Source: Eubacteriales bacterium
Lineage (GTDB): Bacteria; Bacillota; Clostridia; Tissierellales; GPF-1
Assembly (NCBI GenBank): GCA_030625815.1
Contig: DAOUQF010000001.1
Span: forward strand, 1 to 64,000
DNA: 64,000 nt
Reading direction: 5' to 3'
Position numbers and translations under genes: made by a program. The notes beneath the pieces were generated by a model, which had not been told where the DNA came from, did no database searches, and was given only the letters and a program-made list of their open reading frames with translations. Within the stretch, counting starts at the first letter, position 1. Each line of letters opens with the position of its first letter. This document shows positions 1 to 64,000 of this stretch, one piece after another.

Positions 1-130
1 ATAAATGTCCACTTCGATAATCACACCTTTCAATCCTCCTTGTAAAACATTTGATAATATTTTACAGGAAAAATAGTCGGTGGTAAACTAATTCGCTATC
101 ATTGGGTGTCAAAGTGGTACACTAATACAA
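1..130 (-). mobile_element. Edge of a probable IS21-family insertion sequence (partial)
   Basis: On the minus strand this stretch carries two related motifs, TTAGTGTACCAC-like (around 110-125) and TTAGTTTACCAC-like (around 87-100). This resembles the multiple terminal repeats of IS21-family ends. They are followed by a strong AAGGAGG site near position 38 and a GTG-initiated reading frame (MIIEVDIY) running off the left edge, which would suit the start of an istA-type transposase. The element lies directly against the 3' end of the truncated CPBP gene. The family assignment is inference from end structure and a few residues only; the rest lies outside the window. Confidence 0.4.
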
Positions 131-132
131 TA

Positions 133-777
133 TCATTCACACAGCAATACGCAAGCGATAGTTGACCTTGTTATTTTATAAAGTAGCCCTATGATGAAGC
201 TAAAAGAAATGCAGTAAACAAAGAAAGATAAAAAATTCATGTCTGACTGGTTTGCAGATTGAACTAACCAAAGGGGTAAATGCCACAAACCCCATACTAC
301 ACCAATAATTAATGAAGTAAGAACAAAAGATAACTTCTTTTCAAGGAGAGGTTGTAAAAAACCACGCCAGCCAACTTCTTCTAGACCCCCGCCCAGTATC
401 ATTAATGGGAATAGTAATAGGAAATAGTAAGGTGGGTTTCCTAAAAATGTTTCGTTAGCTAAATTGATTAGGAATAGACCTAAGAAAAAAAATGATGTTG
501 CCCAAATAGTCTTTTTTAAATTCGGCGTTTCTAAGATGATTTTGAGAAACGAATTAAAATTTGTAATTCGCTTTTGTCGATATAATAATATAGCTGATGC
601 ATAAACAGGGGAAAGACCTGCCCCGAAGGCTATAAGTAGGAAGGTTAGTACTAAACCAACATTGCCGGTCAGTATTCCTGATAACTCTCCAAGGATTATA
701 AGTCCTTCAGCACTCCAAGCAAAAATGAAAATAAGTATGAGATAATTTTTGATTTGAATATTTGTATGATTGTGCAT
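133..777 (-). CDS. CPBP-family intramembrane metalloprotease, 3'-truncated
   Basis: This 214-residue polytopic membrane protein has the CPBP (Abi) signature EEVGWRG at residues 133-139 and a second motif GLWHLPLW around 163-170, which supply the glutamate and histidine ligands of the active site. Family members usually continue for another 30-60 residues with a third histidine-containing helix. Here the protein stops at ACVLLCE, just where the sequence changes to the probable IS end, so the C terminus was probably lost to the insertion. It lies 20 bases downstream of the TetR gene with its own AGGAGGG site, so the two form one operon. CPBP proteins process membrane-bound substrates or act in peptide immunity; the substrate here is unknown and activity is doubtful. 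Confidence 0.85.
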   Translation of the reverse strand: MHNHTNIQIKNYLILIFIFAWSAEGLIILGELSGILTGNVGLVLTFLLIAFGAGLSPVYASAILLYRQKRITNFNSFLKIILETPNLKKTIWATSFFFLGLFLINLANETFLGNPPYYFLLLFPLMILGGGLEEVGWRGFLQPLLEKKLSFVLTSLIIGVVWGLWHLPLWLVQSANQSDMNFLSFFVYCISFSFIIGLLYKITRSTIACVLLCE

Positions 778-797
778 AAGATATTTCCCTCCTTTGA

Positions 798-1448
798 TTA
801 TTGTTCCAATCCTAAAAAGTAAAGTATCGTTTTAGCAAGAATTTCAAATTGTTCTGTTATATAAGCTTCTTCATTGCTTTCCATAGAAAGAATCGCAGCG
901 TCATTAGCAATTCCATCGATGGCTGATTGTGTAAATCTTAAGAGTATGTTAAAAGGCACAGTCGGTTTTAGGCGACCATTATTGATGTTATCTTGAATAT
1001 AAACAATTATATTCTGTTGAGCTTTGTTGAGAGTTTGATGGAAAATCAACTTTTCAACAACAGATTTTTTCTTTTCTGAATCAAAAGCATACATGACAAG
1101 TAAACTAAAAAGCATTTTTCCGCCTAGAGTATTCTGCAATTTTTCAATATACTCTCCTATGGATAGTATGCAATCAAATATTGAATTAGCTGGTGATCGA
1201 TCAGATTCAATCAACTGGTCTATCGATAAATCTATTTGATTGGTTGGTGTTGCCTGATTGATCGCATCTAAGAAAATCTCATCGACACTTGAGTAATAAC
1301 GATAGATGCCTCCTTGACTGAAACCAGTTCTTGAGATAACATCACGCATAGTAATTTGAGAAAGTGGTTTTTCTTGAAAAGCAAGACGAGCACTTTGAAT
1401 AATAGTATCTTTCTTACTTGATATATAGCTTTCCGTAACTTTTGGCAT
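798..1448 (-). CDS. TetR/AcrR-family transcriptional regulator
   Basis: The 216-residue protein has a TetR-type helix-turn-helix at about residues 12-58, including the recognition segment TGFSQGGIYRYY, followed by an all-helical ligand/dimer domain. The ATG is preceded by GGAGGT. Two inverted repeats with the same half-sites and 5-base spacing lie just upstream (1471-1495 and 1536-1552), so the gene is probably autoregulated and controls the CPBP gene that follows it. The ligand cannot be read from sequence. Confidence 0.9.
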   Translation of the reverse strand: MPKVTESYISSKKDTIIQSARLAFQEKPLSQITMRDVISRTGFSQGGIYRYYSSVDEIFLDAINQATPTNQIDLSIDQLIESDRSPANSIFDCILSIGEYIEKLQNTLGGKMLFSLLVMYAFDSEKKKSVVEKLIFHQTLNKAQQNIIVYIQDNINNGRLKPTVPFNILLRFTQSAIDGIANDAAILSMESNEEAYITEQFEILAKTILYFLGLEQ

Positions 1449-1470
1449 GTTTTACCTCCGATGGATATAA

Positions 1471-1495
1471 TATAAATGACACCGCGTCATTTATA
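1471..1495. promoter_or_regulatory. Probable TetR operator 1
   Basis: Perfect 10-base arms TATAAATGAC and GTCATTTATA are separated by ACCGC. On the minus strand the repeat overlaps a plausible -10 (TATAAA), with a TTGCAT -35 about 15 bases further upstream, so binding would block transcription of the TetR-CPBP operon. Confidence 0.75.
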
Positions 1496-1535
1496 ATGTG
1501 ATCTTATCATATGCAATGTGATTTATAAAACGCAA

Positions 1536-1552
1536 AATGACATAGTGTCATT
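1536..1552. promoter_or_regulatory. Probable TetR operator 2
   Basis: Inverted repeat AATGACA-TAG-TGTCATT. It has the same AATGAC / GTCATT half-sites and the same 5-base inner spacing as the repeat at 1471-1495, so both are likely read by the same regulator. Confidence 0.7.
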
Positions 1553-1554
1553 AT

Positions 1555-1772
1555 ATGAAGTGTAGATGTGTATTTGGTCTCATAGAATACTATTATTTTG
1601 AAGCTTGTGCCTTTAGAAGAGAATATGCCAAGAATCGGTATGAAGAACTTGTGAAAGAAAAAGGTTTAATGCAAAGGATTATCGAGGATGTGATAGCTCT
1701 GTACTGAAAGAGCTAAGCAAAGATCTTGGCCATGAACGGATTGATGTGGTTATTTATATTTATTTGAAATAA
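1555..1772 (+). pseudogene. Decayed tyrosine-integrase-like gene fragment
   Basis: Two short reading frames join only across a frameshift near 1701. The first (1555-1707) contains FRREYAKNRYEELVKEKG. The second (1701-1772) ends with LKELSKDLGHERIDV and a stop. The second segment resembles the C-terminal LGH...Y region of tyrosine recombinases. Both ends are missing, so this is a relic, consistent with other recombination debris nearby. Confidence 0.45.
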
Positions 1773-1841
1773 ATTGCTGTGGTAATTTGCAATCCCGCCA
1801 GAAATCCATAAAATGCTTTTTACAACTCAAAAAGAATGGAG

Positions 1842-2003
1842 ATGATGAAGATTAGTAGAATCTTTGATCAATCAACCGACTTTGATGAATTGTACGAAGG
1901 ATATATTAGAAGTCAATTAGATGAACTAAATGTAGGGAAGAAAGATACTGGGTATAATAAAGTAACAACCATCACACCTGGCGAGAGCGAGGTGGTTGAA
2001 TGA
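1842..2003 (+). CDS. Small protein preceding a truncated serine recombinase
   Basis: A 53-codon frame starts at tandem ATGs behind AATGGAG and ends in an ATGA overlap with the next frame, the arrangement expected for translational coupling to a recombinase gene. The protein is acidic (FDQSTDFDELYEGYIRSQL) and not recognised. It probably belongs to the same lost mobile element as the recombinase start that follows it. Confidence 0.4.
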   Translation: MMKISRIFDQSTDFDELYEGYIRSQLDELNVGKKDTGYNKVTTITPGESEVVE

Positions 2004-2188
2004 GATGTGCAGTTATGACCAGAGTTTCAACGGACAAGGAAATTCAGGCCAATGTGGTGATCAGCCCGGATGTGGACTTGGAGTCAGTGGAATTGACTTA
2101 CGAGTATGTTGAGCATTCCGAGGGGAAGGCGTTGCGGTTTGTGGTGCCAAAGCTGGAGATTTGGGATGTAGTGATGATTCGTGTATGA
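2000..2188 (+). pseudogene. Chimera: serine-recombinase N terminus fused to a GH66 C terminus
   Basis: The first 14 residues, MRCAVMTRVSTDKE, are the standard start of a resolvase/invertase-type serine recombinase, including the catalytic-serine context TRVS. From residue 15 the frame switches to about 48 residues matching the C terminus of the intact GH66 enzyme at 31936-33537 (shared ISPDVDLE, YVEHSEGKA / YVDHSQGKA, RFVVPKLEIWD). The crossover lies at GACAAGGAAAT, where DKEIQ resembles DEIES of GH66, suggesting a microhomology deletion. The product is unlikely to be functional; it marks a deletion joining a mobile element to a glycosidase locus. Confidence 0.8.
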
Positions 2189-2194
2189 TGAACG

Positions 2195-2218
2195 GTACCT
2201 CTTTTAAGGGGTACTTTT
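2195..2218 (+). terminator. Rho-independent terminator behind the chimera
   Basis: GTACCTC and GGGGTAC pair around TTTTAA and are followed by TTTTTA, seven bases after the chimera's stop codon. Confidence 0.65.
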
Positions 2219-2352
2219 TATATTGTACCGATAATGGAACAATGTCGTATTGAGATCATTCTGATGCCGGAAGGTGCAGTGAAACCTTTTGATGCAAGAG
2301 AAGGAAAGCATAAAAGTTACGTAGGCTTAGAAGTTGATTTTGAGCTTATAAC

Positions 2353-2988
2353 TTAAGTTATTGGAAATTGATCAATCATTTCTTGGAGTTCGTTAACGAA
2401 TCGTGACAGATGAAATCCATCACAAACGGCATGATGTACTTGTACGGCGAGTGGCAATAGACAGTGACCATTTATAACTTCAAACTTGCCTATTGTAAAA
2501 ATCGGCAATAAATAATTATAGTCTTTTTGTAGATTCAGGTTGAAACTGTCGAAGTTCGACCATGGAATCATGGACACTGGAAAAGTATTCTCGGGAACAT
2601 CTGGCTTGGCAATCATACGCTCTATAGAGCCATATTTCTGGAGATCTCTCTCATACGCAGCACAAAAGGCTGCATAATTTTCTTGATATGAAGTCCAAAT
2701 GCTGGAGAACGTTTCACTTTTTTTGTGAAATACGGTGTAGTAAGGAGCAAGAGTATCATATACACCCACATCTCCGTGGCTGTCCAACGCTGTTCGAAAT
2801 TCTTCATGGCGATTTACAATGACAGTAAGGAGATAGAGCATTGTTGGATACAAGCTTCGATTCTGTTCGTGCAATCGAGTTATATCAAGTCGCACAGTCA
2901 TGCTATAAGTACAAGGTACATTCGATAAGTAATGGTTAAAGTATTCTTCACGCTTCCATGTGGAGCGATTAATTTTTTGAAATATCAT
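2353..2988 (-). CDS. cat: Chloramphenicol acetyltransferase (CatA type)
   Basis: The 211-residue protein matches classical type A chloramphenicol acetyltransferases in length and layout. It has the N-terminal WKREEYFNHYL segment and the catalytic motif HHAVCDG near the C terminus, with the general-base histidine at about 186 and the structural aspartate at about 190. The family moves an acetyl group from acetyl-CoA to the 3-hydroxyl of chloramphenicol in a cytoplasmic trimer. The ATG at 2988 is chosen because AGAGGA lies six bases upstream and the family start (MxFxKIxxxxWKR) matches; the frame is open for 27 more codons upstream without a good site. Whether this copy confers resistance or acts on another xenobiotic cannot be told from sequence. 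Confidence 0.9.
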   Translation of the reverse strand: MIFQKINRSTWKREEYFNHYLSNVPCTYSMTVRLDITRLHEQNRSLYPTMLYLLTVIVNRHEEFRTALDSHGDVGVYDTLAPYYTVFHKKSETFSSIWTSYQENYAAFCAAYERDLQKYGSIERMIAKPDVPENTFPVSMIPWSNFDSFNLNLQKDYNYLLPIFTIGKFEVINGHCLLPLAVQVHHAVCDGFHLSRFVNELQEMIDQFPIT

Positions 2989-3016
2989 AGATTTTCCTCT
3001 TCTTTTTTGATTTTTC

Positions 3017-3091
3017 TTATTCCGCAATTCTTGTACTCTGTTGAAAAATTTGCAATACCACATCTGCAATGCATCGATTTGCCTTACTCAT
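3017..3091 (-). other. Possible 24-codon upstream ORF of cat
   Basis: A short frame (MSKANRCIADVVLQIF...) begins behind AGAAGGAAAT and stops 28 bases before the cat start. Inducible cat genes often carry leader peptides, but no hairpin hiding the cat ribosome binding site is visible. This may be a chance frame or a coding remnant. Confidence 0.25.
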
Positions 3092-3261
3092 ATTTCCTTC
3101 TAATCGAGGATTATTGCTGTTTGCTTTAGAATGTCATTATACATTCTCCTTTGTTTTCAAGCATACTTGACCTTAGCTTTTCTGTCTAGTTTAGGATAGC
3201 CGATCTCAGAGCTTCATCTTTGCCGTTGGATGGTTAAAATCCGTGCAAGATTTCGGAATTT

Positions 3262-3360
3262 AGGGTAACATTAATCTGAGGTGTTTGGTATTTTCTCTTC
3301 GGGTTGATGCTTTTTAGATAACTTTATTATATTCGAGGTTGATGCTGGATGGCTCATTTT
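3262..3360 (+). repeat. Left copy of a direct repeat flanking the methyltransferase gene
   Basis: The stretch from AGGGTAACATTAATCTGAG through CGGGTTGATGC to GGATGGCTCATTT resembles 4418-4480 downstream of the neighbouring gene. The left copy has about 40 extra bases holding a second GGTTGATGC. The copies are imperfect (about 80% by eye over the first 50 bases). The same orientation on both sides of one gene suggests a cassette boundary or segmental duplication. Confidence 0.5.
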
Positions 3361-3414
3361 GTTATATGCAGTTACATTCATTAAATATATCAGAAAACAC
3401 ACGAGGTGATGCAA

Positions 3415-4362
3415 ATGAAAACAGAACGGTTTATTTACAATTTGAATTATCCTGCTAATGAAAAAGAAAGTTGCGAACTTGAGGTGAGATCCCTTTTCCA
3501 GTTTGATTTGAAAGGAAAAGTCTTTTTTGAAACTAGAAAAGTTCATCCTTCCGTAAGCCCCTTTTTAAAAAACAGGTTGGAGATCATATTCCAGGCCTCC
3601 ACGTTTTCAGAAATTATAGAGTCGATAATAATAGCTAAGATTGCGGCACCCGATTTCATGGTTAAATATGTGGAATTGGAAAAAGATGATCGACGGTTCA
3701 AGAAAAGACGAGAGTATTGCAAAGCAATAGGTCTAATTATCGAGGGATTTCCTTGCTATACGGCACCAAAAAATACATTTGGAATCACTTTTTATAAAGG
3801 AAACTGGTACTTTGGGAAATTAGCAGAGAGAAGTCCTTATTGGAAAGCGCATAATAAAAAACCGAATGCGTATTCTAGTTCCTTAGATCTGAATACCGCA
3901 AAAGTTCTTATTAATATTGCGGGGAATGGCGATATATCCAAACGACTAATAGATCCATGTTGTGGTGTTGGAACTGTATTATTAGAAGGTGTTTGGGCAG
4001 GATATGATATTACAGGGTGGGAAATAAATAGTAAAGTTGCTGAGAGTGCACGAGAAAATTTGAGACACTTTAACTATGACGTTACGGTTATTACGGGAGA
4101 TATTCAGGATATAGAGGACAGTTTTGATGCTTCCATTGTAGATCTTCCATATGGCAATTTCAGCTTTAAAAATGATGAAAATCAATTGAAAATCATTAGG
4201 AATGCAAGAAGAATATCTAATAAAATTGTATTGGTTTCGTCAGAAGATATAAGAGAGGAACTTGTTAAGGAAAATCTCAAAATAATAGATCACTGTAAAA
4301 TAGGAAAAAAAACAAAGGGTGCTTTTATGCGCTATATCTGGGTTTGCGATGTGGACCAATGA
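3415..4362 (+). CDS. Trm11/TrmG10-like SAM-dependent methyltransferase
   Basis: The 315-residue protein has a variable N-terminal half and a C-terminal Rossmann methyltransferase domain. SAM-binding motif I is DPCCGVGT at about 180-187. The catalytic motif IV is DLPYG at about 243-247, of the (D/N)-P-P-Y class used to methylate exocyclic amino groups of nucleic-acid bases. The order motif I before IV and the C-terminal domain resemble archaeal/eukaryal tRNA guanine-N2 methyltransferases and similar proteins in Clostridia. The second residue of the motif is Leu rather than Pro. Start ATG 3415 has AGGTG six bases upstream; GTG 3406 and ATG 3409 overlap that site. The gene stands alone between imperfect direct repeats. 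The substrate (tRNA or other nucleic acid) is inferred. Confidence 0.7.
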   Translation: MKTERFIYNLNYPANEKESCELEVRSLFQFDLKGKVFFETRKVHPSVSPFLKNRLEIIFQASTFSEIIESIIIAKIAAPDFMVKYVELEKDDRRFKKRREYCKAIGLIIEGFPCYTAPKNTFGITFYKGNWYFGKLAERSPYWKAHNKKPNAYSSSLDLNTAKVLINIAGNGDISKRLIDPCCGVGTVLLEGVWAGYDITGWEINSKVAESARENLRHFNYDVTVITGDIQDIEDSFDASIVDLPYGNFSFKNDENQLKIIRNARRISNKIVLVSSEDIREELVKENLKIIDHCKIGKKTKGAFMRYIWVCDVDQ

Positions 4363-4417
4363 TTTCGCTACAAAGGATGAATACCTTCAGTCACGCAATC
4401 TTGGTAGTTGTAGTTCA

Positions 4418-4480
4418 AGGGTAACCTTAATTTGAGTCATTTGGTGTTTCCTCCCCGGGTTGATGCTAAGTGGCTCATTT
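4418..4480 (+). repeat. Right copy of the direct repeat flanking the methyltransferase gene
   Basis: AAGGGTAACCTTAATTTGAG ... CGGGTTGATGC ... GTGGCTCATTT mirrors 3262-3360 in the same orientation. Confidence 0.5.
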
Positions 4481-4630
4481 ATTTGATTTTTCGAATTTAC
4501 ACCATTGTATGTACTTTATCAGGCACTTCATCTTGAAGTGCGTTCTTTTGATGAGGAGTTAGGGTGTGTCCCCATATGTGGAGGGGGTAGTAAAGTTAGC
4601 CTATCTCCATAGATGATTGATCGGATTGAT

Positions 4631-4668
4631 AAACCCTTGATTTCTTGAATAGAATCTAGGGTTTTTTT
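4631..4668 (+). terminator. Terminator-like hairpin
   Basis: AAACCCT and AGGGTTT pair, with further pairing between GATT and GAATC inside, followed by a run of T. It faces the following TetR gene and may end transcription from upstream. Confidence 0.55.
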
Positions 4669-4736
4669 GTGGTTCATGGGTGATTGCGCTAGTAGTTGAA
4701 ATATTCAGAAATATATGATAAGATTTACTTGAATCC

Positions 4737-4753
4737 AATTACCAGTGGTAATT
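4737..4753. promoter_or_regulatory. Inverted repeat, probable operator of the next TetR gene
   Basis: AATTACCA and TGGTAATT flank a single central G. The perfect 17-base dyad lies about 105 bases before the TetR start, overlapping the probable promoter (TTGAAT at 4730). Confidence 0.6.
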
Positions 4754-4859
4754 ACATTTGGTTATATTGTGAATCAAAGGGTTTGGCAACACTGGATTGA
4801 GTGAATAGTCTTTTAAGAAAGGATACTTTCTAATCGTTTTATTGACTAATGGAGGAACT

Positions 4860-5540
4860 ATGCGCAAGAAAAAATTGGAAAATACAATGCATACTAAGTT
4901 TGTGGAGGCGATGCTAGCGCTTATTCTTGAAAAGGGCGGTCTAAAAGAAGTGAATTTAAGAATGGTTTCAAAGCGGATTGGATGCGCGCATACGAATGCA
5001 TATAACTACTTTGAAAACTTTGATGCATTAATTTTTGAAGCCTATGATCAAGCGGTGATTTACTATGGAATTGCAGTTTCAAAAGATCTAGGTATGTCTC
5101 ACGATGCGAACCTTGCGTTTAAGCAATTTGTTGAAAATATTGTGGAGTTTGCAATCGAGTATCCTGGATACTATAGATTTATAGGTACGGATGATTTTAA
5201 AATCGAAAAACTGCCTAGTAAAACCATTGAGAAGGCATACGAGATGAAAAATCTTTTTCTAGACCTTTTCTACAGAGTGGTAAAAAAAGACTTAAGTCGT
5301 AAGATATCGGATGACTATGCGAATATATTATTCGCGTATATCGATGGTGAATTATACACATTGATTAACAAAAGAGCTTACCCGGATGAACGTATAGCAG
5401 ATAGAATGATCAGCAATGTAAAAAAAATGATTGAACTATTTATATTGGATAGTGGCAGAGTGATGCGATTTGATGATCCCAATCTTGTTGAAGGTCAAAT
5501 CCCTAAGCTGAAATTTCTGGAGAGTGATAGCGACTTGTAA
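4860..5540 (+). CDS. TetR-family transcriptional regulator
   Basis: The 226-residue protein has an N-terminal TetR helix-turn-helix with the segment RIGCAHTNAYNYF (about 40-52) and a divergent helical C-terminal domain. ATG 4860 directly follows GGAGGAACT; an upstream in-frame ATG at 4842 has no ribosome binding site. It is followed 102 bases later by an MDR-type oxidoreductase in the same orientation, which is its likely target together with its own promoter. Confidence 0.85.
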   Translation: MRKKKLENTMHTKFVEAMLALILEKGGLKEVNLRMVSKRIGCAHTNAYNYFENFDALIFEAYDQAVIYYGIAVSKDLGMSHDANLAFKQFVENIVEFAIEYPGYYRFIGTDDFKIEKLPSKTIEKAYEMKNLFLDLFYRVVKKDLSRKISDDYANILFAYIDGELYTLINKRAYPDERIADRMISNVKKMIELFILDSGRVMRFDDPNLVEGQIPKLKFLESDSDL

Positions 5541-5642
5541 AGTTAGAGAAGTAACCGAAATAGTACAAGAACTGATATTTGAAAGTAATTTAGAAGTGGT
5601 GATTGAGTTACTAATTAGGCTTTAAAAGAAAGGAATACTGCA

Positions 5643-6563
5643 ATGAAAGCGATTGTTTATCATTCATATGGTGGGCCGGAAGTGCTTATGTATACAACAT
5701 TAGACAGACCAGCACCTAAGTCGAAGGAAGTTTTGGTACGTATTGTATCAACTTCTGTGACCCATGGAGATATACGGATGCGAAAGGCTGATCCAGTACT
5801 GGCGAGGCTTCATAGCGGGTTATTTAGACCTAAGAAATATCCAATACTCGGGTTTGAATGTTCAGGTGTCATTGATGCGATTGGCGCTGAAGTTACGACC
5901 TATAAAATCGGTGATGAAGTGATGGTTTTTGCTGGTTTGGGTTTTGGTGCTTATACAGAATATATGACTGTTCAAACTGAAGGTGAATTTACCAAGGGGA
6001 CTTTGGTTAAAAAGCCAGCCAATATTTCATTTGATGAAGCAGCAGTGAGTCCTACTGGTGGAATTACTGCTATTGGATTCCTTAGAGACCTTGGGATAGA
6101 AGAGGCTAAGGGTAAGTCGATATTGATCATTGGAGCTTCAGGTAGTGTAGGTACTTATGCTGTACAAGTAGCAAAATACTATGGTGCGATTGTTACAGGT
6201 GTTACCAGCACTAAAAATGTTGAGTTAGTTAAAAAATTGGGCGCAGATCATATCGTCGATTATAAAAAAGACGATTTTTCCCTAAGTGGTTTAAAATATG
6301 ACATGGTATTTGATGCAGTTGGGCTATATGCTAAATCTGTTTGTAAAAAGGCACTCAAGTTAAATGGAACATATGCGTCGGTTAAAGGTAGTGCTAAAAA
6401 ATCCGAGAATGCACTTGAACTACTTGCAGAACTTTTAGAGAATGGGACGGTTAAGTCTGTAATTGATAAAACTTATCAGTGGGATGAAATAGTAGAAGCC
6501 CATAAATACGTTGATCAAGGTCACAAAGTTGGGAATGTTGTAATAAGGGTGTCAAATACATAA
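5643..6563 (+). CDS. MDR-superfamily NAD(P)H:quinone oxidoreductase / zinc-independent alcohol dehydrogenase
   Basis: The 306-residue protein has a GroES-like N-terminal domain (about 1-125) and a Rossmann domain with the nucleotide-binding motif GASGSVG (164-170). The cysteine and histidine ligands of catalytic and structural zinc are absent, placing it with quinone-oxidoreductase/enoyl-reductase-like members rather than classical alcohol dehydrogenases. Members reduce quinones or alpha,beta-unsaturated carbonyls with NADPH. The adjacent TetR gene suggests induction by a small electrophile. The ATG follows AAAGGAATACTGCA. Confidence 0.85.
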   Translation: MKAIVYHSYGGPEVLMYTTLDRPAPKSKEVLVRIVSTSVTHGDIRMRKADPVLARLHSGLFRPKKYPILGFECSGVIDAIGAEVTTYKIGDEVMVFAGLGFGAYTEYMTVQTEGEFTKGTLVKKPANISFDEAAVSPTGGITAIGFLRDLGIEEAKGKSILIIGASGSVGTYAVQVAKYYGAIVTGVTSTKNVELVKKLGADHIVDYKKDDFSLSGLKYDMVFDAVGLYAKSVCKKALKLNGTYASVKGSAKKSENALELLAELLENGTVKSVIDKTYQWDEIVEAHKYVDQGHKVGNVVIRVSNT

Positions 6564-6948
6564 TTATTGCCGGTAACATGAATTGATAAAAGGGCCCCAT
6601 TGGTAGTGTTACAAATTTTGTGTAAATGCATAGAATCCTAGTCAAGTCCGGAAAAGTGTACTTTCCCTCGAGAGATACTTCTTTCAGAAAGATCCGAATT
6701 ACCCGCATCGAAGCATTTTTCCAAAACAATATACCGTTATCGGAACAATATCAAACAACTATTGTTCCGATAACGGTATATTACATTTCATTAAAAGGTA
6801 GCAGATCAGTGATAGAGTCAGAAGAACTTTGGTTGTCGGTCTTAGAATAACCGTCGGACACGCCCAGTCCACATATGTGGAATCGGTTTTAAGACCGGTA
6901 AGAAAGTGAAAATAGGAGTTGGAAGGAATTGTAAATATTGAATATAAT
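6564..6948. other. Intergenic stretch with a large inverted repeat
   Basis: About 385 bases between convergent genes. It contains the 23-base-arm inverted repeat (6728-6782) and the short palindrome TCCACATATGTGGA near 6873-6886. Short frames on both strands here read across the repeat and are not convincing genes. Confidence 0.6.
6728..6782. repeat. Perfect inverted repeat with 23-base arms and 9-base loop
   Basis: The arm 6728-6750 (begins AATATACCGTTATCGG) is repeated without mismatch in reverse complement at 6760-6782, around TCAAACAAC. There is no T-tract on either side, so it is not a typical terminator. It could be the ends of a tiny transposable element, an RNA hairpin or a protein-binding dyad. 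Confidence 0.85.
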
Positions 6949-7977
6949 TTACAGCTTTTCAGCCTCAACAATACAATAAAATGGTTCGATATCAAGTTTC
7001 TCGCCGAACTGGTAGATTTCTGTTGCTTTTAATCCACATTCTTTTAAGAATGATTCAACCGCTGCTTTCGGATCATTCGACATATCTATTCCAAATTTCC
7101 ATGGCTCTCCCATTTTTCCTATCATTCTTGACGTTTTTTTAACTGTTTTTGAAGTCTCACCTAATACGAATGATTTGGAATAAAAGTCTTGAGCGATGAT
7201 GCTCCCGGCTACACATAAATCAGCCATTTGTCTAAGTGATTCTTTGACAGTATCATCTTCTAAAAACAATGAAACGCTTTCCCAAAGGAACAAAGTCTTT
7301 TTCGTTTTATCAAAACCAGCTCTTAATAGATTATCAACCCAAGATTCGTTTGAATAATCAACTGGGATATAGTTGATCCAATCATGCTGTAACCCTGTTT
7401 TTTTCAATGTTTCGATTTTAATATTGATTGTTTGAACCTGATCGAGTTCGAAAACCTTCACTTCTTTTCCTTTTGTGAATGGCAAAGCGATTAGATCGAA
7501 TCCAACTCCAGGAATGACAATCTGATCCACTTCATCAACATATTTTTCCATGATCTTGTCAAACTTGAGCAACCGAATACCCGCTGTGGATTCTAAGGTC
7601 TCTTCACCTGGTTCAACAAGTTTTCCAAGCTTGGTGGTGAAACCAAATAACCGTTGGGAAATGATAAGAGCTCCCAAAGTCGACCACAAACCAAAATGTG
7701 ATTCACAAGGAAACTTTTTAGTGAATGCAACAGAAAGGGGATCTGGTCTGGTGTTAAAATAATGCATGATCCACCTGTATTGTAGTGCTTGACCTGCCGA
7801 GAAGGAGACACCCAGTTTCTTGCTTTTTCTCATTTCCTTGTAAAGGCCATCGATTAGTCCAATAATGGCAAAAGGAATGAAGATTATTTGAATGGGTATA
7901 TAAAGGATGATTTGAAGAAGCTTAGTTAAGAAACGCAATATTCCGGGAAGCTGTTTTTTTGTGTTTTTATCTGCCAT
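6949..7977 (-). CDS. Leucine carboxyl methyltransferase-like class I SAM methyltransferase
   Basis: The 342-residue protein begins with a hydrophobic segment (about 10-42, possibly a membrane anchor) followed by an LCM/PPM-like methyltransferase domain. Motif I reads IPGVGFD and the acidic loop VFELD, with a later LFLWESVSLFL segment matching the family's (W/F)E(G/S) region. Family members methylate carboxyl groups or small metabolites; the substrate is unknown. ATG 7977 is chosen because GGAGGAGGATCTT precedes it; the ATG 15 bases upstream lies inside that region without a site. The gene follows the CopZ-like gene by 24 bases on the same strand, so the two are probably cotranscribed. Confidence 0.75.
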   Translation of the reverse strand: MADKNTKKQLPGILRFLTKLLQIILYIPIQIIFIPFAIIGLIDGLYKEMRKSKKLGVSFSAGQALQYRWIMHYFNTRPDPLSVAFTKKFPCESHFGLWSTLGALIISQRLFGFTTKLGKLVEPGEETLESTAGIRLLKFDKIMEKYVDEVDQIVIPGVGFDLIALPFTKGKEVKVFELDQVQTINIKIETLKKTGLQHDWINYIPVDYSNESWVDNLLRAGFDKTKKTLFLWESVSLFLEDDTVKESLRQMADLCVAGSIIAQDFYSKSFVLGETSKTVKKTSRMIGKMGEPWKFGIDMSNDPKAAVESFLKECGLKATEIYQFGEKLDIEPFYCIVEAEKL

Positions 7978-8001
7978 AAGATCCTCCTCCATTTGGACTA
8001 T

Positions 8002-8454
8002 CTAACTATTCTTAATAAAGTCAGCGATGGTACTTGAACAGCATTTGCCGGTTGGGTTTTTATGTAGGCAGTCACAGTTTTTCATCGCACCGGTTGCTTC
8101 CATGATCAGACGAACATCCTTCGTATTAAGCTCTTTGATCGCTTTTTCGATATCAGATTCACGAACGGAGGAGCAATAACATAAAAACTTTTCTTTGGCT
8201 TCGCTTTTATACCAAACAGGAACGGAGACTTCTGTCGTCGTATAGGAATCGCTCTTATTATAGTAGACAATCTCACATTCCGGAGTCATGCAAATATGAT
8301 ATTGATCAGGTGTGATGTTTTGATGTTTTTCCAAGACGAGGCTGTCAACGGTTGTTTCTGATACAGGTTGACCTTTTTCACCACATCTAGGGCAAAGCGT
8401 GATTGATTCTTCAACTGAAGAAGTTTGGAAGTTTCAACAATTTTTATGGGTCAT
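8002..8454 (-). CDS. CopZ-like [2Fe-2S] metallochaperone, probable selenoprotein (in-frame UGA at codon 7)
   Basis: A conventional ORF call would start at 8334, but homology continues upstream in frame. The protein reads MTHKNC-UGA-NFQTSSVEES, then CPRCGEKGQPV, YHICMTPECEIVYY, FLCYCSSV and KNPTGKCC. That is the zinc-ribbon plus BFD-like iron-sulfur layout of CopZ-type copper/mercury metallochaperones. No ATG, GTG or TTG lies in frame between the TGA (8434-8436) and CPRCG, and AAGGAGATGG precedes the ATG at 8454. Cysteine homologues as I recall them start with a CC pair, so C-UGA fits Sec replacing the second Cys. A hairpin (TTCTTC, loop AGTT, GAAGAA) starts 12 bases after the TGA, with a G in the loop, as expected of a bacterial SECIS. 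The alternative is a gene broken by one point mutation. Confidence 0.75.
8412..8433 (-). promoter_or_regulatory. Candidate bacterial SECIS hairpin
   Basis: Directly downstream of the in-frame TGA on the minus strand, TTCTTC and GAAGAA pair around AGTT. The loop begins about 17 bases after the TGA and has G at its second position. This agrees with the loose bacterial SECIS consensus (short stem, small loop with an early G, 16-37 bases from UGA) as I remember it. Confidence 0.5.
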
Positions 8455-8625
8455 TTTTTCCATCTCCTTTTACTATATTTACACGACTTGACTGTAATAA
8501 ACGTAAAACGAAACAATTGACTGATGGCGCTGCCAGTTCAAGTGACTCGAACGTGGTAAGATACATATATGTTGCTTTAATTATATCATCAATTGTCAGT
8601 TTTTCGGGTCTGAATAAACTGAAAT

Positions 8626-8654
8626 TGTAACGCTATGTTATAGTTTGATATAAT
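8626..8654 (+). promoter_or_regulatory. Sigma-A-type promoter of the flavoprotein gene
   Basis: TTGTAA (8626-8631) and TATAAT (8649-8654) are 17 bases apart, about 100 bases before the start at 8753. Confidence 0.6.
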
Positions 8655-8752
8655 AGAGCCAACGAGTGGAAGATTGATGAAAGCTTTGACTATGTGATGG
8701 CGCTAGATCCGAAATAAAGGAAAGATCAGCTTATTAAAAAAGGGTGGTAACG

Positions 8753-9376
8753 ATGAAGATTTTAGCGATAAACGGAAGCGGAAGAAGCAATGGCAATACA
8801 AAACGGCTGCTAAAAGAGTGCGAATACATCATGAAGGATACAGATGAATTCGAAGTGATTGATTTATCCACCTATGATTTTTCGGGCTGCATCGGTTGCG
8901 AAGGATGTGCGAAAACCTATCAATGTGTGATTCGAGACGACATGCAGAAGTTGTATCCCAAAATTGAAGAGGCGGATGGACTGGTTTTAGCTTCGCCTAC
9001 ATATTTTTATAATATTTCTTCAAAGATGAAAGCCTTTATTGAACGCTTGTATCCATATGAGATTTTCCATAAGGAGGATCGACATGTGTGGCTGAGTTAT
9101 ACAGAAGTGTTTGGTCTCAAATATGGGCTGGTGATTGGCGTATGTGAACAATTAAAAGAGGAAGATATGGGGTTTACCATCGAAGCGATGAGCATGCCGT
9201 TGCAGAGCCTGGGGTATAGGGTTGTGGATGAAGTGAAAGTGCTGAATCTTTTTACACGGCATGAGGCGGAGAAAGATGATGAATCTTTAGAAAAGGTTAG
9301 AGATGGGATGCGGAAACTCTATCAAACAATCGAACTCAAGCAAGAGTTGCTTTCAGCAAAAAGGTCTGCGAAATAA
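8753..9376 (+). CDS. NADPH-dependent FMN reductase / flavodoxin-fold oxidoreductase
   Basis: The 207-residue protein has the flavodoxin-like FMN-phosphate loop NGSGRSNGNTKR near the N terminus and SPTYFYNISSKMKAFIER, which contacts the isoalloxazine ring. CIGCEGCAKTYQC at about 44-56 resembles the compact cysteine motif of iron-sulfur flavoproteins and related multimeric flavodoxin WrbA-like proteins, so it may bind an Fe-S cluster or use thiols. ATG 8753 is preferred over the in-frame GTG at 8744, which overlaps the GGGTGG site. It stands alone with its own promoter. The physiological acceptor is unknown. Confidence 0.8.
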   Translation: MKILAINGSGRSNGNTKRLLKECEYIMKDTDEFEVIDLSTYDFSGCIGCEGCAKTYQCVIRDDMQKLYPKIEEADGLVLASPTYFYNISSKMKAFIERLYPYEIFHKEDRHVWLSYTEVFGLKYGLVIGVCEQLKEEDMGFTIEAMSMPLQSLGYRVVDEVKVLNLFTRHEAEKDDESLEKVRDGMRKLYQTIELKQELLSAKRSAK

Positions 9377-9463
9377 AAGGCTGAATGCGCGTTATAAAAG
9401 TTGATGCGTTAGTAACAAGAAGCGCTGGTTTTGTGATGCGTAACATTTAGGAGGAAATACGAC

Positions 9464-9781
9464 ATGAATGGATTGTTGAATATTGTGAGTTTAATTCTGG
9501 GGCTATGTGCATGGATGATTCCAATCGTTATTTTACTTAAAAAGAATACTTCACAAAGGAATGCCATAAAAGGGATCGTTATAAGCTTTATTTGTGCCTT
9601 GCTCGCCATGTTGATGCAAATGATGGAGACCAAACAAGTGGTAGCCCGTAATGACTGGAGTGCGTTGATGGACACGCAAGGGGCGGTCGTTTTTGGTGCG
9701 ATGGTATTAATCGTTGTTGTTGCTATACTGAATGGGATTATATGGGTTCGTTTGTTTGATCCTAGCGTACCTGAAGAGTAA
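9464..9781 (+). CDS. Small integral membrane protein of unknown function
   Basis: The 105-residue protein has three predicted membrane segments (about 5-24, 35-52 and 72-95) with a short soluble loop, KQVVARNDW, between the second and third. A strong AGGAGGAAATACGAC precedes the ATG. No family is recognised with certainty. It follows the flavoprotein gene by 87 bases in the same orientation but need not be functionally linked. Confidence 0.7.
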   Translation: MNGLLNIVSLILGLCAWMIPIVILLKKNTSQRNAIKGIVISFICALLAMLMQMMETKQVVARNDWSALMDTQGAVVFGAMVLIVVVAILNGIIWVRLFDPSVPEE

Positions 9782-9832
9782 ACTAAACGTTATTTTGAAT
9801 AATGGGGACAGAACAAATTCCCAACCTTGCTA

Positions 9833-10102
9833 CCCAAAATTGCGTGGAATCAGCCCATGTTTACCGACCACGGTACGTTTATTATCGGCTTTAGCGTATC
9901 CAAACACCATTTGGCTGTTGCCCCGGAATGAGTAGCGATCAACCATTTTTCAGAGAAAATTTTGAAAGCTGGCTATGACCATAGCAAGGAGTTGGTGCGG
10001 ATCAGGCGGGACAGCCCAGTTGATTATTCGTTGCTTGAAAGAATCATTGTCTTTAATATGATCGAGAAGGCGGATTGTTCAACTTTCTGGCGCAAAAAAT
10101 GA
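9833..10102 (+). pseudogene. DUF1801 / YdhG-like iron-chaperone pseudogene
   Basis: One frame reads KIAWNQPMFTDHGTFIIGFS and SKHHLAVAPE, then TGA (9929-9931), then VAINHFSEKILKAGYDHSKE, VDYSLLERII and STFWRKK, ending in a stop. This is the familiar DUF1801 / iron-chaperone fold with its N-terminal 30 or so residues missing and one internal stop where homologues typically have Gly or Arg. It is a relic. Confidence 0.75.
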
Positions 10103-10103
10103 G

Positions 10104-10178
10104 AAGTCGATCGACTTATAGGAAGGTGTGCAACTGTGAGTTGCGAAAATTCAAAGCGTAAATTGTGGTGTGCAACTG
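10104..10178. repeat. Palindrome and direct repeats upstream of the XRE gene
   Basis: AAGTCGATCGACTT (10104-10117) is a perfect palindrome. GGTGTGCAACTG occurs at 10125-10136 and again at 10167-10178. These lie 50-120 bases before the XRE start and may be its operators; that role is inference. Confidence 0.4.
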
Positions 10179-10227
10179 CATGAAAGGATATCCTTAATGA
10201 CAGAAAGCATTAGAAGGAGACATAATT

Positions 10228-10761
10228 ATGAATCTGGGAGAAAAAATTCAGCAACTTAGAAAAGCAAGTGGTTTATCGCAGGAACAGCTGGCCGAGCAGC
10301 TTGATGTTTCTCGTCAATCCGTTTCGAAATGGGAACTAAACGAGTCGGTTCCAGATGTAAGAAAAATTGTGATGATAAGCGAGTTATTTTCTGTGTCAAC
10401 CGATGAACTGCTGAAAGAAAGCAAGTCGGAGGAGTCTAGAGTTAATGATGAGTCTAATAAAAAAACTTTGACAATAGAGGGGATTACAAAGGTAAACTTA
10501 GCTCATAAGCAAATCATAATTGGTTTTCTTACGATTGTTGCAGGGCTGATCATGTTTGTATTGGAATTCATGTTCCTACCCGTATTCGGTACCATGCAAA
10601 AAGAGCAGGTGAGTGGACACGGGTTTTACAGTGACTTTATGGATTACGCAAAAGTGCAACCAATGCCGGCTATTTTCGGTGTTACTTTTGTTCTCGTCAT
10701 GGTCGGTATGGCATTTATGTTAAAAGGGTACTTTTATAAAAAACGCAACTTGATTAAATGA
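10228..10761 (+). CDS. XRE-family regulator with C-terminal membrane segments
   Basis: The 177-residue protein starts with a Cro/C1-type helix-turn-helix (about 5-58, with LSQEQLAEQLDVSRQSVSKW), the form common in Firmicutes. After a charged linker it has two hydrophobic segments (about 90-112 and 150-168) that probably anchor it in the membrane. Such membrane-tethered XRE proteins often control adjacent genes or respond to envelope signals. The ATG follows AGAAGGAGACATAATT. Confidence 0.85.
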   Translation: MNLGEKIQQLRKASGLSQEQLAEQLDVSRQSVSKWELNESVPDVRKIVMISELFSVSTDELLKESKSEESRVNDESNKKTLTIEGITKVNLAHKQIIIGFLTIVAGLIMFVLEFMFLPVFGTMQKEQVSGHGFYSDFMDYAKVQPMPAIFGVTFVLVMVGMAFMLKGYFYKKRNLIK

Positions 10762-10819
10762 GTGCAATTGCTGATCCGCTATTCAGTTAAAGTATCATAA
10801 GTGCGTATTTTCTTGGATT

Positions 10820-10850
10820 TTGAGCATAATCTTCTAAAGTATGATATACT
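10820..10850 (+). promoter_or_regulatory. Promoter and long leader of the DEAD-box gene
   Basis: An extended -10 (TG at 10842-10843, TATACT at 10845-10850) with a loose -35 (TTGAGC at 10820) lies about 165 bases before the start codon. It leaves a long 5' leader, a common trait of cold-inducible RNA helicase genes. Regulation by temperature is inference. Confidence 0.45.
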
Positions 10851-11020
10851 CATTAAGTTACGCATTTTTATACAAGATACGCCTCATGTGGAAACAGTGG
10901 TATTGCTAAGAAAAGAGAACTTTTTGAAAGCGGAATAATTCATTGTTAAGGCGTTGCTTTATATAGAAAACTTATTACTGAAAATGAATAGTGAAATAGA
11001 AATTAGAGGAGAACAAGATA

Positions 11021-12433
11021 TTGTTATTTAACGAACTGCAATTAAGCGAGCCGATTCAAGAGGCTCTTGTAACTAAAGGATATACAAAGGCAACCCCCAT
11101 ACAAAGCAAGGCAATTCCAGCGCTATTAAAAGGCGAGGATATGTTGGGATGCGCCCAAACAGGCACAGGAAAGACTGCTGCTTTTTCAATTCCAATATTG
11201 CAAAACCTTTCAACGAAACAAGGGACGCAAAACGGAAAGCGTAGAATCAAGGCTTTGGTTGTGGCACCAACTCGTGAGTTGGCGCTTCAAATCGGCGATT
11301 CGTTCAGAGAGTATGGCACGAATTTGGAACAAAGAACAGCCGTTATTTTTGGCGGAGTGGGTCAAAAGCCACAAACAAACAAATTAGAAAAAGGTGTGGA
11401 TATCCTAGTGGCGACACCGGGCAGACTCCTTGACTTAATTGGACAGGGATATATTGACCTGGGTTATGTCGAGCACTTTGTGCTTGATGAAGCGGATCAA
11501 ATGCTGGATATGGGTATGCTTCGCGACGTGAAAAGGATTATCAAATATCTTCCCGCGAAAAGACAAACCATGTTCTTTTCTGCAACGATGCCAGCTTCGA
11601 TCGCATCATTTGCGGATACCATCTTGAATCAACCTGTGAAAATAACGATCAAGCCGGAGTATTCTCCCATTGATATTATTGAGCAAGAAGTTTATTTTAT
11701 CGACAAGGGAAACAAGACAAACTTATTGATTGATTTGCTGAAGGATAGAAAATATGATTCTGTACTTGTGTTTTCAAGAACCAAACATGGTGCGGATAAA
11801 ATTGTAAAAGCATTAGCTACAAAGGGACTCGATTCCGTAGCGATTCACGGGAACAAATCTCAAACTCGTAGACAAATGGCGCTTAGAGATTTCAAGGAAA
11901 GAAAAGTACGAATTCTTGTGGCAACAGATGTTGCCGCACGTGGATTGGACATTTCTGAACTGTCCCATGTCGTTAACTACAACCTTTCCGAAGTGGCAGA
12001 AACTTATGTACACCGTATCGGTCGTACAGGCAGAGCCGGTCTTGGTGGCAAGGCAATCTCTTTCTGTGATTTTGAAGAAAAAGAGTTGTTGCGAGGCATT
12101 GAAAAACTGATTGGCAAAAAATTGCCAGAAGTTAAAGGGCATGCTTACCCATTGGTTGACACGACGATTAAGCCAAAAGCGAAGCAGGGGCAACGACCAC
12201 AGCGGAGAAATCAAGGCAATTCAGCTTCAGGCGGAAGTGCGAAGCCTTCACGAACGAACAATAGAAAAGCGAAATCGACTCAATCGAATGACAGAAAATC
12301 GAAATCCACGCAAACCAATGGTCGACAGTCAAAACCTACACAAGGGAATGGCAATAAAGCGGCAAGAGGTTCGTTTAAGCAAAAGCGAAGCAGCGGCAAT
12401 GGTGGAAATGAAATTCGAACATCGGGTCGTTAG
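11021..12433 (+). CDS. DEAD-box ATP-dependent RNA helicase (RhlE/CshA type)
   Basis: The 470-residue protein has the full set of DEAD-box motifs: Q motif around TPIQSKAIPAL, AQTGTGKT, PTRELALQ, the DEAD motif in LDEADQMLD, SAT, ARGLDI and HRIGRTGRAG. It unwinds short RNA duplexes with ATP, in ribosome assembly or mRNA decay. From about residue 385 the tail is low-complexity, rich in K, R, S, Q and N with loose repeats (SKSTQTN, SKPTQGN), typical of RNA-binding tails. Translation starts at TTG 11021 behind AGAGGAGAACAAGATA; no in-frame ATG fits the family N terminus. Confidence 0.95.
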   Translation: MLFNELQLSEPIQEALVTKGYTKATPIQSKAIPALLKGEDMLGCAQTGTGKTAAFSIPILQNLSTKQGTQNGKRRIKALVVAPTRELALQIGDSFREYGTNLEQRTAVIFGGVGQKPQTNKLEKGVDILVATPGRLLDLIGQGYIDLGYVEHFVLDEADQMLDMGMLRDVKRIIKYLPAKRQTMFFSATMPASIASFADTILNQPVKITIKPEYSPIDIIEQEVYFIDKGNKTNLLIDLLKDRKYDSVLVFSRTKHGADKIVKALATKGLDSVAIHGNKSQTRRQMALRDFKERKVRILVATDVAARGLDISELSHVVNYNLSEVAETYVHRIGRTGRAGLGGKAISFCDFEEKELLRGIEKLIGKKLPEVKGHAYPLVDTTIKPKAKQGQRPQRRNQGNSASGGSAKPSRTNNRKAKSTQSNDRKSKSTQTNGRQSKPTQGNGNKAARGSFKQKRSSGNGGNEIRTSGR

Positions 12434-12469
12434 AAATAAGTTCATTAGATATTTTAGTGCGAATTAATT

Positions 12470-12529
12470 CTGAAAAAACGATTAATCCCCATACCCTCGC
12501 GAGGGTATGGGGATTAATCGTTTTTTCAG
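12470..12529. terminator. 60-base perfect palindrome acting as a terminator
   Basis: The half 12470-12499 (begins CTGAAAAAACGATTAATCC) is repeated exactly in reverse complement at 12500-12529 with no spacer. As RNA it folds into a G+C-rich hairpin (core CCCCATACCCTCG) flanked by A-rich and U-rich arms, giving a U-tract in both directions. It lies 36 bases after the helicase stop. Confidence 0.85.
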
Positions 12530-13083
12530 TTGTGATCTGGACTTTATGGATTTGTATACCATGGCAGTCTGGGAAGATGGCTTGATTGATGAACCGGGAG
12601 TTTATTGATGTGGTCTATTTAGTATTTTGTGCCAGTATTTCACGGATTGGATGAAAAAGAGCTGTTATGGAAGATCTACCTATTTCTCAGTCTGATGAAT
12701 TAAGAGGATAAAATGGTTTCCAGCAGGCGGTTAAGGAAATTATGATGGCTTGTCATGCAAAGTTGAAATATGAATAAGGATGGATAATGACAGTTGTTTT
12801 CTGCAACTGTTTTTTTGTACACGTTGGTTCATTGCTGGCAAGCTGGAAGAGTGTTCCCGGTGCTTTATTGCGAGGGAAGAAAAGCAGAAGCGTGGCTCAC
12901 TGAACGGCTGTATACAAAACAAATTCATAGTGATAGTATTGAATATGAGGGAAAACCCAAATTTAGTTTAATAAGTAAATTTATAACAAAATGAAGATTG
13001 CCTTTCTGTCATTTGAAACAGAAAACAGGGATATAGATTTTATGGGAAGAACGAGAAATGAGTATGATTGGAAGGAGATATTT
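12530..13083. other. Intergenic stretch with decayed coding remnants
   Basis: About 550 bases between the helicase terminator and the S-layer gene. Short frames look like coding debris: FMDLYTMAVWEDGLIDEPG before a stop near 12608, and CEGRKAEAWLTERLYTKQIH around 12865-12925. Neither could be identified. The hairpin at 12790-12816 sits between them. No intact gene is supported. Confidence 0.4.
12790..12816 (+). terminator. Rho-independent terminator
   Basis: ACAGTTG and CAACTGT pair around TTTTCTG and are followed by six T residues. It probably belonged to the decayed gene upstream. Confidence 0.7.
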
Positions 13084-16000
13084 ATGAAAACCAAGTTCAA
13101 ATTAGGAATTTGTTTTGGGATTGTTATCGGCATGATTTGTGCAATGAGCAATCTGGTGTTTGCATGGGATTCTGGTGAGCATGGGGGAAAGTTTGATCAA
13201 AATAACCCTTGGCCTTCACAATCGGCAACCGATCGATTTTCGTCACACCCTGGGATCACGGATCCGCATGAAGCTGCTTCTTATACCGTTCCCGGAGGTA
13301 CTATTTCCTCATCGATTGTTTTTAGCAATGATGGAAACCAGTATTACTTCTACGTTGATAACTATTTATATTGCGTAAACACGGCTGGCGTTTTTCAGTG
13401 GTCTGTACCATGCGGTGATATCCGCGGGGGGGCTCCGATCGTAGCGGACGATGGGACGATCTATGCTTTGGGATACAGTAGCGTCATTGGATTTAATAGT
13501 AATGGCACGATTGTATTTTCGTCTGATGAATATGGTAAATTTGATGGCGCGGGAGACAACTACTTAACCCTTGATTATTACGGCGGGCTTTTATTTACAC
13601 AGGTACTGACTCAAGTTGCGCAGAATCAATACGGGTATGAAGTTGTATATCGTTTTTTGTCGATGAGCACAGCGTATGTGAACAACCCGATCAAGCTTTC
13701 CTCTAGTTCTTTGCCGCCCTATGATGACCAAGAGAGTGAGAGTTCGGTAGCGGTGGATAATGAGGGATTTGTGTATGTATTCGTCCACGGTACATTATTC
13801 ATTTTTGATAAAGATCGCAATCAAATCCAATCGTTTCCAAACAATGCATTTCTTCTTCCGAACGGATACGATATTACCATAGGACCTGAAAATACGATTT
13901 TTATAGCTACCTATGCCGAACCAAATGATGCATCGTTTAAACGACCGTATGGATCGCTTGTGAAGATTAAGTTTAGTGAGGACCGCAAAACCATACTCGA
14001 GACTGTTGAAATCATAGACAATGGGGATCCTTACAGCAACACCCCATATATAAACAGTAAAGTTGCGGTAGACGGTGAAGGCAATGCGTATGCAGTTACG
14101 GGAAGGGTTGTCTATCCAGACAACGGCGGCGAGCCGTGGCAAGAAACGGGAAGGCTTCTAAAAATCGATGCCAGCAACAACGTCACAGTCTTATATACGT
14201 CGCCGGAAGGTGAGTCGATGTACGATTCTCCAACAATAACAAGCGATGGCATGATTTATTTATGCAATGGCATTGTTATTAATGCGGAGGGAGATGTGCT
14301 ATGGAGCAAACCAAGTTCTTATTCTCAAGCCATTGATAACAATGGTTATGTATACTTTGTAACCGATTCTTCTGTCGCTTCGTATAAGCAAAGAGATTCA
14401 GGGTATCCATTCGTTCCTGCTGCAAGCGCCACGGTTTCAGAAGCGGACCCCATCGACGGCGATTTTAGTTTTAATATGCAAATAAGCCGGGCAGGTGGAA
14501 GCGAGGGAAGCTTTACTGTTGATTACAGAACGGCAGACGATACTGCGGTAGCCGGGGTTGATTATATCGAAACAAAGGGGACAATTACTTTTCAGGATGG
14601 AGAAACATCCAAGTATGTTTGGGTACCCTACAAGAGCGACAGAATAAACACAGGAGACCGTCAGTTTTCATTTCTGATCGAAAATCCAAATGGATGCGAA
14701 GCGTTGCCTGCGGGCACATCGACATTTGCGACGCTGATCATATTGGAAGATGATGAAATTGACAACACGGATCCGTATGTTGTTCACTCAAATCCGGCTG
14801 GTGGAGAAACCAATTATCGAAATGACGGTAATATGCTGATCGAGTTTGATGACTATATTATTGAGGGAAGCAACTTTAGCGAGTTCATTCTCACTGATGG
14901 AACGAATAATATTCCGTTAAAATGCACACTGAATGAGAAAAGCATAACGGTAAACTTCAGCCAACCACTGTTGGATTCTCGAACATATACGCTTTCCATT
15001 GGGGAAGATGCGATCAATGATGAGTCTGGCAACAAGTTGTCCGGAGGATGGTCGGTCAGTTTTTCAACTCCGTCGATTGCCTTTGCGGGAGGCGATGGAA
15101 GTGTGCAAAACCCGTATCTGATCAATTCGGCAAGCTCATTGGATGCCGTCAGGTATTATTCTGACAAGTGCTTTAGATTAATCGGCGATATTGATATGGG
15201 CTCGGCGACTGGATTCGATGGAGATTATTATTATGAGGGCAAAGGGTTTATTCCAATACCTTTCAGCGGTATTTTTGATGGAAACGGAAAAACCATTTCC
15301 AATATGAATATGGATCGAAAGGATGATCAAACATACATTGGTCTTTTTGGAATCAATTATGGCACGATCACGAATCTTTCGGTAGAAAATCATCATATCA
15401 GTTATGAAAATACAAAAAATAAAAGCGTAGCCATTGGTGCGATTGCCGGACAAAACGAAGGAATCATTTTCAACTGTGTGAACAAGTCGACGGTGACTTT
15501 TAAACAATCCGGAAGCATAGCTTATCCGAATAATTATTACCTGGGGGGGATCACCGGTAAAAATTCAGGCACAATAGAAAAATGCGCGAATCTCGGCAAT
15601 GTAAATTCAATCGGAGGATTTTCGTCCAGCCGTTCTAGCATCGGTGGACTTGCGGGCCATAACAATCAAGGCGTCATTCGCACATCCTATAACGATGTGT
15701 CGATCAGTATGCCGACTCTCGAACCAAACAATTCAGTTCTTCTGGGCGGAATCGCCGGTTCGAGTGATGGGACGATTGAAGATTGCTATAACACAAAAGC
15801 AATAGGCAGCGGGTATGGCATATTGGGCAACGACGTGTCTGAATGGTACGCATCAACCAATACCGTCAGATCTTATACCTTAAATAATGAATTTAGCATT
15901 GGTATCATGGGTGGGAAGTATGCCCATGCGTACAATCTCTATCAATTTGGCGGTACCGCAATTGCCAGATATATTATCGATTTTTATAGCGCGCCCGTTA

Positions 16001-17694
16001 TTTCCGGTTGCGTAGTTTATAACAATATTGAAGATGCGAAAAAAGCGATCAGTTTTCCTGCCTTCGATTTTACAGATGTTTGGAGCATAAATGAAGGGGT
16101 TGCATATCCTGCATTGGAGCGTCCAGTCATCTCGCCGACTGAAATATCGGTAGAACAAACCGCTTTGAACCTGGCAACGAATGAATCGTTTGCGTTGAAT
16201 CCAACGATCTTGCCGGGCAATGCAACCCTTAAACGGATTAAATATATTTCGAGCGATCCAAGCATTGCGAGCGTTGATCCGAATGGAATCGTCCGGGGGT
16301 CAAAACCAGGTACGGCAACGATAACCGTTTTTGCGCTGGATGGAATGCAATACACGGATATCACAGTACATGTAGCTGGGCTTGAAGTAAGCTTCTTCAC
16401 GGGAGAGGGAAGCCCAATTGAAAGTATAGGTGCTGCGTACAATGCACCGATCGCGAAACCTGAAGATCCATTGAAAACCGGAAATACCTTAGCGAATTGG
16501 TATAAAGAGTTGGAACTGACAACGCTGTGGAATTTTGACATTGATACGGTAACAGGGGAGACAACGCTTTATGCGAAGTGGACGCCAAATGTTTATCACA
16601 TTGTATTTGATGCCAATCTTGACGGTGGCAGCGAAACTTCCTCGAATGTTCCTATGGGAATCCAATCTTTTACCTATGACGTACCTCAAAGCTTGGCGAC
16701 CAATACATGGACAAGATCGGATTATAATTTTGCGGGTTGGAATACCGCGCCCGACGCAAGTGGAAGCAGCTATCTCGATGGAGACAGCATCCTGAATCTG
16801 AGTCTATTAAATAATGCCGATATAACGTTATATGCACGATGGGAAAAGAAAACGCATGCGACAACAAGACCAAGAGTAATAACAGTACAAGCAACGACAG
16901 AAACGACCATTGAAACAACCATAGACGAAAATGGCAGACCGGTTACGGTTGTCATTGTTGGGGACGGTGAGGAAGCTTCTGTCATAACAGTGAAAATGGA
17001 TATAGCGAAAGAAGAAAGCCATCGGTATATCGTGAAAGCGACGTTTGCGGATGGTAGCGAAAAAATCATTAAAGATGCGTTTGTTGGTAAAGGTGAAATA
17101 TCTTTTGCTGGGGAAAAAGGGGCGACCTATGTGATTGAGTATGTTGACAGGTCATTTGCAGACTGTGAAAATCACTGGGCCAAGAAAGCGATAGAAGCCT
17201 TGGCTGCAAGGGGAGTAATCGAAGGAACATCTGTAAGCACATTTGAACCGAATGAAACGATTACGCGAGCAGATTTTGTCACATTACTCTCAAGGTACTT
17301 CAGCCTAACGGGGGAAGAGGGTAAAAGCTTTGGAGATGTAGAAGAGGATCGATATTATTCGATGCCGATCGCGATGTTCAAAGCAATGGATGTGTTGCCT
17401 CCTACAGAAAGCGGAATGTTCAAACCCAACGAGCCAATCACTCGTCAAGATTTGATATATATTCTCAACATGGTGTTGATGCGAATCAATGTAGAGATGG
17501 AAGACAAAGGATTTTCTGTCGCTGGATTCAATGATTTTGATCAAGCCGCAGAGTATGCGGTTGAATCCATAAAATACTTGGTATCAAGAGATGTTATCCA
17601 TGGATACGACAATGCCATTAATCCGACGGGAACAGCGACACGAGCGGAGATTGCTCAGGTGTTGTTCAACATGATTGAATTGCTTCGCAAGTAA
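13084..17694 (+). CDS. Large secreted multidomain protein with SLH cell-wall anchor
   Basis: The 1536-residue protein starts with a signal peptide (cleavage probably after about residue 27). In order it shows a PQQ/beta-propeller-like repeat region (about 75-440), a Calx-beta domain (445-557, with VAGVDYIETKGTITF), an SbsA-type Ig-like domain (562-670), GLUG-type repeats (675-1000, with GAIAGQNEG and GGIAGSSDG), a bacterial Ig-like Big_2 domain (1017-1097), two InlB-type repeats (1100-1253, ending TLYAKW and TLYARW), a T/V-rich linker, and SLH repeats (1355-1536, with ITRADFVTLLSR). SLH domains bind pyruvylated secondary cell-wall polymer, so the protein sits on the surface, probably for adhesion or glycan contact. 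ATG 13084 follows AAGGAGATATTT; an upstream in-frame ATG at 12991 would bury the signal peptide. Confidence 0.9.
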   Translation: MKTKFKLGICFGIVIGMICAMSNLVFAWDSGEHGGKFDQNNPWPSQSATDRFSSHPGITDPHEAASYTVPGGTISSSIVFSNDGNQYYFYVDNYLYCVNTAGVFQWSVPCGDIRGGAPIVADDGTIYALGYSSVIGFNSNGTIVFSSDEYGKFDGAGDNYLTLDYYGGLLFTQVLTQVAQNQYGYEVVYRFLSMSTAYVNNPIKLSSSSLPPYDDQESESSVAVDNEGFVYVFVHGTLFIFDKDRNQIQSFPNNAFLLPNGYDITIGPENTIFIATYAEPNDASFKRPYGSLVKIKFSEDRKTILETVEIIDNGDPYSNTPYINSKVAVDGEGNAYAVTGRVVYPDNGGEPWQETGRLLKIDASNNVTVLYTSPEGESMYDSPTITSDGMIYLCNGIVINAEGDVLWSKPSSYSQAIDNNGYVYFVTDSSVASYKQRDSGYPFVPAASATVSEADPIDGDFSFNMQISRAGGSEGSFTVDYRTADDTAVAGVDYIETKGTITFQDGETSKYVWVPYKSDRINTGDRQFSFLIENPNGCEALPAGTSTFATLIILEDDEIDNTDPYVVHSNPAGGETNYRNDGNMLIEFDDYIIEGSNFSEFILTDGTNNIPLKCTLNEKSITVNFSQPLLDSRTYTLSIGEDAINDESGNKLSGGWSVSFSTPSIAFAGGDGSVQNPYLINSASSLDAVRYYSDKCFRLIGDIDMGSATGFDGDYYYEGKGFIPIPFSGIFDGNGKTISNMNMDRKDDQTYIGLFGINYGTITNLSVENHHISYENTKNKSVAIGAIAGQNEGIIFNCVNKSTVTFKQSGSIAYPNNYYLGGITGKNSGTIEKCANLGNVNSIGGFSSSRSSIGGLAGHNNQGVIRTSYNDVSISMPTLEPNNSVLLGGIAGSSDGTIEDCYNTKAIGSGYGILGNDVSEWYASTNTVRSYTLNNEFSIGIMGGKYAHAYNLYQFGGTAIARYIIDFYSAPVISGCVVYNNIEDAKKAISFPAFDFTDVWSINEGVAYPALERPVISPTEISVEQTALNLATNESFALNPTILPGNATLKRIKYISSDPSIASVDPNGIVRGSKPGTATITVFALDGMQYTDITVHVAGLEVSFFTGEGSPIESIGAAYNAPIAKPEDPLKTGNTLANWYKELELTTLWNFDIDTVTGETTLYAKWTPNVYHIVFDANLDGGSETSSNVPMGIQSFTYDVPQSLATNTWTRSDYNFAGWNTAPDASGSSYLDGDSILNLSLLNNADITLYARWEKKTHATTRPRVITVQATTETTIETTIDENGRPVTVVIVGDGEEASVITVKMDIAKEESHRYIVKATFADGSEKIIKDAFVGKGEISFAGEKGATYVIEYVDRSFADCENHWAKKAIEALAARGVIEGTSVSTFEPNETITRADFVTLLSRYFSLTGEEGKSFGDVEEDRYYSMPIAMFKAMDVLPPTESGMFKPNEPITRQDLIYILNMVLMRINVEMEDKGFSVAGFNDFDQAAEYAVESIKYLVSRDVIHGYDNAINPTGTATRAEIAQVLFNMIELLRK

Positions 17695-17754
17695 AAGGTG
17701 AATCCATTTAAGGGTAGTTTATTCATTCTCAAAAAATTCTCCGATTAAATAAAC

Positions 17755-17790
17755 GAGCAGTACGAGTGATAACACTTGTACTGCTCATTT
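17755..17790. terminator. Bidirectional terminator between the SLH gene and the ZIP gene
   Basis: A 14-base stem (GAGCAGTACGAGTG with CACTTGTACTGCTC, one G-U pair) surrounds ATAA, followed by TTTTG on the plus strand. It serves the two convergent genes. Confidence 0.75.
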
Positions 17791-17793
17791 TGT

Positions 17794-18522
17794 CTAAATC
17801 CCTTTCAACAACACAACAAAAATGGCTCCGAAAATCAAAGAAAATATTGTGCTGTGATTGGTTGTCTTGTTGCATGATGCGGGAATGAGTTCGTCTGCGC
17901 AAATGTAGATCATAAGTCCGGCAGTTGCCCCGATGACCAATCCGACAAAATCGTATGAAATATGCTGGTAAATCTTTCTCGCGAACAAAAAACCAAATAG
18001 GATTGGCAAGGCGGTTGAAGAGGATATCAAAAAAGACTTTAAGCGCTTTTGTGTGAGTAGGTAATAAGGGGACGATGTACAAATCCCTTCAGGTATGTTG
18101 TGGATTGCAAGAGCAATTGCGATTGCCAGGCTTAGTCTCGTATCAGACACAGTCCCGATTGCGATGGCCATTCCTTCGGGGAAATTATGAAGAAAAATTC
18201 CGATTATTAAATACGTAGAAGTTTTTTGAAGGGGTCTGCCTTGTTCTTGCCCCAAGAGTTGTGGGTGGATATGCGGCAGCAACCGGTCAATTCCATACAT
18301 AAGCAGCGAACCCAAAAGCATCCCCAGAACGCATATGGTAATGGATGAGAATTCAATACTCTCAGGTATGAGTTCCAGAAAAGAAATGGCAAGCATAACG
18401 CCTGCTGCAAATGACAGCATGTTATATGTGAAAACTGGAGACGGTTTTCGCAGAATGCCAATAAGGGAACCGATTACGGGTCCAAGTATAGAGATGATGA
18501 CAATTACTGTTAGATTACTCAT
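17794..18522 (-). CDS. ZIP-family divalent metal transporter
   Basis: The 242-residue membrane protein has about eight hydrophobic segments and the two ZIP signatures HNFPEGMAIAIG (helix IV) and HNIPEGI (helix V), which form the binuclear metal site. ZIP proteins import Zn2+, Fe2+ or similar ions. It resembles the GufA/ZupT subgroup; the metal cannot be decided. It is a single gene convergent with the S-layer gene and sharing its terminator. Confidence 0.92.
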   Translation of the reverse strand: MSNLTVIVIISILGPVIGSLIGILRKPSPVFTYNMLSFAAGVMLAISFLELIPESIEFSSITICVLGMLLGSLLMYGIDRLLPHIHPQLLGQEQGRPLQKTSTYLIIGIFLHNFPEGMAIAIGTVSDTRLSLAIAIALAIHNIPEGICTSSPYYLLTQKRLKSFLISSSTALPILFGFLFARKIYQHISYDFVGLVIGATAGLMIYICADELIPASCNKTTNHSTIFSLIFGAIFVVLLKGI

Positions 18523-18713
18523 TTATACGCCCCCTCAATGCATATTAGTAGTCAGTTTATGGTATGTCTTACATAATTTAATTATAGGGGATATAGGTAT
18601 GTTTTTAAAGCGCTTCTATTCTATCTTTCTCGCTGGCATGGGTACTTATTGAATAATGAAGTGAGTAAGAGGATGGGGTAAGTAAAGGCGTGAAAATAGT
18701 AAGGAGGATATCG

Positions 18714-19094
18714 ATGGCATATGATTTAGAAGCAAATAAGAAGAATGCGATTGAGTTTTATCGAACCGCATATGGGATAACCAGCCGAAGCTGTTCGAAA
18801 TATGTAGGAGAAGAGTATACTCAGCATAATCCGGACGTTGAAAATGGCAAGGAAGGGTTAATTGACTATTTCGAACGAATAGTTCGTGAATACCCAGATA
18901 AGGATATTGAATTTGTACGGAGCGTTGCGGAAGGTGATTTGGTTGCACTTCATACCCACCAGACATGGCCTGGCAATGAAGAATATATAACCATGGATTT
19001 CTTGCGATTTGATGATCAAGGGAAAATCGTTGAACATTGGGATTCCATCCAGAAGATACCCAAAGAATCAAAGTCTGGCAATCCGATGTATTAA
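18714..19094 (+). CDS. SnoaL/NTF2-like family protein
   Basis: The 126-residue protein has the SnoaL-like alpha+beta barrel pattern: KNAIEFYRTAY in the first helix, YTQHNPDVENGKEGLIDYF, FVRSVAEGDLVALHTHQ and FLRFDDQGKIVEHWDSIQ. Proteins of this kind are predicted ester cyclases or small-molecule-binding proteins with no assigned reaction. ATG 18714 follows AAGGAGGATATCG; an upstream start would include that site. A weak terminator hairpin follows at about 19110-19147. Confidence 0.85.
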   Translation: MAYDLEANKKNAIEFYRTAYGITSRSCSKYVGEEYTQHNPDVENGKEGLIDYFERIVREYPDKDIEFVRSVAEGDLVALHTHQTWPGNEEYITMDFLRFDDQGKIVEHWDSIQKIPKESKSGNPMY

Positions 19095-19109
19095 GTCATA
19101 GAGTATCAG

Positions 19110-19147
19110 CTCATTCTAAAGCAGAAATGCCTTGGAATGGGCTTTTT
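19110..19147 (+). terminator. Probable terminator with imperfect stem
   Basis: AGCTCATTC and GAATGGGCT pair with internal mismatches and are followed by TTTTT. Confidence 0.5.
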
Positions 19148-19233
19148 ATGAGTTGGATTTGCTGCGGAAAATTCGGGGTAGGTAATGAATGAAACATGTT
19201 TCTGATTATCAATAGGAAAGGGGGTGAAGCAAG

Positions 19234-20136
19234 ATGATCAACGGTGAAGAACGATGCATACCCATCAAAGTGGGAGAGAAAACTTTCAAGGTTTGGACAC
19301 AAAAATTTGGTTCGCATCCTTCTGTGAAGATACTGCTTCTTCATGGTGGACCCGGTGGCAGTCATTTTTCATTGAAGTGTTTTGAAGAAAACTTGGGTGA
19401 TGAAGGGTTTGAATTTTACTATTATGACCAGTTGGGATCGTTTATGAGTGATAAGCCGGATGACAAATCTCTTTGGACCATTGAGCGATTCGTAGATGAG
19501 GTTGAACAGGTACGATGCGCGCTAGGGCTTGATGCTGAAGATTTCGTACTCTTCGGCAATTCTTGGGGAGGCATCCTCGCTATGGAATATACGCTTCGAT
19601 ATCCGCAGAATGTGAAAGGACTTGTTGTTTCCAGTATGCAGGCGAGCATCAAAGATAATGCAAAATATGTGAATGATGTTCTCGTACCGCAGTTAGACGA
19701 GAAGGCAGTCAAGCGAATCAGGGAGTTGGAAGCTGCTGGTGACTATGGCAGCGAAGAATATTCTAATTTGCTGGGACCTTTTTATGGGAAGTTCATCGTC
19801 GGAATGGCAATGGAAGAAATGCCTCCACCGCTTCAAAAGTTTATTGGTACATTGAATGAAGACCTGTATGGTTACATGAATGGTCCTAGTGAGTTTAGTA
19901 TCAGCGGAACATTGAGTACGTGGGATATAAAGGACCGACTGAAAGAAATAACCGTGCCATCACTTTTCATTGGATCGACAAACAATTCGATGGATCCTGA
20001 ACAAACACGTTGGATGGCTTCGGAAGTCAAGAATGGGGAATATCTTCATTGCGAGGGAAGTCACTTTATGATGTGGAACGACCCAGCACATTTTTTCGGA
20101 GGGTTGGTTGATTTTCTTAGAAGGAATGCAAGTTAA
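19234..20136 (+). CDS. pip: Proline iminopeptidase-family alpha/beta hydrolase
   Basis: The 300-residue protein has the oxyanion-hole motif HGGPGGSH (about 32-39), the nucleophile elbow GNSWGG (about 109-114) and a late catalytic histidine in CEGSHFMMW. This matches the S33 proline iminopeptidase family, cytoplasmic enzymes that remove N-terminal proline from peptides. The ATG follows AAAGGGGGTGAAGCAAG. It is followed 24 bases later by a small muconolactone-isomerase-like gene, so they may be cotranscribed. The substrate is a family inference. Confidence 0.88.
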   Translation: MINGEERCIPIKVGEKTFKVWTQKFGSHPSVKILLLHGGPGGSHFSLKCFEENLGDEGFEFYYYDQLGSFMSDKPDDKSLWTIERFVDEVEQVRCALGLDAEDFVLFGNSWGGILAMEYTLRYPQNVKGLVVSSMQASIKDNAKYVNDVLVPQLDEKAVKRIRELEAAGDYGSEEYSNLLGPFYGKFIVGMAMEEMPPPLQKFIGTLNEDLYGYMNGPSEFSISGTLSTWDIKDRLKEITVPSLFIGSTNNSMDPEQTRWMASEVKNGEYLHCEGSHFMMWNDPAHFFGGLVDFLRRNAS

Positions 20137-20160
20137 TAGGATTTTTATGGAGGAAGAGTT

Positions 20161-20478
20161 ATGAAAATCATGATGATTAGCAAGATTAAAGATATTTTTT
20201 TTACATTGCCTTTTGAAGTGCAATTACGTCTTAAGAATGGATCAGATGAGTTTGTTAATAAGTTCCGAAGTAATGGGAAGATGCTGGAAATTTATAACAT
20301 TCCAGGACGAAACATGACAGTAGCTATTTATGAAGTCGAGTCAGCTGAAGAGCTTACCAGTATAGTCATTGAGTATCCAATGGCAAGTTTTATGGAGTTT
20401 GACGTATATATGCTTTCTGATTTTGATGAGTATACACAACAACTCACTGTGAAGCTAACGGGTTTAATTAACAGGTAG
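20161..20478 (+). CDS. Muconolactone-isomerase-like dimeric alpha/beta-barrel protein
   Basis: The 105-residue protein resembles muconolactone delta-isomerase-like / YciI-type ferredoxin-fold proteins: a first strand MKIMMISKIKD, a helix EVQLRLKNGSDEFVNKF, and the YEVESAEELTSIVIEYPMA segment with a terminal MEFDVYMLSDFDEY. Such proteins bind or isomerise small aromatic or hydrophobic compounds, but no catabolic genes are nearby. GGAGGAAGAGTT precedes the ATG. Confidence 0.65.
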   Translation: MKIMMISKIKDIFFTLPFEVQLRLKNGSDEFVNKFRSNGKMLEIYNIPGRNMTVAIYEVESAEELTSIVIEYPMASFMEFDVYMLSDFDEYTQQLTVKLTGLINR

Positions 20479-20533
20479 ATAATGGAACTAAATGTAGAAG
20501 AATTTTCAATTTGATGTTAAGTATGTGCAGATG

Positions 20534-20567
20534 GAGATAGTCTTGATGAAGGCTATCTCTTTTTTTT
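20534..20567 (+). terminator. Rho-independent terminator
   Basis: An 11-base stem (GAGATAGTCTT with AAGGCTATCTC, one G-U pair) surrounds GATG and is followed by eight T. It ends the hydrolase operon and marks the left border of the A+T-rich island. Confidence 0.85.
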
Positions 20568-21108
20568 GTGACGTTGAAAAAAGTAACTTGTTATAACTCA
20601 CTTGTTACCAAAGCAGTAACATTTAATTTTTGAAGCCCAATAATTGATTTTCCCAAGCACTCTCCTATCAGAAGCGATGTTTTTGCATTTTCAACGAATT
20701 GTGTTGGATCTGAAAGTAGTAGAACACGCTATATGTATAGTTAAAAACAAAGTGCCTTTATCATGTATTATCAGCTCCCTGGCAAGGGATGTGAAGAGGA
20801 TCACAGAATTCTGATACATGTGTAAGGTAGTACAACTAAGGATGTATTTCCTTATTCGATACATGTGGATTAACGGTCACTGTTATCATAATTAATAGGT
20901 GTGGTGTTGAAAATGTTTAGATTAAATAATATAAATATATCTTGTTGGAACTTTTCTTTTGTATCTTATCACTTGTATTAGGAAATTATTGGGAGTAAAA
21001 TGGACGAGGATGGAAATGATTTGTCAGTGCTTGATTCTATTTATTGTATAGAAATTTCCACGACATCTGTTTTTTTTATTTTACTATAATAATTATGGGG
21101 GTGGCATT
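20568..21108. other. A+T-rich intergenic stretch at the island border
   Basis: About 540 bases without an identified gene. A 45-codon frame starting MFLHFQRIVLDLKVVEHAIC (20680-20817) has no recognised similarity and no clear ribosome site. TATAAT at 21085-21090 is a likely -10 for the phosphatase gene, and GGGGGTGG precedes its ATG. Confidence 0.45.
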
Positions 21109-21597
21109 ATGATCAAACTACTAGATACGGAGATATATGTTGGAAATATGGAAGATAGTAAATACATTGACAATGAAGAGTGGGCAGTAGTTCATGCGAC
21201 ACAGACTTTTCATTATAGCTTATTTGGGTGGAATAGAACGACAAATAAACCGGATAAAAAGCATCCGAATTACATCTATTATGAAAATGAAAATACATTG
21301 TCTTTGAATTGGGTTGATGGTGGAGCCTATTTATATAAATGGAGTGGAATTGAGACCTTTATTAAAATAATGGATTTTATTGATAAATGGATTGATAAGA
21401 AGAAAGTATTAGTACATTGTGATAAAGGTTATTCAAGATCGCCATCATTATGTTTGCTATATTTAGCGAAAAGGAACAATCGAATTAATAATAATTCATT
21501 TGATGAGGCAAGAATTGAATTCGAAAAGATTTATCCTGAATATAATCCGGGTGGAATTGCTGAATATATTAGAACTAATTGGAAAGATATTATTTGA
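21109..21597 (+). CDS. Dual-specificity-type protein phosphatase
   Basis: The 162-residue protein carries the cysteine-phosphatase signature HCDKGYSRSP (HCxxGxxRS) at about 104-113 inside VLVHCDKGYSRSPSLCLLYL, with preceding strands expected of the DSP fold. The size matches small prokaryotic dual-specificity phosphatases. These remove phosphate from Tyr or Ser/Thr, or sometimes from nucleotides or RNA ends. The usual WPD-like aspartate region is not obvious. The gene lies in the A+T-rich island upstream of a repeat protein and the Gabija-type pair, so a role in defence regulation is possible but unproven. Confidence 0.75.
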   Translation: MIKLLDTEIYVGNMEDSKYIDNEEWAVVHATQTFHYSLFGWNRTTNKPDKKHPNYIYYENENTLSLNWVDGGAYLYKWSGIETFIKIMDFIDKWIDKKKVLVHCDKGYSRSPSLCLLYLAKRNNRINNNSFDEARIEFEKIYPEYNPGGIAEYIRTNWKDII

Positions 21598-21703
21598 ATT
21601 ATTTTATTATGAAATATCAAGTAGTATCAAAGACTAACCTATTTTATAGTGAAAATAAAATAAAGATGTTGCTTTATAAGCAAACTAATAGAAGGAGGCT
21701 TTT

Positions 21704-22045
21704 ATGAGCAGAGTTATTCCCGAAGAGGTAAGAACATGGCCACGTAATTTAAGTTCTTCGCAAGGTGGAGGAATGTCTACATCGCAGTATGGAGGAATAT
21801 CCACATCGCAGTATGGAGGTTTATCCACATCACAGTATGGAGGTTTATCTACATCACAGTATGGTGGGTTATCTACATCACAAGGAGGGGGAATGTCTAC
21901 GTCTTCATCTAATGTATACAGGAGTAATATTCCACCTTGGCCTGTTTTTCTGAGAGAACTCGACCGTAGAGGATATACGACTCAAGCGGCATTGGTTCGT
22001 CGACATCTTCCTGAAAAATTCTGGCCTGAAAATTATTTTAAATAG
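21704..22045 (+). CDS. GGxSTSQY-repeat protein with conserved C-terminal tail
   Basis: The 113-residue protein has about six consecutive eight-residue units of the form GG(M/I/L)STSQY (residues 22-70; 24-base units in the DNA, about 21765-21905), flanked by a short N terminus and a tail containing YRSNIPPWPVFLRELDRRGY and LPEKFWPENYF. The repeat region should be unstructured or form a Gly/Ser/Thr stalk. I recall hypothetical proteins with GGGLSTGP-type repeats and the same IPPWPVFLREL tail in other bacteria, without assigned function. AGAAGGAGGCTTTT precedes the ATG. It is codirectional with the phosphatase and the Gabija-type genes, but a 150-base gap with a hairpin separates it from the latter. 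Confidence 0.75.
   Translation: MSRVIPEEVRTWPRNLSSSQGGGMSTSQYGGISTSQYGGLSTSQYGGLSTSQYGGLSTSQGGGMSTSSSNVYRSNIPPWPVFLRELDRRGYTTQAALVRRHLPEKFWPENYFK
21765..21905 (+). repeat. Tandem 24-base coding repeats
   Basis: About six units related to GGAGGTTTATCTACATCACA plus GTAT encode the GGxSTSQY repeats. The middle copies are nearly identical, so copy number may vary between strains. Confidence 0.85.
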
Positions 22046-22118
22046 TTGAAATGAATCGGATATTTAATGATTGTATGTATTCTTGGTCCTGATCAAGCGA
22101 AATTGTAACACCTGGGGG

Positions 22119-22142
22119 TGCGGACAAAAACAAATGTTCGCA
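22119..22142 (+). other. Hairpin upstream of the Gabija-type operon
   Basis: TGCGGACA and TGTTCGCA pair (one G-U) around eight bases, in a locally G+C-rich patch between the repeat protein and the nuclease gene. There is no T-tract; it may be regulatory or processing-related. Confidence 0.4.
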
Positions 22143-22194
22143 GGGCTATTCTATAAAAATATTTAATTGAAGTTTTAATTTTGGAGGATCGATT

Positions 22195-24303
22195 ATGAAA
22201 ATCACAAAAATTGAGGCAAAGAATTATAGATTATTGGAAGATTTTTCAATAGATATTGAAGAAGAACTTTCTTTAGTAATTGGGAAAAACAATTGCGGCA
22301 AAACATCGTTATTATCAATATTAGATAAATTTTTAAATTCAACGGGGATTACATTTAATGATTTCAATTTGGATTTTATTGAAAATTTGAAGAGAATAAT
22401 CAAGGCGGAGGAAGAGACAATTAATGATCCGATGGGCATATCGCTTGCCATATTCATTAAATATGATGAAGAGGATGATTTATCTAATGTAAGTGAATTG
22501 TTAATGGATCTCGACCCAACTAAAAATATTATCAAATTATTGTTTGAATATAATATTAGTCCGAATCAAATTATGAAGCTTAAATCAGATTATAATGATT
22601 TTGAAATAAGTGAAGCTGGAAAAGAAGCACCTAAAAATATAGAGTACTATTTAAAAAACAACTATTCAAGTTATTTTAAGCAATCAACAAAATCTGTAGA
22701 TTTTAATGATTCCAAAATTTTCATTGATATAGAAAGATCACAGATAGCACTTAAGAAGGTTATTAACTATAAGTTTATTAAGGCAAATAGAGATGTTTCA
22801 AATAAAGAGCCAAATAAAACGTTATCTTCATTATCGGCGAAAATATATGAAAAAATGGATATGGATAAAGAATTAGAATCAATATCAAATGAGTTTATTG
22901 ATACTTTGAGTCGAACTGATGATACTTTAGATGGAGTATATGATTCGCTATTTAAGAAAACTCTTGATAAAGTCAAGAAATTTGGTGGGATAAAACCAAA
23001 TGAAAGCAATATCAAGATAACTTCAACATTACAACATAAGGAATTACTTGCTGGTAATACTACTGTATTGTATATGCATGGACAAAATGAGTTGCCCGAA
23101 CATTATAATGGTTTAGGATATATGAACTTAATTAGTATGATCCTAGAGATAGAAATACTAATTAACGAATTTAAAAGAAATAAATCTGAAAGGATAGCTG
23201 ATATCAATTTGCTATTTATAGAAGAACCAGAAGCACATACACACCCTCAGATGCAATATATTTTTATTAATAATATTAAAAAATTGTTGAACGAAGGAAT
23301 AAAAAAGGAAGGTGAGGGTGTAAAAAAAATTCAATACATTATTAGTACTCATTCTTCTCATATTGTATCTGAAAGTGATTTTGATGATATAAAATATTTG
23401 AAACGAAATGAGAATTCAGTCGTTTCAAAAAATCTAAAGGACTTAGAAAAAGAGTATGATCGTGATGGTAAAAAACAGAATTATGAGTTTTTAAAGCAAT
23501 ACCTTACTCTTCATAGAGCAGAACTTTTTTTTGTTGATAAAGCCATTTTTATTGAAGGCGATACAGAGAGAATACTATTACCTGCTATAATGAAAAAATT
23601 GGATTTTAAAATAACTGAAAATCAATTATTATCACAAAATATTTCTATTGTTGAGGTTGGCAACTATTCTCATATTTTCGAAAACTTTATTGACTTTATA
23701 GGTGTTAAATCCTTGATTATTACTGATATTGATTCTGCTATGAATACAAAAAAACTTAAAGAGTTGAAAGTTGTTAACTCTAAGCAAAAACAGAAAGTCA
23801 GAGTAAAAGATGAGAATGCATCTATTACTACAAATGCATCATTAAAATATTTTTATTCTACTGATTCACTTGGATTTTTTAAATCAAAAACGATCAACGA
23901 ATTAACATTGAGAAAAAAGAATCAGAAAGGATTAGTAGGAGTAGAAGCTGAAAAAAAATGGGAGGTTGATCCTGATGGGAATTTGGCATGTGTTTATCAA
24001 TTAGAAGAAAAAAATTCTGGTGGCAGTAGTTATCATGCAAGCAGCTTTGAAGACTCATTTTTTCATTTGAATAGAGATTTCATCATTAATAATAAAAAGA
24101 ATTTTGTAAGTCTGAAGAATATAAAGCTTTTTGAAGAAAAGGACCAAGGAAAATATACAATTGATGCTTATGATTTAGCAGATCGTTGTGTAGAAAAGAA
24201 ACCAGCATTTGCTATTGAGGTTTTATTAAACAGTAATGAGGATTTTAGTAATTGGCTGATTCCTGAATACATTGAGCGAGGTTTGTTATGGTTAAAGGAT
24301 TAA
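22195..24303 (+). CDS. gajA: OLD-family ATPase/TOPRIM endonuclease (Gabija GajA-like)
   Basis: The 702-residue protein joins an N-terminal ABC-type ATPase (Walker A GKNNCGKTS at about 30-38; Walker B LFIEEPEAHTHP near 340-352; H-loop ISTHSSH) to a C-terminal TOPRIM nuclease domain (EGDTER from about 454; DID near 511-513). This is the class 2 OLD layout. Together with the overlapping UvrD-like gene it matches the Gabija anti-phage system, in which GajA nicks DNA when nucleotide levels fall. It is longer than the roughly 580 residues I recall for the type member; extra sequence follows the TOPRIM core. GGAGGATCGATT precedes the ATG. Coding sequence here is far more A+T-rich than the flanking regions, a sign of transfer. 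Confidence 0.82.
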   Translation: MKITKIEAKNYRLLEDFSIDIEEELSLVIGKNNCGKTSLLSILDKFLNSTGITFNDFNLDFIENLKRIIKAEEETINDPMGISLAIFIKYDEEDDLSNVSELLMDLDPTKNIIKLLFEYNISPNQIMKLKSDYNDFEISEAGKEAPKNIEYYLKNNYSSYFKQSTKSVDFNDSKIFIDIERSQIALKKVINYKFIKANRDVSNKEPNKTLSSLSAKIYEKMDMDKELESISNEFIDTLSRTDDTLDGVYDSLFKKTLDKVKKFGGIKPNESNIKITSTLQHKELLAGNTTVLYMHGQNELPEHYNGLGYMNLISMILEIEILINEFKRNKSERIADINLLFIEEPEAHTHPQMQYIFINNIKKLLNEGIKKEGEGVKKIQYIISTHSSHIVSESDFDDIKYLKRNENSVVSKNLKDLEKEYDRDGKKQNYEFLKQYLTLHRAELFFVDKAIFIEGDTERILLPAIMKKLDFKITENQLLSQNISIVEVGNYSHIFENFIDFIGVKSLIITDIDSAMNTKKLKELKVVNSKQKQKVRVKDENASITTNASLKYFYSTDSLGFFKSKTINELTLRKKNQKGLVGVEAEKKWEVDPDGNLACVYQLEEKNSGGSSYHASSFEDSFFHLNRDFIINNKKNFVSLKNIKLFEEKDQGKYTIDAYDLADRCVEKKPAFAIEVLLNSNEDFSNWLIPEYIERGLLWLKD

Positions 24304-26207
24304 AGTTAGAACCAGAAGTGAAAGAGATTCTTGGGTATATAGATGCTGATAAAAATTTTTTATTAAGCGGAGGCGCCGGGAGTGGGAAAACGTATTCTTT
24401 AATTCAAGTAATAAAACAAGTAATTGAAAAAAGTCCATATGCAAAAATTGCTTGTATTACATATACTAACGCAGCTGTCAAAGAGATTGAAGCAAGAGTT
24501 GATAACAGTAACTTGGTAGTCTCGACTATTCACGAATTTTTATGGAACAATATACGACTTTTTCAAAAAGAACTTAAAATAACTATTGTTGAACTTGTAA
24601 ATCAAAATTCTCCGAAAATCAAGAATCCTTTAGATCATCCAATTACTAAAGAATATTTAGATAGGCTTGAGGAGGGAATTCAATACAAAGACTATTCAAA
24701 AATTCAACAAGGTGTTATTTCGCATGATGAAGTACTTATTATTGCAAATTACATGTTTGAGAAGTATTCATTATTGAGCGATATTCTAAAAGACAAGTAT
24801 AAATTTATTTTTATAGATGAGTATCAAGATACTGCAGAAACCGTTATCGAGATTTTTCTCGAGCACCTAATGAAGAGTAAAAGGAAAAATATTGTTGGTC
24901 TTTTTGGTGACTCTATGCAATCTATATATGATGCTGGAATTGGAGATGTAAATAAATATATCGGCGAAGGAAATGGATCTGTGGTTGAAGTGAGAAAAAC
25001 ACAGAACAGAAGGAATCCTAAATCAGTTATTGATTTGGCTAACAAACTTCGAACTGATGGTATAGAACAGGTACCTTCAAAAGACTTAAAGGCTCCTAAT
25101 ATGATAGCTGGAGAAGTTAAAAAAGGGACTATCAAATTCTGTTATTCTAAAGAGTATGACATTGAGTTATTGAAGAAAAGTTTAGAGTGGGATTTCACAA
25201 ATTCAAAGCAAACGAAGATACTGAATTTGACATATAATTTAATAGCACCTAAAGCTGGCTTTCAAAATCTAATGGAAATATATAGTGGTGATAGAATTAT
25301 TGCTTTTAAAAATAGGATAAGAAAATATATTAAAGATAAGGAAATTGAGACTGATTTCTCTTCATATACGTTTGGACAGGTGATTGAGTTTCTACAGCGA
25401 GGCAAAAATGGTGCTGAACTAAAAAACGTAAGCCCTACAAATGCAATGGAATCGTATATTGAATCAAATCAAGAATGGTTTGAGTGCGCTAAAATGCAAA
25501 ACTACTCATTGTTTTCTAAGTTGTATGTTGATAAAGAACAACTAATAGATGATAAAAAGCAGGATTCAAATGACGAGAATAAAAAAAACTCTAAGAGAGA
25601 TGATTTAATAAAACACTTGTATAGAATTGCAGAGAGAATAATGTTTTATGATAACAAAAGATTTAATGAATTTATTCGTGCCACGGATTATAAGATATAT
25701 TCCATTTCAGATAAGAGAAACTTGAAAAATCAGATAGAAGAACTAAAGTCTTATAGGAGTAAAACAATCGGAGAGATTGTTGATAAAGCCGATGAGTTTG
25801 GTATTTGTATAAAGGGTGATAAATTCATGAAGTTTATTAACGAGAAGGAATATGTATATAGTCGTGTGAAAAAATTGAATTTTTCGGAATTTATTAATCT
25901 ATATAATTACCTTGAAGGGTTTACTCCATTTTCAACTCAACATAAAACCAAGGGAACTGAATTTGATAATGTACTAGTAATTTTAGATAATGGTGGCTGG
26001 AATAATTATAATTTCAAAGGGTTATTTGGAGGCACTAATTCTGCGAGTGTTGAAGCTCGGACAAAGAAAATTTTCTACGTGTGTTGTACACGGGCGAAAG
26101 AAAATTTGGCTGTATACTTTCATAATCCATCAACTACCGTAGTTGAAACGGCAATCGAACTGTTTGGAAAGGATAATCTTATTAATTTTGACCATAAAGA
26201 GGGTTAA
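24288..26207 (+). CDS. gajB: UvrD-like superfamily 1 helicase (Gabija GajB-like)
   Basis: The 639-residue protein shows SF1A helicase motifs: Walker A GGAGSGKTYS (about 28-37), motif II IDEYQDT (about 176-182), a motif V-like HKTKGTEFDNVLV and motif VI CCTRAKEN with its arginine near 602. Its start lies inside the last codons of the upstream nuclease gene (16-base overlap), so the two are translationally coupled. In Gabija systems GajB senses DNA ends and consumes nucleotides, activating GajA. The long middle insertion (about 330-520, with many Lys and Asp) exceeds the size I recall for the type GajB. No third gene follows; a 260-base gap leads to the ROK regulator. Confidence 0.82.
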   Translation: MVKGLKLEPEVKEILGYIDADKNFLLSGGAGSGKTYSLIQVIKQVIEKSPYAKIACITYTNAAVKEIEARVDNSNLVVSTIHEFLWNNIRLFQKELKITIVELVNQNSPKIKNPLDHPITKEYLDRLEEGIQYKDYSKIQQGVISHDEVLIIANYMFEKYSLLSDILKDKYKFIFIDEYQDTAETVIEIFLEHLMKSKRKNIVGLFGDSMQSIYDAGIGDVNKYIGEGNGSVVEVRKTQNRRNPKSVIDLANKLRTDGIEQVPSKDLKAPNMIAGEVKKGTIKFCYSKEYDIELLKKSLEWDFTNSKQTKILNLTYNLIAPKAGFQNLMEIYSGDRIIAFKNRIRKYIKDKEIETDFSSYTFGQVIEFLQRGKNGAELKNVSPTNAMESYIESNQEWFECAKMQNYSLFSKLYVDKEQLIDDKKQDSNDENKKNSKRDDLIKHLYRIAERIMFYDNKRFNEFIRATDYKIYSISDKRNLKNQIEELKSYRSKTIGEIVDKADEFGICIKGDKFMKFINEKEYVYSRVKKLNFSEFINLYNYLEGFTPFSTQHKTKGTEFDNVLVILDNGGWNNYNFKGLFGGTNSASVEARTKKIFYVCCTRAKENLAVYFHNPSTTVVETAIELFGKDNLINFDHKEG

Positions 26208-26420
26208 TGGGAAAGAATGACTTTTGTAGTCGTTTTATATGAAATTTTCTTGAATTCTTACTGAATCATTAAATAAACCACCACAAGAAAAAACGTTTTG
26301 CTAAAAAGAAGAAAGTCATGTCCGTATAAGGCGTAATTTACCTCGGCTAATCAATTTGATGACAATACATGATACTATAATTATTTTGCTCGAGTTAATA
26401 ATTCATTAAAGTATACTATC

Positions 26421-26448
26421 TTGACATCCCCTCAATTTCCTTTATCAT
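26421..26448 (+). promoter_or_regulatory. Promoter of the ROK regulator gene
   Basis: TTGACA (26421-26426) and TATCAT (26443-26448) are 16 bases apart, immediately before the AGAGGTG ribosome site, giving a very short leader. Confidence 0.5.
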
Positions 26449-26467
26449 GATATACAGAGGTGTTTCT

Positions 26468-27664
26468 ATGAGGAATTTACGCGCAGGTAGCAAAGAAATG
26501 ATGAAGGAACTGAATAAGGCATTGGTGATTCATGAGATACGTGTGCATGGTCCTGTGAGCCGAAGTGAGATATCCAAGCGATTAAATCTGGTGCAGTCGA
26601 CCATTACAAAGATCTGTGATGAGTTGATTGAGCAGAACATGATCTTTCCCATTGGGGAGCAACAATCCACTGGGGGACGCAAGGCGATCAGCCTGGTATT
26701 CAACAACAACTATGGCTATACCATTGCGGTGAAGATTGAGGATTATCAGATTTTGTTTGCTTTGACAAATTTGAAACCGTTATTTATACAAACGAATTCC
26801 GTTTGTTTTGATAAGCATGCGTCTTTTGCTGAGATTCAGGATTTGTTGGTTGCTGGGATTGATCAGATGAAGTCCGTAGCTGAAGAAAAGAGTTTTCACT
26901 TGTTGGGTATTGGCATTGCCGTATCTGGAGTTGTAGACCAGGCAAATGGTGTGTTAATTTCATCTTCCTTGTTGGGGTGGAAAGACATTCATTTTCGCGA
27001 TTTATTGGAGCCATTGTTTGAGTTGCCAGTACAGCTGGACAATGACTTGAACTGCTATACCTTAGCCCAGGCTAGGTTTGGGCATGGTCGTGATAACTCG
27101 AACTTTATCTGCATGACCATTGGAGAAGGCATTGGTGCCGGAATTGTGATCGACAATCAGATCTACCGTGGAGCAATTGGCGGTGCCGGCGAATTCGGGC
27201 ATACCATTGTGCAACTGGATGGACGGGATTGTTTGTGCGGTCAGAAGGGTTGCTTGGAAGCCCATGCATCCGACGTATTTATTGTGAATTATATCTATGA
27301 GAAGACTGGGGAGCGAAAGCGGATTGAAGACATTCTTCTTGAAGAGTCTGCCGTCTTTGATGAGGCCGTGGAAATTGCATGGAACTATTTGGGGCTAGGA
27401 TTGATTAATCTGATCATGCTGTTCAACCCGGAAAAGATTATTATCAGTTGTCACCCGCAGGTAGGGAAGCATTGGAAAGATCCTAAAATGCTGCAGGTGG
27501 TGAAGAACAACTGGTATGAGCGAAACGGCGTGTTTTCAACGGATATCGTCTTCGATGACTTGAACAATGACAACTTCTTGTTGGGGGCTTCGTTGTTGGT
27601 GATGAGCGTTTTATTCGACGAACCGATCTATAAAGGACAAGGAACCATTTACAACAACCTCTAG
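26468..27664 (+). CDS. ROK-family transcriptional regulator of the glucan operon
   Basis: The 398-residue protein has an N-terminal winged helix (about 10-70, with PVSRSEISKRLNLVQSTITK) and a ROK sugar-binding domain. The zinc site reads CLCGQKGCLEAH, the family's CxCGxxGCxE signature, and NDLNCYTLAQARFGHG matches the ROK core. It resembles XylR/NagC-type repressors that release DNA on binding a sugar. The ATG at 26468 follows AGAGGTG; an earlier in-frame ATG at 26447 precedes that site. The gene is directly upstream of the GH15-ABC-GH66 operon and is its likely regulator. A decayed copy of its 5' end is present near 36.5 kb. Confidence 0.9.
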   Translation: MRNLRAGSKEMMKELNKALVIHEIRVHGPVSRSEISKRLNLVQSTITKICDELIEQNMIFPIGEQQSTGGRKAISLVFNNNYGYTIAVKIEDYQILFALTNLKPLFIQTNSVCFDKHASFAEIQDLLVAGIDQMKSVAEEKSFHLLGIGIAVSGVVDQANGVLISSSLLGWKDIHFRDLLEPLFELPVQLDNDLNCYTLAQARFGHGRDNSNFICMTIGEGIGAGIVIDNQIYRGAIGGAGEFGHTIVQLDGRDCLCGQKGCLEAHASDVFIVNYIYEKTGERKRIEDILLEESAVFDEAVEIAWNYLGLGLINLIMLFNPEKIIISCHPQVGKHWKDPKMLQVVKNNWYERNGVFSTDIVFDDLNNDNFLLGASLLVMSVLFDEPIYKGQGTIYNNL

Positions 27665-27677
27665 GGGTTGTTTTTTT
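27653..27677 (+). terminator. Terminator overlapping the ROK stop codon
   Basis: AACAACC and GGTTGTT pair around a short loop that contains the TAG stop codon and are followed by a T run. The next operon has its own promoter. Confidence 0.75.
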
Positions 27678-27702
27678 ATTGGAACTTTTTAGAAATTCTT
27701 AC

Positions 27703-27731
27703 TTGCTTCAGAAAAGAAAGTATGTTATATT
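27703..27731 (+). promoter_or_regulatory. Promoter of the glucan-utilisation operon
   Basis: TTGCTT (27703-27708) and TATATT (27726-27731) are separated by 17 bases, 25 bases before the GH15 start. Confidence 0.6.
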
Positions 27732-27755
27732 CGAATTAGGGAACAGGAGGACAGT

Positions 27756-28820
27756 ATGAATTTACGAGATCAGAGTATAAAAATTATAAATGAAAACCAA
27801 GCGTCTACGGGTGCCTATGAGGCTTCGCCAAACTTTCCAACCTATGCCTACAGCTGGTTGCGGGACGGCAGCTTTATTGCCTACGGCATGCTGGTGCAAG
27901 GAGAAACGGAATCAACGAAGGCATTTCTGACTTGGGTGCATGAAACCTTGATGAAGCATCAAGAGAAGATCCAAGAAATTGTGATTGGTATGGAAACGGG
28001 AAAAACCTTTGCACCGGAAGAATTGCTGCCAACACGGTATACGATGGACGGCGAGATTGAAGAAGACGATTGGCCGAATTTTCAGATCGACGGATATGGA
28101 GCTTGGTTGTGGCTATTGGCAGAGTACATCCAGAAAACGGGCGACGAGTATTTGTTGGTACAATTCCAGCAAAGTGTGCGCATGACCATCGACTATATCA
28201 AACTGCTATGGGACAAGCCGAACTACGATTGCTGGGAGGAATTTGGTGACCGGGTGCATGGTTCCACGCTGGCCTGCCTCTACGGAGGGATTAATAGTAT
28301 CAACCGGTATCTGGGAGAAATGGAATTGTTTCAGTTGGCCGCAGAAATGAAGGTGTACGTGGAAGACAATCTGGTTGCTTCCGGACACTTTATGAAGAAC
28401 AACATGGATGACAGTGTTGATGCAAGTTTGCTATGGTTGGCCTATCCCTTTGAAATGTTTGGGGTAAACGAAGAGCGCATGAAAAATACCATTGCCAAGA
28501 TTGAAGAAGATTTATTGGATGAAGGCGGGGTGAAGCGGTACTTGGCTGACACCTACTACGGCGGCGGACAATGGCTGATCCTTTCTTCCTGGTTGGGAAT
28601 TGTGAATGTGAAACAAGGCAAGCGTGACAAAGCCAAAGGAATTCTGGAATGGGTGGAAGCCCAAGCAGGCAAGATTGGGATGCCGGAACAAGTAAGCGGC
28701 ATTGTGAATGATCCATCCCATGTGACACCGTGGGTGGAGAAATGGGGTCCTATTGCGGAACCGTTGATTTGGTCTCATGGAATGCATTTAACATTCCTGA
28801 AAGAAATGGAACGAAAATAA
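27756..28820 (+). CDS. GH15-family exo-alpha-glucosidase, probably cytoplasmic
   Basis: The 354-residue protein matches the (alpha/alpha)6-barrel catalytic domain of glucoamylase/glucodextranase enzymes. YSWLRDGSF (about 32-40) is the conserved substrate-binding segment. CWEEFGD (159-165) carries the general acid Glu, and MPEQV (about 309-313) the general base Glu. There is no signal peptide, so it should act inside the cell on oligosaccharides brought in by the adjacent ABC transporter, releasing glucose. The N-terminal beta-domain usual in secreted members is missing, as in short bacterial forms. With the GH66 gene in the operon, isomalto-oligosaccharides or dextran fragments are the likely substrate. 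AGGAGGACAGT precedes the ATG. Confidence 0.85.
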   Translation: MNLRDQSIKIINENQASTGAYEASPNFPTYAYSWLRDGSFIAYGMLVQGETESTKAFLTWVHETLMKHQEKIQEIVIGMETGKTFAPEELLPTRYTMDGEIEEDDWPNFQIDGYGAWLWLLAEYIQKTGDEYLLVQFQQSVRMTIDYIKLLWDKPNYDCWEEFGDRVHGSTLACLYGGINSINRYLGEMELFQLAAEMKVYVEDNLVASGHFMKNNMDDSVDASLLWLAYPFEMFGVNEERMKNTIAKIEEDLLDEGGVKRYLADTYYGGGQWLILSSWLGIVNVKQGKRDKAKGILEWVEAQAGKIGMPEQVSGIVNDPSHVTPWVEKWGPIAEPLIWSHGMHLTFLKEMERK

Positions 28821-28838
28821 GATAAGGGGGACAAGATT

Positions 28839-30140
28839 GTGAAACAAAGAAAAAGTTTAGCACTGTTACTTATGATTTTCATGCTCGTATCCTTATTCAC
28901 TGGTTGTGCGAATGGAGCGGGGAGCGAGGCGGAACCGGCAGCGGCAAAGCCTGCTGCGACTGCGGAACCTGCAGCAGAACCGGTTGCTGAAGAAGTTGTC
29001 ACCATCACCATGTGGCATACCTACAGTGACGGAGAAACAGAAGTTTTTGACAACGATGTAATTCCTGCTTTTGAAGCAAGCCATCCGAATATCAAGGTGG
29101 AAGCGACGCGGATGCCGTATGACGGCTTGAAGCAGCAGATCATTGCGGGTGTTTCCAGCTCAACGGCACCGGATGTAATGCGTATGGACATCATCTGGGT
29201 ACCGGAATTTGCGAAATTGGGCGCCTTGGAAATGGTATCTGAGTATGCCGAATTTGATGCGATCAAAGCGAATGTCTTTGAAGGACCGATGAGCACCAAC
29301 TACTATGACGGCGACTATTATGGTTTGCCATTGAACACCAACACCAAGATTGCCATCTACAACAAAGCGCTATTAGCGGAATTGGGTGTAGAAGTTCCTA
29401 AGACGATGGATGAATTGGTTGCCATCGCAGAATCCGTGAAAGACCGAGACGACACGTGGGGCATTGGTATCGGCGGATCTGCAACATGGGGTATGCTGCC
29501 ATACTTCTGGACCATGGGCGGCGCGGTAACGGATGAGAATTATACCGTAGCAAGCGGCTACTTGAACAGCCCAGAAAGTATTAAAGCATTGGATACCATT
29601 GCTGGCTGGTATGCTGACGGCATTGTTGGTCCTTGTATCTTGGGAGAACAACCAGACACATGGGGCGGCATGGGAAATGGAAATTATCTCATGATTGAAG
29701 ATGGTCCATGGTATTATTCAATTGTAGGGGATGACGCGTTGAACAACACAGTCAACTCTATTATGCCTGCGGGACCAGGTGGAAGCATCTCGGTTGTTGG
29801 TGGCGAAAACATGATTATGTTTAACACTTCCAAAAACAAAGAAGCAGCATGGACATTTATGCAGTGGATGTTGTCACCGGAACCACAAATTATGATGGCA
29901 CAATTGGGAATGGTACCAACAAACATGGACGCGGCAAAGGATCAAGCAGTATTGGATTCACCGTACATCGGAACGTATATTGAGCAATTGAAAACAGCAA
30001 AACCACGAACACCGTCACCAAAATGGGAAACTATGTCCGATACAATCGGAACAGCATTTGAATTGGTTATTCGCGGCGAGCAAGACGCGAAAACAGCACT
30101 GGATGAAGCAGCAGCAATTTGTGACGAATTACTACAGTAG
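28839..30140 (+). CDS. Sugar ABC transporter binding lipoprotein (family 1)
   Basis: The 433-residue protein has a lipoprotein signal peptide with lipobox LFTGC (Cys about 24), an Ala/Glu/Pro-rich linker, and an extracellular solute-binding family 1 domain (TMWHTYSDGETEVFDNDVIPAF ... like MalE/MsmE). It captures oligosaccharides outside the membrane and delivers them to the permeases encoded next. Translation starts at GTG behind AAGGGGGACAAGATT. A stem-loop follows the gene, as is usual for strongly expressed binding-protein genes. Confidence 0.92.
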   Translation: MKQRKSLALLLMIFMLVSLFTGCANGAGSEAEPAAAKPAATAEPAAEPVAEEVVTITMWHTYSDGETEVFDNDVIPAFEASHPNIKVEATRMPYDGLKQQIIAGVSSSTAPDVMRMDIIWVPEFAKLGALEMVSEYAEFDAIKANVFEGPMSTNYYDGDYYGLPLNTNTKIAIYNKALLAELGVEVPKTMDELVAIAESVKDRDDTWGIGIGGSATWGMLPYFWTMGGAVTDENYTVASGYLNSPESIKALDTIAGWYADGIVGPCILGEQPDTWGGMGNGNYLMIEDGPWYYSIVGDDALNNTVNSIMPAGPGGSISVVGGENMIMFNTSKNKEAAWTFMQWMLSPEPQIMMAQLGMVPTNMDAAKDQAVLDSPYIGTYIEQLKTAKPRTPSPKWETMSDTIGTAFELVIRGEQDAKTALDEAAAICDELLQ

Positions 30141-30151
30141 AATGAGAGGTT

Positions 30152-30173
30152 ACAGGGCCGGAAACGGCCTTGT
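30152..30173 (+). other. Intercistronic stem-loop after the binding-protein gene
   Basis: ACAGGGCCG and CGGCCTTGT pair around GAAA, without a T-tract. Such hairpins protect upstream mRNA and lower downstream expression, giving excess binding protein over permease. Confidence 0.65.
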
Positions 30174-30201
30174 AGTCTTCCTTGTTTAGAGGGGTGACGT
30201 A

Positions 30202-31098
30202 ATGCAATCCATTGGCAAAACAAAACGAAAAGAGGAATGGAAGAGCGTATTCCCATACATCATGGTGGGTTTGTTTCTTCTTGGAGTCTTTGTAATCTAT
30301 CCGCTTCTGCGAAATGTCTATATGAGCTTTACCGAATTTAATATTCTAACCAATGAGACGGAAGCCTATGTGGGATTTGAGAATTACATTCGTGCAGTTC
30401 ACGATCCAAAGGTGCAAATGGCTTTGGTAAATACCGTAACCTTTGGTTTGGTAACCGTGCCCTTTCAAATGCTCTTTGGTTTGATTCTGGCAGCGGTGAT
30501 CAACTCGAAGATCAAGGGAAAGCTGTTCTTTCGGGTTTTGTTCTACATCCCCGTGATTTCATCTTGGATTGTTGTCTCACTGATTTTTCGGTATTTGTTT
30601 CAATCGAGCGACGCGGGTGCCATCAACTATCTTTTGTTGAAAGTGCATTTGATAGCAGAGCCCATTGCCTGGCTGTCAAGCCGGTGGACCGCCAATGCGA
30701 TTATTTGGATTTTAAGTATCTGGAAAGGGATTGGCTGGGTAATGATCATTTATTTGGCGGCATTGCAAGGGATCAACAAGAGTTTGTATGAAGCGGCGGA
30801 AATCGACGGCGCGAATAACGTGCAGAAGTTCTGGAACATTACAGTGCCCAAAGTACGTCCTATTACAACTTTCATTTTTGTGAATCTCTTGATTGGATCA
30901 TTTAATGTGTTCCTGCAGGTCTTGATGATTACCAACGGCGCGCCTTTGGGGCGAACCGAGGTCTTGCTGACCTACATGTACAAGGTTGCCTTCTCTGAAT
31001 TTGATTTTGGCTATTCTTCGGCAATTGCCGTGATGATGGGGATTGCGATCTTCAGCATCACTTATATGCAGTCGAAATTCTTGAAAGGAGGAGAGTAG
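30202..31098 (+). CDS. Sugar ABC transporter permease (MalF-like)
   Basis: The 298-residue protein has six membrane segments and the EAA loop EAAEIDGANNVQKFWNITVP near residue 195-215, which docks on the ATPase. It pairs with the next gene to form the heterodimeric channel of a CUT1-type oligosaccharide importer. No ATPase gene is present in the operon, so a shared MsmK-type ATPase must be supplied from elsewhere, as in many Firmicutes. AGAGGGGTGACGTA precedes the ATG. Confidence 0.92.
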   Translation: MQSIGKTKRKEEWKSVFPYIMVGLFLLGVFVIYPLLRNVYMSFTEFNILTNETEAYVGFENYIRAVHDPKVQMALVNTVTFGLVTVPFQMLFGLILAAVINSKIKGKLFFRVLFYIPVISSWIVVSLIFRYLFQSSDAGAINYLLLKVHLIAEPIAWLSSRWTANAIIWILSIWKGIGWVMIIYLAALQGINKSLYEAAEIDGANNVQKFWNITVPKVRPITTFIFVNLLIGSFNVFLQVLMITNGAPLGRTEVLLTYMYKVAFSEFDFGYSSAIAVMMGIAIFSITYMQSKFLKGGE

Positions 31099-31099
31099 A

Positions 31100-31927
31100 A
31101 TGAAACTGATAAAACGAATCTTATTATATGGCATTCTCCTCGGTTTCGGTGTGACCACTCTCTTTCCATTTATGTATATGATTGCAACAGCTTTTACGCC
31201 GAATACCTATACTCTTCCTTATCCGCCTATATTCTTCCCGGAGTCCTTCTTTACGGGGAACTTTGTGGAAGCCGTGCAATCCAACAACTTTGGCCGGTAT
31301 TTTTTAAACAGCGTTTTTATTTCCGTATCGGCAACGGTTCTGGCGGTTTGTGTCTCCTCCTTGACCGCCTATGGATTTGCCCGTTTCAAGTTTAAGGGCA
31401 AGGAAGTGATTTTTCGAATTTTATTGTTTACCATGATGGTGCCAGGAATTTTGAATATCGTACCGCAGTTCTTGGTGATCAACAGCCTTGAGATGGTAGA
31501 CACCTATCGTGGATTGATCCTTTTGTATGTAGGGTCGGGCATTGCCGGCAACACCTTCTTTTTACGGGGATTCTTTGAATCGATTCCTCGGGAATTGGAG
31601 GAGTCGGTGTTGATTGACGGGGGTGGTCGTTGGACGATCTTTACGAAGATCATTCTGCCGCTGTCCAAACCAGCTTTGGGGACGTTCACAATCTTTGCCT
31701 TTACGGGATTCTGGGATGAATTCCTTCAAGCGTTGACGATTATGAAGTCACCTCTTAAGCGAACCTTGCCCATTGCGCTGCAACTGTTCCGTGGGCAGCA
31801 TGCCTCAGACTGGGGCTTGATCTTTGCGGCATCAATCATTGTAATTACACCATTGATTGTAATCTTTATTGTATTTCAGAAGCGATTTGTCCGCGGCAAT
31901 ATGATGGACGGATCCATTAAGGAGTAG
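31100..31927 (+). CDS. Sugar ABC transporter permease (MalG-like)
   Basis: The 275-residue CUT1-type permease has six membrane segments. The EAA loop here reads EESVLIDGGGRWTIFTKIILP. It starts one base after the stop of the MalF-like gene, with GGAGGAGAGTAGA as a site inside that gene's end. It completes the importer of the glucan operon. Confidence 0.92.
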   Translation: MKLIKRILLYGILLGFGVTTLFPFMYMIATAFTPNTYTLPYPPIFFPESFFTGNFVEAVQSNNFGRYFLNSVFISVSATVLAVCVSSLTAYGFARFKFKGKEVIFRILLFTMMVPGILNIVPQFLVINSLEMVDTYRGLILLYVGSGIAGNTFFLRGFFESIPRELEESVLIDGGGRWTIFTKIILPLSKPALGTFTIFAFTGFWDEFLQALTIMKSPLKRTLPIALQLFRGQHASDWGLIFAASIIVITPLIVIFIVFQKRFVRGNMMDGSIKE

Positions 31928-31935
31928 ATGACGGG

Positions 31936-33537
31936 ATGAGTAAATATATAACAGCAGACAAGAGCCAATACCGGGTGGGGGACGAAGTCGCTTTGTTGAG
32001 CGGTTCGCCTCTTTCTGGAGTGGTGGAGATCTTCCATCAAGGGAAGGTAATAAATACAATCAAAGCGGATGGGTCAGGTGAGCGTTTCTCACTTGGGGAA
32101 TTTCCTTCTGCCGGGTATTGGGTGAAGACGGATGTTGGCTCTACTGCCTTTGATGTGGTGGAGGATCTGAACAAGTACGTGCGATATGGTTTTCTGAGCG
32201 ATTTTAATCCGGAAGACTGCGAAGACCGCAGCGATGTGGTTCAGATGAACCGTTACCATATCACCTCGGTGCAGTTTTATGACTGGATGTACCGACACCA
32301 TCAGCTGATCCCTAACACGGATGTTTTCAAAGACGCCCTGGACCGGCCGGTGTACTTGCCGGCAGTAAAGGCAAAGATTGATTTGTGCCATGAGTTTGGC
32401 ATGAAGGCCATTGCGTATGGGGCGGTATACGGAGCGGAAGAGGAATACTTTGGTGTTCATCCGGATGAAATGCTATACAAGGATGAGAAAACCAAATATG
32501 ATTTGATCGACATTATTGCCATTATGAATACGGAACCGGATTGCTCTTGGACCAAGCATATTATTCAAGAATTTGCTGAGGCTGTTTGTGTGATGGATTT
32601 CGACGGAATACATATGGACCAGTATGGATTTCCTAAGTATGCGAAGACCGTGGATGGACGGGTCGTGGATGTGGGTGGAACTTTCAGTCCGTTGATTGAT
32701 GCGGCAAAGTTGGCAGTGAATGAAGTGAAACCCCAGAATCAGATGTTCTTTAATTGTGTGAACAACTGGCCAATCGAGCGGGTTGCGGATTCTCTGATGG
32801 ACGCAGTGTATATCGAAGTGTGGGATCCGCACGGCACCTATCGCCATCTGCACCAATTGGTGCGAGAGTCGAGGATGCTGACGGAAGACAAGCCCATTGT
32901 TTTGTCAGCGTATGTTCATCCTTTCAACCAAGAAGTTTCTGAAGAAGAGAAGGAAACGGCTGCGCTGTTGACCATGGCGACAATCTTTTCATCGGGCGGG
33001 TCGCATTTGCTGTTGGGTGAAACTGATGGCGCGTTAGCGGAAGCCTACTACGTGAACCATGGGAAGTATCAGGATTCCTTCGGGGACGAATTGGCGCGGT
33101 ATTATGACTGCATCACGGCCTATGAAGAGTGGCTGTTGGATCCCGCGATTATGGATCTGACTGGATACTTTGTTGGGGGCATCAATGAAGAGTTGATGGT
33201 GAAAAACTACCCGTTTTCCGGGGAGTATGCGCCTGAGAAGATTCATGTGCAGTTTACCCGAACTGAGGACACCTATGTAGTGCAACTGCTGAATCTGTTG
33301 GGGGTGAAGGATGATACGTGGAATGTACCGCATATGCGACCGCTGGCTGTTGAAGACATCGAGGTAGAGCTGATGATCCATGATGAGATCGAATCCATTA
33401 TCTTGATAAGCCCGGATGTGGACTTGGAACCGGTGATATTGGACTTTGAGTATGTTGATCATTCTCAAGGGAAGGCGGTACGGTTTGTCGTGCCAAAGCT
33501 TGAGATTTGGGATATCGTACTGATACAAAAGAGATGA
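31936..33537 (+). CDS. GH66 enzyme: dextranase / cycloisomaltooligosaccharide glucanotransferase-like
   Basis: The 533-residue protein matches family GH66. The catalytic nucleophile Asp lies in DGIHMDQYGF (about D228) and the acid/base Glu in YIEVWDP (about E294), inside a (beta/alpha)8 barrel preceded by a beta domain and followed by a C-terminal beta domain. No signal peptide is present, so it probably acts in the cytoplasm on imported alpha-1,6-glucans, hydrolysing or cyclising them. It starts eight bases after the MalG-like gene. The last 40-50 codons are repeated as fragments elsewhere in this window (2033-2188, 35285-35385, 36661-36705, 47045-47107, possibly 49990-50030). Confidence 0.85.
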   Translation: MSKYITADKSQYRVGDEVALLSGSPLSGVVEIFHQGKVINTIKADGSGERFSLGEFPSAGYWVKTDVGSTAFDVVEDLNKYVRYGFLSDFNPEDCEDRSDVVQMNRYHITSVQFYDWMYRHHQLIPNTDVFKDALDRPVYLPAVKAKIDLCHEFGMKAIAYGAVYGAEEEYFGVHPDEMLYKDEKTKYDLIDIIAIMNTEPDCSWTKHIIQEFAEAVCVMDFDGIHMDQYGFPKYAKTVDGRVVDVGGTFSPLIDAAKLAVNEVKPQNQMFFNCVNNWPIERVADSLMDAVYIEVWDPHGTYRHLHQLVRESRMLTEDKPIVLSAYVHPFNQEVSEEEKETAALLTMATIFSSGGSHLLLGETDGALAEAYYVNHGKYQDSFGDELARYYDCITAYEEWLLDPAIMDLTGYFVGGINEELMVKNYPFSGEYAPEKIHVQFTRTEDTYVVQLLNLLGVKDDTWNVPHMRPLAVEDIEVELMIHDEIESIILISPDVDLEPVILDFEYVDHSQGKAVRFVVPKLEIWDIVLIQKR

Positions 33538-33543
33538 TACAAA

Positions 33544-33575
33544 AGAGAAACTTTATCGAGTTTCTCTTTTTTTTG
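33544..33575 (+). terminator. Terminator of the glucan operon
   Basis: GAGAAAC and GTTTCTC pair around TTTATCGA and are followed by a long T run, just behind the GH66 stop. Confidence 0.85.
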
Positions 33576-33590
33576 TGGGTTTTTATGGAA

Positions 33591-33645
33591 ATAAAGATAA
33601 AGGACACCAGAGAGATGACTTCTTTCTGGCGTCCTTTATCTTTAT
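33591..33645. terminator. Bidirectional terminator between the GH66 gene and the nuclease gene
   Basis: ATAAAGATAAAGGAC (33591-33605) pairs with GTCCTTTATCTTTAT (33631-33645), and CCAGA with TCTGG inside. It overlaps the stop codon of the convergent nuclease gene. Confidence 0.8.
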
Positions 33646-35171
33646 AAATCAACGAGGTTTAAATTGAATCTTCCCGGCTGCTTGAAGTAGCCAAGAGGGA
33701 AAGGTTCCTTTTTATTTGTGTGTTTTTTTGCCCAGTTAAGTGAAAGTTTCTTCAGTTCTCCGGCAGTAATCAATGATATTGTAGTATCATTTTTAATCAT
33801 ATAAGTCATCGCAACCGATACGGATTGTTCAGTAAAGGCGGGGCCGATTACTAAAAAAATTGGAATGTGGCGTTCTGATTTTTTTACATAGCGGTCGAAT
33901 TGTGCAATGTGATCAGTTAAATTCACAGGAGATTCTTTTGACTTGTTGTCCCATAGTACAAGTTTATCCTGATATGCAAGCATACCGTCAGCGTGTTCAG
34001 TTCCTTTTAGAACTAATGGTTTATGATATAGGAGTTCTTCAAAGATATAGTCTGTTGCTCTTTCAAATTTTTTCTCGCATTCTAGATCTTTAAGAAGGAT
34101 ATTTTGTGTCCGGAGATTTTCTAAAGCACGATTGGCTAGGTCCTCATAGTATTCAAACCAGATAATTCGTTCATCTTCGATCTCGCTTATGTCTTGTCTA
34201 AGATTATCATAATGTTGAATGATTCTGTTGATCAATACTGTTTTTTGACCTGTTGAGGGTTCCCTAAGCTCAGAGAGCCATTTGCTTAGGGTTGTTGTAT
34301 CAAGTCCATCTCGTGGAGAAATTCCACCTATTAGAACTGAAGGTTGTATATGTTTTAAACAAATTTCTTCAAGTTCATCTAGCTTGATATTTTTGATAAT
34401 GTGAATATTGTTTTTTTTCAAGGCTTCAAACAAATAAGTTTTAGTATGTACGGCCTTATATTTAATTAAGTTTCGATATCCATGTTCTTTCATTTCAAGT
34501 CCAAGCATAGCTTTCAGAGTCGATGCAACTTCCTCTGGAAGAATATCATAATCGTTTTTATCTTCATCTCGGACGGCAAAAAGAATTCCATAAGTTTGTA
34601 ATTTTCTTCGAACTCTTTCGATTTCATTTCTAGTATGAAGAGTACTGTTTGGGTTTGGGAATTTACCTACTGATGCTTCTAGGATATGATGTTCTTCCTC
34701 GGTTAAGCCTAACTTTTCTCTGATCTTATCAAGTAAGTTTCTTTCGTCACTGGAGATGTCATCGTTATGCTCCCAGGCTGCTTCGAGCACATAAGTAAAG
34801 AGCTCATAGTTATTGTCTTTATTTTGAATTTTACTTGGCTGAAGATCTGTTGCAGTGCTTATTATTGCTTGTTCGTACTCGATTATTTTCAACGATAGTT
34901 CACTTTGAAGAATTTTATTATCGTCACTGTGGAGAAGAATATGACGTAAAATCATAGGCCCCAAAACACGATCCTCGCGAGATTGTGATAATGTCAGTTT
35001 TTTTAGAGTCTGTTTTACATTCTCTTCGTAGTAGTATTGCGGAGCAGTTTTCTGAATTGCATTAAGTATTTCTTCATTTGACAAATTTCTATAATCAATT
35101 ACGTAGGCGCTTGCAGTCCTTTTTAGTTCAGTTAATGTTGGAACATTTTCGATAACTTCTTTAAAAAGCAT
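33642..35171 (-). CDS. Predicted nuclease: TerB-like, SAP-like and PD-(D/E)XK-like regions
   Basis: This 509-residue protein is not assigned to a named family. Residues 121-168 look like a TerB/tellurite-type helical domain (YVLEAAWEHNDDISSDERNL). Residues about 289-322 resemble a SAP DNA-binding motif (TTTLSKWLSELREPSTGQKT). The C-terminal third contains HADGMLAY...LVLWDNKSK, where D395, D408 and K410 give the D-x(n)-(D/E)-x-K pattern of restriction-endonuclease-like nucleases. A helical N-terminal region precedes these. AGGAGGAGAGT precedes the ATG. The gene runs opposite to its neighbours and lies between two copies of the GH66 3' end, which suggests it arrived as a cassette. A role in DNA defence is inference. 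Confidence 0.65.
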   Translation of the reverse strand: MLFKEVIENVPTLTELKRTASAYVIDYRNLSNEEILNAIQKTAPQYYYEENVKQTLKKLTLSQSREDRVLGPMILRHILLHSDDNKILQSELSLKIIEYEQAIISTATDLQPSKIQNKDNNYELFTYVLEAAWEHNDDISSDERNLLDKIREKLGLTEEEHHILEASVGKFPNPNSTLHTRNEIERVRRKLQTYGILFAVRDEDKNDYDILPEEVASTLKAMLGLEMKEHGYRNLIKYKAVHTKTYLFEALKKNNIHIIKNIKLDELEEICLKHIQPSVLIGGISPRDGLDTTTLSKWLSELREPSTGQKTVLINRIIQHYDNLRQDISEIEDERIIWFEYYEDLANRALENLRTQNILLKDLECEKKFERATDYIFEELLYHKPLVLKGTEHADGMLAYQDKLVLWDNKSKESPVNLTDHIAQFDRYVKKSERHIPIFLVIGPAFTEQSVSVAMTYMIKNDTTISLITAGELKKLSLNWAKKHTNKKEPFPLGYFKQPGRFNLNLVDL

Positions 35172-35284
35172 ACTCTCCTCCTATCAATTGTTTGAAAATT
35201 CTCTATATACTGACGTTTTATCATATAATGGCTAATAAGACAGAATATGTTTGATAAGTTGCTTATGTAACTTGGCATTGGATT

Positions 35285-35385
35285 TCGCGTACGTTGAGTA
35301 TTCTCAAGGGAAGGCGGTACGGTTTGTCGTGCCAAAGCTTGAAATTTGGGATATTGTACTGATCGAGAAGGAAAAAACGATATGA
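35285..35385 (+). pseudogene. GH66 3'-end fragment (copy B)
   Basis: It encodes YVEYSQGKAVRFVVPKLE, then IWDIVLIEKEKTI and a stop. Bases 35300-35342 are identical over 43 positions to 33461-33503 in the intact GH66 gene. There is no upstream start. It is the right-hand partner of a direct repeat enclosing the nuclease gene. Confidence 0.9.
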
Positions 35386-35402
35386 TAATCTTATAAACTA
35401 AA

Positions 35403-35455
35403 TCGACCCCTGGAAGGTGAGACGTATTTCAATTGTCTCTTCTTTCAGGGGTCGA
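35403..35455. terminator. Long bidirectional terminator
   Basis: TCGACCCCTG (35403-35412) pairs with CAGGGGTCGA (35446-35455), with AAG/CTT and GAGAC/GTCTC inside. It lies just past the stop of the PfkB kinase gene on the minus strand and behind GH66 copy B on the plus strand. Confidence 0.75.
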
Positions 35456-35469
35456 TACATATTTAGGGA

Positions 35470-36375
35470 TTATGTATGAAATATCTCAAGTTGTTGAAAT
35501 TCTTTTTTTGGTATGATGCTTCCTTTCGTTGCCACAACCTTTGCAGATATTCGGTTGGCAATCTGTAGGCTTTTTAAGTAAGAATAACCTAATTTTTTGC
35601 AAGCCATGATTGCGCCAATATGTGAGTCGCCGGCGCCAATGGTATTCACGACTTTAGTCGGATGACCAGGGGCATGATGCAATTCCTTACCGTCATAACA
35701 ATACGAGCCTTGGTCCCCATCGGTGATAATGATTGTGTTGTTTGTTCTCGAGAATAGGGCGCTTGCCGCTTGCTCCAGAGTCTCTTTATGGGTAAACGTC
35801 ATGATCTCATCTCTATTCAAGTGAATAATGGGAGAAAGCAAAAACAATTCATTCAATTTGTGAGTGTTGATCCTGGAGATGCGAGGTCCTGGTGCAAAGT
35901 AAATTTCCAGTTCTTTGTTCTTCTTCAGAAATGAAATGATCTCATCGCCGGTGGGTTCCTCAATCTCCAAACCGCATATGTATGCACTGTCGAAGTCATT
36001 CATATTCAGGTCTTTCAGCCAACTCTCCTGAAAGGTATATTCGGCACCGTGATAGGAAAGAAATGTCCGCTCTCCACTTGGCTCCACATAGCAGTAGCAG
36101 CAACCATTATCCTGGTTTTTGATTCTTAGAAATGGTTCAACGCCGCTTTCGGACAATTGCTTCGCGACATAATCCCCATAGACTCCGGTTCCAATTGGGG
36201 AGCAAAACAGATGAGGGATTTGAAATAGCTGGATAACATTCTGTACGTTATAAGCGCATCCGCCAAGCAACATGGTTTGTTGCTTCACGTGCAGATCTTC
36301 AGTGGTGTTGGGTAAAGCGGAAACATCGATGATAATATCCAGGACGGTTGAACCGATGATGAGTGTCTGTTTCAA
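35470..36375 (-). CDS. PfkB/ribokinase-family carbohydrate kinase
   Basis: The 301-residue protein starts with the ribokinase-type GSTVLDI segment. It has GGCAYNVQNVIQLF (first PfkB signature, substrate site) and the second signature NTIGAGDSHIGA with the catalytic-base Asp at about 250. The kinase phosphorylates a sugar, nucleoside or pseudouridine with ATP; the substrate cannot be named. The start is taken as TTG 36375, eight bases behind AATGGAGG, because an ATG 18 bases earlier overlaps that site. It stands alone on the minus strand between two GH66 3'-end fragments. Confidence 0.85.
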   Translation of the reverse strand: MKQTLIIGSTVLDIIIDVSALPNTTEDLHVKQQTMLLGGCAYNVQNVIQLFQIPHLFCSPIGTGVYGDYVAKQLSESGVEPFLRIKNQDNGCCYCYVEPSGERTFLSYHGAEYTFQESWLKDLNMNDFDSAYICGLEIEEPTGDEIISFLKKNKELEIYFAPGPRISRINTHKLNELFLLSPIIHLNRDEIMTFTHKETLEQAASALFSRTNNTIIITDGDQGSYCYDGKELHHAPGHPTKVVNTIGAGDSHIGAIMACKKLGYSYLKSLQIANRISAKVVATKGSIIPKKEFQQLEIFHT

Positions 36376-36479
36376 GGGGGGGCCTCCATTCAAAGTCTTT
36401 CATTACTCTGGCATTATATCATTAAACACGAATGAAAAGTAGAAATGAATTTAAATCATACGGGTTCTGGGTTGTTTTT

Positions 36480-36720
36480 TCCAGATTCCTTCATGTCTTT
36501 TCTCATGATATACAAAGTTGTTTCTATGAGAAAATTACGCGTAGGAAGTAAAGAAGTGATGACTGATGGATCATTTTGAATTTGTGCGCTCATGGGAGTA
36601 TTTGCTAATCACACTCTATACATGTGGCGTTCTGTTCACTGCTTAAGTTGAATGAATAGGTGTTATGCCGAGTTTCGAAATCTGGGATATGGTGTTGATT
36701 TAGGAAAAACAGACTAATAA
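36480..36720 (+). pseudogene. Collapsed relic of a second glucan operon: ROK 5' end joined to GH66 3' end
   Basis: From about 36500 the sequence CATGATATACAAAGTTG ... TTTCTATGAGAAAATTACG followed by GTAGGAAGTAAAGAAGTGATGA closely matches the start of the ROK gene (26446-26505), including its leader and start codon. It stops matching near 36565. At 36661-36705 a frame reads VMPSFEIWDMVLI and stop, the GH66 C terminus (copy D). Nothing between them survives, so an operon copy lost everything from inside ROK to the end of GH66. Confidence 0.75.
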
Positions 36721-36737
36721 AAACAAGGGATTTGCGG

Positions 36738-36767
36738 AGAAGAAACGTGATGCTTCTTCTTTTTTTG
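36738..36767 (+). terminator. Terminator behind GH66 copy D
   Basis: AGAAGAA and TTCTTCT pair around ACGTGATGC with a following T run. Confidence 0.7.
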
Positions 36768-36834
36768 TGCTTTCAAAGGGAAAAGCGCAAGAAAGTGCAA
36801 GAGGTAGCAAGATTGAGAAATTGTTTGCAAGAAT

Positions 36835-36850
36835 TTGATAACGTTGTCAA
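36835..36850. promoter_or_regulatory. cre/LacI-type operator before mglB
   Basis: TTGATAACGTTGTCAA is a dyad with one mismatch. It agrees with the CcpA cre pattern TGWAANCGNTNWCA except at one base. It lies just upstream of the likely -10 (TATAAT, 36884-36889). Catabolite or LacI/GalR-type control of the galactose/glucose transporter is likely. Confidence 0.55.
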
Positions 36851-36926
36851 GTTTCTTGAATTTATTCTGTCCTCATATGTTTCTATAATGGAATTGATCT
36901 TAAAATCATGAAACGGAGGAATTAGA

Positions 36927-37979
36927 ATGAAAAAGTTATTATCGTTGAGTCTTGCATTGTTGCTTGCGTTTACAATGACAGCATGTGGGGATGCGTCTGC
37001 AAGTGAAGAAGCCGGCAAAGCAGGAGCAGAAGAACAATTGGTTGCGGGTATGGTTTGGTACAACTTTGGAGATACGTTTATTACAGCGACAAGAAATGCA
37101 GTATCAGACGCGGCTGAAGGCGGAAATATCAAGATCGATGCAGCTGATAGTCAGGTTGATATTTCAACACAAACCAATAACATTAATAACCTTCTAACAA
37201 AAGATGTAGATTTTCTAACAATCAACAACATCAATCCAGCTGGCGCGCCAGAGTATATTGCTAAGGCGAAGGAAAAGGATATCCCTGTTATCTTTGTAAA
37301 TTGCGATAGCCCAAGCGATGAAGACTTGAATTCATATGACAAAGCGTTCCATATTTCAAGCGCTGCTGAACAGTCTGGTTACATTCAAGGGGATTTAGCT
37401 TCTCAGTACTGGAATGAAAACCCTGCAGCTGACCGAAATGGAAATGGCAAAATGGATTATATTATGCTAGTTGGCATGCAAGGCAACTATGACTCAAAAA
37501 TGCGTACAGAGAAATCTGTTGAGCGTGTGATTGAAAACGGTATTGAAGTGAATTTGATTCAAGAAGCTTTGTGTAACTGGCAACGTGCCGAAGCACAAAA
37601 CCAAGTGGCATCCATTATTGCAGCGAGACGCGATGACATCGATGTGATTTTTGCTAATAACGATGACATGGCTTTGGGCGCAATTGAAGCATTGAAAGCA
37701 TCCGGATTCTTTGCTGACGAAGACAGCTATATTCCAGTATTGGGTGTAGATGCGACTAAGGTTGGCGTTGAAGCGATCAAAGAAGGAACATTGATGGGAT
37801 CTTCTTTGAACAATCCTGTGATCCTAGGAAGTACAGTATACAAAATGATCGAATTGTTAAGCGAAGGAAAAGAAATTACAACTGAAACTCTTGGCCGAAC
37901 AGTAAGCGAAGACGGAAATCATATTTGGTTGGATTATGTACAAATTACCGCTGAAAACACAGAGGACGCAGAATACTAG
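36927..37979 (+). CDS. mglB: Galactose/glucose-type ABC transporter binding lipoprotein
   Basis: The 350-residue protein has a signal peptide with lipobox MTAC (Cys20) and a type 1 periplasmic-binding (Peripla_BP_4) domain. An internal calcium-loop-like segment DRNGNGKMDY, characteristic of MglB galactose/glucose-binding proteins, supports the specific name. CNWQRAEAQNQVASII and FANNDDMALGAIEAL match MglB. It delivers galactose/glucose to MglAC encoded next. A hairpin follows the gene. CGGAGGAATTAGA precedes the ATG. Confidence 0.9.
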   Translation: MKKLLSLSLALLLAFTMTACGDASASEEAGKAGAEEQLVAGMVWYNFGDTFITATRNAVSDAAEGGNIKIDAADSQVDISTQTNNINNLLTKDVDFLTINNINPAGAPEYIAKAKEKDIPVIFVNCDSPSDEDLNSYDKAFHISSAAEQSGYIQGDLASQYWNENPAADRNGNGKMDYIMLVGMQGNYDSKMRTEKSVERVIENGIEVNLIQEALCNWQRAEAQNQVASIIAARRDDIDVIFANNDDMALGAIEALKASGFFADEDSYIPVLGVDATKVGVEAIKEGTLMGSSLNNPVILGSTVYKMIELLSEGKEITTETLGRTVSEDGNHIWLDYVQITAENTEDAEY

Positions 37980-37992
37980 TATCAGAAGTTTG

Positions 37993-38026
37993 GATAGTCA
38001 GAATTGCATTTGTAATTCTGGCTATC
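37993..38026 (+). other. Intercistronic stem-loop after mglB
   Basis: GATAG-TCAGAATT pairs with AATTCTGG-CTATC around eight bases (one G-U pair). There is no strong T-tract; it probably gives partial termination and mRNA stability, as at 30152-30173. Confidence 0.7.
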
Positions 38027-38048
38027 TTAATCTGAAAGGGAGGCTGAA

Positions 38049-39578
38049 ATGGGAAAATCCGATGTAGTGTTGGAAATGAGAAATATCGATAAGGAGTTCC
38101 CGGGAGTTAAGGCATTGAATCATGTTTCTCTTCAAGTTAGAAAAGGAACCGTACATGCACTGATGGGGGAAAATGGTGCTGGAAAATCGACACTAATGAA
38201 ATGTGCTTTTGGAATTTATCATCCCAGCGCGGGCGAGATCTTTATTGACGGTGAAAAAACTGAATTCAAAAATACAAGAGACGCCATGGATCAAGGAATC
38301 TCAATGATTCATCAGGAGCTTCATCCAATTAATACAAGAAGTGTGATGGAAAATATTTGGGTTGGACGGGTGCCACATCGAAAGATTGGACCGATTCATG
38401 TTGTCGATGAGAGAAAGATGTATAAAGAAACGGTAGAGCTTTTCAAGGGATTGAATCTCGATATTGATCCGCGAAAGAAGGTTGGTGAGCTTTCCGTATC
38501 GATTTGTCAGTTGCTTGAAATTGCACGTGCGGTATCATATGGCGCAAAAGTTATTATCATGGATGAACCGACATCATCGCTAACAGAAACTGAAACAGAG
38601 ATTCTCTTTGCAATCATAAAGAAACTCAAGGTCCAGGGAGTCGCAATTATATATATTTCACACAAGATGGAAGAAATTTTGAAAATTTCAGATGAAGTTA
38701 CGATTATGAGAGACGGAAGTTTGGTTGGCTCATGGATAGCGAACGAGTTGACTCAAGATTTGATTGTTACACGCATGGTAGGCCGAGAAATGACGCAAAG
38801 ATTTCCACAGAGGCACAATGTTCCAGGCGATATTATGCTGGAGGTCGAGAATTTAACCTCAGTGAATCCACATTCCTTTAAGGGTGTGTCTTTCCATGTG
38901 AAAAAAGGTGAAATTTTGGGTGTCGGCGGTTTAGTAGGCGCTCAAAGGACTGAATTGATGGAAGCGATCTTTGGAATTCGAAAAATTGATTCCGGGAGCA
39001 TAAAAATTAATGGGAAGCAAGTTCAAATCAAATCAGCTTCGGATGCAATAGAAAACAAGATTGCATTGTTGACGGAAGAACGTCGGTCAACGGGTATTGT
39101 ACCGATGCTGTCTGTATTGGAAAACACGGTGCTGGCGAAACAAACAGCGCATACTCATAAATATCAAACCAGTTTGCGGCTTCTGGTCGACAGAAAAAGA
39201 GCGGATGATACCCTTCAATTTGTCGATTCCCTATCGATTAAGACGCCAAACATTAAGACGCAAATTCAATATTTATCCGGCGGTAATCAACAGAAAGTGT
39301 TGTTGGGCAGATGGTTGCTGACCGAACCCGAGATTCTTATTCTGGATGAACCGACACGAGGAATCGATGTGGGAGCGAAATACGAAATTTATACGATCAT
39401 GGAACAATTGGCGTCTCAAGGAAAATCCATCATTATGATCAGTTCTGAAATGACCGAATTAATGGGAATGTCAGATCGGATCATAGTGATGTGTGAAGGA
39501 TATATATCGGGAATGATGGATGGCAAAACAGCGACAGACGAGAAGATCATGCATTGCGCAAGTTCCCATCGGAATTAG
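38049..39578 (+). CDS. mglA: Galactose/glucose ABC transporter ATPase, tandem-domain
   Basis: The 509-residue protein has two ABC domains. The first has an intact Walker A (GENGAGKST) and Walker B (VIIMDEPTSS). The second has a degenerate P-loop (GGLVGAQRTE) but the signature LSGGNQQK and Walker B LILDEPTRG, as is normal for CUT2 ATPases such as MglA and RbsA. It powers import through the MglC channel. AAGGGAGGCTGAA precedes the ATG. Confidence 0.93.
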   Translation: MGKSDVVLEMRNIDKEFPGVKALNHVSLQVRKGTVHALMGENGAGKSTLMKCAFGIYHPSAGEIFIDGEKTEFKNTRDAMDQGISMIHQELHPINTRSVMENIWVGRVPHRKIGPIHVVDERKMYKETVELFKGLNLDIDPRKKVGELSVSICQLLEIARAVSYGAKVIIMDEPTSSLTETETEILFAIIKKLKVQGVAIIYISHKMEEILKISDEVTIMRDGSLVGSWIANELTQDLIVTRMVGREMTQRFPQRHNVPGDIMLEVENLTSVNPHSFKGVSFHVKKGEILGVGGLVGAQRTELMEAIFGIRKIDSGSIKINGKQVQIKSASDAIENKIALLTEERRSTGIVPMLSVLENTVLAKQTAHTHKYQTSLRLLVDRKRADDTLQFVDSLSIKTPNIKTQIQYLSGGNQQKVLLGRWLLTEPEILILDEPTRGIDVGAKYEIYTIMEQLASQGKSIIMISSEMTELMGMSDRIIVMCEGYISGMMDGKTATDEKIMHCASSHRN

Positions 39579-39593
39579 AGGAGGACAGGGATT

Positions 39594-40607
39594 ATGGTTC
39601 AGAGTACAGGTGTCAAAAAAAAGTTCAACAAACAATTTTTTCTAAATAACGGGTTATATGTAGTTATGTTGGCGTTAATCGCAGTGATCGCGTTTATCTC
39701 GCCGAAGTTCTTATCGCTTGTTGTGCTTAGAGATATTTTAATGCAAAGTTCAACTCGTATTATTGTTGCGTTGGGATGTATGTTTATCCTGATTGCAGCT
39801 GGCGCAGACCTTTCGGGAGGTCGTATGGTTGGTTTCGCGGCCGTTGTTTCGGGTTCTCTTGCGCAAGCCAGTACGTATTCCAATCCTTTCTTTGTCAATC
39901 ATGCGGATTTGCCGATTTTGGTACCGGTTCTTGTATCGGTAGTTGTTGGACTGATAATCGGCATGATGAACGGGTATATCGTTGCGAAGCTGGATGTTCC
40001 TGCATTTATTGCAACGTTGGGTACATCCATGTTTATTTATGGATTAAACAGTCTCTATTTCAATTTGCCGCCCAATAATTCACAGCCTTTGGGTGGATAT
40101 CAAAAAGCATTTACGGAACTCGGAGCCGGATCAATTGCCGGGATTCCATTTATTACACTAATTGCCCTGGGATGCATGGTGTTTGTTTTTATTTTGCTTA
40201 ATAAAACCTGTTTAGGAAAAGAGATCTACGCGGTAGGCGGCAATGAGGAAGCGGCAAAGTTTTCCGGGATTAATATTTTCAAAATCCAGATGTTTGTCTA
40301 TAGCATGGCAGGGGTTTTGTATGCGTTGGCCGGTGTATTGGAAGCTGCTAGAACCGGTAGCGCCACCAGCAACTATGGCGCAGGATATGAATTGGATGCG
40401 ATCGCGTCGTGTATTGTTGGCGGATGTTCGATCACCGGTGGTGTTGGAACGGTACAAGGCGTATTTGTCGGCGTGCTGATCTTTAATGTAATCAGTTATG
40501 GATTGACATTTATCGGGGTTAGTTCGTATTGGCAGAATGTTGTAAAAGGCATCATCATTGTTGCGGCTGTGGCCATAGACGTACGGAAATATCGAACGAA
40601 AAGTTAA
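39594..40607 (+). CDS. mglC: Galactose/glucose ABC transporter permease
   Basis: The 337-residue CUT2-type permease (BPD_transp_2) has eight or more membrane segments and the family pattern GADLSGGRMVGFAAV near the N terminus and GNEEAAKFSGIN later. It lies 15 bases behind mglA with GAGGAGGACAGGG overlapping the gap, so mglBAC is one transcription unit. Confidence 0.92.
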   Translation: MVQSTGVKKKFNKQFFLNNGLYVVMLALIAVIAFISPKFLSLVVLRDILMQSSTRIIVALGCMFILIAAGADLSGGRMVGFAAVVSGSLAQASTYSNPFFVNHADLPILVPVLVSVVVGLIIGMMNGYIVAKLDVPAFIATLGTSMFIYGLNSLYFNLPPNNSQPLGGYQKAFTELGAGSIAGIPFITLIALGCMVFVFILLNKTCLGKEIYAVGGNEEAAKFSGINIFKIQMFVYSMAGVLYALAGVLEAARTGSATSNYGAGYELDAIASCIVGGCSITGGVGTVQGVFVGVLIFNVISYGLTFIGVSSYWQNVVKGIIIVAAVAIDVRKYRTKS

Positions 40608-40727
40608 GGAAGAGCAGCAGCTTGGAGGACGGCATCCGTCTGGAGATTGAGTCACATTGTTAACCCTGGCGAATGGGTTGCTGAAGAAGTCAAAAATATA
40701 AGTTGATTAAAATATTGGGAGGATTTT

Positions 40728-41435
40728 ATGTTTTCTACAGAAAAAGAGTATTTGGAATGGCATTCAAATCGGGTGCAAAATGCAATTCAAGCGGCGAAGC
40801 CGATTCTAGCGGAATTTGAAGAACGGTTGAATGTGGCTGAAGTGACATATATCAAACATGTTGGCAAGGGACGAGCATTCGTAGGCCGCACAGAGTGGTA
40901 CGAAGCGCAAGATCATTGCAGAAATCTTCAAGAATTCTATCGCCATTGTGATACCAATGAAGCGGATCGCAAGGCGATTCTTGAAACGCTTCTTGGCACA
41001 GCAGGCAAAAACATCATTGTAAAACCGGAAATCACCTTTGATTTTGGGAAGAACATTCATATGGATGATAACAGTTTCTTGAACGTGAATGTGACGATCT
41101 TGGATTGGGCGCCTGTGTACATTGGTGAAGGAACCAAAATTGGTGCGAATAGTTGTTTATATACGGTTGGACATCCGTTTGCTCCGGCAGAACGACTTGA
41201 TTACGTGTTGGCAACCAATCCAATGAGAATTGGGAAACGAGTTTGGGTTGGCGGCGGATGCACAATCTCTGGCGGTGTTACGATCGGTGACTATTCCATC
41301 ATCGGTACAGGAGCAGTGGTAACGAAAGATGTGCCAGCTGGTGTTATTGTTGTTGGAACCAACAAAATTTTACGGGAATTGACTCCCGACGAACTTGGCG
41401 GAAGCATGGATGAAATCGCCAGAAAAATCGGCTAG
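40728..41435 (+). CDS. Maltose/galactoside O-acetyltransferase-family enzyme
   Basis: The 235-residue protein has a Mac-type region (CDTNEADRKAILETLLGTAG) followed by a left-handed beta-helix of hexapeptide repeats (IGEGTKIGANSCLYTVGHP, the last with the catalytic His, and TISGGVTIGDYSIIGTGAVV). It uses acetyl-CoA to acetylate sugars. It is about 45 residues longer at the N terminus than typical maa/lacA products; the extra part (1-55) is unassigned. It sits between mglC and the hexokinase gene and probably shares their transcript; acetylation may detoxify surplus sugar. Confidence 0.88.
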   Translation: MFSTEKEYLEWHSNRVQNAIQAAKPILAEFEERLNVAEVTYIKHVGKGRAFVGRTEWYEAQDHCRNLQEFYRHCDTNEADRKAILETLLGTAGKNIIVKPEITFDFGKNIHMDDNSFLNVNVTILDWAPVYIGEGTKIGANSCLYTVGHPFAPAERLDYVLATNPMRIGKRVWVGGGCTISGGVTIGDYSIIGTGAVVTKDVPAGVIVVGTNKILRELTPDELGGSMDEIARKIG

Positions 41436-41465
41436 GGCAATCGACAAACATATGGAGAAGCAATT

Positions 41466-42740
41466 ATGAAAACAATTAAAGAAATAATGAGCCAGTTCGA
41501 GATTACCAAAGAGCAAATGCTGCAGATATCACAAGATTTTAAGAAGGCGATTGAAGTTTCGCTGGATGGGAAACCAAGTCCTCTTCTTATGATTCCATCC
41601 TATATTGGCAAACCGTCGGGAAAAGAATCTGGCGAGTATATTGCCGTAGACATGGGTGGAACCAATATCCGTGTTGGAAAATTTCAGATTGGTGATTGTA
41701 AGATCGTGAAGGGTCCTGAATCAAAAGCTTCCTTGAAAAACGAAGAAAATGGTTATGATTTCACTTCGAGCGATACGACAGGATTTGAATTGTATGATTT
41801 CATTGCATCAAAAATGGATAAATTGGTTTCGCCGGATGAAGAGCTCTATTTGGGACATACATTCTCGTTTGCGACTGAGCAAACAGGAATCAACGATGCC
41901 GTTTTGCTGGGATGGAGCAAAGAAATCAGTGTGCAAGGCGTGGAAGGCAAGAACCCCAACCACTTGCTTGCAGAAGCAATTGATAGAAGAAATATCAAGG
42001 TGAAGCCCTGTGCAATTATAAACGACACCGTTGGTACATTGCTCGTAGCCGCATGTACCGATATGAATGCAAATATCGCTTCGATCGTTGGCACAGGCCA
42101 TAATACATGTTATGTTGAACCCAAGCATCCTTTGACAGGCAAACCGATGATTATTAATATGGAAGCCGCAAATTTTGATTGGGGTCTCCCTTTTACAATC
42201 TATGATAACAGACTGGATCAAAACAGTAAAAAGCCAGGCAAAGGTCGTCTTGAAAAAATGGTGAGCGGCGCATACCTTGGCGAGGTGGTTCGTTTGATCC
42301 TTGTTGATTTGAAACAAAGGGGACTGATCTTTGGTGACAGCCATATGGACGAATCCAAACTTGTGAAGAAGGACTCCATTGATACAAAAATGATCGCTGA
42401 GTTTATCAGCAACAAGTCATCAATTGAACAGGTTTTTTCATGTAATGAGGAAGATGTAAAGATTGTTTTAGATTTTGCAAGCCTGATAGTGAAACGTGCG
42501 GCACAATTAGTTGCCAGTACATATCTAGGCACTCTCATGCATCTCGATCCTGAATTAATGAAGGAACAGACCATTGGAATTGATGGATCGATCTATGAAA
42601 AGATGCCGGGATTTCATGATGCAATCAAACAGGCACTGAAAGAAATGACTGGGGCGAAAGCGGATAAGATTCAATTGAAACTTGTGAAAGACGGATCAGG
42701 TGCTGGGGCGGCTGTTGCCGCATCCATGATAAGAATATAG
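41466..42740 (+). CDS. Hexokinase of the eukaryote-like (hexokinase_1/2) family
   Basis: The 424-residue protein shows the phosphate-1 motif DMGGTNIRVG (62-71), the sugar-binding LGHTFSFATEQT (about 129-140), catalytic INDTVGT with Asp187, and a late DGSGAGAAVAA adenosine motif. This is the fold and motif order of eukaryotic hexokinases, not the shorter ROK or Glk glucokinases usual in bacteria. It should phosphorylate glucose or related hexoses entering through MglABC. GGAGAAGCAATT precedes the ATG, 30 bases after the acetyltransferase. Confidence 0.85.
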   Translation: MKTIKEIMSQFEITKEQMLQISQDFKKAIEVSLDGKPSPLLMIPSYIGKPSGKESGEYIAVDMGGTNIRVGKFQIGDCKIVKGPESKASLKNEENGYDFTSSDTTGFELYDFIASKMDKLVSPDEELYLGHTFSFATEQTGINDAVLLGWSKEISVQGVEGKNPNHLLAEAIDRRNIKVKPCAIINDTVGTLLVAACTDMNANIASIVGTGHNTCYVEPKHPLTGKPMIINMEAANFDWGLPFTIYDNRLDQNSKKPGKGRLEKMVSGAYLGEVVRLILVDLKQRGLIFGDSHMDESKLVKKDSIDTKMIAEFISNKSSIEQVFSCNEEDVKIVLDFASLIVKRAAQLVASTYLGTLMHLDPELMKEQTIGIDGSIYEKMPGFHDAIKQALKEMTGAKADKIQLKLVKDGSGAGAAVAASMIRI

Positions 42741-42918
42741 TTGGATAGGGTGTAAGGGAATGCAGGCATAGGTGCAAACGAGTCGTTGCTCTTTGTCTGT
42801 ATTTCTATTTCTACGGACCTTGTAACTCCAGAGCGAAAAACGTGCTTGTAATCTGAGGCGAATTACGATAAATTATGAGTAATTGTAAATTGATAAAATA
42901 TTGTTGAAGGGAATTTTT

Positions 42919-43869
42919 ATGAATAAGTTTCTTGCAATTTCATTAGTGCTTTTTCTTGTGTTTTTTTCCTTTGCCGGATGCAGTGGAGAAAACAATGTGA
43001 TCGATGAACAACCAAACGAAATGCTTAGAGTAACATTTATAAATCCATTGATAGATAATCCGTATTGGGATCTGATTCAATATGGCATTGAGGATGCTGC
43101 TAAAGAGTATGGTATTGATGTTAAGGTGAGTGGTTCACGAAACTGGGATGATGAGGCACGTATTAAAGCAATGGAAACGGCAATTGCCGCCAAGGTTGAT
43201 GCGATTATTGCAGTCGCATTTGATTCTGAGTTGTTTGTTTCGACCGTGAACAAGGCGATTGAGCAAGGAATTCTTGTGATTTTGGTTGATACGGATGAGC
43301 CTGAAAGCGATAGGACGATGTACATTGGAACTGAAAATTGGGAGGCGGGGTATCGCGCGGGGGAGTACCTGACAGAGCGTTCAAAAGGTTCCGCGAAAAT
43401 CGGTATTATCACTGGAACCATGAAGCAGAACAATTTAAATAAAAGAATTAATGGATTTAAGGAAGCGCTTGCGGGAGCTGGAGCTATGGAAGTAATCTCT
43501 GTTGAAGCTTGCGAGTCGGATTTGTTGAAGATCGAAGAGAAGACCATGAATATGCTTGTGGAGTATCCTGAAATGAATGCAATATTCTGTGCAGAAGGAT
43601 ATGGAGCAGTAGGTGTTGGAAAAGTTATTGAAGAATTGGATCCACAGAGAGACATCTTCGTGATTGGTTTTGACGATGTGCCGCAAACGATTGCGTATGT
43701 TCGAGAAGGTGTTGTGGATGCGACCTTTATCCAAGAACCTTATAAAATGGGTTATCAAAGCATTAAGGTGTTGCTAGATATTCAGGAAGGATATTCAATT
43801 AAGGATATTAATACCCAAGTGAAGTTAATGAATCGATCGAATATGAAGGATTATGAAGAGACAAACTAA
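42919..43869 (+). CDS. Ribose/galactose-type sugar-binding lipoprotein, probably a sensor component
   Basis: The 316-residue protein has a lipobox FAGC in its signal peptide and a Peripla_BP_4 domain (INPLIDNPYWDLIQYGIED; GFDDVPQTIAYVREGVVDAT). No permease or ATPase follows; instead a YesM-type kinase and YesN-type regulator are encoded next. This order suggests that the binding protein presents sugar to the kinase rather than to a transporter. GAAGGGAATTTTT precedes the ATG at 42919. Confidence 0.85.
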   Translation: MNKFLAISLVLFLVFFSFAGCSGENNVIDEQPNEMLRVTFINPLIDNPYWDLIQYGIEDAAKEYGIDVKVSGSRNWDDEARIKAMETAIAAKVDAIIAVAFDSELFVSTVNKAIEQGILVILVDTDEPESDRTMYIGTENWEAGYRAGEYLTERSKGSAKIGIITGTMKQNNLNKRINGFKEALAGAGAMEVISVEACESDLLKIEEKTMNMLVEYPEMNAIFCAEGYGAVGVGKVIEELDPQRDIFVIGFDDVPQTIAYVREGVVDATFIQEPYKMGYQSIKVLLDIQEGYSIKDINTQVKLMNRSNMKDYEETN

Positions 43870-43902
43870 ATGACAAAAACTTTCTGGTCGCATTGAATTG
43901 AG

Positions 43903-45423
43903 GTGGACGCTGTAAAAAGAATAAAGACATTATTCCAAGCTCGCAATCAAAAAATTAAAAATAAACTGGTCGCGGGTTTTGTGTTGATTATTGTGTTATT
44001 TACCATTACGAATATATATACAACTTTTGAAGGCAGAAGACTAATCAATATGTATGATGGCATCCTTGAAAACCACCTGCTATTGAATGACCTTTTTGTT
44101 ACATTGGGGGAAGGAAACAATAGATTAGAGGATTATTTGCATGAAGGAACATCGCTAGCTTACTCGGATTACAAAGGTCATCAAGCAAGTTTATATGAGG
44201 TTGTCGATGAACTTTTGGAGCGAAATCAAATCAAGGAATACAGTCGAGAATTGGTAGATCTGAGTTATATGATTGACAGTTATTATGAACAAGCCGAGCA
44301 AGCGGTCATCGTTAAACAGGAAGGCAACTTGGCTGAGTCTAATCGTTACTTTTATAGTGCGCAAGAGATCTATGGATTGATTAATGAGACTTTCAGCGAT
44401 CTTTATACAGAAATTTTATGGGATACAAACAGTATCAAGCGAGAAATAAGCAACACCCGGAGAATTCAGTTTGCTTATAATGTTTTTCTAACTGCGATTA
44501 TTGGTGTTTTTTCGTTCTTTTTTGTGGAATGGTTTGCAACGAGCGTTACAAAACCAATTAATCATTTGACTGAACTGGTATCCAATTTTTCCAGTGGTAA
44601 TGAAAATTTAGAAATGATTCCAATCACTACGAACGATGAAGTGAAAGTCCTGTCAGAGGCATTCAATGAAATGATTTTACGAATCAATGATCAAATTGCT
44701 GAATTGATTGAAAAAAACAAGTTGGAGAAAAAGCTAAGTGAACGAGAATTGGAGAATTTGAAAATCAAAAATTTGCTGAAGGAAAGTGAGTTAAGCCTGC
44801 TGCAATCGAGAATCAATCCGCATTTTTTATTCAACTCATTGAACATTATCTCGCAAATGTCATATATCGAAGGGGCTGAACAAACAACTTCTTTGCTGGA
44901 ATCGATGGCTGACTTTTTGCGTTATAATATGGATAAGCTAAATAAGGTGGTAACCATAGAAGATGAAGTTGGAAACGTCAAAGATTACTTTGTGATTCAA
45001 AGGAAACGGTTTGGGGAACGGATTAGTTTTTCTGTTCAAAAAGACCCAGATGCTGGATTAGCGCAAATTCCATGTTTAATTATTCAGCCTTTGGTCGAAA
45101 ATGCAGTAATTCATGGCGTGGGTTTTTATACGGAAAATGGCGTAGTGAAAGTGGGTGTGCATCGAGAAAATCAGCGTGTGATCCTTTCTGTTATTGATAA
45201 TGGTGTGGGAATGGATGATTCGAAATTGCAAGTGATACGTGAGATGATTCAAGCCGAAGGGATTCCGGATGAACAAGCTGGGATCGGTCTGAGAAATGTA
45301 ATCGCAAGGCTAAAGCTTTATTATAAATCTGATGTGCTGATCACGGTTAAAAGCGAAGTAAATAAAGGAACAGAAATAAGAATTGATTTGCCGTTATGGG
45401 AAAAGGATGTGGAGCATGTATAA
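43903..45423 (+). CDS. YesM/LytS-type sensor histidine kinase
   Basis: The 506-residue protein has membrane segments at about 22-42 and 190-210 bracketing an extracellular helical sensor region. A HAMP domain, a coiled coil (about 265-300), a His_kinase domain (PHFLFNSLNIISQM, phospho-acceptor His near 307) and a HATPase domain (NAVIHG; DNGVGM) follow. It probably senses sugar through the binding lipoprotein encoded just before it. The start is uncertain: GTG 43903 lies within GAGGTGG and lacks a clear upstream site. Its stop overlaps the next start. Confidence 0.9.
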   Translation: MDAVKRIKTLFQARNQKIKNKLVAGFVLIIVLFTITNIYTTFEGRRLINMYDGILENHLLLNDLFVTLGEGNNRLEDYLHEGTSLAYSDYKGHQASLYEVVDELLERNQIKEYSRELVDLSYMIDSYYEQAEQAVIVKQEGNLAESNRYFYSAQEIYGLINETFSDLYTEILWDTNSIKREISNTRRIQFAYNVFLTAIIGVFSFFFVEWFATSVTKPINHLTELVSNFSSGNENLEMIPITTNDEVKVLSEAFNEMILRINDQIAELIEKNKLEKKLSERELENLKIKNLLKESELSLLQSRINPHFLFNSLNIISQMSYIEGAEQTTSLLESMADFLRYNMDKLNKVVTIEDEVGNVKDYFVIQRKRFGERISFSVQKDPDAGLAQIPCLIIQPLVENAVIHGVGFYTENGVVKVGVHRENQRVILSVIDNGVGMDDSKLQVIREMIQAEGIPDEQAGIGLRNVIARLKLYYKSDVLITVKSEVNKGTEIRIDLPLWEKDVEHV

Positions 45424-47002
45424 TTTGATGATTGCAGATGATGAAGAGATTGAAAGACAAGCATTTAAATTGTTCATCGCGAGAAATTTTCCTGATGTAA
45501 TTGTCGAAGAAGTGGCAAATGGAATTGAATTGGTGGATCAGGTTATGAAGTTCGCTCCGGATATAATTGTTGCAGACATTAATATGCCGGGATTGAATGG
45601 TCTAGATGCAATCAAGATCTTACGGAACAATGGAGTTGCATCAAAAATTATTATTTTGACGGCTCATGATCATTTTGAATATGCACAAGAAGCTTTATCA
45701 CTCGGGGCCGATCACTATATTCTTAAACCAGTGAAGCGGGACAAAATGATGAAGACAATTTCAGCCTGCATTTCTTCTGTTGACGTGGAGATGAAGAAGA
45801 GCGATGATCGAAAACGGTTAGAGAAAATTGTGGAAGGTCTGGATCCAGTGATTGAAATGGATGTAATGCTGTCTTTGCTTCTCGGGGATCTGAATCGGGA
45901 GAGTTTTCAGATCTACTTGGATATATTGGGTGTGAATTACAAGGAAGGATATGTCATCACGTTTGATTTGTCGAAAGTAGGGAAGGGCGTGTTTGAGGCG
46001 TCTGAGGTCAAACAGAGTTCATTGAAGAAGGATGTGCGGTGCTTTCTAAAAAAAGAGATGAAAGGCAATTATCATTGTTTGGTAAGCCCATTAAGCAATA
46101 ATCGTGTTTCCGTATTGGTGGTCCATGAGGAGCAGCTTGAGCCGGAGCGGTTTATGGTGTTGTCTACTCAGTTTAGTGAATTGATCGTTAAAAAGATTCG
46201 TCAAGAATTTCAGCATAAAATTACGGTTGGAATCGGCCAACTCTATCATTCTCCAGAAGAACTTTCAAAATCGTATAAAGAAAGTATTTTATCTTTAGCA
46301 GATAAATCCGTTCGCGGTGAAGTTAAATACTATGGTGATGTTTTTGGGGAATCCATGGAACGGAAAATAACCATCGAGAGTGAAAGGAAAATTGTGGATT
46401 ACATTCTTCAGGGGAAGCGGTCTGAATGCAATTCTGCATTGAAGCAATTATTTATTGAGTATGAGGAAGTGGATGATTTTGAACAGATAAAGGATCGAGT
46501 GCTTAGCTTTGTCGTATTGCTGCATCGATCGCTTGAAGAGAGTAATTTGATGAAAGAATACAAATTTTTATCGATGAATCGAATATATAAAGAAGTTTTT
46601 CATTTTAGAGAGATGAACGAGATGGAGATTTGGATTCAGAAAGTTGTTGATATGACGATGAAGAATTTGCAATTAGCGCGAAAATCAAAGATTAATAATC
46701 ATGTGAAAAAGGCTATAGATTATTTGAACAAAAACTACATGTGCGATTTATCACTTGAACAAGTTGCTGCGTATATTGGGATTAGCCCATACTATTTGAG
46801 TAGGTTATTTAAACAGGAATTAGGAAAAACTTTTGTAGAATACTTGACCGAGATTAGGATTTCGCAAGCAATGTTACTGTTGAAAGAAAAGAAGTACTTG
46901 ATAAAGGACTTGTCTGAAATGGTTGGGTACACCAATTCAACATATTTCTGTAAGGTGTTTAAGAAATATACAGGTAAAACCGTTGGGGAGTTTACGTTAT
47001 AG
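45416..47002 (+). CDS. YesN-type response regulator with AraC DNA-binding domain
   Basis: The 528-residue protein has an N-terminal receiver domain (DDEEIERQ; phospho-Asp near 54 in VADINMPG; the conserved Lys in ILKPVKR), a long middle region (about 130-420), and a C-terminal AraC double helix-turn-helix (VAAYIGISPYYLSRLFKQELGK and the SEMVGYTNSTYFCKVFKKY segment). ATG 45416 overlaps the kinase stop codon (ATGTATAA), and AAGGA lies upstream. It is the likely activator of the mgl-acetyltransferase-hexokinase operon upstream. Confidence 0.92.
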   Translation: MYNLMIADDEEIERQAFKLFIARNFPDVIVEEVANGIELVDQVMKFAPDIIVADINMPGLNGLDAIKILRNNGVASKIIILTAHDHFEYAQEALSLGADHYILKPVKRDKMMKTISACISSVDVEMKKSDDRKRLEKIVEGLDPVIEMDVMLSLLLGDLNRESFQIYLDILGVNYKEGYVITFDLSKVGKGVFEASEVKQSSLKKDVRCFLKKEMKGNYHCLVSPLSNNRVSVLVVHEEQLEPERFMVLSTQFSELIVKKIRQEFQHKITVGIGQLYHSPEELSKSYKESILSLADKSVRGEVKYYGDVFGESMERKITIESERKIVDYILQGKRSECNSALKQLFIEYEEVDDFEQIKDRVLSFVVLLHRSLEESNLMKEYKFLSMNRIYKEVFHFREMNEMEIWIQKVVDMTMKNLQLARKSKINNHVKKAIDYLNKNYMCDLSLEQVAAYIGISPYYLSRLFKQELGKTFVEYLTEIRISQAMLLLKEKKYLIKDLSEMVGYTNSTYFCKVFKKYTGKTVGEFTL

Positions 47003-47044
47003 TCAGTATGATTGACTTTTTGAATGGGCGACGCATTGTAGGAC

Positions 47045-47107
47045 AGTGTGTTTCGGTTTGTTGTGCCGAGTTTAGAAATCTGGGATATAGTGATGATAAA
47101 AGTGTGA
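47045..47107 (+). pseudogene. GH66 3'-end fragment (copy E)
   Basis: A frame reads SVFRFVVPSLEIWDIVMIKV and stop, matching the GH66 C terminus RFVVPKLEIWDIVLI. It lies 43 bases after the YesN stop codon. Upstream the similarity fades and stops interrupt the frame. Confidence 0.8.
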
Positions 47108-47238
47108 TGACTGTTTTAGTCCTCGCATTTTTTTGCAATGGCATGAAGTGTGAGGGCGTAAAAGGAAAGCTAGCATTCAAGGGTATACATACATTGCTAG
47201 GTTTTATGGCTATTTTCAAGTGGATGGAGATGAAATTC

Positions 47239-48150
47239 GTGGAAAATGATGTTTTGCAAATCGAAAATGTGACGAAAACGATCAAAGGAAAATCCATTAT
47301 CAAAGGCATTAGTTTCAAGATTAAAGCGGGAGAAATCTTTGGCTTTCTCGGACCGAATGGCGCAGGGAAGTCGACTACACTTCGAATGATTGTTGGACTT
47401 TCCAAGCCAACGACCGGCCGGATCACCATTTGCGGGCATTCGATTAGCAGCAATTATATATCCGCGATGCAACATGTTGGTTGCATCATAGAAAATCCTG
47501 ATTTATATGACTATATCAGCGGATACAAGAATTTGGAGATGTTGGCGGCGATGTCAAAAGATGTTCATTATGATGACATCATGGAAACCGTTGTAAATGT
47601 CGGCATGGAAAATCGAATTTATGACAAGGTCAGCACTTATTCTCAGGGGATGAAACAGCGGCTGGGGCTCGCGCAAGCACTGATGCATCATCCCGAATTG
47701 TTGGTGCTGGATGAACCCATGAACGGCTTGGATCCGCAGGGGATCTATACGTTCAGAACTTTGATCAAAAGACTGGCTGAAAAAGATCAAATCGCGGTAC
47801 TGGTCTCTTCACACTTGATTTCAGAGGTGCAGCTTCTATGTGACCGCGTGGCCATTATCAATGACGGCTTGATTATCAAAGATACGCCGATCCATCAATT
47901 GATTCCTTCCAGTGAAATTTCTTGGGAAGTTGTAGATTTGGAAAAGGGGCAATCTTTTCTTGCATCTCGCTTCAATATTGCCGCTCTTATTGTGGACGGT
48001 CGATTAAAAGCGGTCGTCGATCTTAAGGAGTTGGCTTCGATCAATGCCGCATTGATCGAAGCCGGATTTGAATTGAAAACCGTGAGTTCGGCACAACAAT
48101 CTTTGGAATCGCTTTTTTTGGGACTTACGGGGCATCAAAAAATTACGTGA
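47239..48150 (+). CDS. BcrA-type ABC transporter ATPase
   Basis: The 303-residue protein has Walker A GPNGAGKST, signature YSQGMKQRLG, Walker B LLVLDEPMNGLD and a C-terminal extension as in bacitracin/lantibiotic exporters. It pairs with the ABC-2-like permease encoded 16 bases downstream. GTG 47239 is preferred, with TGGAG and ATG just upstream and the family N terminus fitting; the longer open frame from 47008 reads through GH66 copy E in another frame and is not credible. Confidence 0.88.
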   Translation: MENDVLQIENVTKTIKGKSIIKGISFKIKAGEIFGFLGPNGAGKSTTLRMIVGLSKPTTGRITICGHSISSNYISAMQHVGCIIENPDLYDYISGYKNLEMLAAMSKDVHYDDIMETVVNVGMENRIYDKVSTYSQGMKQRLGLAQALMHHPELLVLDEPMNGLDPQGIYTFRTLIKRLAEKDQIAVLVSSHLISEVQLLCDRVAIINDGLIIKDTPIHQLIPSSEISWEVVDLEKGQSFLASRFNIAALIVDGRLKAVVDLKELASINAALIEAGFELKTVSSAQQSLESLFLGLTGHQKIT

Positions 48151-48166
48151 GTAAAGGTGGGATACG

Positions 48167-49168
48167 ATGATAGCACTTATTCAAAATGAAATATTTAAAA
48201 TGCTGCTAAAGAAGAAAATGATCTTGATCGTGATCCTGCTGATTGCTTTTATCGGGTTATTCGTTTATGGGGAGCAATACGTGTACAGAAGCGCAATCGA
48301 GCGATTCGAAACCATGGCAGAAAACGGTGCTTTCGATTGGCGTATTCTCGCCGAACAGCAAATCACGAGATTGAACGAGCGATTAAACAGTGCTTATATG
48401 CCAGAAAGCGGATTGAAATCCATTGAGATTCAAATTGAACAGCTTGAGTATTTTGTCGAAAATAACATCAATCCCATCACACCGAGCGCAGCTCGATTTA
48501 CTGTTGACTTCGCGGAACAATCCCTGGTTCTGTTTATTCCGCTCTTGATACTCATTTTGGGCGCTGATCTGGTTTCGGGGGAATTTTCAAAAGGGACGAT
48601 CAAAGTTCTTTTGACGCGCGCTGTCCCAAGGTGGAAAATTCTACTCAGTAAATATATCGCTTTGCTTATGATGACGACTCTCGTTCTGCTGCTGATGGGT
48701 CTGATTGCAACGCTGGTATCGGGGATCTATTTTCGTTATTGGGGGTTTAGCGAACCTATCGCGACGGGTTTTAGGCTGATCAATGGCTCTTTGGATGCAC
48801 AAAATGTCATCATGATTTCAAGGAGTCAGTATCTGGTATTGATTTACGCGTTGGCATGGGTTGTTTCGGTTGTGATTGCGACCATTATTATGATGGTTTC
48901 CGTTTTGGTCAAAACAACGGCTTCTGCCATTGGGATTATCATGGCTACCCTGATTGGCGGTCAGTTTCTTCAATACTTTCTTTCGGAGTGGCCCATCGCG
49001 AAATTCTTTTTTGTTTCCAATTTGGACCTTTCGAAATATTTGACCGGATCCTATCAGCCGATTGAAGGGATGAGCCTTGCGTTTTCCATCGGTGTTTTGC
49101 TGTCCTGGGCCGCTGTTTCACTTATGGTCAGTTTTATTGTGTTTATCAAGGAAGATGTATTGGTATAA
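48167..49168 (+). CDS. ABC-2-type transporter permease
   Basis: The 333-residue protein has an N-terminal membrane helix, a 110-residue extracytoplasmic loop (coiled-coil-like around 50-95), and five more membrane segments, with GEFSKGTIKVLLTRAVPRW preceding the second. This is the layout of BcrB/ABC2_membrane permeases in peptide-antibiotic resistance or export. AAAGGTGGGATACG precedes the ATG. Confidence 0.88.
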   Translation: MIALIQNEIFKMLLKKKMILIVILLIAFIGLFVYGEQYVYRSAIERFETMAENGAFDWRILAEQQITRLNERLNSAYMPESGLKSIEIQIEQLEYFVENNINPITPSAARFTVDFAEQSLVLFIPLLILILGADLVSGEFSKGTIKVLLTRAVPRWKILLSKYIALLMMTTLVLLLMGLIATLVSGIYFRYWGFSEPIATGFRLINGSLDAQNVIMISRSQYLVLIYALAWVVSVVIATIIMMVSVLVKTTASAIGIIMATLIGGQFLQYFLSEWPIAKFFFVSNLDLSKYLTGSYQPIEGMSLAFSIGVLLSWAAVSLMVSFIVFIKEDVLV

Positions 49169-49184
49169 GAAAGGACTGAGTCTT

Positions 49185-49985
49185 ATGTTCAAGCGGGTTG
49201 TTTGGCCTGTGCTGTTTACAATTTCCCTGGTGTTGATTGTTGTTTTTATCGGCGGACTCGTTGCATCGCTGGTTATTACTTCCACCGAAGCAAGAATCAA
49301 TGAGACGCCACGCCAGGAAAAACAGCAAACTGGGAAACCAGTGGTGACACAGGAGGATGATTATTTTGAACTGCTTTTGATTGGGGATTCCATGGCAACG
49401 GGCATCGGGGATGAGTTTGGGAGAAACCTGGGAGAGCGGTATGTGGAACTGGTAAAAAAAGAAACAGATGTAATCGAATGGAAGGTTGTCAATCTTTCTG
49501 TACCCGGCTCCCAAACAGATGACTGGGTTCGATTGCTGCAAGATGATTTCTATGTGGATGCTCTGCGAACCGCAGATCTGATTTTTCTTTCCATAGGAGG
49601 CAACAATCTGAAGGAGATTTATCAGGCGACATCAATAGCAGGATTGGTTGAGTATGAAGAGGCGCTCAATCAGTATTTGTCTGATCTTCAAACCATCATG
49701 AATTCAATAAATGAATTGAATCCGGATACACAAGTCGTATTTATTGGACTTTACAATCCATACGGTGCTTCGATCGGCGAGCAGAAAATCCAATTGTTGT
49801 TTGAGTGGAATCATAAAACCCAATTGCGAACCGATGATAAACCCAATCAGGTGTACGTTCCGCTTTATGATCTGTTTAAATATCATCAAGATACGTACCT
49901 GTTTCTTGATGATTTTCACCCGAATGAAGATGGCTACGATGCCATTGCGAACCGGATTTATGAGGTTGTAGGAAAGATGAAGTAG
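49185..49985 (+). CDS. Membrane-anchored SGNH/GDSL hydrolase
   Basis: The 266-residue protein has an N-terminal signal anchor and SGNH motifs: block I LLIGDSMATG with the nucleophile Ser, block III SIGGNNL, and block V FHPNEDGY with catalytic Asp/His. Such enzymes deacylate lipids or cell-wall glycans outside the membrane. ATG 49185 has AAAGGACTGAG upstream; earlier in-frame starts lie inside the permease gene. It is probably cotranscribed with the ABC exporter. Confidence 0.88.
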   Translation: MFKRVVWPVLFTISLVLIVVFIGGLVASLVITSTEARINETPRQEKQQTGKPVVTQEDDYFELLLIGDSMATGIGDEFGRNLGERYVELVKKETDVIEWKVVNLSVPGSQTDDWVRLLQDDFYVDALRTADLIFLSIGGNNLKEIYQATSIAGLVEYEEALNQYLSDLQTIMNSINELNPDTQVVFIGLYNPYGASIGEQKIQLLFEWNHKTQLRTDDKPNQVYVPLYDLFKYHQDTYLFLDDFHPNEDGYDAIANRIYEVVGKMK

Positions 49986-49987
49986 AG

Positions 49988-50030
49988 AGGCGATTCGCAT
50001 TGTGTTGCCAAGTTTGGAGCGTTGGGCAAC
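49988..50030 (+). pseudogene. Possible GH66 3'-end fragment (copy F, weak)
   Basis: A frame reads AIRIVLPSLERW, resembling the VRFVVPKLEIW end of GH66, directly after the SGNH hydrolase stop. By hand about 25 of 39 bases match copy E. The position, between a gene stop and a terminator, is the same as for the other copies. Confidence 0.4.
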
Positions 50031-50042
50031 AGCCTGAACTTG

Positions 50043-50093
50043 AACCTAGAAAGCAGACACGATAAAGTGTTTTTACTTTTCTAGGTTTTTTGT
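50043..50093 (+). terminator. Terminator of the exporter-SGNH unit
   Basis: AACCTAGAAAG and CTTTTCTAGGTT pair, with ACAC/GTGT inside, followed by a T run. Confidence 0.8.
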
Positions 50094-50195
50094 TGTTTTG
50101 TTTCTTTAATCGAGGGATTGGGTAGTAAATGATTGGTTTGAAAATCATATGGAGTTCTATAAATAAGAAGTTTCAGAGGGTAAAGGAGCGATGGT

Positions 50196-50990
50196 ATGTC
50201 AATTAGAAAACATGGAATCAATGGCTTTGAGATTGAGTATTATGAATCAGGCGACCGCGAGCAACAGACCATAGTATTTGCACATGGACTGGGAAGTAAC
50301 TTAAGACAATGGCAGGCTCAGGTATCCTATTTTGAGAAAAATCATCATGTGATTGCATTTTCTTTGCAAGGGCATGGGGAGTCTTCAAAATCAAAGCAAA
50401 AAGACGTTTATTCAATTCCAGCTTATGTTGATGTCGCGCTTCAATTGCTAGATGAGCTTAGGGTGAAAGACTGTATATGGATTGGCAATTCAATGGGGGG
50501 CGTCATTGGATATGGCGTTCTTGGAAAACGGCCAGCGTTGATTCGCCACCTGATTACCAATGGAACAACACCTGAAATTAAAATGTCTCATAGCCTATTA
50601 AAGATTGTAGGGGCAATGGATAGGTTGCTAATCAAGTTCATGGGGTTTCAGGGTTATCTTCGATTTGCAGCGAAGAACTCTACAAAATACATTGAAGCAC
50701 AAGAACTGATCTTCAAGCTTTTTGAGAAAACCACACCAGATACGATTATAACCAGTCATCAAATGTTAGGGGATTACTCCTACCTTGCACTCATTGAAAA
50801 AACAGAGACACCGATTACCATCATCAAGTGTCCAAGGGATAAAGATATCAATAGCTATCTGGTAAGGCAAAACAATTTTTTAAGTCAAATGAATCATGTG
50901 GAAATGGTAGAGTTTCCGGAGACAGGTCATCTATGTAATATGGAAAAACCAGATGAATACAACAGGATGATTGTGGATATCATTACTTGA
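50196..50990 (+). CDS. Alpha/beta-hydrolase
   Basis: The 264-residue protein has HGLGSNLRQW (oxyanion region), the nucleophile elbow GNSMGG with Ser near 96, and a late ETGHLCNMEKP with the catalytic His. It is a cytoplasmic single-domain hydrolase; the esterase or C-C hydrolase substrate is unknown. AAAGGAGCGATGGT precedes the ATG. Confidence 0.88.
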   Translation: MSIRKHGINGFEIEYYESGDREQQTIVFAHGLGSNLRQWQAQVSYFEKNHHVIAFSLQGHGESSKSKQKDVYSIPAYVDVALQLLDELRVKDCIWIGNSMGGVIGYGVLGKRPALIRHLITNGTTPEIKMSHSLLKIVGAMDRLLIKFMGFQGYLRFAAKNSTKYIEAQELIFKLFEKTTPDTIITSHQMLGDYSYLALIEKTETPITIIKCPRDKDINSYLVRQNNFLSQMNHVEMVEFPETGHLCNMEKPDEYNRMIVDIIT

Positions 50991-51364
50991 TTTAAGTATT
51001 GGCACTGCTATCATGAATTTATCAGGTTCGTTGGCTGACGTGCTTTTATCATTATATGAAATGAAAATTTATGAACTTGAACGGATTCTGAGAGGATGTA
51101 TCAGTCAAGAGTTATAGAGTGAAGAGAAGAAAAGATCAGTGCGCAACAAGGTTACAAGACGAGCCAGGTGGAAGAGTAGCAATCCGTAGGAACAAGAAGA
51201 CCGGTGGACTGTTTGATAGGTAGTGGAATATGCAAGAAAAGCCCAATGGCAGGCGATGCCGTTGGGTTCTTTGCTATATGCGCTTTTTAAAAATGTTGAA
51301 TTGTACGGTGCTGAATTTCTCTCTACGGGTATGGATAATATGAAAGGAAAGGAGGAGAGCAGAA
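50991..51364. other. Intergenic stretch with one terminator hairpin
   Basis: About 370 bases with no supported gene. The hairpin GCCCAATGGC / GCCGTTGGGT around 51240-51268 is the only clear structure. GGAAAGGAGGAGAGCAGA precedes the next gene. Confidence 0.5.
51240..51272 (+). terminator. Terminator-like hairpin
   Basis: AGCCCAATGGCA pairs with TGCCGTTGGGTT around GGCGA, followed by CTTTG. Confidence 0.6.
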
Positions 51365-52201
51365 ATGAATCAAGTGATTGTTATTGGCTTTAGTGTCTTT
51401 TTTGCGGTAGCATTTTTGATCGGTTTTTTTCCAAAAATTTTAAATATGATAGGATTGCACCCGCACTATCAAGGAGAAATCTATGATCTTTCAGGGAAGA
51501 AGGTCTTGCTCATCACAACAAGTCACGCGACCCTTGGCAAAGGCGGGAAGAAAACAGGGGTGTACGCCTCTGAAATGACTGTGCCGTATTACCAGTTTCA
51601 TGATGCGAAGATGAGGGTCGAGCTCGCCAGTATCAAGGGCGGGGAGATCCCGATTGAACCATTGAGTTTGAAGTATCCGGTGGCAACGCCGGAGGATCGA
51701 AGATACGCAAAGGATGAGAACTTTCGAGAAAAGGTCAAGCATTCGTTAAAAATCGATGATGTGGATTTTATTTCCTACGATCTCATCTTTATGGCAGGAG
51801 GATGGGGAGCTGCTTATGACCTTGGGCAAAGCGAAGTTTTGGGTGAGAAATTAACTCAAGCAAATGCAGCTGGAATCATCCTAGGCTCAGTTTGTCATGG
51901 CGCCCTCGGATTCATTCGTGCGAAAGAGGCAGATGGAGAGCCCTTGGTAAAGGGCAAGGTGATCACCGCGGTAACGGACAAGCAGGTCAAAGAGCTAAAT
52001 GTCTTGAACACCCCGCTGCATCCGGAAACGGAATTGCGAAAGCTTGGCGCAGACTTTAAAAGCAAAACGGCATTCAAAGATATCTTTGCAAATTTGGTTC
52101 TTGTTGATCGGAATCTTGTAACGGGCCAAAATCAAAATGCAGGCGCGGAAACGGCGCAAGCGATGATGCAATTGCTGGAGGATAAAGAAAAGACGGAATA
52201 A
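51365..52201 (+). CDS. DJ-1/PfpI-family protein with N-terminal membrane anchor
   Basis: The 278-residue protein begins with a membrane segment (about 3-30), then a type 1 glutamine-amidotransferase-like domain with the nucleophile elbow GSVCHGAL (Cys177, His178) and MAGGWGAAYDLG. It resembles the Hsp31/YhbO branch of chaperones, glyoxalases and peptidases. The anchor is unusual for the family and would place the domain at the membrane. Confidence 0.85.
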   Translation: MNQVIVIGFSVFFAVAFLIGFFPKILNMIGLHPHYQGEIYDLSGKKVLLITTSHATLGKGGKKTGVYASEMTVPYYQFHDAKMRVELASIKGGEIPIEPLSLKYPVATPEDRRYAKDENFREKVKHSLKIDDVDFISYDLIFMAGGWGAAYDLGQSEVLGEKLTQANAAGIILGSVCHGALGFIRAKEADGEPLVKGKVITAVTDKQVKELNVLNTPLHPETELRKLGADFKSKTAFKDIFANLVLVDRNLVTGQNQNAGAETAQAMMQLLEDKEKTE

Positions 52202-52345
52202 AGGCGTTTTGAAGAGAAAGTCGAAGTGTCATTTGTTTGTTCTTTTCTTGCGCTTTTTTCATGGGCTCAATGACAGCATGATATCCAACGTTAATGATCG
52301 TGATACATTTGGCACAGTAACAAATGAGATAGAAAGGATTTTGCT

Positions 52346-52395
52346 TAGCTAAGACTCACGTTAAATAATAGCTAAAATGGGGTATAAAATAGCTA
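52346..52395 (+). promoter_or_regulatory. Three spaced TAGCTA sites before the Phd-Uma2 gene
   Basis: The palindromic hexamer TAGCTA occurs at 52346-52351, 52369-52374 and 52390-52395, about two helical turns apart, around TATAAA (52383-52388). Phd/YefM-type antitoxins bind short repeated palindromes in their own promoters, so these are likely operator sites. Confidence 0.5.
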
Positions 52396-52425
52396 GAACA
52401 GCAATGCGACAAAGGAGGATATCCC

Positions 52426-53154
52426 ATGCGAGTGCCAACAACCAAGTTTCAAAATGCATTCGGCAAGTATCTGAAGCAAGTCATAGCAAACAATGAAGTG
52501 ATCATCACCAAGAATGGAAAAGCTGTAGCCAAGTTGATTAGACATGAAGATCAGATTCTCCATGTGATGAAGGAAGGCTCGGCAGAGTATTCCGTTCGAA
52601 AAAGGGTTACCTATGAAGAGTTTTTGGAGATATCTGCAAATGCTGAAGCCAGGTATGAATTGATTGACGGTGAAATGCGTTTGATGGCTTCCCCTAAACA
52701 TAGGCATCAGGTTGCTGTGCGGGAGATTTTCGGTCAGTTTTATAATTGGTTTCAGGATAAACCGTGCAATCCGTTGACTTCACCTTTTGATGTTAAGCTG
52801 TATAATGAATCGGAGTGTTTCGAAGATGATCCGAATGTTGTTCAACCGGACATCCTTGTCATTTGTGACGAGGAGCAGATTGACGATAATGACAATTACC
52901 AGGGGATTCCGGCTTTGGTCGTGGAGGTTTTATCGCCGTCTACAAAGAGCTGGGATATGATTAAAAAATTGAATCTGTATATGCTGAGCGGTGTAAGGGA
53001 ATACTGGATTGTAAATACGGTAGAGCGATGTGTTTTTGTCTATGCATTTACGGACAGAACGATTCAAACGTTGAAGATGTTTGAGCTTGGAGAACGGGTG
53101 AAATCTGTTGCCTTTGATGGGCTTAAGGTTGATGTGAATTTGATATTTTCGTGA
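52426..53154 (+). CDS. Fusion of a Phd/YefM antitoxin domain to a Uma2-type nuclease
   Basis: The 242-residue protein starts with a Phd/YefM DNA-binding domain (1-45, TTKFQNAFGKYLKQ and VIITKNGKAVAKLI). It continues with a Uma2/DUF820 restriction-like domain: YELIDGEMRLMASPK, VVQPDILVICD with the catalytic Asp, and VVEVLSPSTKSWD with the Glu. Normally the antitoxin domain is a separate protein. The fusion could tether a nuclease to its own promoter or reflect a self-contained regulator. AAAGGAGGATATCCC precedes the ATG. No other toxin gene is adjacent. Confidence 0.85.
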   Translation: MRVPTTKFQNAFGKYLKQVIANNEVIITKNGKAVAKLIRHEDQILHVMKEGSAEYSVRKRVTYEEFLEISANAEARYELIDGEMRLMASPKHRHQVAVREIFGQFYNWFQDKPCNPLTSPFDVKLYNESECFEDDPNVVQPDILVICDEEQIDDNDNYQGIPALVVEVLSPSTKSWDMIKKLNLYMLSGVREYWIVNTVERCVFVYAFTDRTIQTLKMFELGERVKSVAFDGLKVDVNLIFS

Positions 53155-53168
53155 TGAAAGAAAAAATG

Positions 53169-53208
53169 AACCAGGAACATCCCTGTCAGGGCGGTTCCTG
53201 GTTTTTTT
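53169..53208 (+). terminator. Terminator of the Phd-Uma2 gene
   Basis: AACCAGGAAC pairs with GTTCCTGGTT and is followed by seven T. Confidence 0.88.
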
Positions 53209-53225
53209 GTTTGGGAAGTATTCAA

Positions 53226-53588
53226 TTACTTCTTGCGAATGTTGATGATCGCCCAGACAAGAAGAATGCCCACAGTATATGCCAAGAGATCGCTCCACAA
53301 AAATCCTTGTCCGAGCACGAGTCTTCCAGGTAATGTTTTTCTGATATTGTTAACCCATTCGGCCTGATATAATTGGCTAAACTCGACGATAAAGCATAGT
53401 ACAAGGCTTATTGCAGCCACGCTGCGATTCGGTTTGTTCACATGGATGAATTTAACGATGAAGAAGATCATGACACCCCAGAGCATATCACCAATCCATA
53501 AGGGCAGATATGAAATCTTTCTTGAAACCAATCCCAATATGATCGTGAGACATATCCATACAAAGTAAGTTGTTCTCGCTTTTTTCAT
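53226..53588 (-). CDS. DUF2809-family membrane protein
   Basis: The 120-residue protein has four membrane segments and the DUF2809 pattern YLPLWIGDMLWGVM, CFIVEFSQLYQ and GQGFLWSDLLAYTVG. Function is unknown. It is a single gene convergent with the Phd-Uma2 gene. Confidence 0.85.
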   Translation of the reverse strand: MKKARTTYFVWICLTIILGLVSRKISYLPLWIGDMLWGVMIFFIVKFIHVNKPNRSVAAISLVLCFIVEFSQLYQAEWVNNIRKTLPGRLVLGQGFLWSDLLAYTVGILLVWAIINIRKK

Positions 53589-53840
53589 TGAGTATCCTTT
53601 CTGTTATGTGTAGGCGTATAGCTTTTGCCGATTTCTATATTTTATACCAAATGAACAGGAGGATAAATAGTATTCTATGATTTGATGGATATGAAATGGA
53701 AAATAATTATTGTTGAAAACTAGGGATTTTTACAATAAAGAACATGGAAATTCCCGTGAGGAAAACTTCCATGTTAGACAAATTACGGTTTGAAATTCGG
53801 ATCATATGCAAAACAAAGTATTGGTTTCCATTTGTGGGGA

Positions 53841-55265
53841 TCATCCCAATCTCCGTATGAGTTTGATGTAATATTCCACACATTTGAGAACCGTTTTTAC
53901 CCGTATTCGCTCATTGTTGCTGTGAATCAGATTCAATTCTTCCTTGGTGATCTCCATGGGTGCAAAGCGCAGCACATTCTCGCAGATCGCATGAAAGTGT
54001 CTTGAATCGGTTCCGCCAGTCATCAAATAGGGAGCGACAACAGCCTCGGGCCACATATCCAAAATTACTTTTTCAAGGATTTCAAACGCGCCGGATTGTA
54101 TCGGAGAAGTCGGCGAAGCCTCTCTTCCATTCAGAACTTGAATGTTGTGGGGCGTTTTCACAAGGCTGCTGATATGCTTGATTGTCGAATCCATTGTGTC
54201 GGTATTCAAAACGCGGGCATTGATGCCAATCGTTCCTTTGGGCGGCAAAACGTTGTAAGCGTTAGAACCTTCCAATACCGTTACTGCTGTCGTGGTTCTG
54301 ATTACCGCATTCATTTGGCCACCCTGCTTTTTGAAAAGGATCTTCAATACCGGTTTAAACAGCCACATGTTTGCAAATATGATTTTATAGCCAAAACTTG
54401 AGTGTCGGCCCAGTCGGTTAAACATCTCCAATACGGGTTCCGTAAATACTGGTTTCATTGTTCTGTTTTCCAAGTCGGACATTAATTTGCCCATCGCGCC
54501 TGTTATGCCATGGCGAGGGGGTGCTGAAGCGTGTCCGCCTTTGCTCGCAAACAGCACTTCCATATCGATGTAGCCTTTTTCACCGACACCGATCATAGCA
54601 GTTTGTTTCTCTACGCCTGGGAAGACCCCTTCAACGATGACGCCGCCTTCATCCAGAACCATATAAGGCTTAACACCCTTGTTCTTCAAGTGGGCGACGA
54701 TCGCTGGTGCAGATTCTCCGCTGACTTCTTCATCTCCTGCAAACGAGAAGTAGATATCATGATTTGGAACAAAGCCTTCTTTTATCAAGTGCTCTGCAGA
54801 TTCCATGACACTGAGCAAGGTGCATTTTGTGTCGAGCGTTCCCCGGCCCCAAACGACACCATCAATGACAGCAGCTTTAAAGGGCGGCACATCCCATGCG
54901 GTTTCTTCAGCGGGCACCACATCATAATGCGCCATCAAAACGACGGGAGAGTCCTGCGTTTTGCCTGCCCACTTATAAAGGATGCCCGTATCTCCAAGAT
55001 GCTCGCACGTACAGGCTTCATGGACCTCGGGGTATAACGAGACCAATGATTCCTGAAAAGCTGTAAATTCAGCCATGTCCATTTGGTTTTTGTCGATATG
55101 GGAAACAGTTTTATGACGCAATAAGTTCCTAAAATTCTCAATGATTTGTTCTTCGTTCAGCACTTCCGGTGGCGTTTGTTCGCTTGACATGTCCTTTGGC
55201 TGAAACAGAAGTGCCCGTATCAAAAGGAAGACAATAAACAGAGATAGGAATAATAGAAAAATCAT
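53841..55265 (-). CDS. M20-family metallopeptidase, membrane-anchored
   Basis: The 474-residue protein has an N-terminal membrane segment, then M20 motifs: MAHYDVVP and GRGTLDTK (first metal ligands), FAGDEEVSG (catalytic Glu and ligand), an internal dimerisation domain, TGGTDSRHF and a C-terminal HSNNERI. It is most like carboxypeptidase PM20D1/CPS1-type enzymes that hydrolyse N-acyl amino acids or dipeptides. Its start overlaps the stop of the preceding membrane-protein gene (ATGA), so the two are coupled within the GntR-controlled operon. Confidence 0.88.
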   Translation of the reverse strand: MIFLLFLSLFIVFLLIRALLFQPKDMSSEQTPPEVLNEEQIIENFRNLLRHKTVSHIDKNQMDMAEFTAFQESLVSLYPEVHEACTCEHLGDTGILYKWAGKTQDSPVVLMAHYDVVPAEETAWDVPPFKAAVIDGVVWGRGTLDTKCTLLSVMESAEHLIKEGFVPNHDIYFSFAGDEEVSGESAPAIVAHLKNKGVKPYMVLDEGGVIVEGVFPGVEKQTAMIGVGEKGYIDMEVLFASKGGHASAPPRHGITGAMGKLMSDLENRTMKPVFTEPVLEMFNRLGRHSSFGYKIIFANMWLFKPVLKILFKKQGGQMNAVIRTTTAVTVLEGSNAYNVLPPKGTIGINARVLNTDTMDSTIKHISSLVKTPHNIQVLNGREASPTSPIQSGAFEILEKVILDMWPEAVVAPYLMTGGTDSRHFHAICENVLRFAPMEITKEELNLIHSNNERIRVKTVLKCVEYYIKLIRRLG

Positions 55266-55972
55266 AAGAGACCTCGCTTATACATGATCCTTGCGCTTAC
55301 GATGGCGATGGCCGCCCCTACAGGGACAAACATGGAAACCGCGGAAGCCAAGGATGGAATCATGGAGAAAATCACGACCATAAAGATCAATGGTATGGCT
55401 GCAATCTTCGCATTCTTGCTGACGTAGACTACGGCCAGGCCGCCAAACAACGACGGTAAGATCTGATCAAATGCGGGTTTCAAGAGTTCTGAATTTAGGA
55501 TCGGTGTAAGAGGCGCCATCATGAATACGCCAATTGCAATGATGATAACCGTCACGATGGAACTGGTTGCCACCGCGAGGGTAGAAATGATTTCACCTTC
55601 TTTGGAACCCTGTTTGTATCCTGAACTTTCTAGCGCCATCAAGGTGCAAGGGACCTTCAAGTTTGTTAGATTGCCCGTTACAAATCCCAAGTAAGAACCG
55701 CCTGTACCCAGCATCGGTGTGAAGGTGACGATTTCGATTAAAGCGACAGTCCAGAAAATTGGCGCAACGCCAAGGAGTCCTTTTGCGACATCCTTGAAGA
55801 CCGGATGCGCGTCATAATGGGCGCCAACTACAATCGGCACCGCCAACATAAATAGAAATGTCAGCCCCATCCACAATCGACCGTAGCGATGTGTTTTTTC
55901 TATAAACAGATCTTTCGTTTCAACTGCGTCTTTTATTTCTATAGTGTCTCTCAATTCAGATGTATTTCTCAT
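55262..55972 (-). CDS. Polytopic membrane protein, partner of the DUF5058 protein
   Basis: The 236-residue protein has six or seven hydrophobic segments and a charged N terminus (about 1-30). No family name is certain. TAATAGGAGGTTAAA precedes the ATG, overlapping the end of the DUF5058 gene by site but not by codon. Together with DUF5058 it looks like a two-subunit transporter, placed before a peptidase; this is inference from gene order. Confidence 0.7.
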   Translation of the reverse strand: MRNTSELRDTIEIKDAVETKDLFIEKTHRYGRLWMGLTFLFMLAVPIVVGAHYDAHPVFKDVAKGLLGVAPIFWTVALIEIVTFTPMLGTGGSYLGFVTGNLTNLKVPCTLMALESSGYKQGSKEGEIISTLAVATSSIVTVIIIAIGVFMMAPLTPILNSELLKPAFDQILPSLFGGLAVVYVSKNAKIAAIPLIFMVVIFSMIPSLASAVSMFVPVGAAIAIVSARIMYKRGLL

Positions 55973-55973
55973 T

Positions 55974-56696
55974 TTAACCTCCTATTACTCCTGTGATGAC
56001 GATGGAAAAAACCATCCCACTTAACATTGAGATCGGCAATGCATAATCTTCCAGCGCCTTAACTTTATACTTTTTGAGGAGCAGGCCTATAACAATCATG
56101 ACCGCGGCTGAAAACATCATGACAAATACACTGATAAAACCGATCAATCCTTTTGAAACGTCCTTGAAGACAACCCCTAGAAACGCACTGATCATTCCCA
56201 TGAATAAAGCGGTCATAAAATGCTCGCTCCAGATTGGATCACGCTTTTTAATGACTGACATGCCGCTTTGAAACTTTTTAAGAAACAGGGGAATCAGTAC
56301 CATGCTCGGTATGATTCCAAGCGTCATAACCCAAAGAATGGTCACATAGATTTGGGCTGAGCTGATGGCTTCGGAAATGGAAATTCCCATTGTCGCCGCT
56401 GCAGACGCAGCTGCTGTCAGTTCATAAGTAATCGCGCCGAGGATCGATAAGCGCAGCCAGGGCAAAGGCAGCCCCAAGAACTTGGACAAGGTAATTACCC
56501 CGAGCAAAATAGACACGGCGGGTGCAATGGTAAAGGCGATGCTGAATTTCACCGTTTTTACCAAGACCTTCTTGTCCATGCCAATCTTCAAACCTTCCCG
56601 ATAGGCCCGAATCAAAAAGAACATGGCTTGAAACAAAACAAATACAATGAAACCACCAGAAATCGAAAATAAAAATACACTGTTTAAATTAAACAT
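55974..56696 (-). CDS. DUF5058-family membrane protein
   Basis: The 240-residue protein has seven membrane segments and matches the DUF5058 family as I know it (PLPWLRLSILGAITYEL; GISISEAISSAQIYVTILWV). Function is unknown; the neighbours suggest uptake of peptides or N-acyl amino acids. ATG 56696 follows GGAGGAAGAG and overlaps the GntR stop by eight bases. Confidence 0.8.
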   Translation of the reverse strand: MFNLNSVFLFSISGGFIVFVLFQAMFFLIRAYREGLKIGMDKKVLVKTVKFSIAFTIAPAVSILLGVITLSKFLGLPLPWLRLSILGAITYELTAAASAAATMGISISEAISSAQIYVTILWVMTLGIIPSMVLIPLFLKKFQSGMSVIKKRDPIWSEHFMTALFMGMISAFLGVVFKDVSKGLIGFISVFVMMFSAAVMIVIGLLLKKYKVKALEDYALPISMLSGMVFSIVITGVIGG

Positions 56697-57321
56697 CTCT
56701 TCCTCCAATCCAAAGATTTTCTATCTTTTCAAATAATTCATCCACCAAACCAATGGCTTGATCCGGCAGGTTATGCATCACATTCCTTTCTATCTCTTGG
56801 AACAATTTCTTCACTTCCGCAGAACCGGTACAGCATTTGGATACATTCAAGATCCCTACTTTAAACTCGTTGATCAGCATGGGGTAGATGCTATTGCCAC
56901 ATTGACAGCAGTAATCGAAAAGCAGGGTAAAGAAATCTTCCGGTTCATTCAAAAGGATAGGAGTCGGATTCTTTTGAACAGATTCGAAGCATCGGATCAC
57001 ATTTTTGAAATTGTCCTTGATAAATTCAAGCATATCGTGATTGAACTTTCTAGAAATTGATTCCTTACTCTGTTGACTGATGGCTTCAATAAGACTTAAC
57101 TTGCCAGACACTTTGAAGTCCATCACCTGAATGCCTTTACGAGGCCTGATTTTCAAGACACCTTTGTCTTCAAGTCGAATGATGGCCTTGTGGACCACCG
57201 GACGGCTGCAATCGTATTTGATAGCCAGCTGTCGTTCAGGCAGCATCATCTCTTCAGGCTTCAATTGTTCAGACAAAATCTCGTTTAGAATTATTTGTTC
57301 CACTTTCAATTCTTTTGACAT
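56689..57321 (-). CDS. GntR-family regulator of the DUF5058-M20 operon
   Basis: The 210-residue protein has an N-terminal GntR winged helix (PERQLAIKYDCSRPVVHKAI, about 30-49) and a helical ligand domain not clearly of FCD or UTRA type. ATG 57321 follows AGGAGGAGATT. It is the first gene of the operon, with a perfect dyad next to its promoter, so it is probably autoregulated. Confidence 0.88.
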   Translation of the reverse strand: MSKELKVEQIILNEILSEQLKPEEMMLPERQLAIKYDCSRPVVHKAIIRLEDKGVLKIRPRKGIQVMDFKVSGKLSLIEAISQQSKESISRKFNHDMLEFIKDNFKNVIRCFESVQKNPTPILLNEPEDFFTLLFDYCCQCGNSIYPMLINEFKVGILNVSKCCTGSAEVKKLFQEIERNVMHNLPDQAIGLVDELFEKIENLWIGGRDV

Positions 57322-57331
57322 AATCTCCTCC

Positions 57332-57346
57332 TGTGGTATTACCACA
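57332..57346. promoter_or_regulatory. GntR operator
   Basis: TGTGGTA-T-TACCACA is a perfect 15-base dyad just downstream of the expected transcription start and adjoining the ribosome site of the gntR gene. Confidence 0.75.
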
Positions 57347-57351
57347 CTGTA

Positions 57352-57380
57352 ATTTTATGTCAAATACATAGACTAGTCAA
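57352..57380 (-). promoter_or_regulatory. Promoter of the GntR-DUF5058-M20 operon
   Basis: On the minus strand TTGACT (57380-57375) and TAAAAT (57357-57352) are 17 bases apart. Confidence 0.75.
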
Positions 57381-58420
57381 GAATATTCAGAAATTTGAAA
57401 AAACATCGCATGAAAATGAATTGATTGTTGATGGGTTGACTTTAAAATGCTGCTGTACATTTGATTTAATAGAATAAATTTGATGACGCAAACGAATATA
57501 GTGGACATAACAAGTAGGAAGGATTTATACAGGCATGAAAAACAAGCAAGAGACTGAGCTTCTCAATATTGGTTCGCTTAATTTAAGCTGCAAAAAGAAA
57601 TTAGAGGATCTGCGATGCTTTGAGCGTGAAAAAGATTGGACGAGAGATGTCAATGCGATGAGACGAAGAAAATTTTAGGCGGATTCTTGAGGGAAGGAGT
57701 TTAGAGGGTACAACAATGTGAAAAATCGGGACTTCCATTTATTGATATGAGTCATCTTTTTGACGAAGCAATCGAGGAGAGAGTAGGATTGTTATGGAGG
57801 ATTGAATAAAGAAGATCGAAGGGGTGTTGCGGCATCAAGGCTGCACTTGGCTATTCATAAGGAACTACGCTACCGATGATTTTGCCATTGTCTTTTCACT
57901 GAATACCCCACCGAATGACACGGTTTTCTTCAAAGCCTTTTGAAAATTTTCCAATCACTCTCAACCAAGGCTCTAAGTATGAGCCTTTCTGTTTCTCATA
58001 CTGGAAATACTGGACTTGAATTCATGGGATCCGCCTTTCTTCAATTATTTTAAATTCATTTTGGATAGGAGTTTTCTTTCATTACTTGCTTTATTGTTTC
58101 AATTTCATTTTACAATTAAGCTAAAATTAAAATCTCAAATTCATAGATGAATTAAATTCATTTAATTGAAAAGATATATGATTTGAGGGATTGGAACAAC
58201 CGCATGGCAAGGAGATTGATTTGTGGGAATGGTGTTCCGGAAAAGAGAAGGTGGTTTAGTGAAATGAATTCGAAAGTTACTGTCGAATAATGCGCATTTC
58301 GTATCAGTGATCAGCGGATATGCTAGAATTTAAAAGTAGACGATGAATCAATAGCTTAAGCGCAGGCATTTGTTGTTTATGCAGATCGAAATTGTTTGAA
58401 AAACGGTTCTGAATTGGGGG
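57381..58420. other. Gene-poor 1-kb stretch with decayed coding fragments
   Basis: A 47-codon frame at 57535-57678 (MKNKQETELLNIGSLNLSC) and a following fragment, GLPFIDMSHLFDEAIEERVG (about 57730-57800), may be pieces of one lost gene. On the minus strand QYEKQKGSYLEPWLRVIGKF with FSKGFEENRVIRWGIQ (about 57910-58010) looks like another coding remnant. None could be identified. The rest is A+T-rich sequence without a clear feature. Confidence 0.4.
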
Positions 58421-59131
58421 ATGAAGAAAATTAATACGAAAAGAAAATTGAGGTTACCGATCTTTACCATTAATCCAAAATCATACTTGTATGGAAAGCA
58501 GTCCATCGATTTCGCTATCTTCGCTGACGGTTTAGCGGAGAAATATGATGTAGATATTTTATTTTCTGCCAAAGATGTTGATTTAAAAGATATCGCGAGA
58601 CAAACAAAACACCTGATTGTTACGGCCCAGCATATGGATGGGATTATGCCTGGCAGAGGGATGGGCAAAGCGCTTCCTGAAGCATTCAAGGAAGCTGGAG
58701 TTCAGGCTGTTATGCTGAATCACTGTGAATGTCCGATGACAATAGCTGAATTAGCTGAAGCGATTGAAAGGGCGAACGAACTAGGCATACTAACATTTGT
58801 TCTCGCGGATAAAGCGGCAGATACAAAAGCAATTGCGGCTTTGCACCCTGACGTGATTTGTTGTGAACTATCGGAAATGATCGGTAAGGGCATTCAACAC
58901 GAGGAATCATATGCTAAGAATAATAAAACAATCGTTTCGGAAATATCTCCTGATACCATTGTTGTTTCTGGAACAGGATTGAGAACGCCGGAAGATGTAT
59001 ACAATACGATTCAACAGGGATCAGAGGGCTCTGGCGGAACGAGTGGGATTGTTTGTGCCGATGACATGTATGGCACATTGGAAGAAATGATTCAATCATT
59101 GAGAAAAGCGAAAGCTGATTTTTATGAATAG
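58421..59131 (+). CDS. Triosephosphate isomerase-family protein (archaeal-like)
   Basis: The 236-residue protein has the TIM catalytic set in archaeal-type spacing: Lys20 in INPKSYL, His101 in LNHCE, and Glu149 in CELSEMIGKG, with a phosphate loop VSGTGLRTPED and GGTSGIV near the C terminus. All three catalytic residues are present, so isomerase activity is plausible. It is not in a glycolytic operon; paralogues of this type are also known in sugar-phosphate pathways (for example erythrulose or tetrose phosphate). It is followed 14 bases later by a YjbQ gene. The ATG directly follows TTGGGGG. Confidence 0.8.
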   Translation: MKKINTKRKLRLPIFTINPKSYLYGKQSIDFAIFADGLAEKYDVDILFSAKDVDLKDIARQTKHLIVTAQHMDGIMPGRGMGKALPEAFKEAGVQAVMLNHCECPMTIAELAEAIERANELGILTFVLADKAADTKAIAALHPDVICCELSEMIGKGIQHEESYAKNNKTIVSEISPDTIVVSGTGLRTPEDVYNTIQQGSEGSGGTSGIVCADDMYGTLEEMIQSLRKAKADFYE

Positions 59132-59145
59132 GGAGAAACGATAAG

Positions 59146-59685
59146 ATGAAAATTCACACAAAAATTGTCAATTTAGAGTCGAACAGCGGGCGTGTAACTT
59201 ATCTGAACATCACGGAAGAAATAAAGAAAATTATTGATGAGTCAGGGATAAAAAACGGCCATGTTATTGTGCAGTCGCCACATACAACTTGTTCCGTCAC
59301 TTTTGAAGAATTTGTTCATGACCGTGACATTACTGGAGATGAGTTTTTACAGGCAGATCTAAATAAAATTTTGGATCGGATTGTTCCGCGTGAATTGACA
59401 AACAATGATAATTATAAGTATCCAGGTCCCGAACATCTAGCGTTTGTGAAGGAATACACTGAAAATGATGTCGACAAAGCCAATCCGCTCACTGTTGAAG
59501 AGGCGTTTAAAACATTGCTGAATGGAGACGCCCATATCAGGGGATCGTTGTTCGGATGCAGTGAAACCTTTATACTTTGTGACGGCACAATGGCTATCGG
59601 ATTAGTTGGATCTATTTATTTTATTGACTGGGACCAAAACCGGGCACGGAATAGAAAGTGTTACGTTCAGGTTGTCGGGGAGTAA
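59146..59685 (+). CDS. YjbQ/UPF0047-family protein
   Basis: The 179-residue protein has the family motifs VIVQSPHTTCSVTFEE and HIRGSLFGCSETF. Members can show weak thiamine-phosphate synthase activity; the true role is unclear. It is about 40 residues longer than the typical 135-residue member, the extra part lying in the middle (about 60-110, with RIVPRELTNNDNYKYPGPEH). GGGAGAAACGATAAG precedes the ATG. It is coupled by position to the TIM-like gene. Confidence 0.85.
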   Translation: MKIHTKIVNLESNSGRVTYLNITEEIKKIIDESGIKNGHVIVQSPHTTCSVTFEEFVHDRDITGDEFLQADLNKILDRIVPRELTNNDNYKYPGPEHLAFVKEYTENDVDKANPLTVEEAFKTLLNGDAHIRGSLFGCSETFILCDGTMAIGLVGSIYFIDWDQNRARNRKCYVQVVGE

Positions 59686-59775
59686 ATGAAAGTTTGCTTA
59701 TGGACAAACGAATGAAGGCAGTGTGCATTGAGCCACTTCTTGTCAAGCGGCAGTTTAAATAGAGAACTCTTTAGT

Positions 59776-59809
59776 AGTGCTAATCGGGAGCGATTGGCGC
59801 TATTTTTTT
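59776..59809 (+). terminator. Terminator of the TIM-YjbQ unit
   Basis: AGTGCTAATCG pairs with CGATTGGCGCT around GGAG, followed by seven T. Confidence 0.82.
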
Positions 59810-59892
59810 GTCGCCCATATCGACGACTGGGGTATAGGATAAAATAGTGATGAAATAAAGAGAGGGGCAACTCAGGAGAAGTAGATATCAAA

Positions 59893-59918
59893 GAGCATTC
59901 ATGGTTACTTGAATGCTC
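59893..59918. repeat. Inverted repeat before the flavodoxin-fold gene
   Basis: GAGCATTC and GAATGCTC flank ten bases, about 50 bases before the next start. It may be an operator or a leader hairpin. Confidence 0.4.
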
Positions 59919-59966
59919 CTGGATCATTGGAAGTGCAAGTTTGGATATTAAGGAGGCAGTAGGAAA

Positions 59967-60494
59967 ATGAACCTGATTATTAATGGCATAACGAATTCCA
60001 GTTTCAGTGAGTTTGAAACGCAATTGGAGAAAATGGACCGTAAGGATTTGGTGTATTTTAAGCTAAGGGATCTACAGATCAACTATTGTCAGGGATGCTG
60101 GGATTGCTGGGTGAAGACACCGGGAATATGCGCCATAAAAGATGACTATGAGCAGATTCTGTCCCGAATTCCTTCAGCAGATCAACTTACAATTATTACA
60201 CCGATCCTTGCCGGGTATGAATCTTCTTTAATTAAGAAGTTTAAAGACCGATTGATTCCGATGATTCATCCCTACATTGAGATTTATAAAGGAGAACAGC
60301 ATCATAGACAGAGATACGGTAAAACTCCAGATATAAAGGTGATTGTACTTGAGGATGAAGATACAACGGATGAAGATATTGCGACGCTTACAGAGCTTTA
60401 TGAAAGAACCTCGTTAAACCTTAGAAATAAACTGATTGAGGTTGTCCGAATTAAGAAAGGAGCTGAATTTGAGCATGTCCTTACTGATATTTAA
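59967..60494 (+). CDS. Flavodoxin-fold NAD(P)H-dependent oxidoreductase
   Basis: The 175-residue protein has CQGCWDCWVKTPGIC (about 41-55), the Cys motif of iron-sulfur-flavoprotein-like NADPH:FMN reductases. It has the surrounding flavodoxin-fold pattern (ADQLTIITPILAGYESSLIKKFKDRLIP) but lacks the usual N-terminal GSPR phosphate loop (it begins NLIINGITNSSFSEFE). It overlaps the next reductase gene by 20 bases, so they may form one two-subunit enzyme. AAGGAGGCAGTAGGAAA precedes the ATG. Confidence 0.75.
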   Translation: MNLIINGITNSSFSEFETQLEKMDRKDLVYFKLRDLQINYCQGCWDCWVKTPGICAIKDDYEQILSRIPSADQLTIITPILAGYESSLIKKFKDRLIPMIHPYIEIYKGEQHHRQRYGKTPDIKVIVLEDEDTTDEDIATLTELYERTSLNLRNKLIEVVRIKKGAEFEHVLTDI

Positions 60495-61125
60495 TGGCAG
60501 TCCCAGAGGAGAAAAGAGTAATTCTGATATCATTATTTCATGGTTCATGAAAGACATTACATCAGCAACAACGGTTTACCTGAAAAAGGTCAAGCAGCAT
60601 GAAAGCATTATTGAAGAGGCAAAATCATTTGATCAACTGTTATTTGTGTTTCCACTTTATGTGGATGGAATGCCCGCTCAAGTGAAGCATTTCTTTGAAC
60701 GGATGAATCAGCATAAAGAGGTTTTTAAGGGCAAGGAAGTGTCGTTTATTATCCATTCCGGATTTTCAGAAGCCATCCATTCTAAAAATCTAGAAAAATA
60801 TCTATACCGATTTGCAGACATCATGGAAATGAAAATTTATGGCGTTTTTGTTATACCGGGCAGTGAGGGATTTAGAATCATGCCTCCTAGAATGACAGCC
60901 AAAAAAGCGAAGCAAGTTGCTGCCATCGGTCGGGATTATCAGAGGAACATTCCATTCCAGAAAGAAGTAAAAGCGGCACTGGAAGGACCTTTGGTGCATT
61001 CCAAATCACAAGCAGCGTACTTTAAAATCATACAAAAATTAGGACTTTCCAATCTATACTGGGATCAACAGTTAAAGAAAAACAAAGCTTTTGATAAACG
61101 GTTTGATGCACCTTATAGCGAATAG
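60475..61125 (+). CDS. Flavodoxin-fold NAD(P)H-dependent oxidoreductase
   Basis: The 216-residue protein starts SLLIFNGSPRGEKSNSD, an FMN-phosphate loop of the flavodoxin-like fold, and has FVFPLYVDGMPAQVKHFFER (FMN ring contact). It complements the previous gene, which lacks that loop. ATG 60475 is chosen from homology; AGGAG lies about 12 bases upstream. The electron acceptor is unknown. Confidence 0.8.
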   Translation: MSLLIFNGSPRGEKSNSDIIISWFMKDITSATTVYLKKVKQHESIIEEAKSFDQLLFVFPLYVDGMPAQVKHFFERMNQHKEVFKGKEVSFIIHSGFSEAIHSKNLEKYLYRFADIMEMKIYGVFVIPGSEGFRIMPPRMTAKKAKQVAAIGRDYQRNIPFQKEVKAALEGPLVHSKSQAAYFKIIQKLGLSNLYWDQQLKKNKAFDKRFDAPYSE

Positions 61126-61173
61126 TAGGGCAATGGGTTTTCTGAGAAATTCATTTATACATGAGTATATATC

Positions 61174-61203
61174 AAGAAGAGCCTCGATTTTGAGGCTCTT
61201 CTT
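61174..61203. terminator. Bidirectional hairpin between convergent genes
   Basis: AAGAAGAGCCTC pairs perfectly with GAGGCTCTTCTT around GATTTT. Confidence 0.75.
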
Positions 61204-61226
61204 GAATAGTAAAGTGATTTTCATCT

Positions 61227-61505
61227 TTAATAATAGTTTTCTATTGATATGATTTCCACTTCGTAATTTTCTTCAATAAATCGAATGATATTGTCAAAAA
61301 TCTGCTGATTCAATTTGTTGCTATTGCTCACAACAGATATGCCTAAGGTGGCTTTGTTCAAAAGATCGTAGTCTTCAACTTCTGAGATACTCACATTAAA
61401 TTTATTATGCGTCTTGGTGATGATGCTTTTTATGACGCTTCTTTTATCTTTTAATGAAAACGAATCGAAAATCCGAATCACGATTTTATTTGCTTCTACA
61501 AACAT
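61227..61505 (-). CDS. DUF503/YlxP-family protein
   Basis: The 92-residue protein matches the YlxP/DUF503 fold (IVIRIFDSFSLKDKRSVIKSI; NVSISEVEDYDLLNKATLGI). Members are small conserved proteins of Firmicutes often near translation genes, function unknown. GAGGTGAAAAA precedes the ATG. It stands alone here. Confidence 0.88.
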   Translation of the reverse strand: MFVEANKIVIRIFDSFSLKDKRSVIKSIITKTHNKFNVSISEVEDYDLLNKATLGISVVSNSNKLNQQIFDNIIRFIEENYEVEIISIENYY

Positions 61506-61879
61506 TTTTTCACCTCAATTTAGCATTTCGTTACATTAACTATACCCTGACTCTACGTAAATTTGAATACTTTAAGTTTGAAAAGTGAGAAGAAATTTCG
61601 CGGATAAATAAAATGAGAGTTTAATTTCTTTGTAAACGACAGCGTGTAAATAAAACCGAATCGCTTTGTGATGCGAGTCTGGATATTCGGGATGAGGGGG
61701 AGTTTTTACCTCCTCTTTTTTAGTGGAAAGATAGGATAGGGAGCCATGGATTTCCATGGATAGGGTATTCATATTATAAATCGCCTTGGAGATGGCGGTA
61801 TATCGTTTGATTCACTTTTGAAGTGGGATAGAAATCGAAAAACGCATGTTATCTAATTGATCAAGTAAAGGAGCAAGGT

Positions 61880-63730
61880 ATGAAGAAGCCTGTAATTCGT
61901 ACGAGTAAAAATGGACCCTATGTCGTGCAACATATAAAGAAACTGAAGGAATCAAGAGGATCGGCGGTTCCAATCAAGGATCAAGCAATCGCCTTATGTC
62001 GCTGTGGAAAGTCGAAGAATAAGCCTTTTTGTGATGGCACCCACGGGAAAATCGGATTTGATTCTGTGAAAAAGGAGGATCGGATTCCTAGGCTATTAGA
62101 ATCATATATTGGAAAAGAAATTACGATTCACGATGATCGAGGCATATGCTCCCATGCCGGGTATTGTACCGATGGATTGCCGAAAGTTTTTCGCATAGGA
62201 ACAGAACCTTGGATTGATCCCGATGGGGAAATGTTTGAAAAAATTATTAAGACCATACGTAAATGCCCTTCAGGCGCTCTAAGCTATACAATCCATGGGA
62301 GTAAAGTCGATGCATTTTCGGATCATCCAGAGCTTCAAATAAGTGAAGATGGACCATACTATGTGCGGGGCGATATCGAGTTGGTAGACGATGATCATCC
62401 GCAAACCATGAATCATTATACCTTGTGCAGATGTGGTCACTCCAATAACAAACCATTTTGCACGGGGCAGCATTGGTATAAAAAATTTGAAGACAATGGG
62501 ATTGTTGGGGAGCGAGATACATGCGAATGTTCGGAGCGAGAAGCCTTTGACAATAAGGTTGATGCGATTCGGCAATTAGCCAGAACTGGAAAAAGCGAAA
62601 ATTCTGCCATGAGAACGTTAGAAGCTTTTCCGGATTTTACATCCATTTTATTTAAAGGGGCACAATTGGAACCAATGCCTTTAAACGGTGATGTGGGAGT
62701 GAATCTCGCAACGATCATTGGGAAACAGGCGAAGAAACCCTTATATTTATCCCTGCCGTTTTACGTCTCTCATATGTCCTTTGGCGCCATATCGAGAGAG
62801 GCGAAAATTGCACTGGCAAAAGGAACGACTCTGGTCGATACGGCTATGTGTTCCGGTGAAGGCGGTATGCTGCCTGAATCTAGAGCGGCTGCAAAGACGT
62901 ATATCTACGAGTTGGGCACAGCGGCATTCTCCCATGATGATGAAGTGATTCGCCAAGCGGACGCTGTCGAAATCAAAATTGGGCAAGCGGTAAAACCGGG
63001 GCTTGGCGGTCATTTGCCAATCGAGAAGATCACGCCTGAGATTGCGAAAATCAGAGGATTAAAGCCTGGCGAAGCATCGGTATCTCCAGGCAGGCTTTCC
63101 GGTGTGGACAAAATCGAAGATTTAATTGAACTGGTTGCGCATATACGGAATTTAACAGGCGGTGTTCCTGTAGGCATTAAGTTTTCAGCCGGACATATCG
63201 AAGCGGATTTAAAGCAAGCTCTGCAAGCGAACCCTGACTTTATTACCATTGACTGCCGAGGAGGCGCAACGGGTTCTTCCCCTAAATTCCTGAAGGATCA
63301 TGTAGGCGTTCCTGCAATTTATGCAATCACAAGGGCAAGAAAATACCTGGATCTTGTGGAGAGTGATGTAAGCCTTTGCATTACCGGAGGATTTCGAGAT
63401 GCAGCGGATATTGCGAAGGGTTTGGCATTAGGTGCGGATGCGATAGCACTTGCAACGGCTTCTTTGATTGCCATCGGCTGTTTGCAATCGAAGGTTTGTC
63501 ATACGGGAACTTGCCCTGCGGGAATTGCAACACAAGATGAAAATTTGAGAGCATTGTTTGATGAAGAAAAAGCATTGCTCCAGTTTCAGAATTTCTATCA
63601 AGGCACAGCGAAAGAGCTGGAGGTTTTTGCAAGATCAAACGGGAAAGATGACATTCATCAATTGCATGTAGAGGATTTGGTGACCATTAGCAATGAAGTG
63701 TCTACTCATACGGATATTTCACATGTTTGA
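61880..63730 (+). CDS. CDGSH-ferredoxin-glutamate synthase (GOGAT-like) fusion protein
   Basis: The 616-residue protein joins an N-terminal CDGSH iron-sulfur domain (CRCGKSKNKPFCDGTH, about 40-55), a divergent ferredoxin-like region (CSHAGYCTDGL; RKCPSGAL), a second CDGSH-type domain (CRCGHSNNKPFCTGQH, 183-198, with T-G-Q for D-G-S), and an FMN-binding glutamate-synthase domain (about 240-600) with the Fe-S motif VCHTGTCPAGIATQ. It lacks the glutaminase domain of true GltB, so it is an FMN-dependent electron-transfer enzyme of unknown substrate. Such fusions occur in anaerobes. AAAGGAGCAAGGT precedes the ATG. Confidence 0.9.
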   Translation: MKKPVIRTSKNGPYVVQHIKKLKESRGSAVPIKDQAIALCRCGKSKNKPFCDGTHGKIGFDSVKKEDRIPRLLESYIGKEITIHDDRGICSHAGYCTDGLPKVFRIGTEPWIDPDGEMFEKIIKTIRKCPSGALSYTIHGSKVDAFSDHPELQISEDGPYYVRGDIELVDDDHPQTMNHYTLCRCGHSNNKPFCTGQHWYKKFEDNGIVGERDTCECSEREAFDNKVDAIRQLARTGKSENSAMRTLEAFPDFTSILFKGAQLEPMPLNGDVGVNLATIIGKQAKKPLYLSLPFYVSHMSFGAISREAKIALAKGTTLVDTAMCSGEGGMLPESRAAAKTYIYELGTAAFSHDDEVIRQADAVEIKIGQAVKPGLGGHLPIEKITPEIAKIRGLKPGEASVSPGRLSGVDKIEDLIELVAHIRNLTGGVPVGIKFSAGHIEADLKQALQANPDFITIDCRGGATGSSPKFLKDHVGVPAIYAITRARKYLDLVESDVSLCITGGFRDAADIAKGLALGADAIALATASLIAIGCLQSKVCHTGTCPAGIATQDENLRALFDEEKALLQFQNFYQGTAKELEVFARSNGKDDIHQLHVEDLVTISNEVSTHTDISHV

Positions 63731-63748
63731 AGATTGTCCTAAAACATA

Positions 63749-63778
63749 ACAATACGGCAGCCTAGGCTGCCGTATTGT
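63749..63778. terminator. 30-base perfect palindrome between convergent genes
   Basis: ACAATACGGCAGCCT is followed at once by its reverse complement. There is no strong T-tract. It lies between the GOGAT-like gene and trpB and probably ends transcription in both directions. Confidence 0.75.
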
Positions 63779-63824
63779 CTGCTTATAAAATCAAATGAAT
63801 AAAGCTATGGCGGTTTAATCATTT

Positions 63825-64000
63825 GTTGGAGGCGATTGCATCATATCTATGATTTGATTGACGTCCTTGTCACCTCTACCAGAAAGGTTGACAATGATCG
63901 TTTGATCCGGATTTAGTGTCTTGGCAAGCTGCATTGCGTAAGCAATTGCATGAGCACTTTCGATTGCGGGGATGATCCCTTCTGTTTGTGATAAGGCAAA
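63825..64000 (-). CDS. trpB: Tryptophan synthase beta chain, 3' end (partial)
   Basis: The last 58 codons are visible, running off the right edge: [20 protein letters not shown] and [13 protein letters not shown], the typical C-terminal segment of TrpB that binds the PLP cofactor phosphate/ring region. TrpB condenses indole with serine to tryptophan. Nothing can be said of its operon from this window. Confidence 0.9.

Follow-up and report, generated by a model that had tools for sequence, protein, structure and literature searches.

A CopZ-like gene with an in-frame UGA very probably read as selenocysteine: a diverged member of a predicted selenoprotein family

Described CopZ-family selenoproteins and the locus compared

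Forms 1 and 2 of a "(2Fe-2S)-binding protein (copper chaperone CopZ family)" are listed among selenoproteins (PMC9312934, PMC13188914). Form 2 has the motif CU and carries the name Csac_0668 family (PMC13188914); in the literature found, Csac_0668 itself is otherwise discussed only in a computational re-annotation (PMC4510573). The main text of the 2008 survey that is cited as the source of the family contains neither the word CopZ nor 2Fe-2S. Form 2 corresponds to the NCBI model NF045877 (CopZ_Nterm_CU, "Csac_0668 family 2Fe-2S cluster-binding (seleno)protein"). Given the listing in two reviews and this model, a UGA-encoded Cys-Sec pair in a CopZ-like protein is not new.

The window, i.e., the whole stretch of 64,000 nucleotides that was analyzed, carries a further, diverged member of this known predicted selenoprotein family, a gene that is probably unannotated [Table 1]. 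For its read-through product, NF045877 leads the NCBIfam matches by far (7e-40, 136.6 bits), and the alignment covers residues 3-148 such that the homology spans the TGA. The curated cut-off of the model (190) is not reached. This is also the case for other UGA-bearing proteins (L064, 169.4; L061, 176.3; L044, 134.6), and the cut-off therefore looks too strict for deep branches. The window protein resembles the NF045877 proteins in its domain order, the N-terminal CU or CC pair, the position of the UGA and the SECIS-type hairpin, while it differs in its low score, its long branch and in having one to two fewer codons from the UGA to CPxC than most UGA members. The model NF047645 (CopZ_Nterm_CC, putative iron-sulfur cluster-binding metallochaperone) shares the domains; however, it is named for a Cys pair, and the window copy scores 84.9 relative to its cut-off of 100. 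Form 1 (GxUC, C-terminal Sec) belongs to the same protein family and also has a UGA-encoded Sec, but here the Sec is located beside the last cluster cysteine. Among the relatives that we collected, a separate clade with Sec at this C-terminal cluster site (AGxUC; L154 and L157-L162) fits the published form 1.

The domain matches are in keeping with this assignment. The read-through product matches PF18423 (zf_CopZ) at 2.6e-18, above the Pfam cut-off, and PF04324 (Fer2_BFD) at 4.1e-5 with 24.3 bits, slightly below the cut-off of 26; the CU pair, the zinc ribbon and the BFD-like [2Fe-2S] domain thus follow each other in the order of the family. An AlphaFold2 model based on 26 relatives has a mean pLDDT of 88, with values of ~48-64 over the first 20 residues, and Foldseek pairs it with PDB 2HU9 (E = 3.6e-10), a structure of the N-terminal part of CopZ from Archaeoglobus fulgidus, in agreement with the sequence match to the same structure. 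The fold, the zinc ribbon and the [2Fe-2S] cysteines are shared with 2HU9. In contrast, CPxC begins at residue 4 in the A. fulgidus protein, which consequently is without an N-terminal CU arm. Full-length A. fulgidus CopZ also has a copper-binding C-terminal HMA domain (MxCxxC). The window protein ends at residue 150 and has no Pfam match to an HMA domain.

Table 1. Positions of the features at and next to the CopZ-like gene (numbering of the window)
Feature	Position	Strand	Remarks and basis
Predicted CopZ-like selenoprotein gene	8002..8454	-	150 aa, Sec at residue 7 (MTHKNCU...); ATG 8454-8452, TAG 8004-8002
Ribosome-binding site AAGGAG	8464..8469	-	9 nt 5' of the ATG; sequence
TGT-TGA, predicted Cys-Sec (CU) motif	8434..8439	-	TGT 8439-8437, in-frame TGA 8436-8434 (codon 7); sequence, relatives with TGA at or adjoining the site
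CPRCG, first half of the zinc ribbon	8380..8394	-	Residues 21-25; sequence
Putative bSECIS hairpin UUCUUC-AGUU-GAAGAA	8407..8422	-	Fits the published bSECIS model; family statistics
C-terminal BFD-like [2Fe-2S] region (CYC ... C ... GKCC)	8005..8181	-	Pfam; fold match to 2HU9
SAM-dependent methyltransferase (TIGR00027/LCM)	6949..7977	-	Downstream; ATG with GGAGGAG site

Reading frame and the residue at the UGA site in relatives

The frame that opens at 8454 reads M T H K N C [TGA] N F Q T S S V E E S I T L C P R C G, and up to CPRCG the TGA is followed by no in-frame ATG, GTG or TTG. The nearest possible start codon further on in this frame, of whatever type, is a TTG at 8334. This codon lies within the zinc ribbon, and initiation there would result in loss of the first half of the ribbon. 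An earlier note on this DNA had claimed that CPRCG can be reached from the ribosome site only through the TGA at codon 7 and that no alternative start intervenes; the sequence confirms both points.

Relatives were gathered from the class, the phylum, the order and from named genomes. A scan of the contigs with the window protein as single query returned nothing, and an alignment-based scan returned 80 loci; both genus mates of the host lack the CopZ-like gene. In the alignment, C21, P22 and C24 are invariant. A TGA is positioned a little upstream of CPxC in 22 distinct sequences (that of the window included), which come from many Bacillota. These include Caloramator australicus, Tissierella creatinophila, Sporosalibacterium faouarense, Thermohalobacter berrensis, a Thermincola bin and Fenollaria, and the order contains two further UGA members (L182 and L183). 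The spacing from the TGA to CPxC is 14-17 codons in all UGA sequences but one (21 in L141), and the TGA is preceded by Cys in 20 of the 22. In L044 the preceding residue is Thr, while in L089 (Oceanirhabdus seepicola) the TGA is located one codon earlier, giving S-U-C, that is, a swapped order of Sec and Cys. The other relatives mostly have CC or CCC at the Sec site, which agrees with the Cys-Cys pair that the earlier note had given for the Cys homologues. The only sense-codon exception to TGA or Cys that was seen is a Leu codon (QSC-L-GS) in L136 (G482:C6:44133-44594), which is nearly identical to UGA members and represents either a natural loss or a sequence variant. Comparison with homologues, as suggested in the earlier note, accordingly gives TGA or Cys at this site with this one variant aside.

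When the Sec/Cys label is placed on the tree, a minimum of six changes is needed, of which three are forced by well-supported branches. The branch of the window protein is long and is placed, with some uncertainty, close to L028, a Cys protein; the window protein is at most 44% identical to any relative. A separate observation concerns a near-identical CCC form that is present in several phyla (L067-L096 and L181; Peptoniphilus, Prevotella, Porphyromonas, Gordonibacter and Veillonella), and within this set also on the conjugative plasmid pAPRE01. The spread over several phyla together with the plasmid location suggests that the CCC form was recently transferred, and some of the copies could be contamination.

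These comparisons bear on whether the locus is an ordinary Cys gene in which a sequencing error or a recent nonsense mutation (TGC/TGT to TGA) generated the TGA at codon 7. The TGA is indeed one base off a Cys codon and the genome is a 58-contig assembly. Moreover, the CCC-type relative L137 (G475:C1:2175285-2175743) has a stray in-frame TGA right after its Cys cluster (CSD-TGA-KE) and is possibly a pseudogene or the result of an error. However, an equivalent TGA recurs in 21 other distinct sequences, mostly from unrelated genomes and with SECIS-type hairpins, the remaining reading frame is intact, and the host has the Sec machinery (see below). A sequencing error was rejected on the basis of the TGA-bearing relatives, and we consider it very unlikely that the gene is a Cys gene spoiled in either way.

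Even less probable is that the UGA acts as a real stop for a short upstream peptide and that translation of the chaperone begins at a codon further 3'. Half of the UGA relatives do have an ATG or GTG between the TGA and CPxC, but the window gene and 10 other UGA members have none, and the Cys relatives read straight through. A stop conserved with a start just after it, the arrangement that the earlier note had set against its own proposal, is thus absent where these members are concerned: no usable start follows the TGA. In the window, the TTG inside the zinc ribbon argues against a restart, as does the finding that the sole good ribosome site precedes 8454. Start positions and relatives together led us to reject a stop followed by a restart.

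The hairpin and the decoding machinery

The published bSECIS model comprises a loop of 3-9 nt with a G in one of the first two loop positions, an upper stem of 4-16 bp and a distance of 16-37 nt from the UGA (PMC13188914). The hairpin in the window fits this model, with a 6-bp stem that starts 11 nt past the TGA and an AGUU loop that starts 17 nt past it. A short hairpin with a G-bearing loop had been proposed at this place and it is present, while the proposed distance of 12 bases is off by one. Caloramator has the identical loop at the identical distance, with a GCUUC/GAAGC stem.

Comparison across the family strengthens the case. The bSECIS rules are passed by 21 of the 22 UGA sequences relative to a minority of 40 Cys sequences (Mann-Whitney p = 3e-6), and in 17 distinct hairpins that are in register the six inner pairs form in 90% of cases compared with 66% with shuffled partners (p = 2e-4), where both p-values are optimistic since the relatives are not independent and the 17 hairpins were preselected for pairing. 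Two UGA members, L066 and L141, have no good hairpin as judged by stem score. The stem also shows compensatory changes, with U-A, C-G and G-C interchanging at one position. In a null model in which the proteins were held fixed and the genes were recoded with synonymous codons, the summed hairpin score of the UGA set is 276.5 versus 85.6 +/- 23.4 in the recodings, while that of the Cys set (48.5 versus 41.7 +/- 15.6) is at the null. For the window gene alone, the same comparison gives p = 0.031, and its hairpin is unremarkable by plain folding energy (z = -0.10); hence, the hairpin claim rests on the family. Of the folding check suggested in the earlier note, the energy of the window hairpin therefore lent nothing to the claim, whereas the family comparison and the synonymous-codon controls did support it. 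The Cys relative L113 (Clostridium peptidivorans) has a hairpin, CUACUAGGUUGGUAG, at the right distance. This may be the remnant of a Sec site that has changed to Cys.

A genome lacking the sel genes would have spoken against Sec insertion, but this objection fails since the host encodes SelA, SelB, SelD and tRNA-Sec. The scores (SelB, 342 bits; SelA, 553 bits; SelD, 389 bits) are all above the curated cut-offs, and the tRNA-Sec (selC), with the anticodon TCA (UCA in the RNA), is above the gathering score. SelD is a selenoprotein itself, with an in-frame TGA in its active site (motif SGUGAK). Its gene (L025) is located on contig C3:1548-2471 of the host genome (G000) with selA close behind on the same strand, while selB and selC are on a separate contig (C38). 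SelA is likewise encoded in the two further genomes of the genus.

Collectively, the intact reading frame and the conservation of the UGA, together with the fold, the hairpin of SECIS type and the host's decoding machinery, support that the in-frame UGA is very probably decoded as selenocysteine and that this is a genuine selenoprotein gene, a conclusion drawn from sequence comparison. The interpretation put forward in the earlier note is in this respect upheld by the sel genes, the relatives with TGA or Cys and the lack of a usable downstream start. Translation would initiate at 8454, and at codon 7 SelB and tRNA-Sec, guided by the hairpin just 3' of it, would decode the UGA. The product would be a protein of 150 residues in which an N-terminal Cys-Sec pair precedes a zinc ribbon of the CopZ type and a [2Fe-2S] domain of the BFD type.

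Gene neighborhood and possible roles of the CU pair

The AlphaFold2 model suggests that the CU pair would be part of a poorly ordered arm ahead of the zinc ribbon, where it might be suited to act as a metal or redox ligand. In this scenario, the flexible arm would offer a ligand for soft metals (Cu(I)/Hg(II)) or for redox chemistry in place of the CC or CCC of the relatives, and the protein would bind, pass on, or help to reduce Cu(I)/Hg(II)-type metals. We regard a soft-metal role of the CU protein as somewhat favored. In three relatives (L065, L097 and L111), the UGA-type CopZ gene follows right after genes for an ArsR/SmtB-type regulator and MerA with short gaps (MerA, TIGR02053 over cut-off; the regulator assignment was examined for L065 and L097), pointing to soft metals and mercury above all.

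The window gene is differently placed. The gap between its stop and the ATG of the downstream TIGR00027 methyltransferase gene is 24 nt, and the two are for this reason probably co-transcribed. A divergent FMN reductase gene adjoins it on the other side, and another FMN reductase gene is found downstream of L028. Further away, at 2353-3069 (-), there is a chloramphenicol acetyltransferase-family gene (PF00302, 1.4e-72). No metal genes neighbor the window gene and no MerA above cut-off was found in the host genome, and a mer-operon context for this gene was therefore rejected. CsoR-like regulators and CopA, the latter split over contig ends, are encoded on other contigs of the host. Sec insertion itself is something that we infer, as are the metal and the physiological role of the window protein, the latter two because neither a regulator nor MerA is encoded beside it and the host has no MerA over cut-off.

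These features raise the possibility that the protein is a real selenoprotein that acts in redox reactions or in the transfer of electrons by its Fe-S cluster, perhaps together with the adjacent methyltransferase or the divergent FMN reductase, rather than in metal delivery. The BFD-type [2Fe-2S] domain, the usual redox activity of Sec, the FMN reductase genes beside the window gene and downstream of L028, and the lack of adjacent metal genes are consistent with such a role. The CopZ architecture, with its zinc ribbon and 2Fe-2S domain, and the MerA/metalloregulator operons of the UGA relatives point instead to metals, and we consider a redox role in place of metal delivery the less likely one. 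A more far-reaching possibility, which we likewise hold to be less likely than not, is that the CU arm acts as a selenolate-thiolate acceptor for Hg(II)/Cu(I), which in the UGA-bearing relatives would pass Hg to the MerA encoded just upstream, and that the window copy is a diverged stand-alone version working with a methyltransferase. If such a handover takes place, the metal-handling operons of the UGA relatives would be selenium-dependent.

Standard gene calling would miss the protein or begin it inside the zinc ribbon. With this locus, the predicted selenoprotein family gains a deep branch, which falls outside the present curated model. Moreover, the conserved hairpins together with the possible leftover hairpin in L113 provide a compact case for studying the exchange between Sec and Cys, and the operons in which UGA-type genes accompany MerA offer a testable link between selenium and the handling of mercury or copper.
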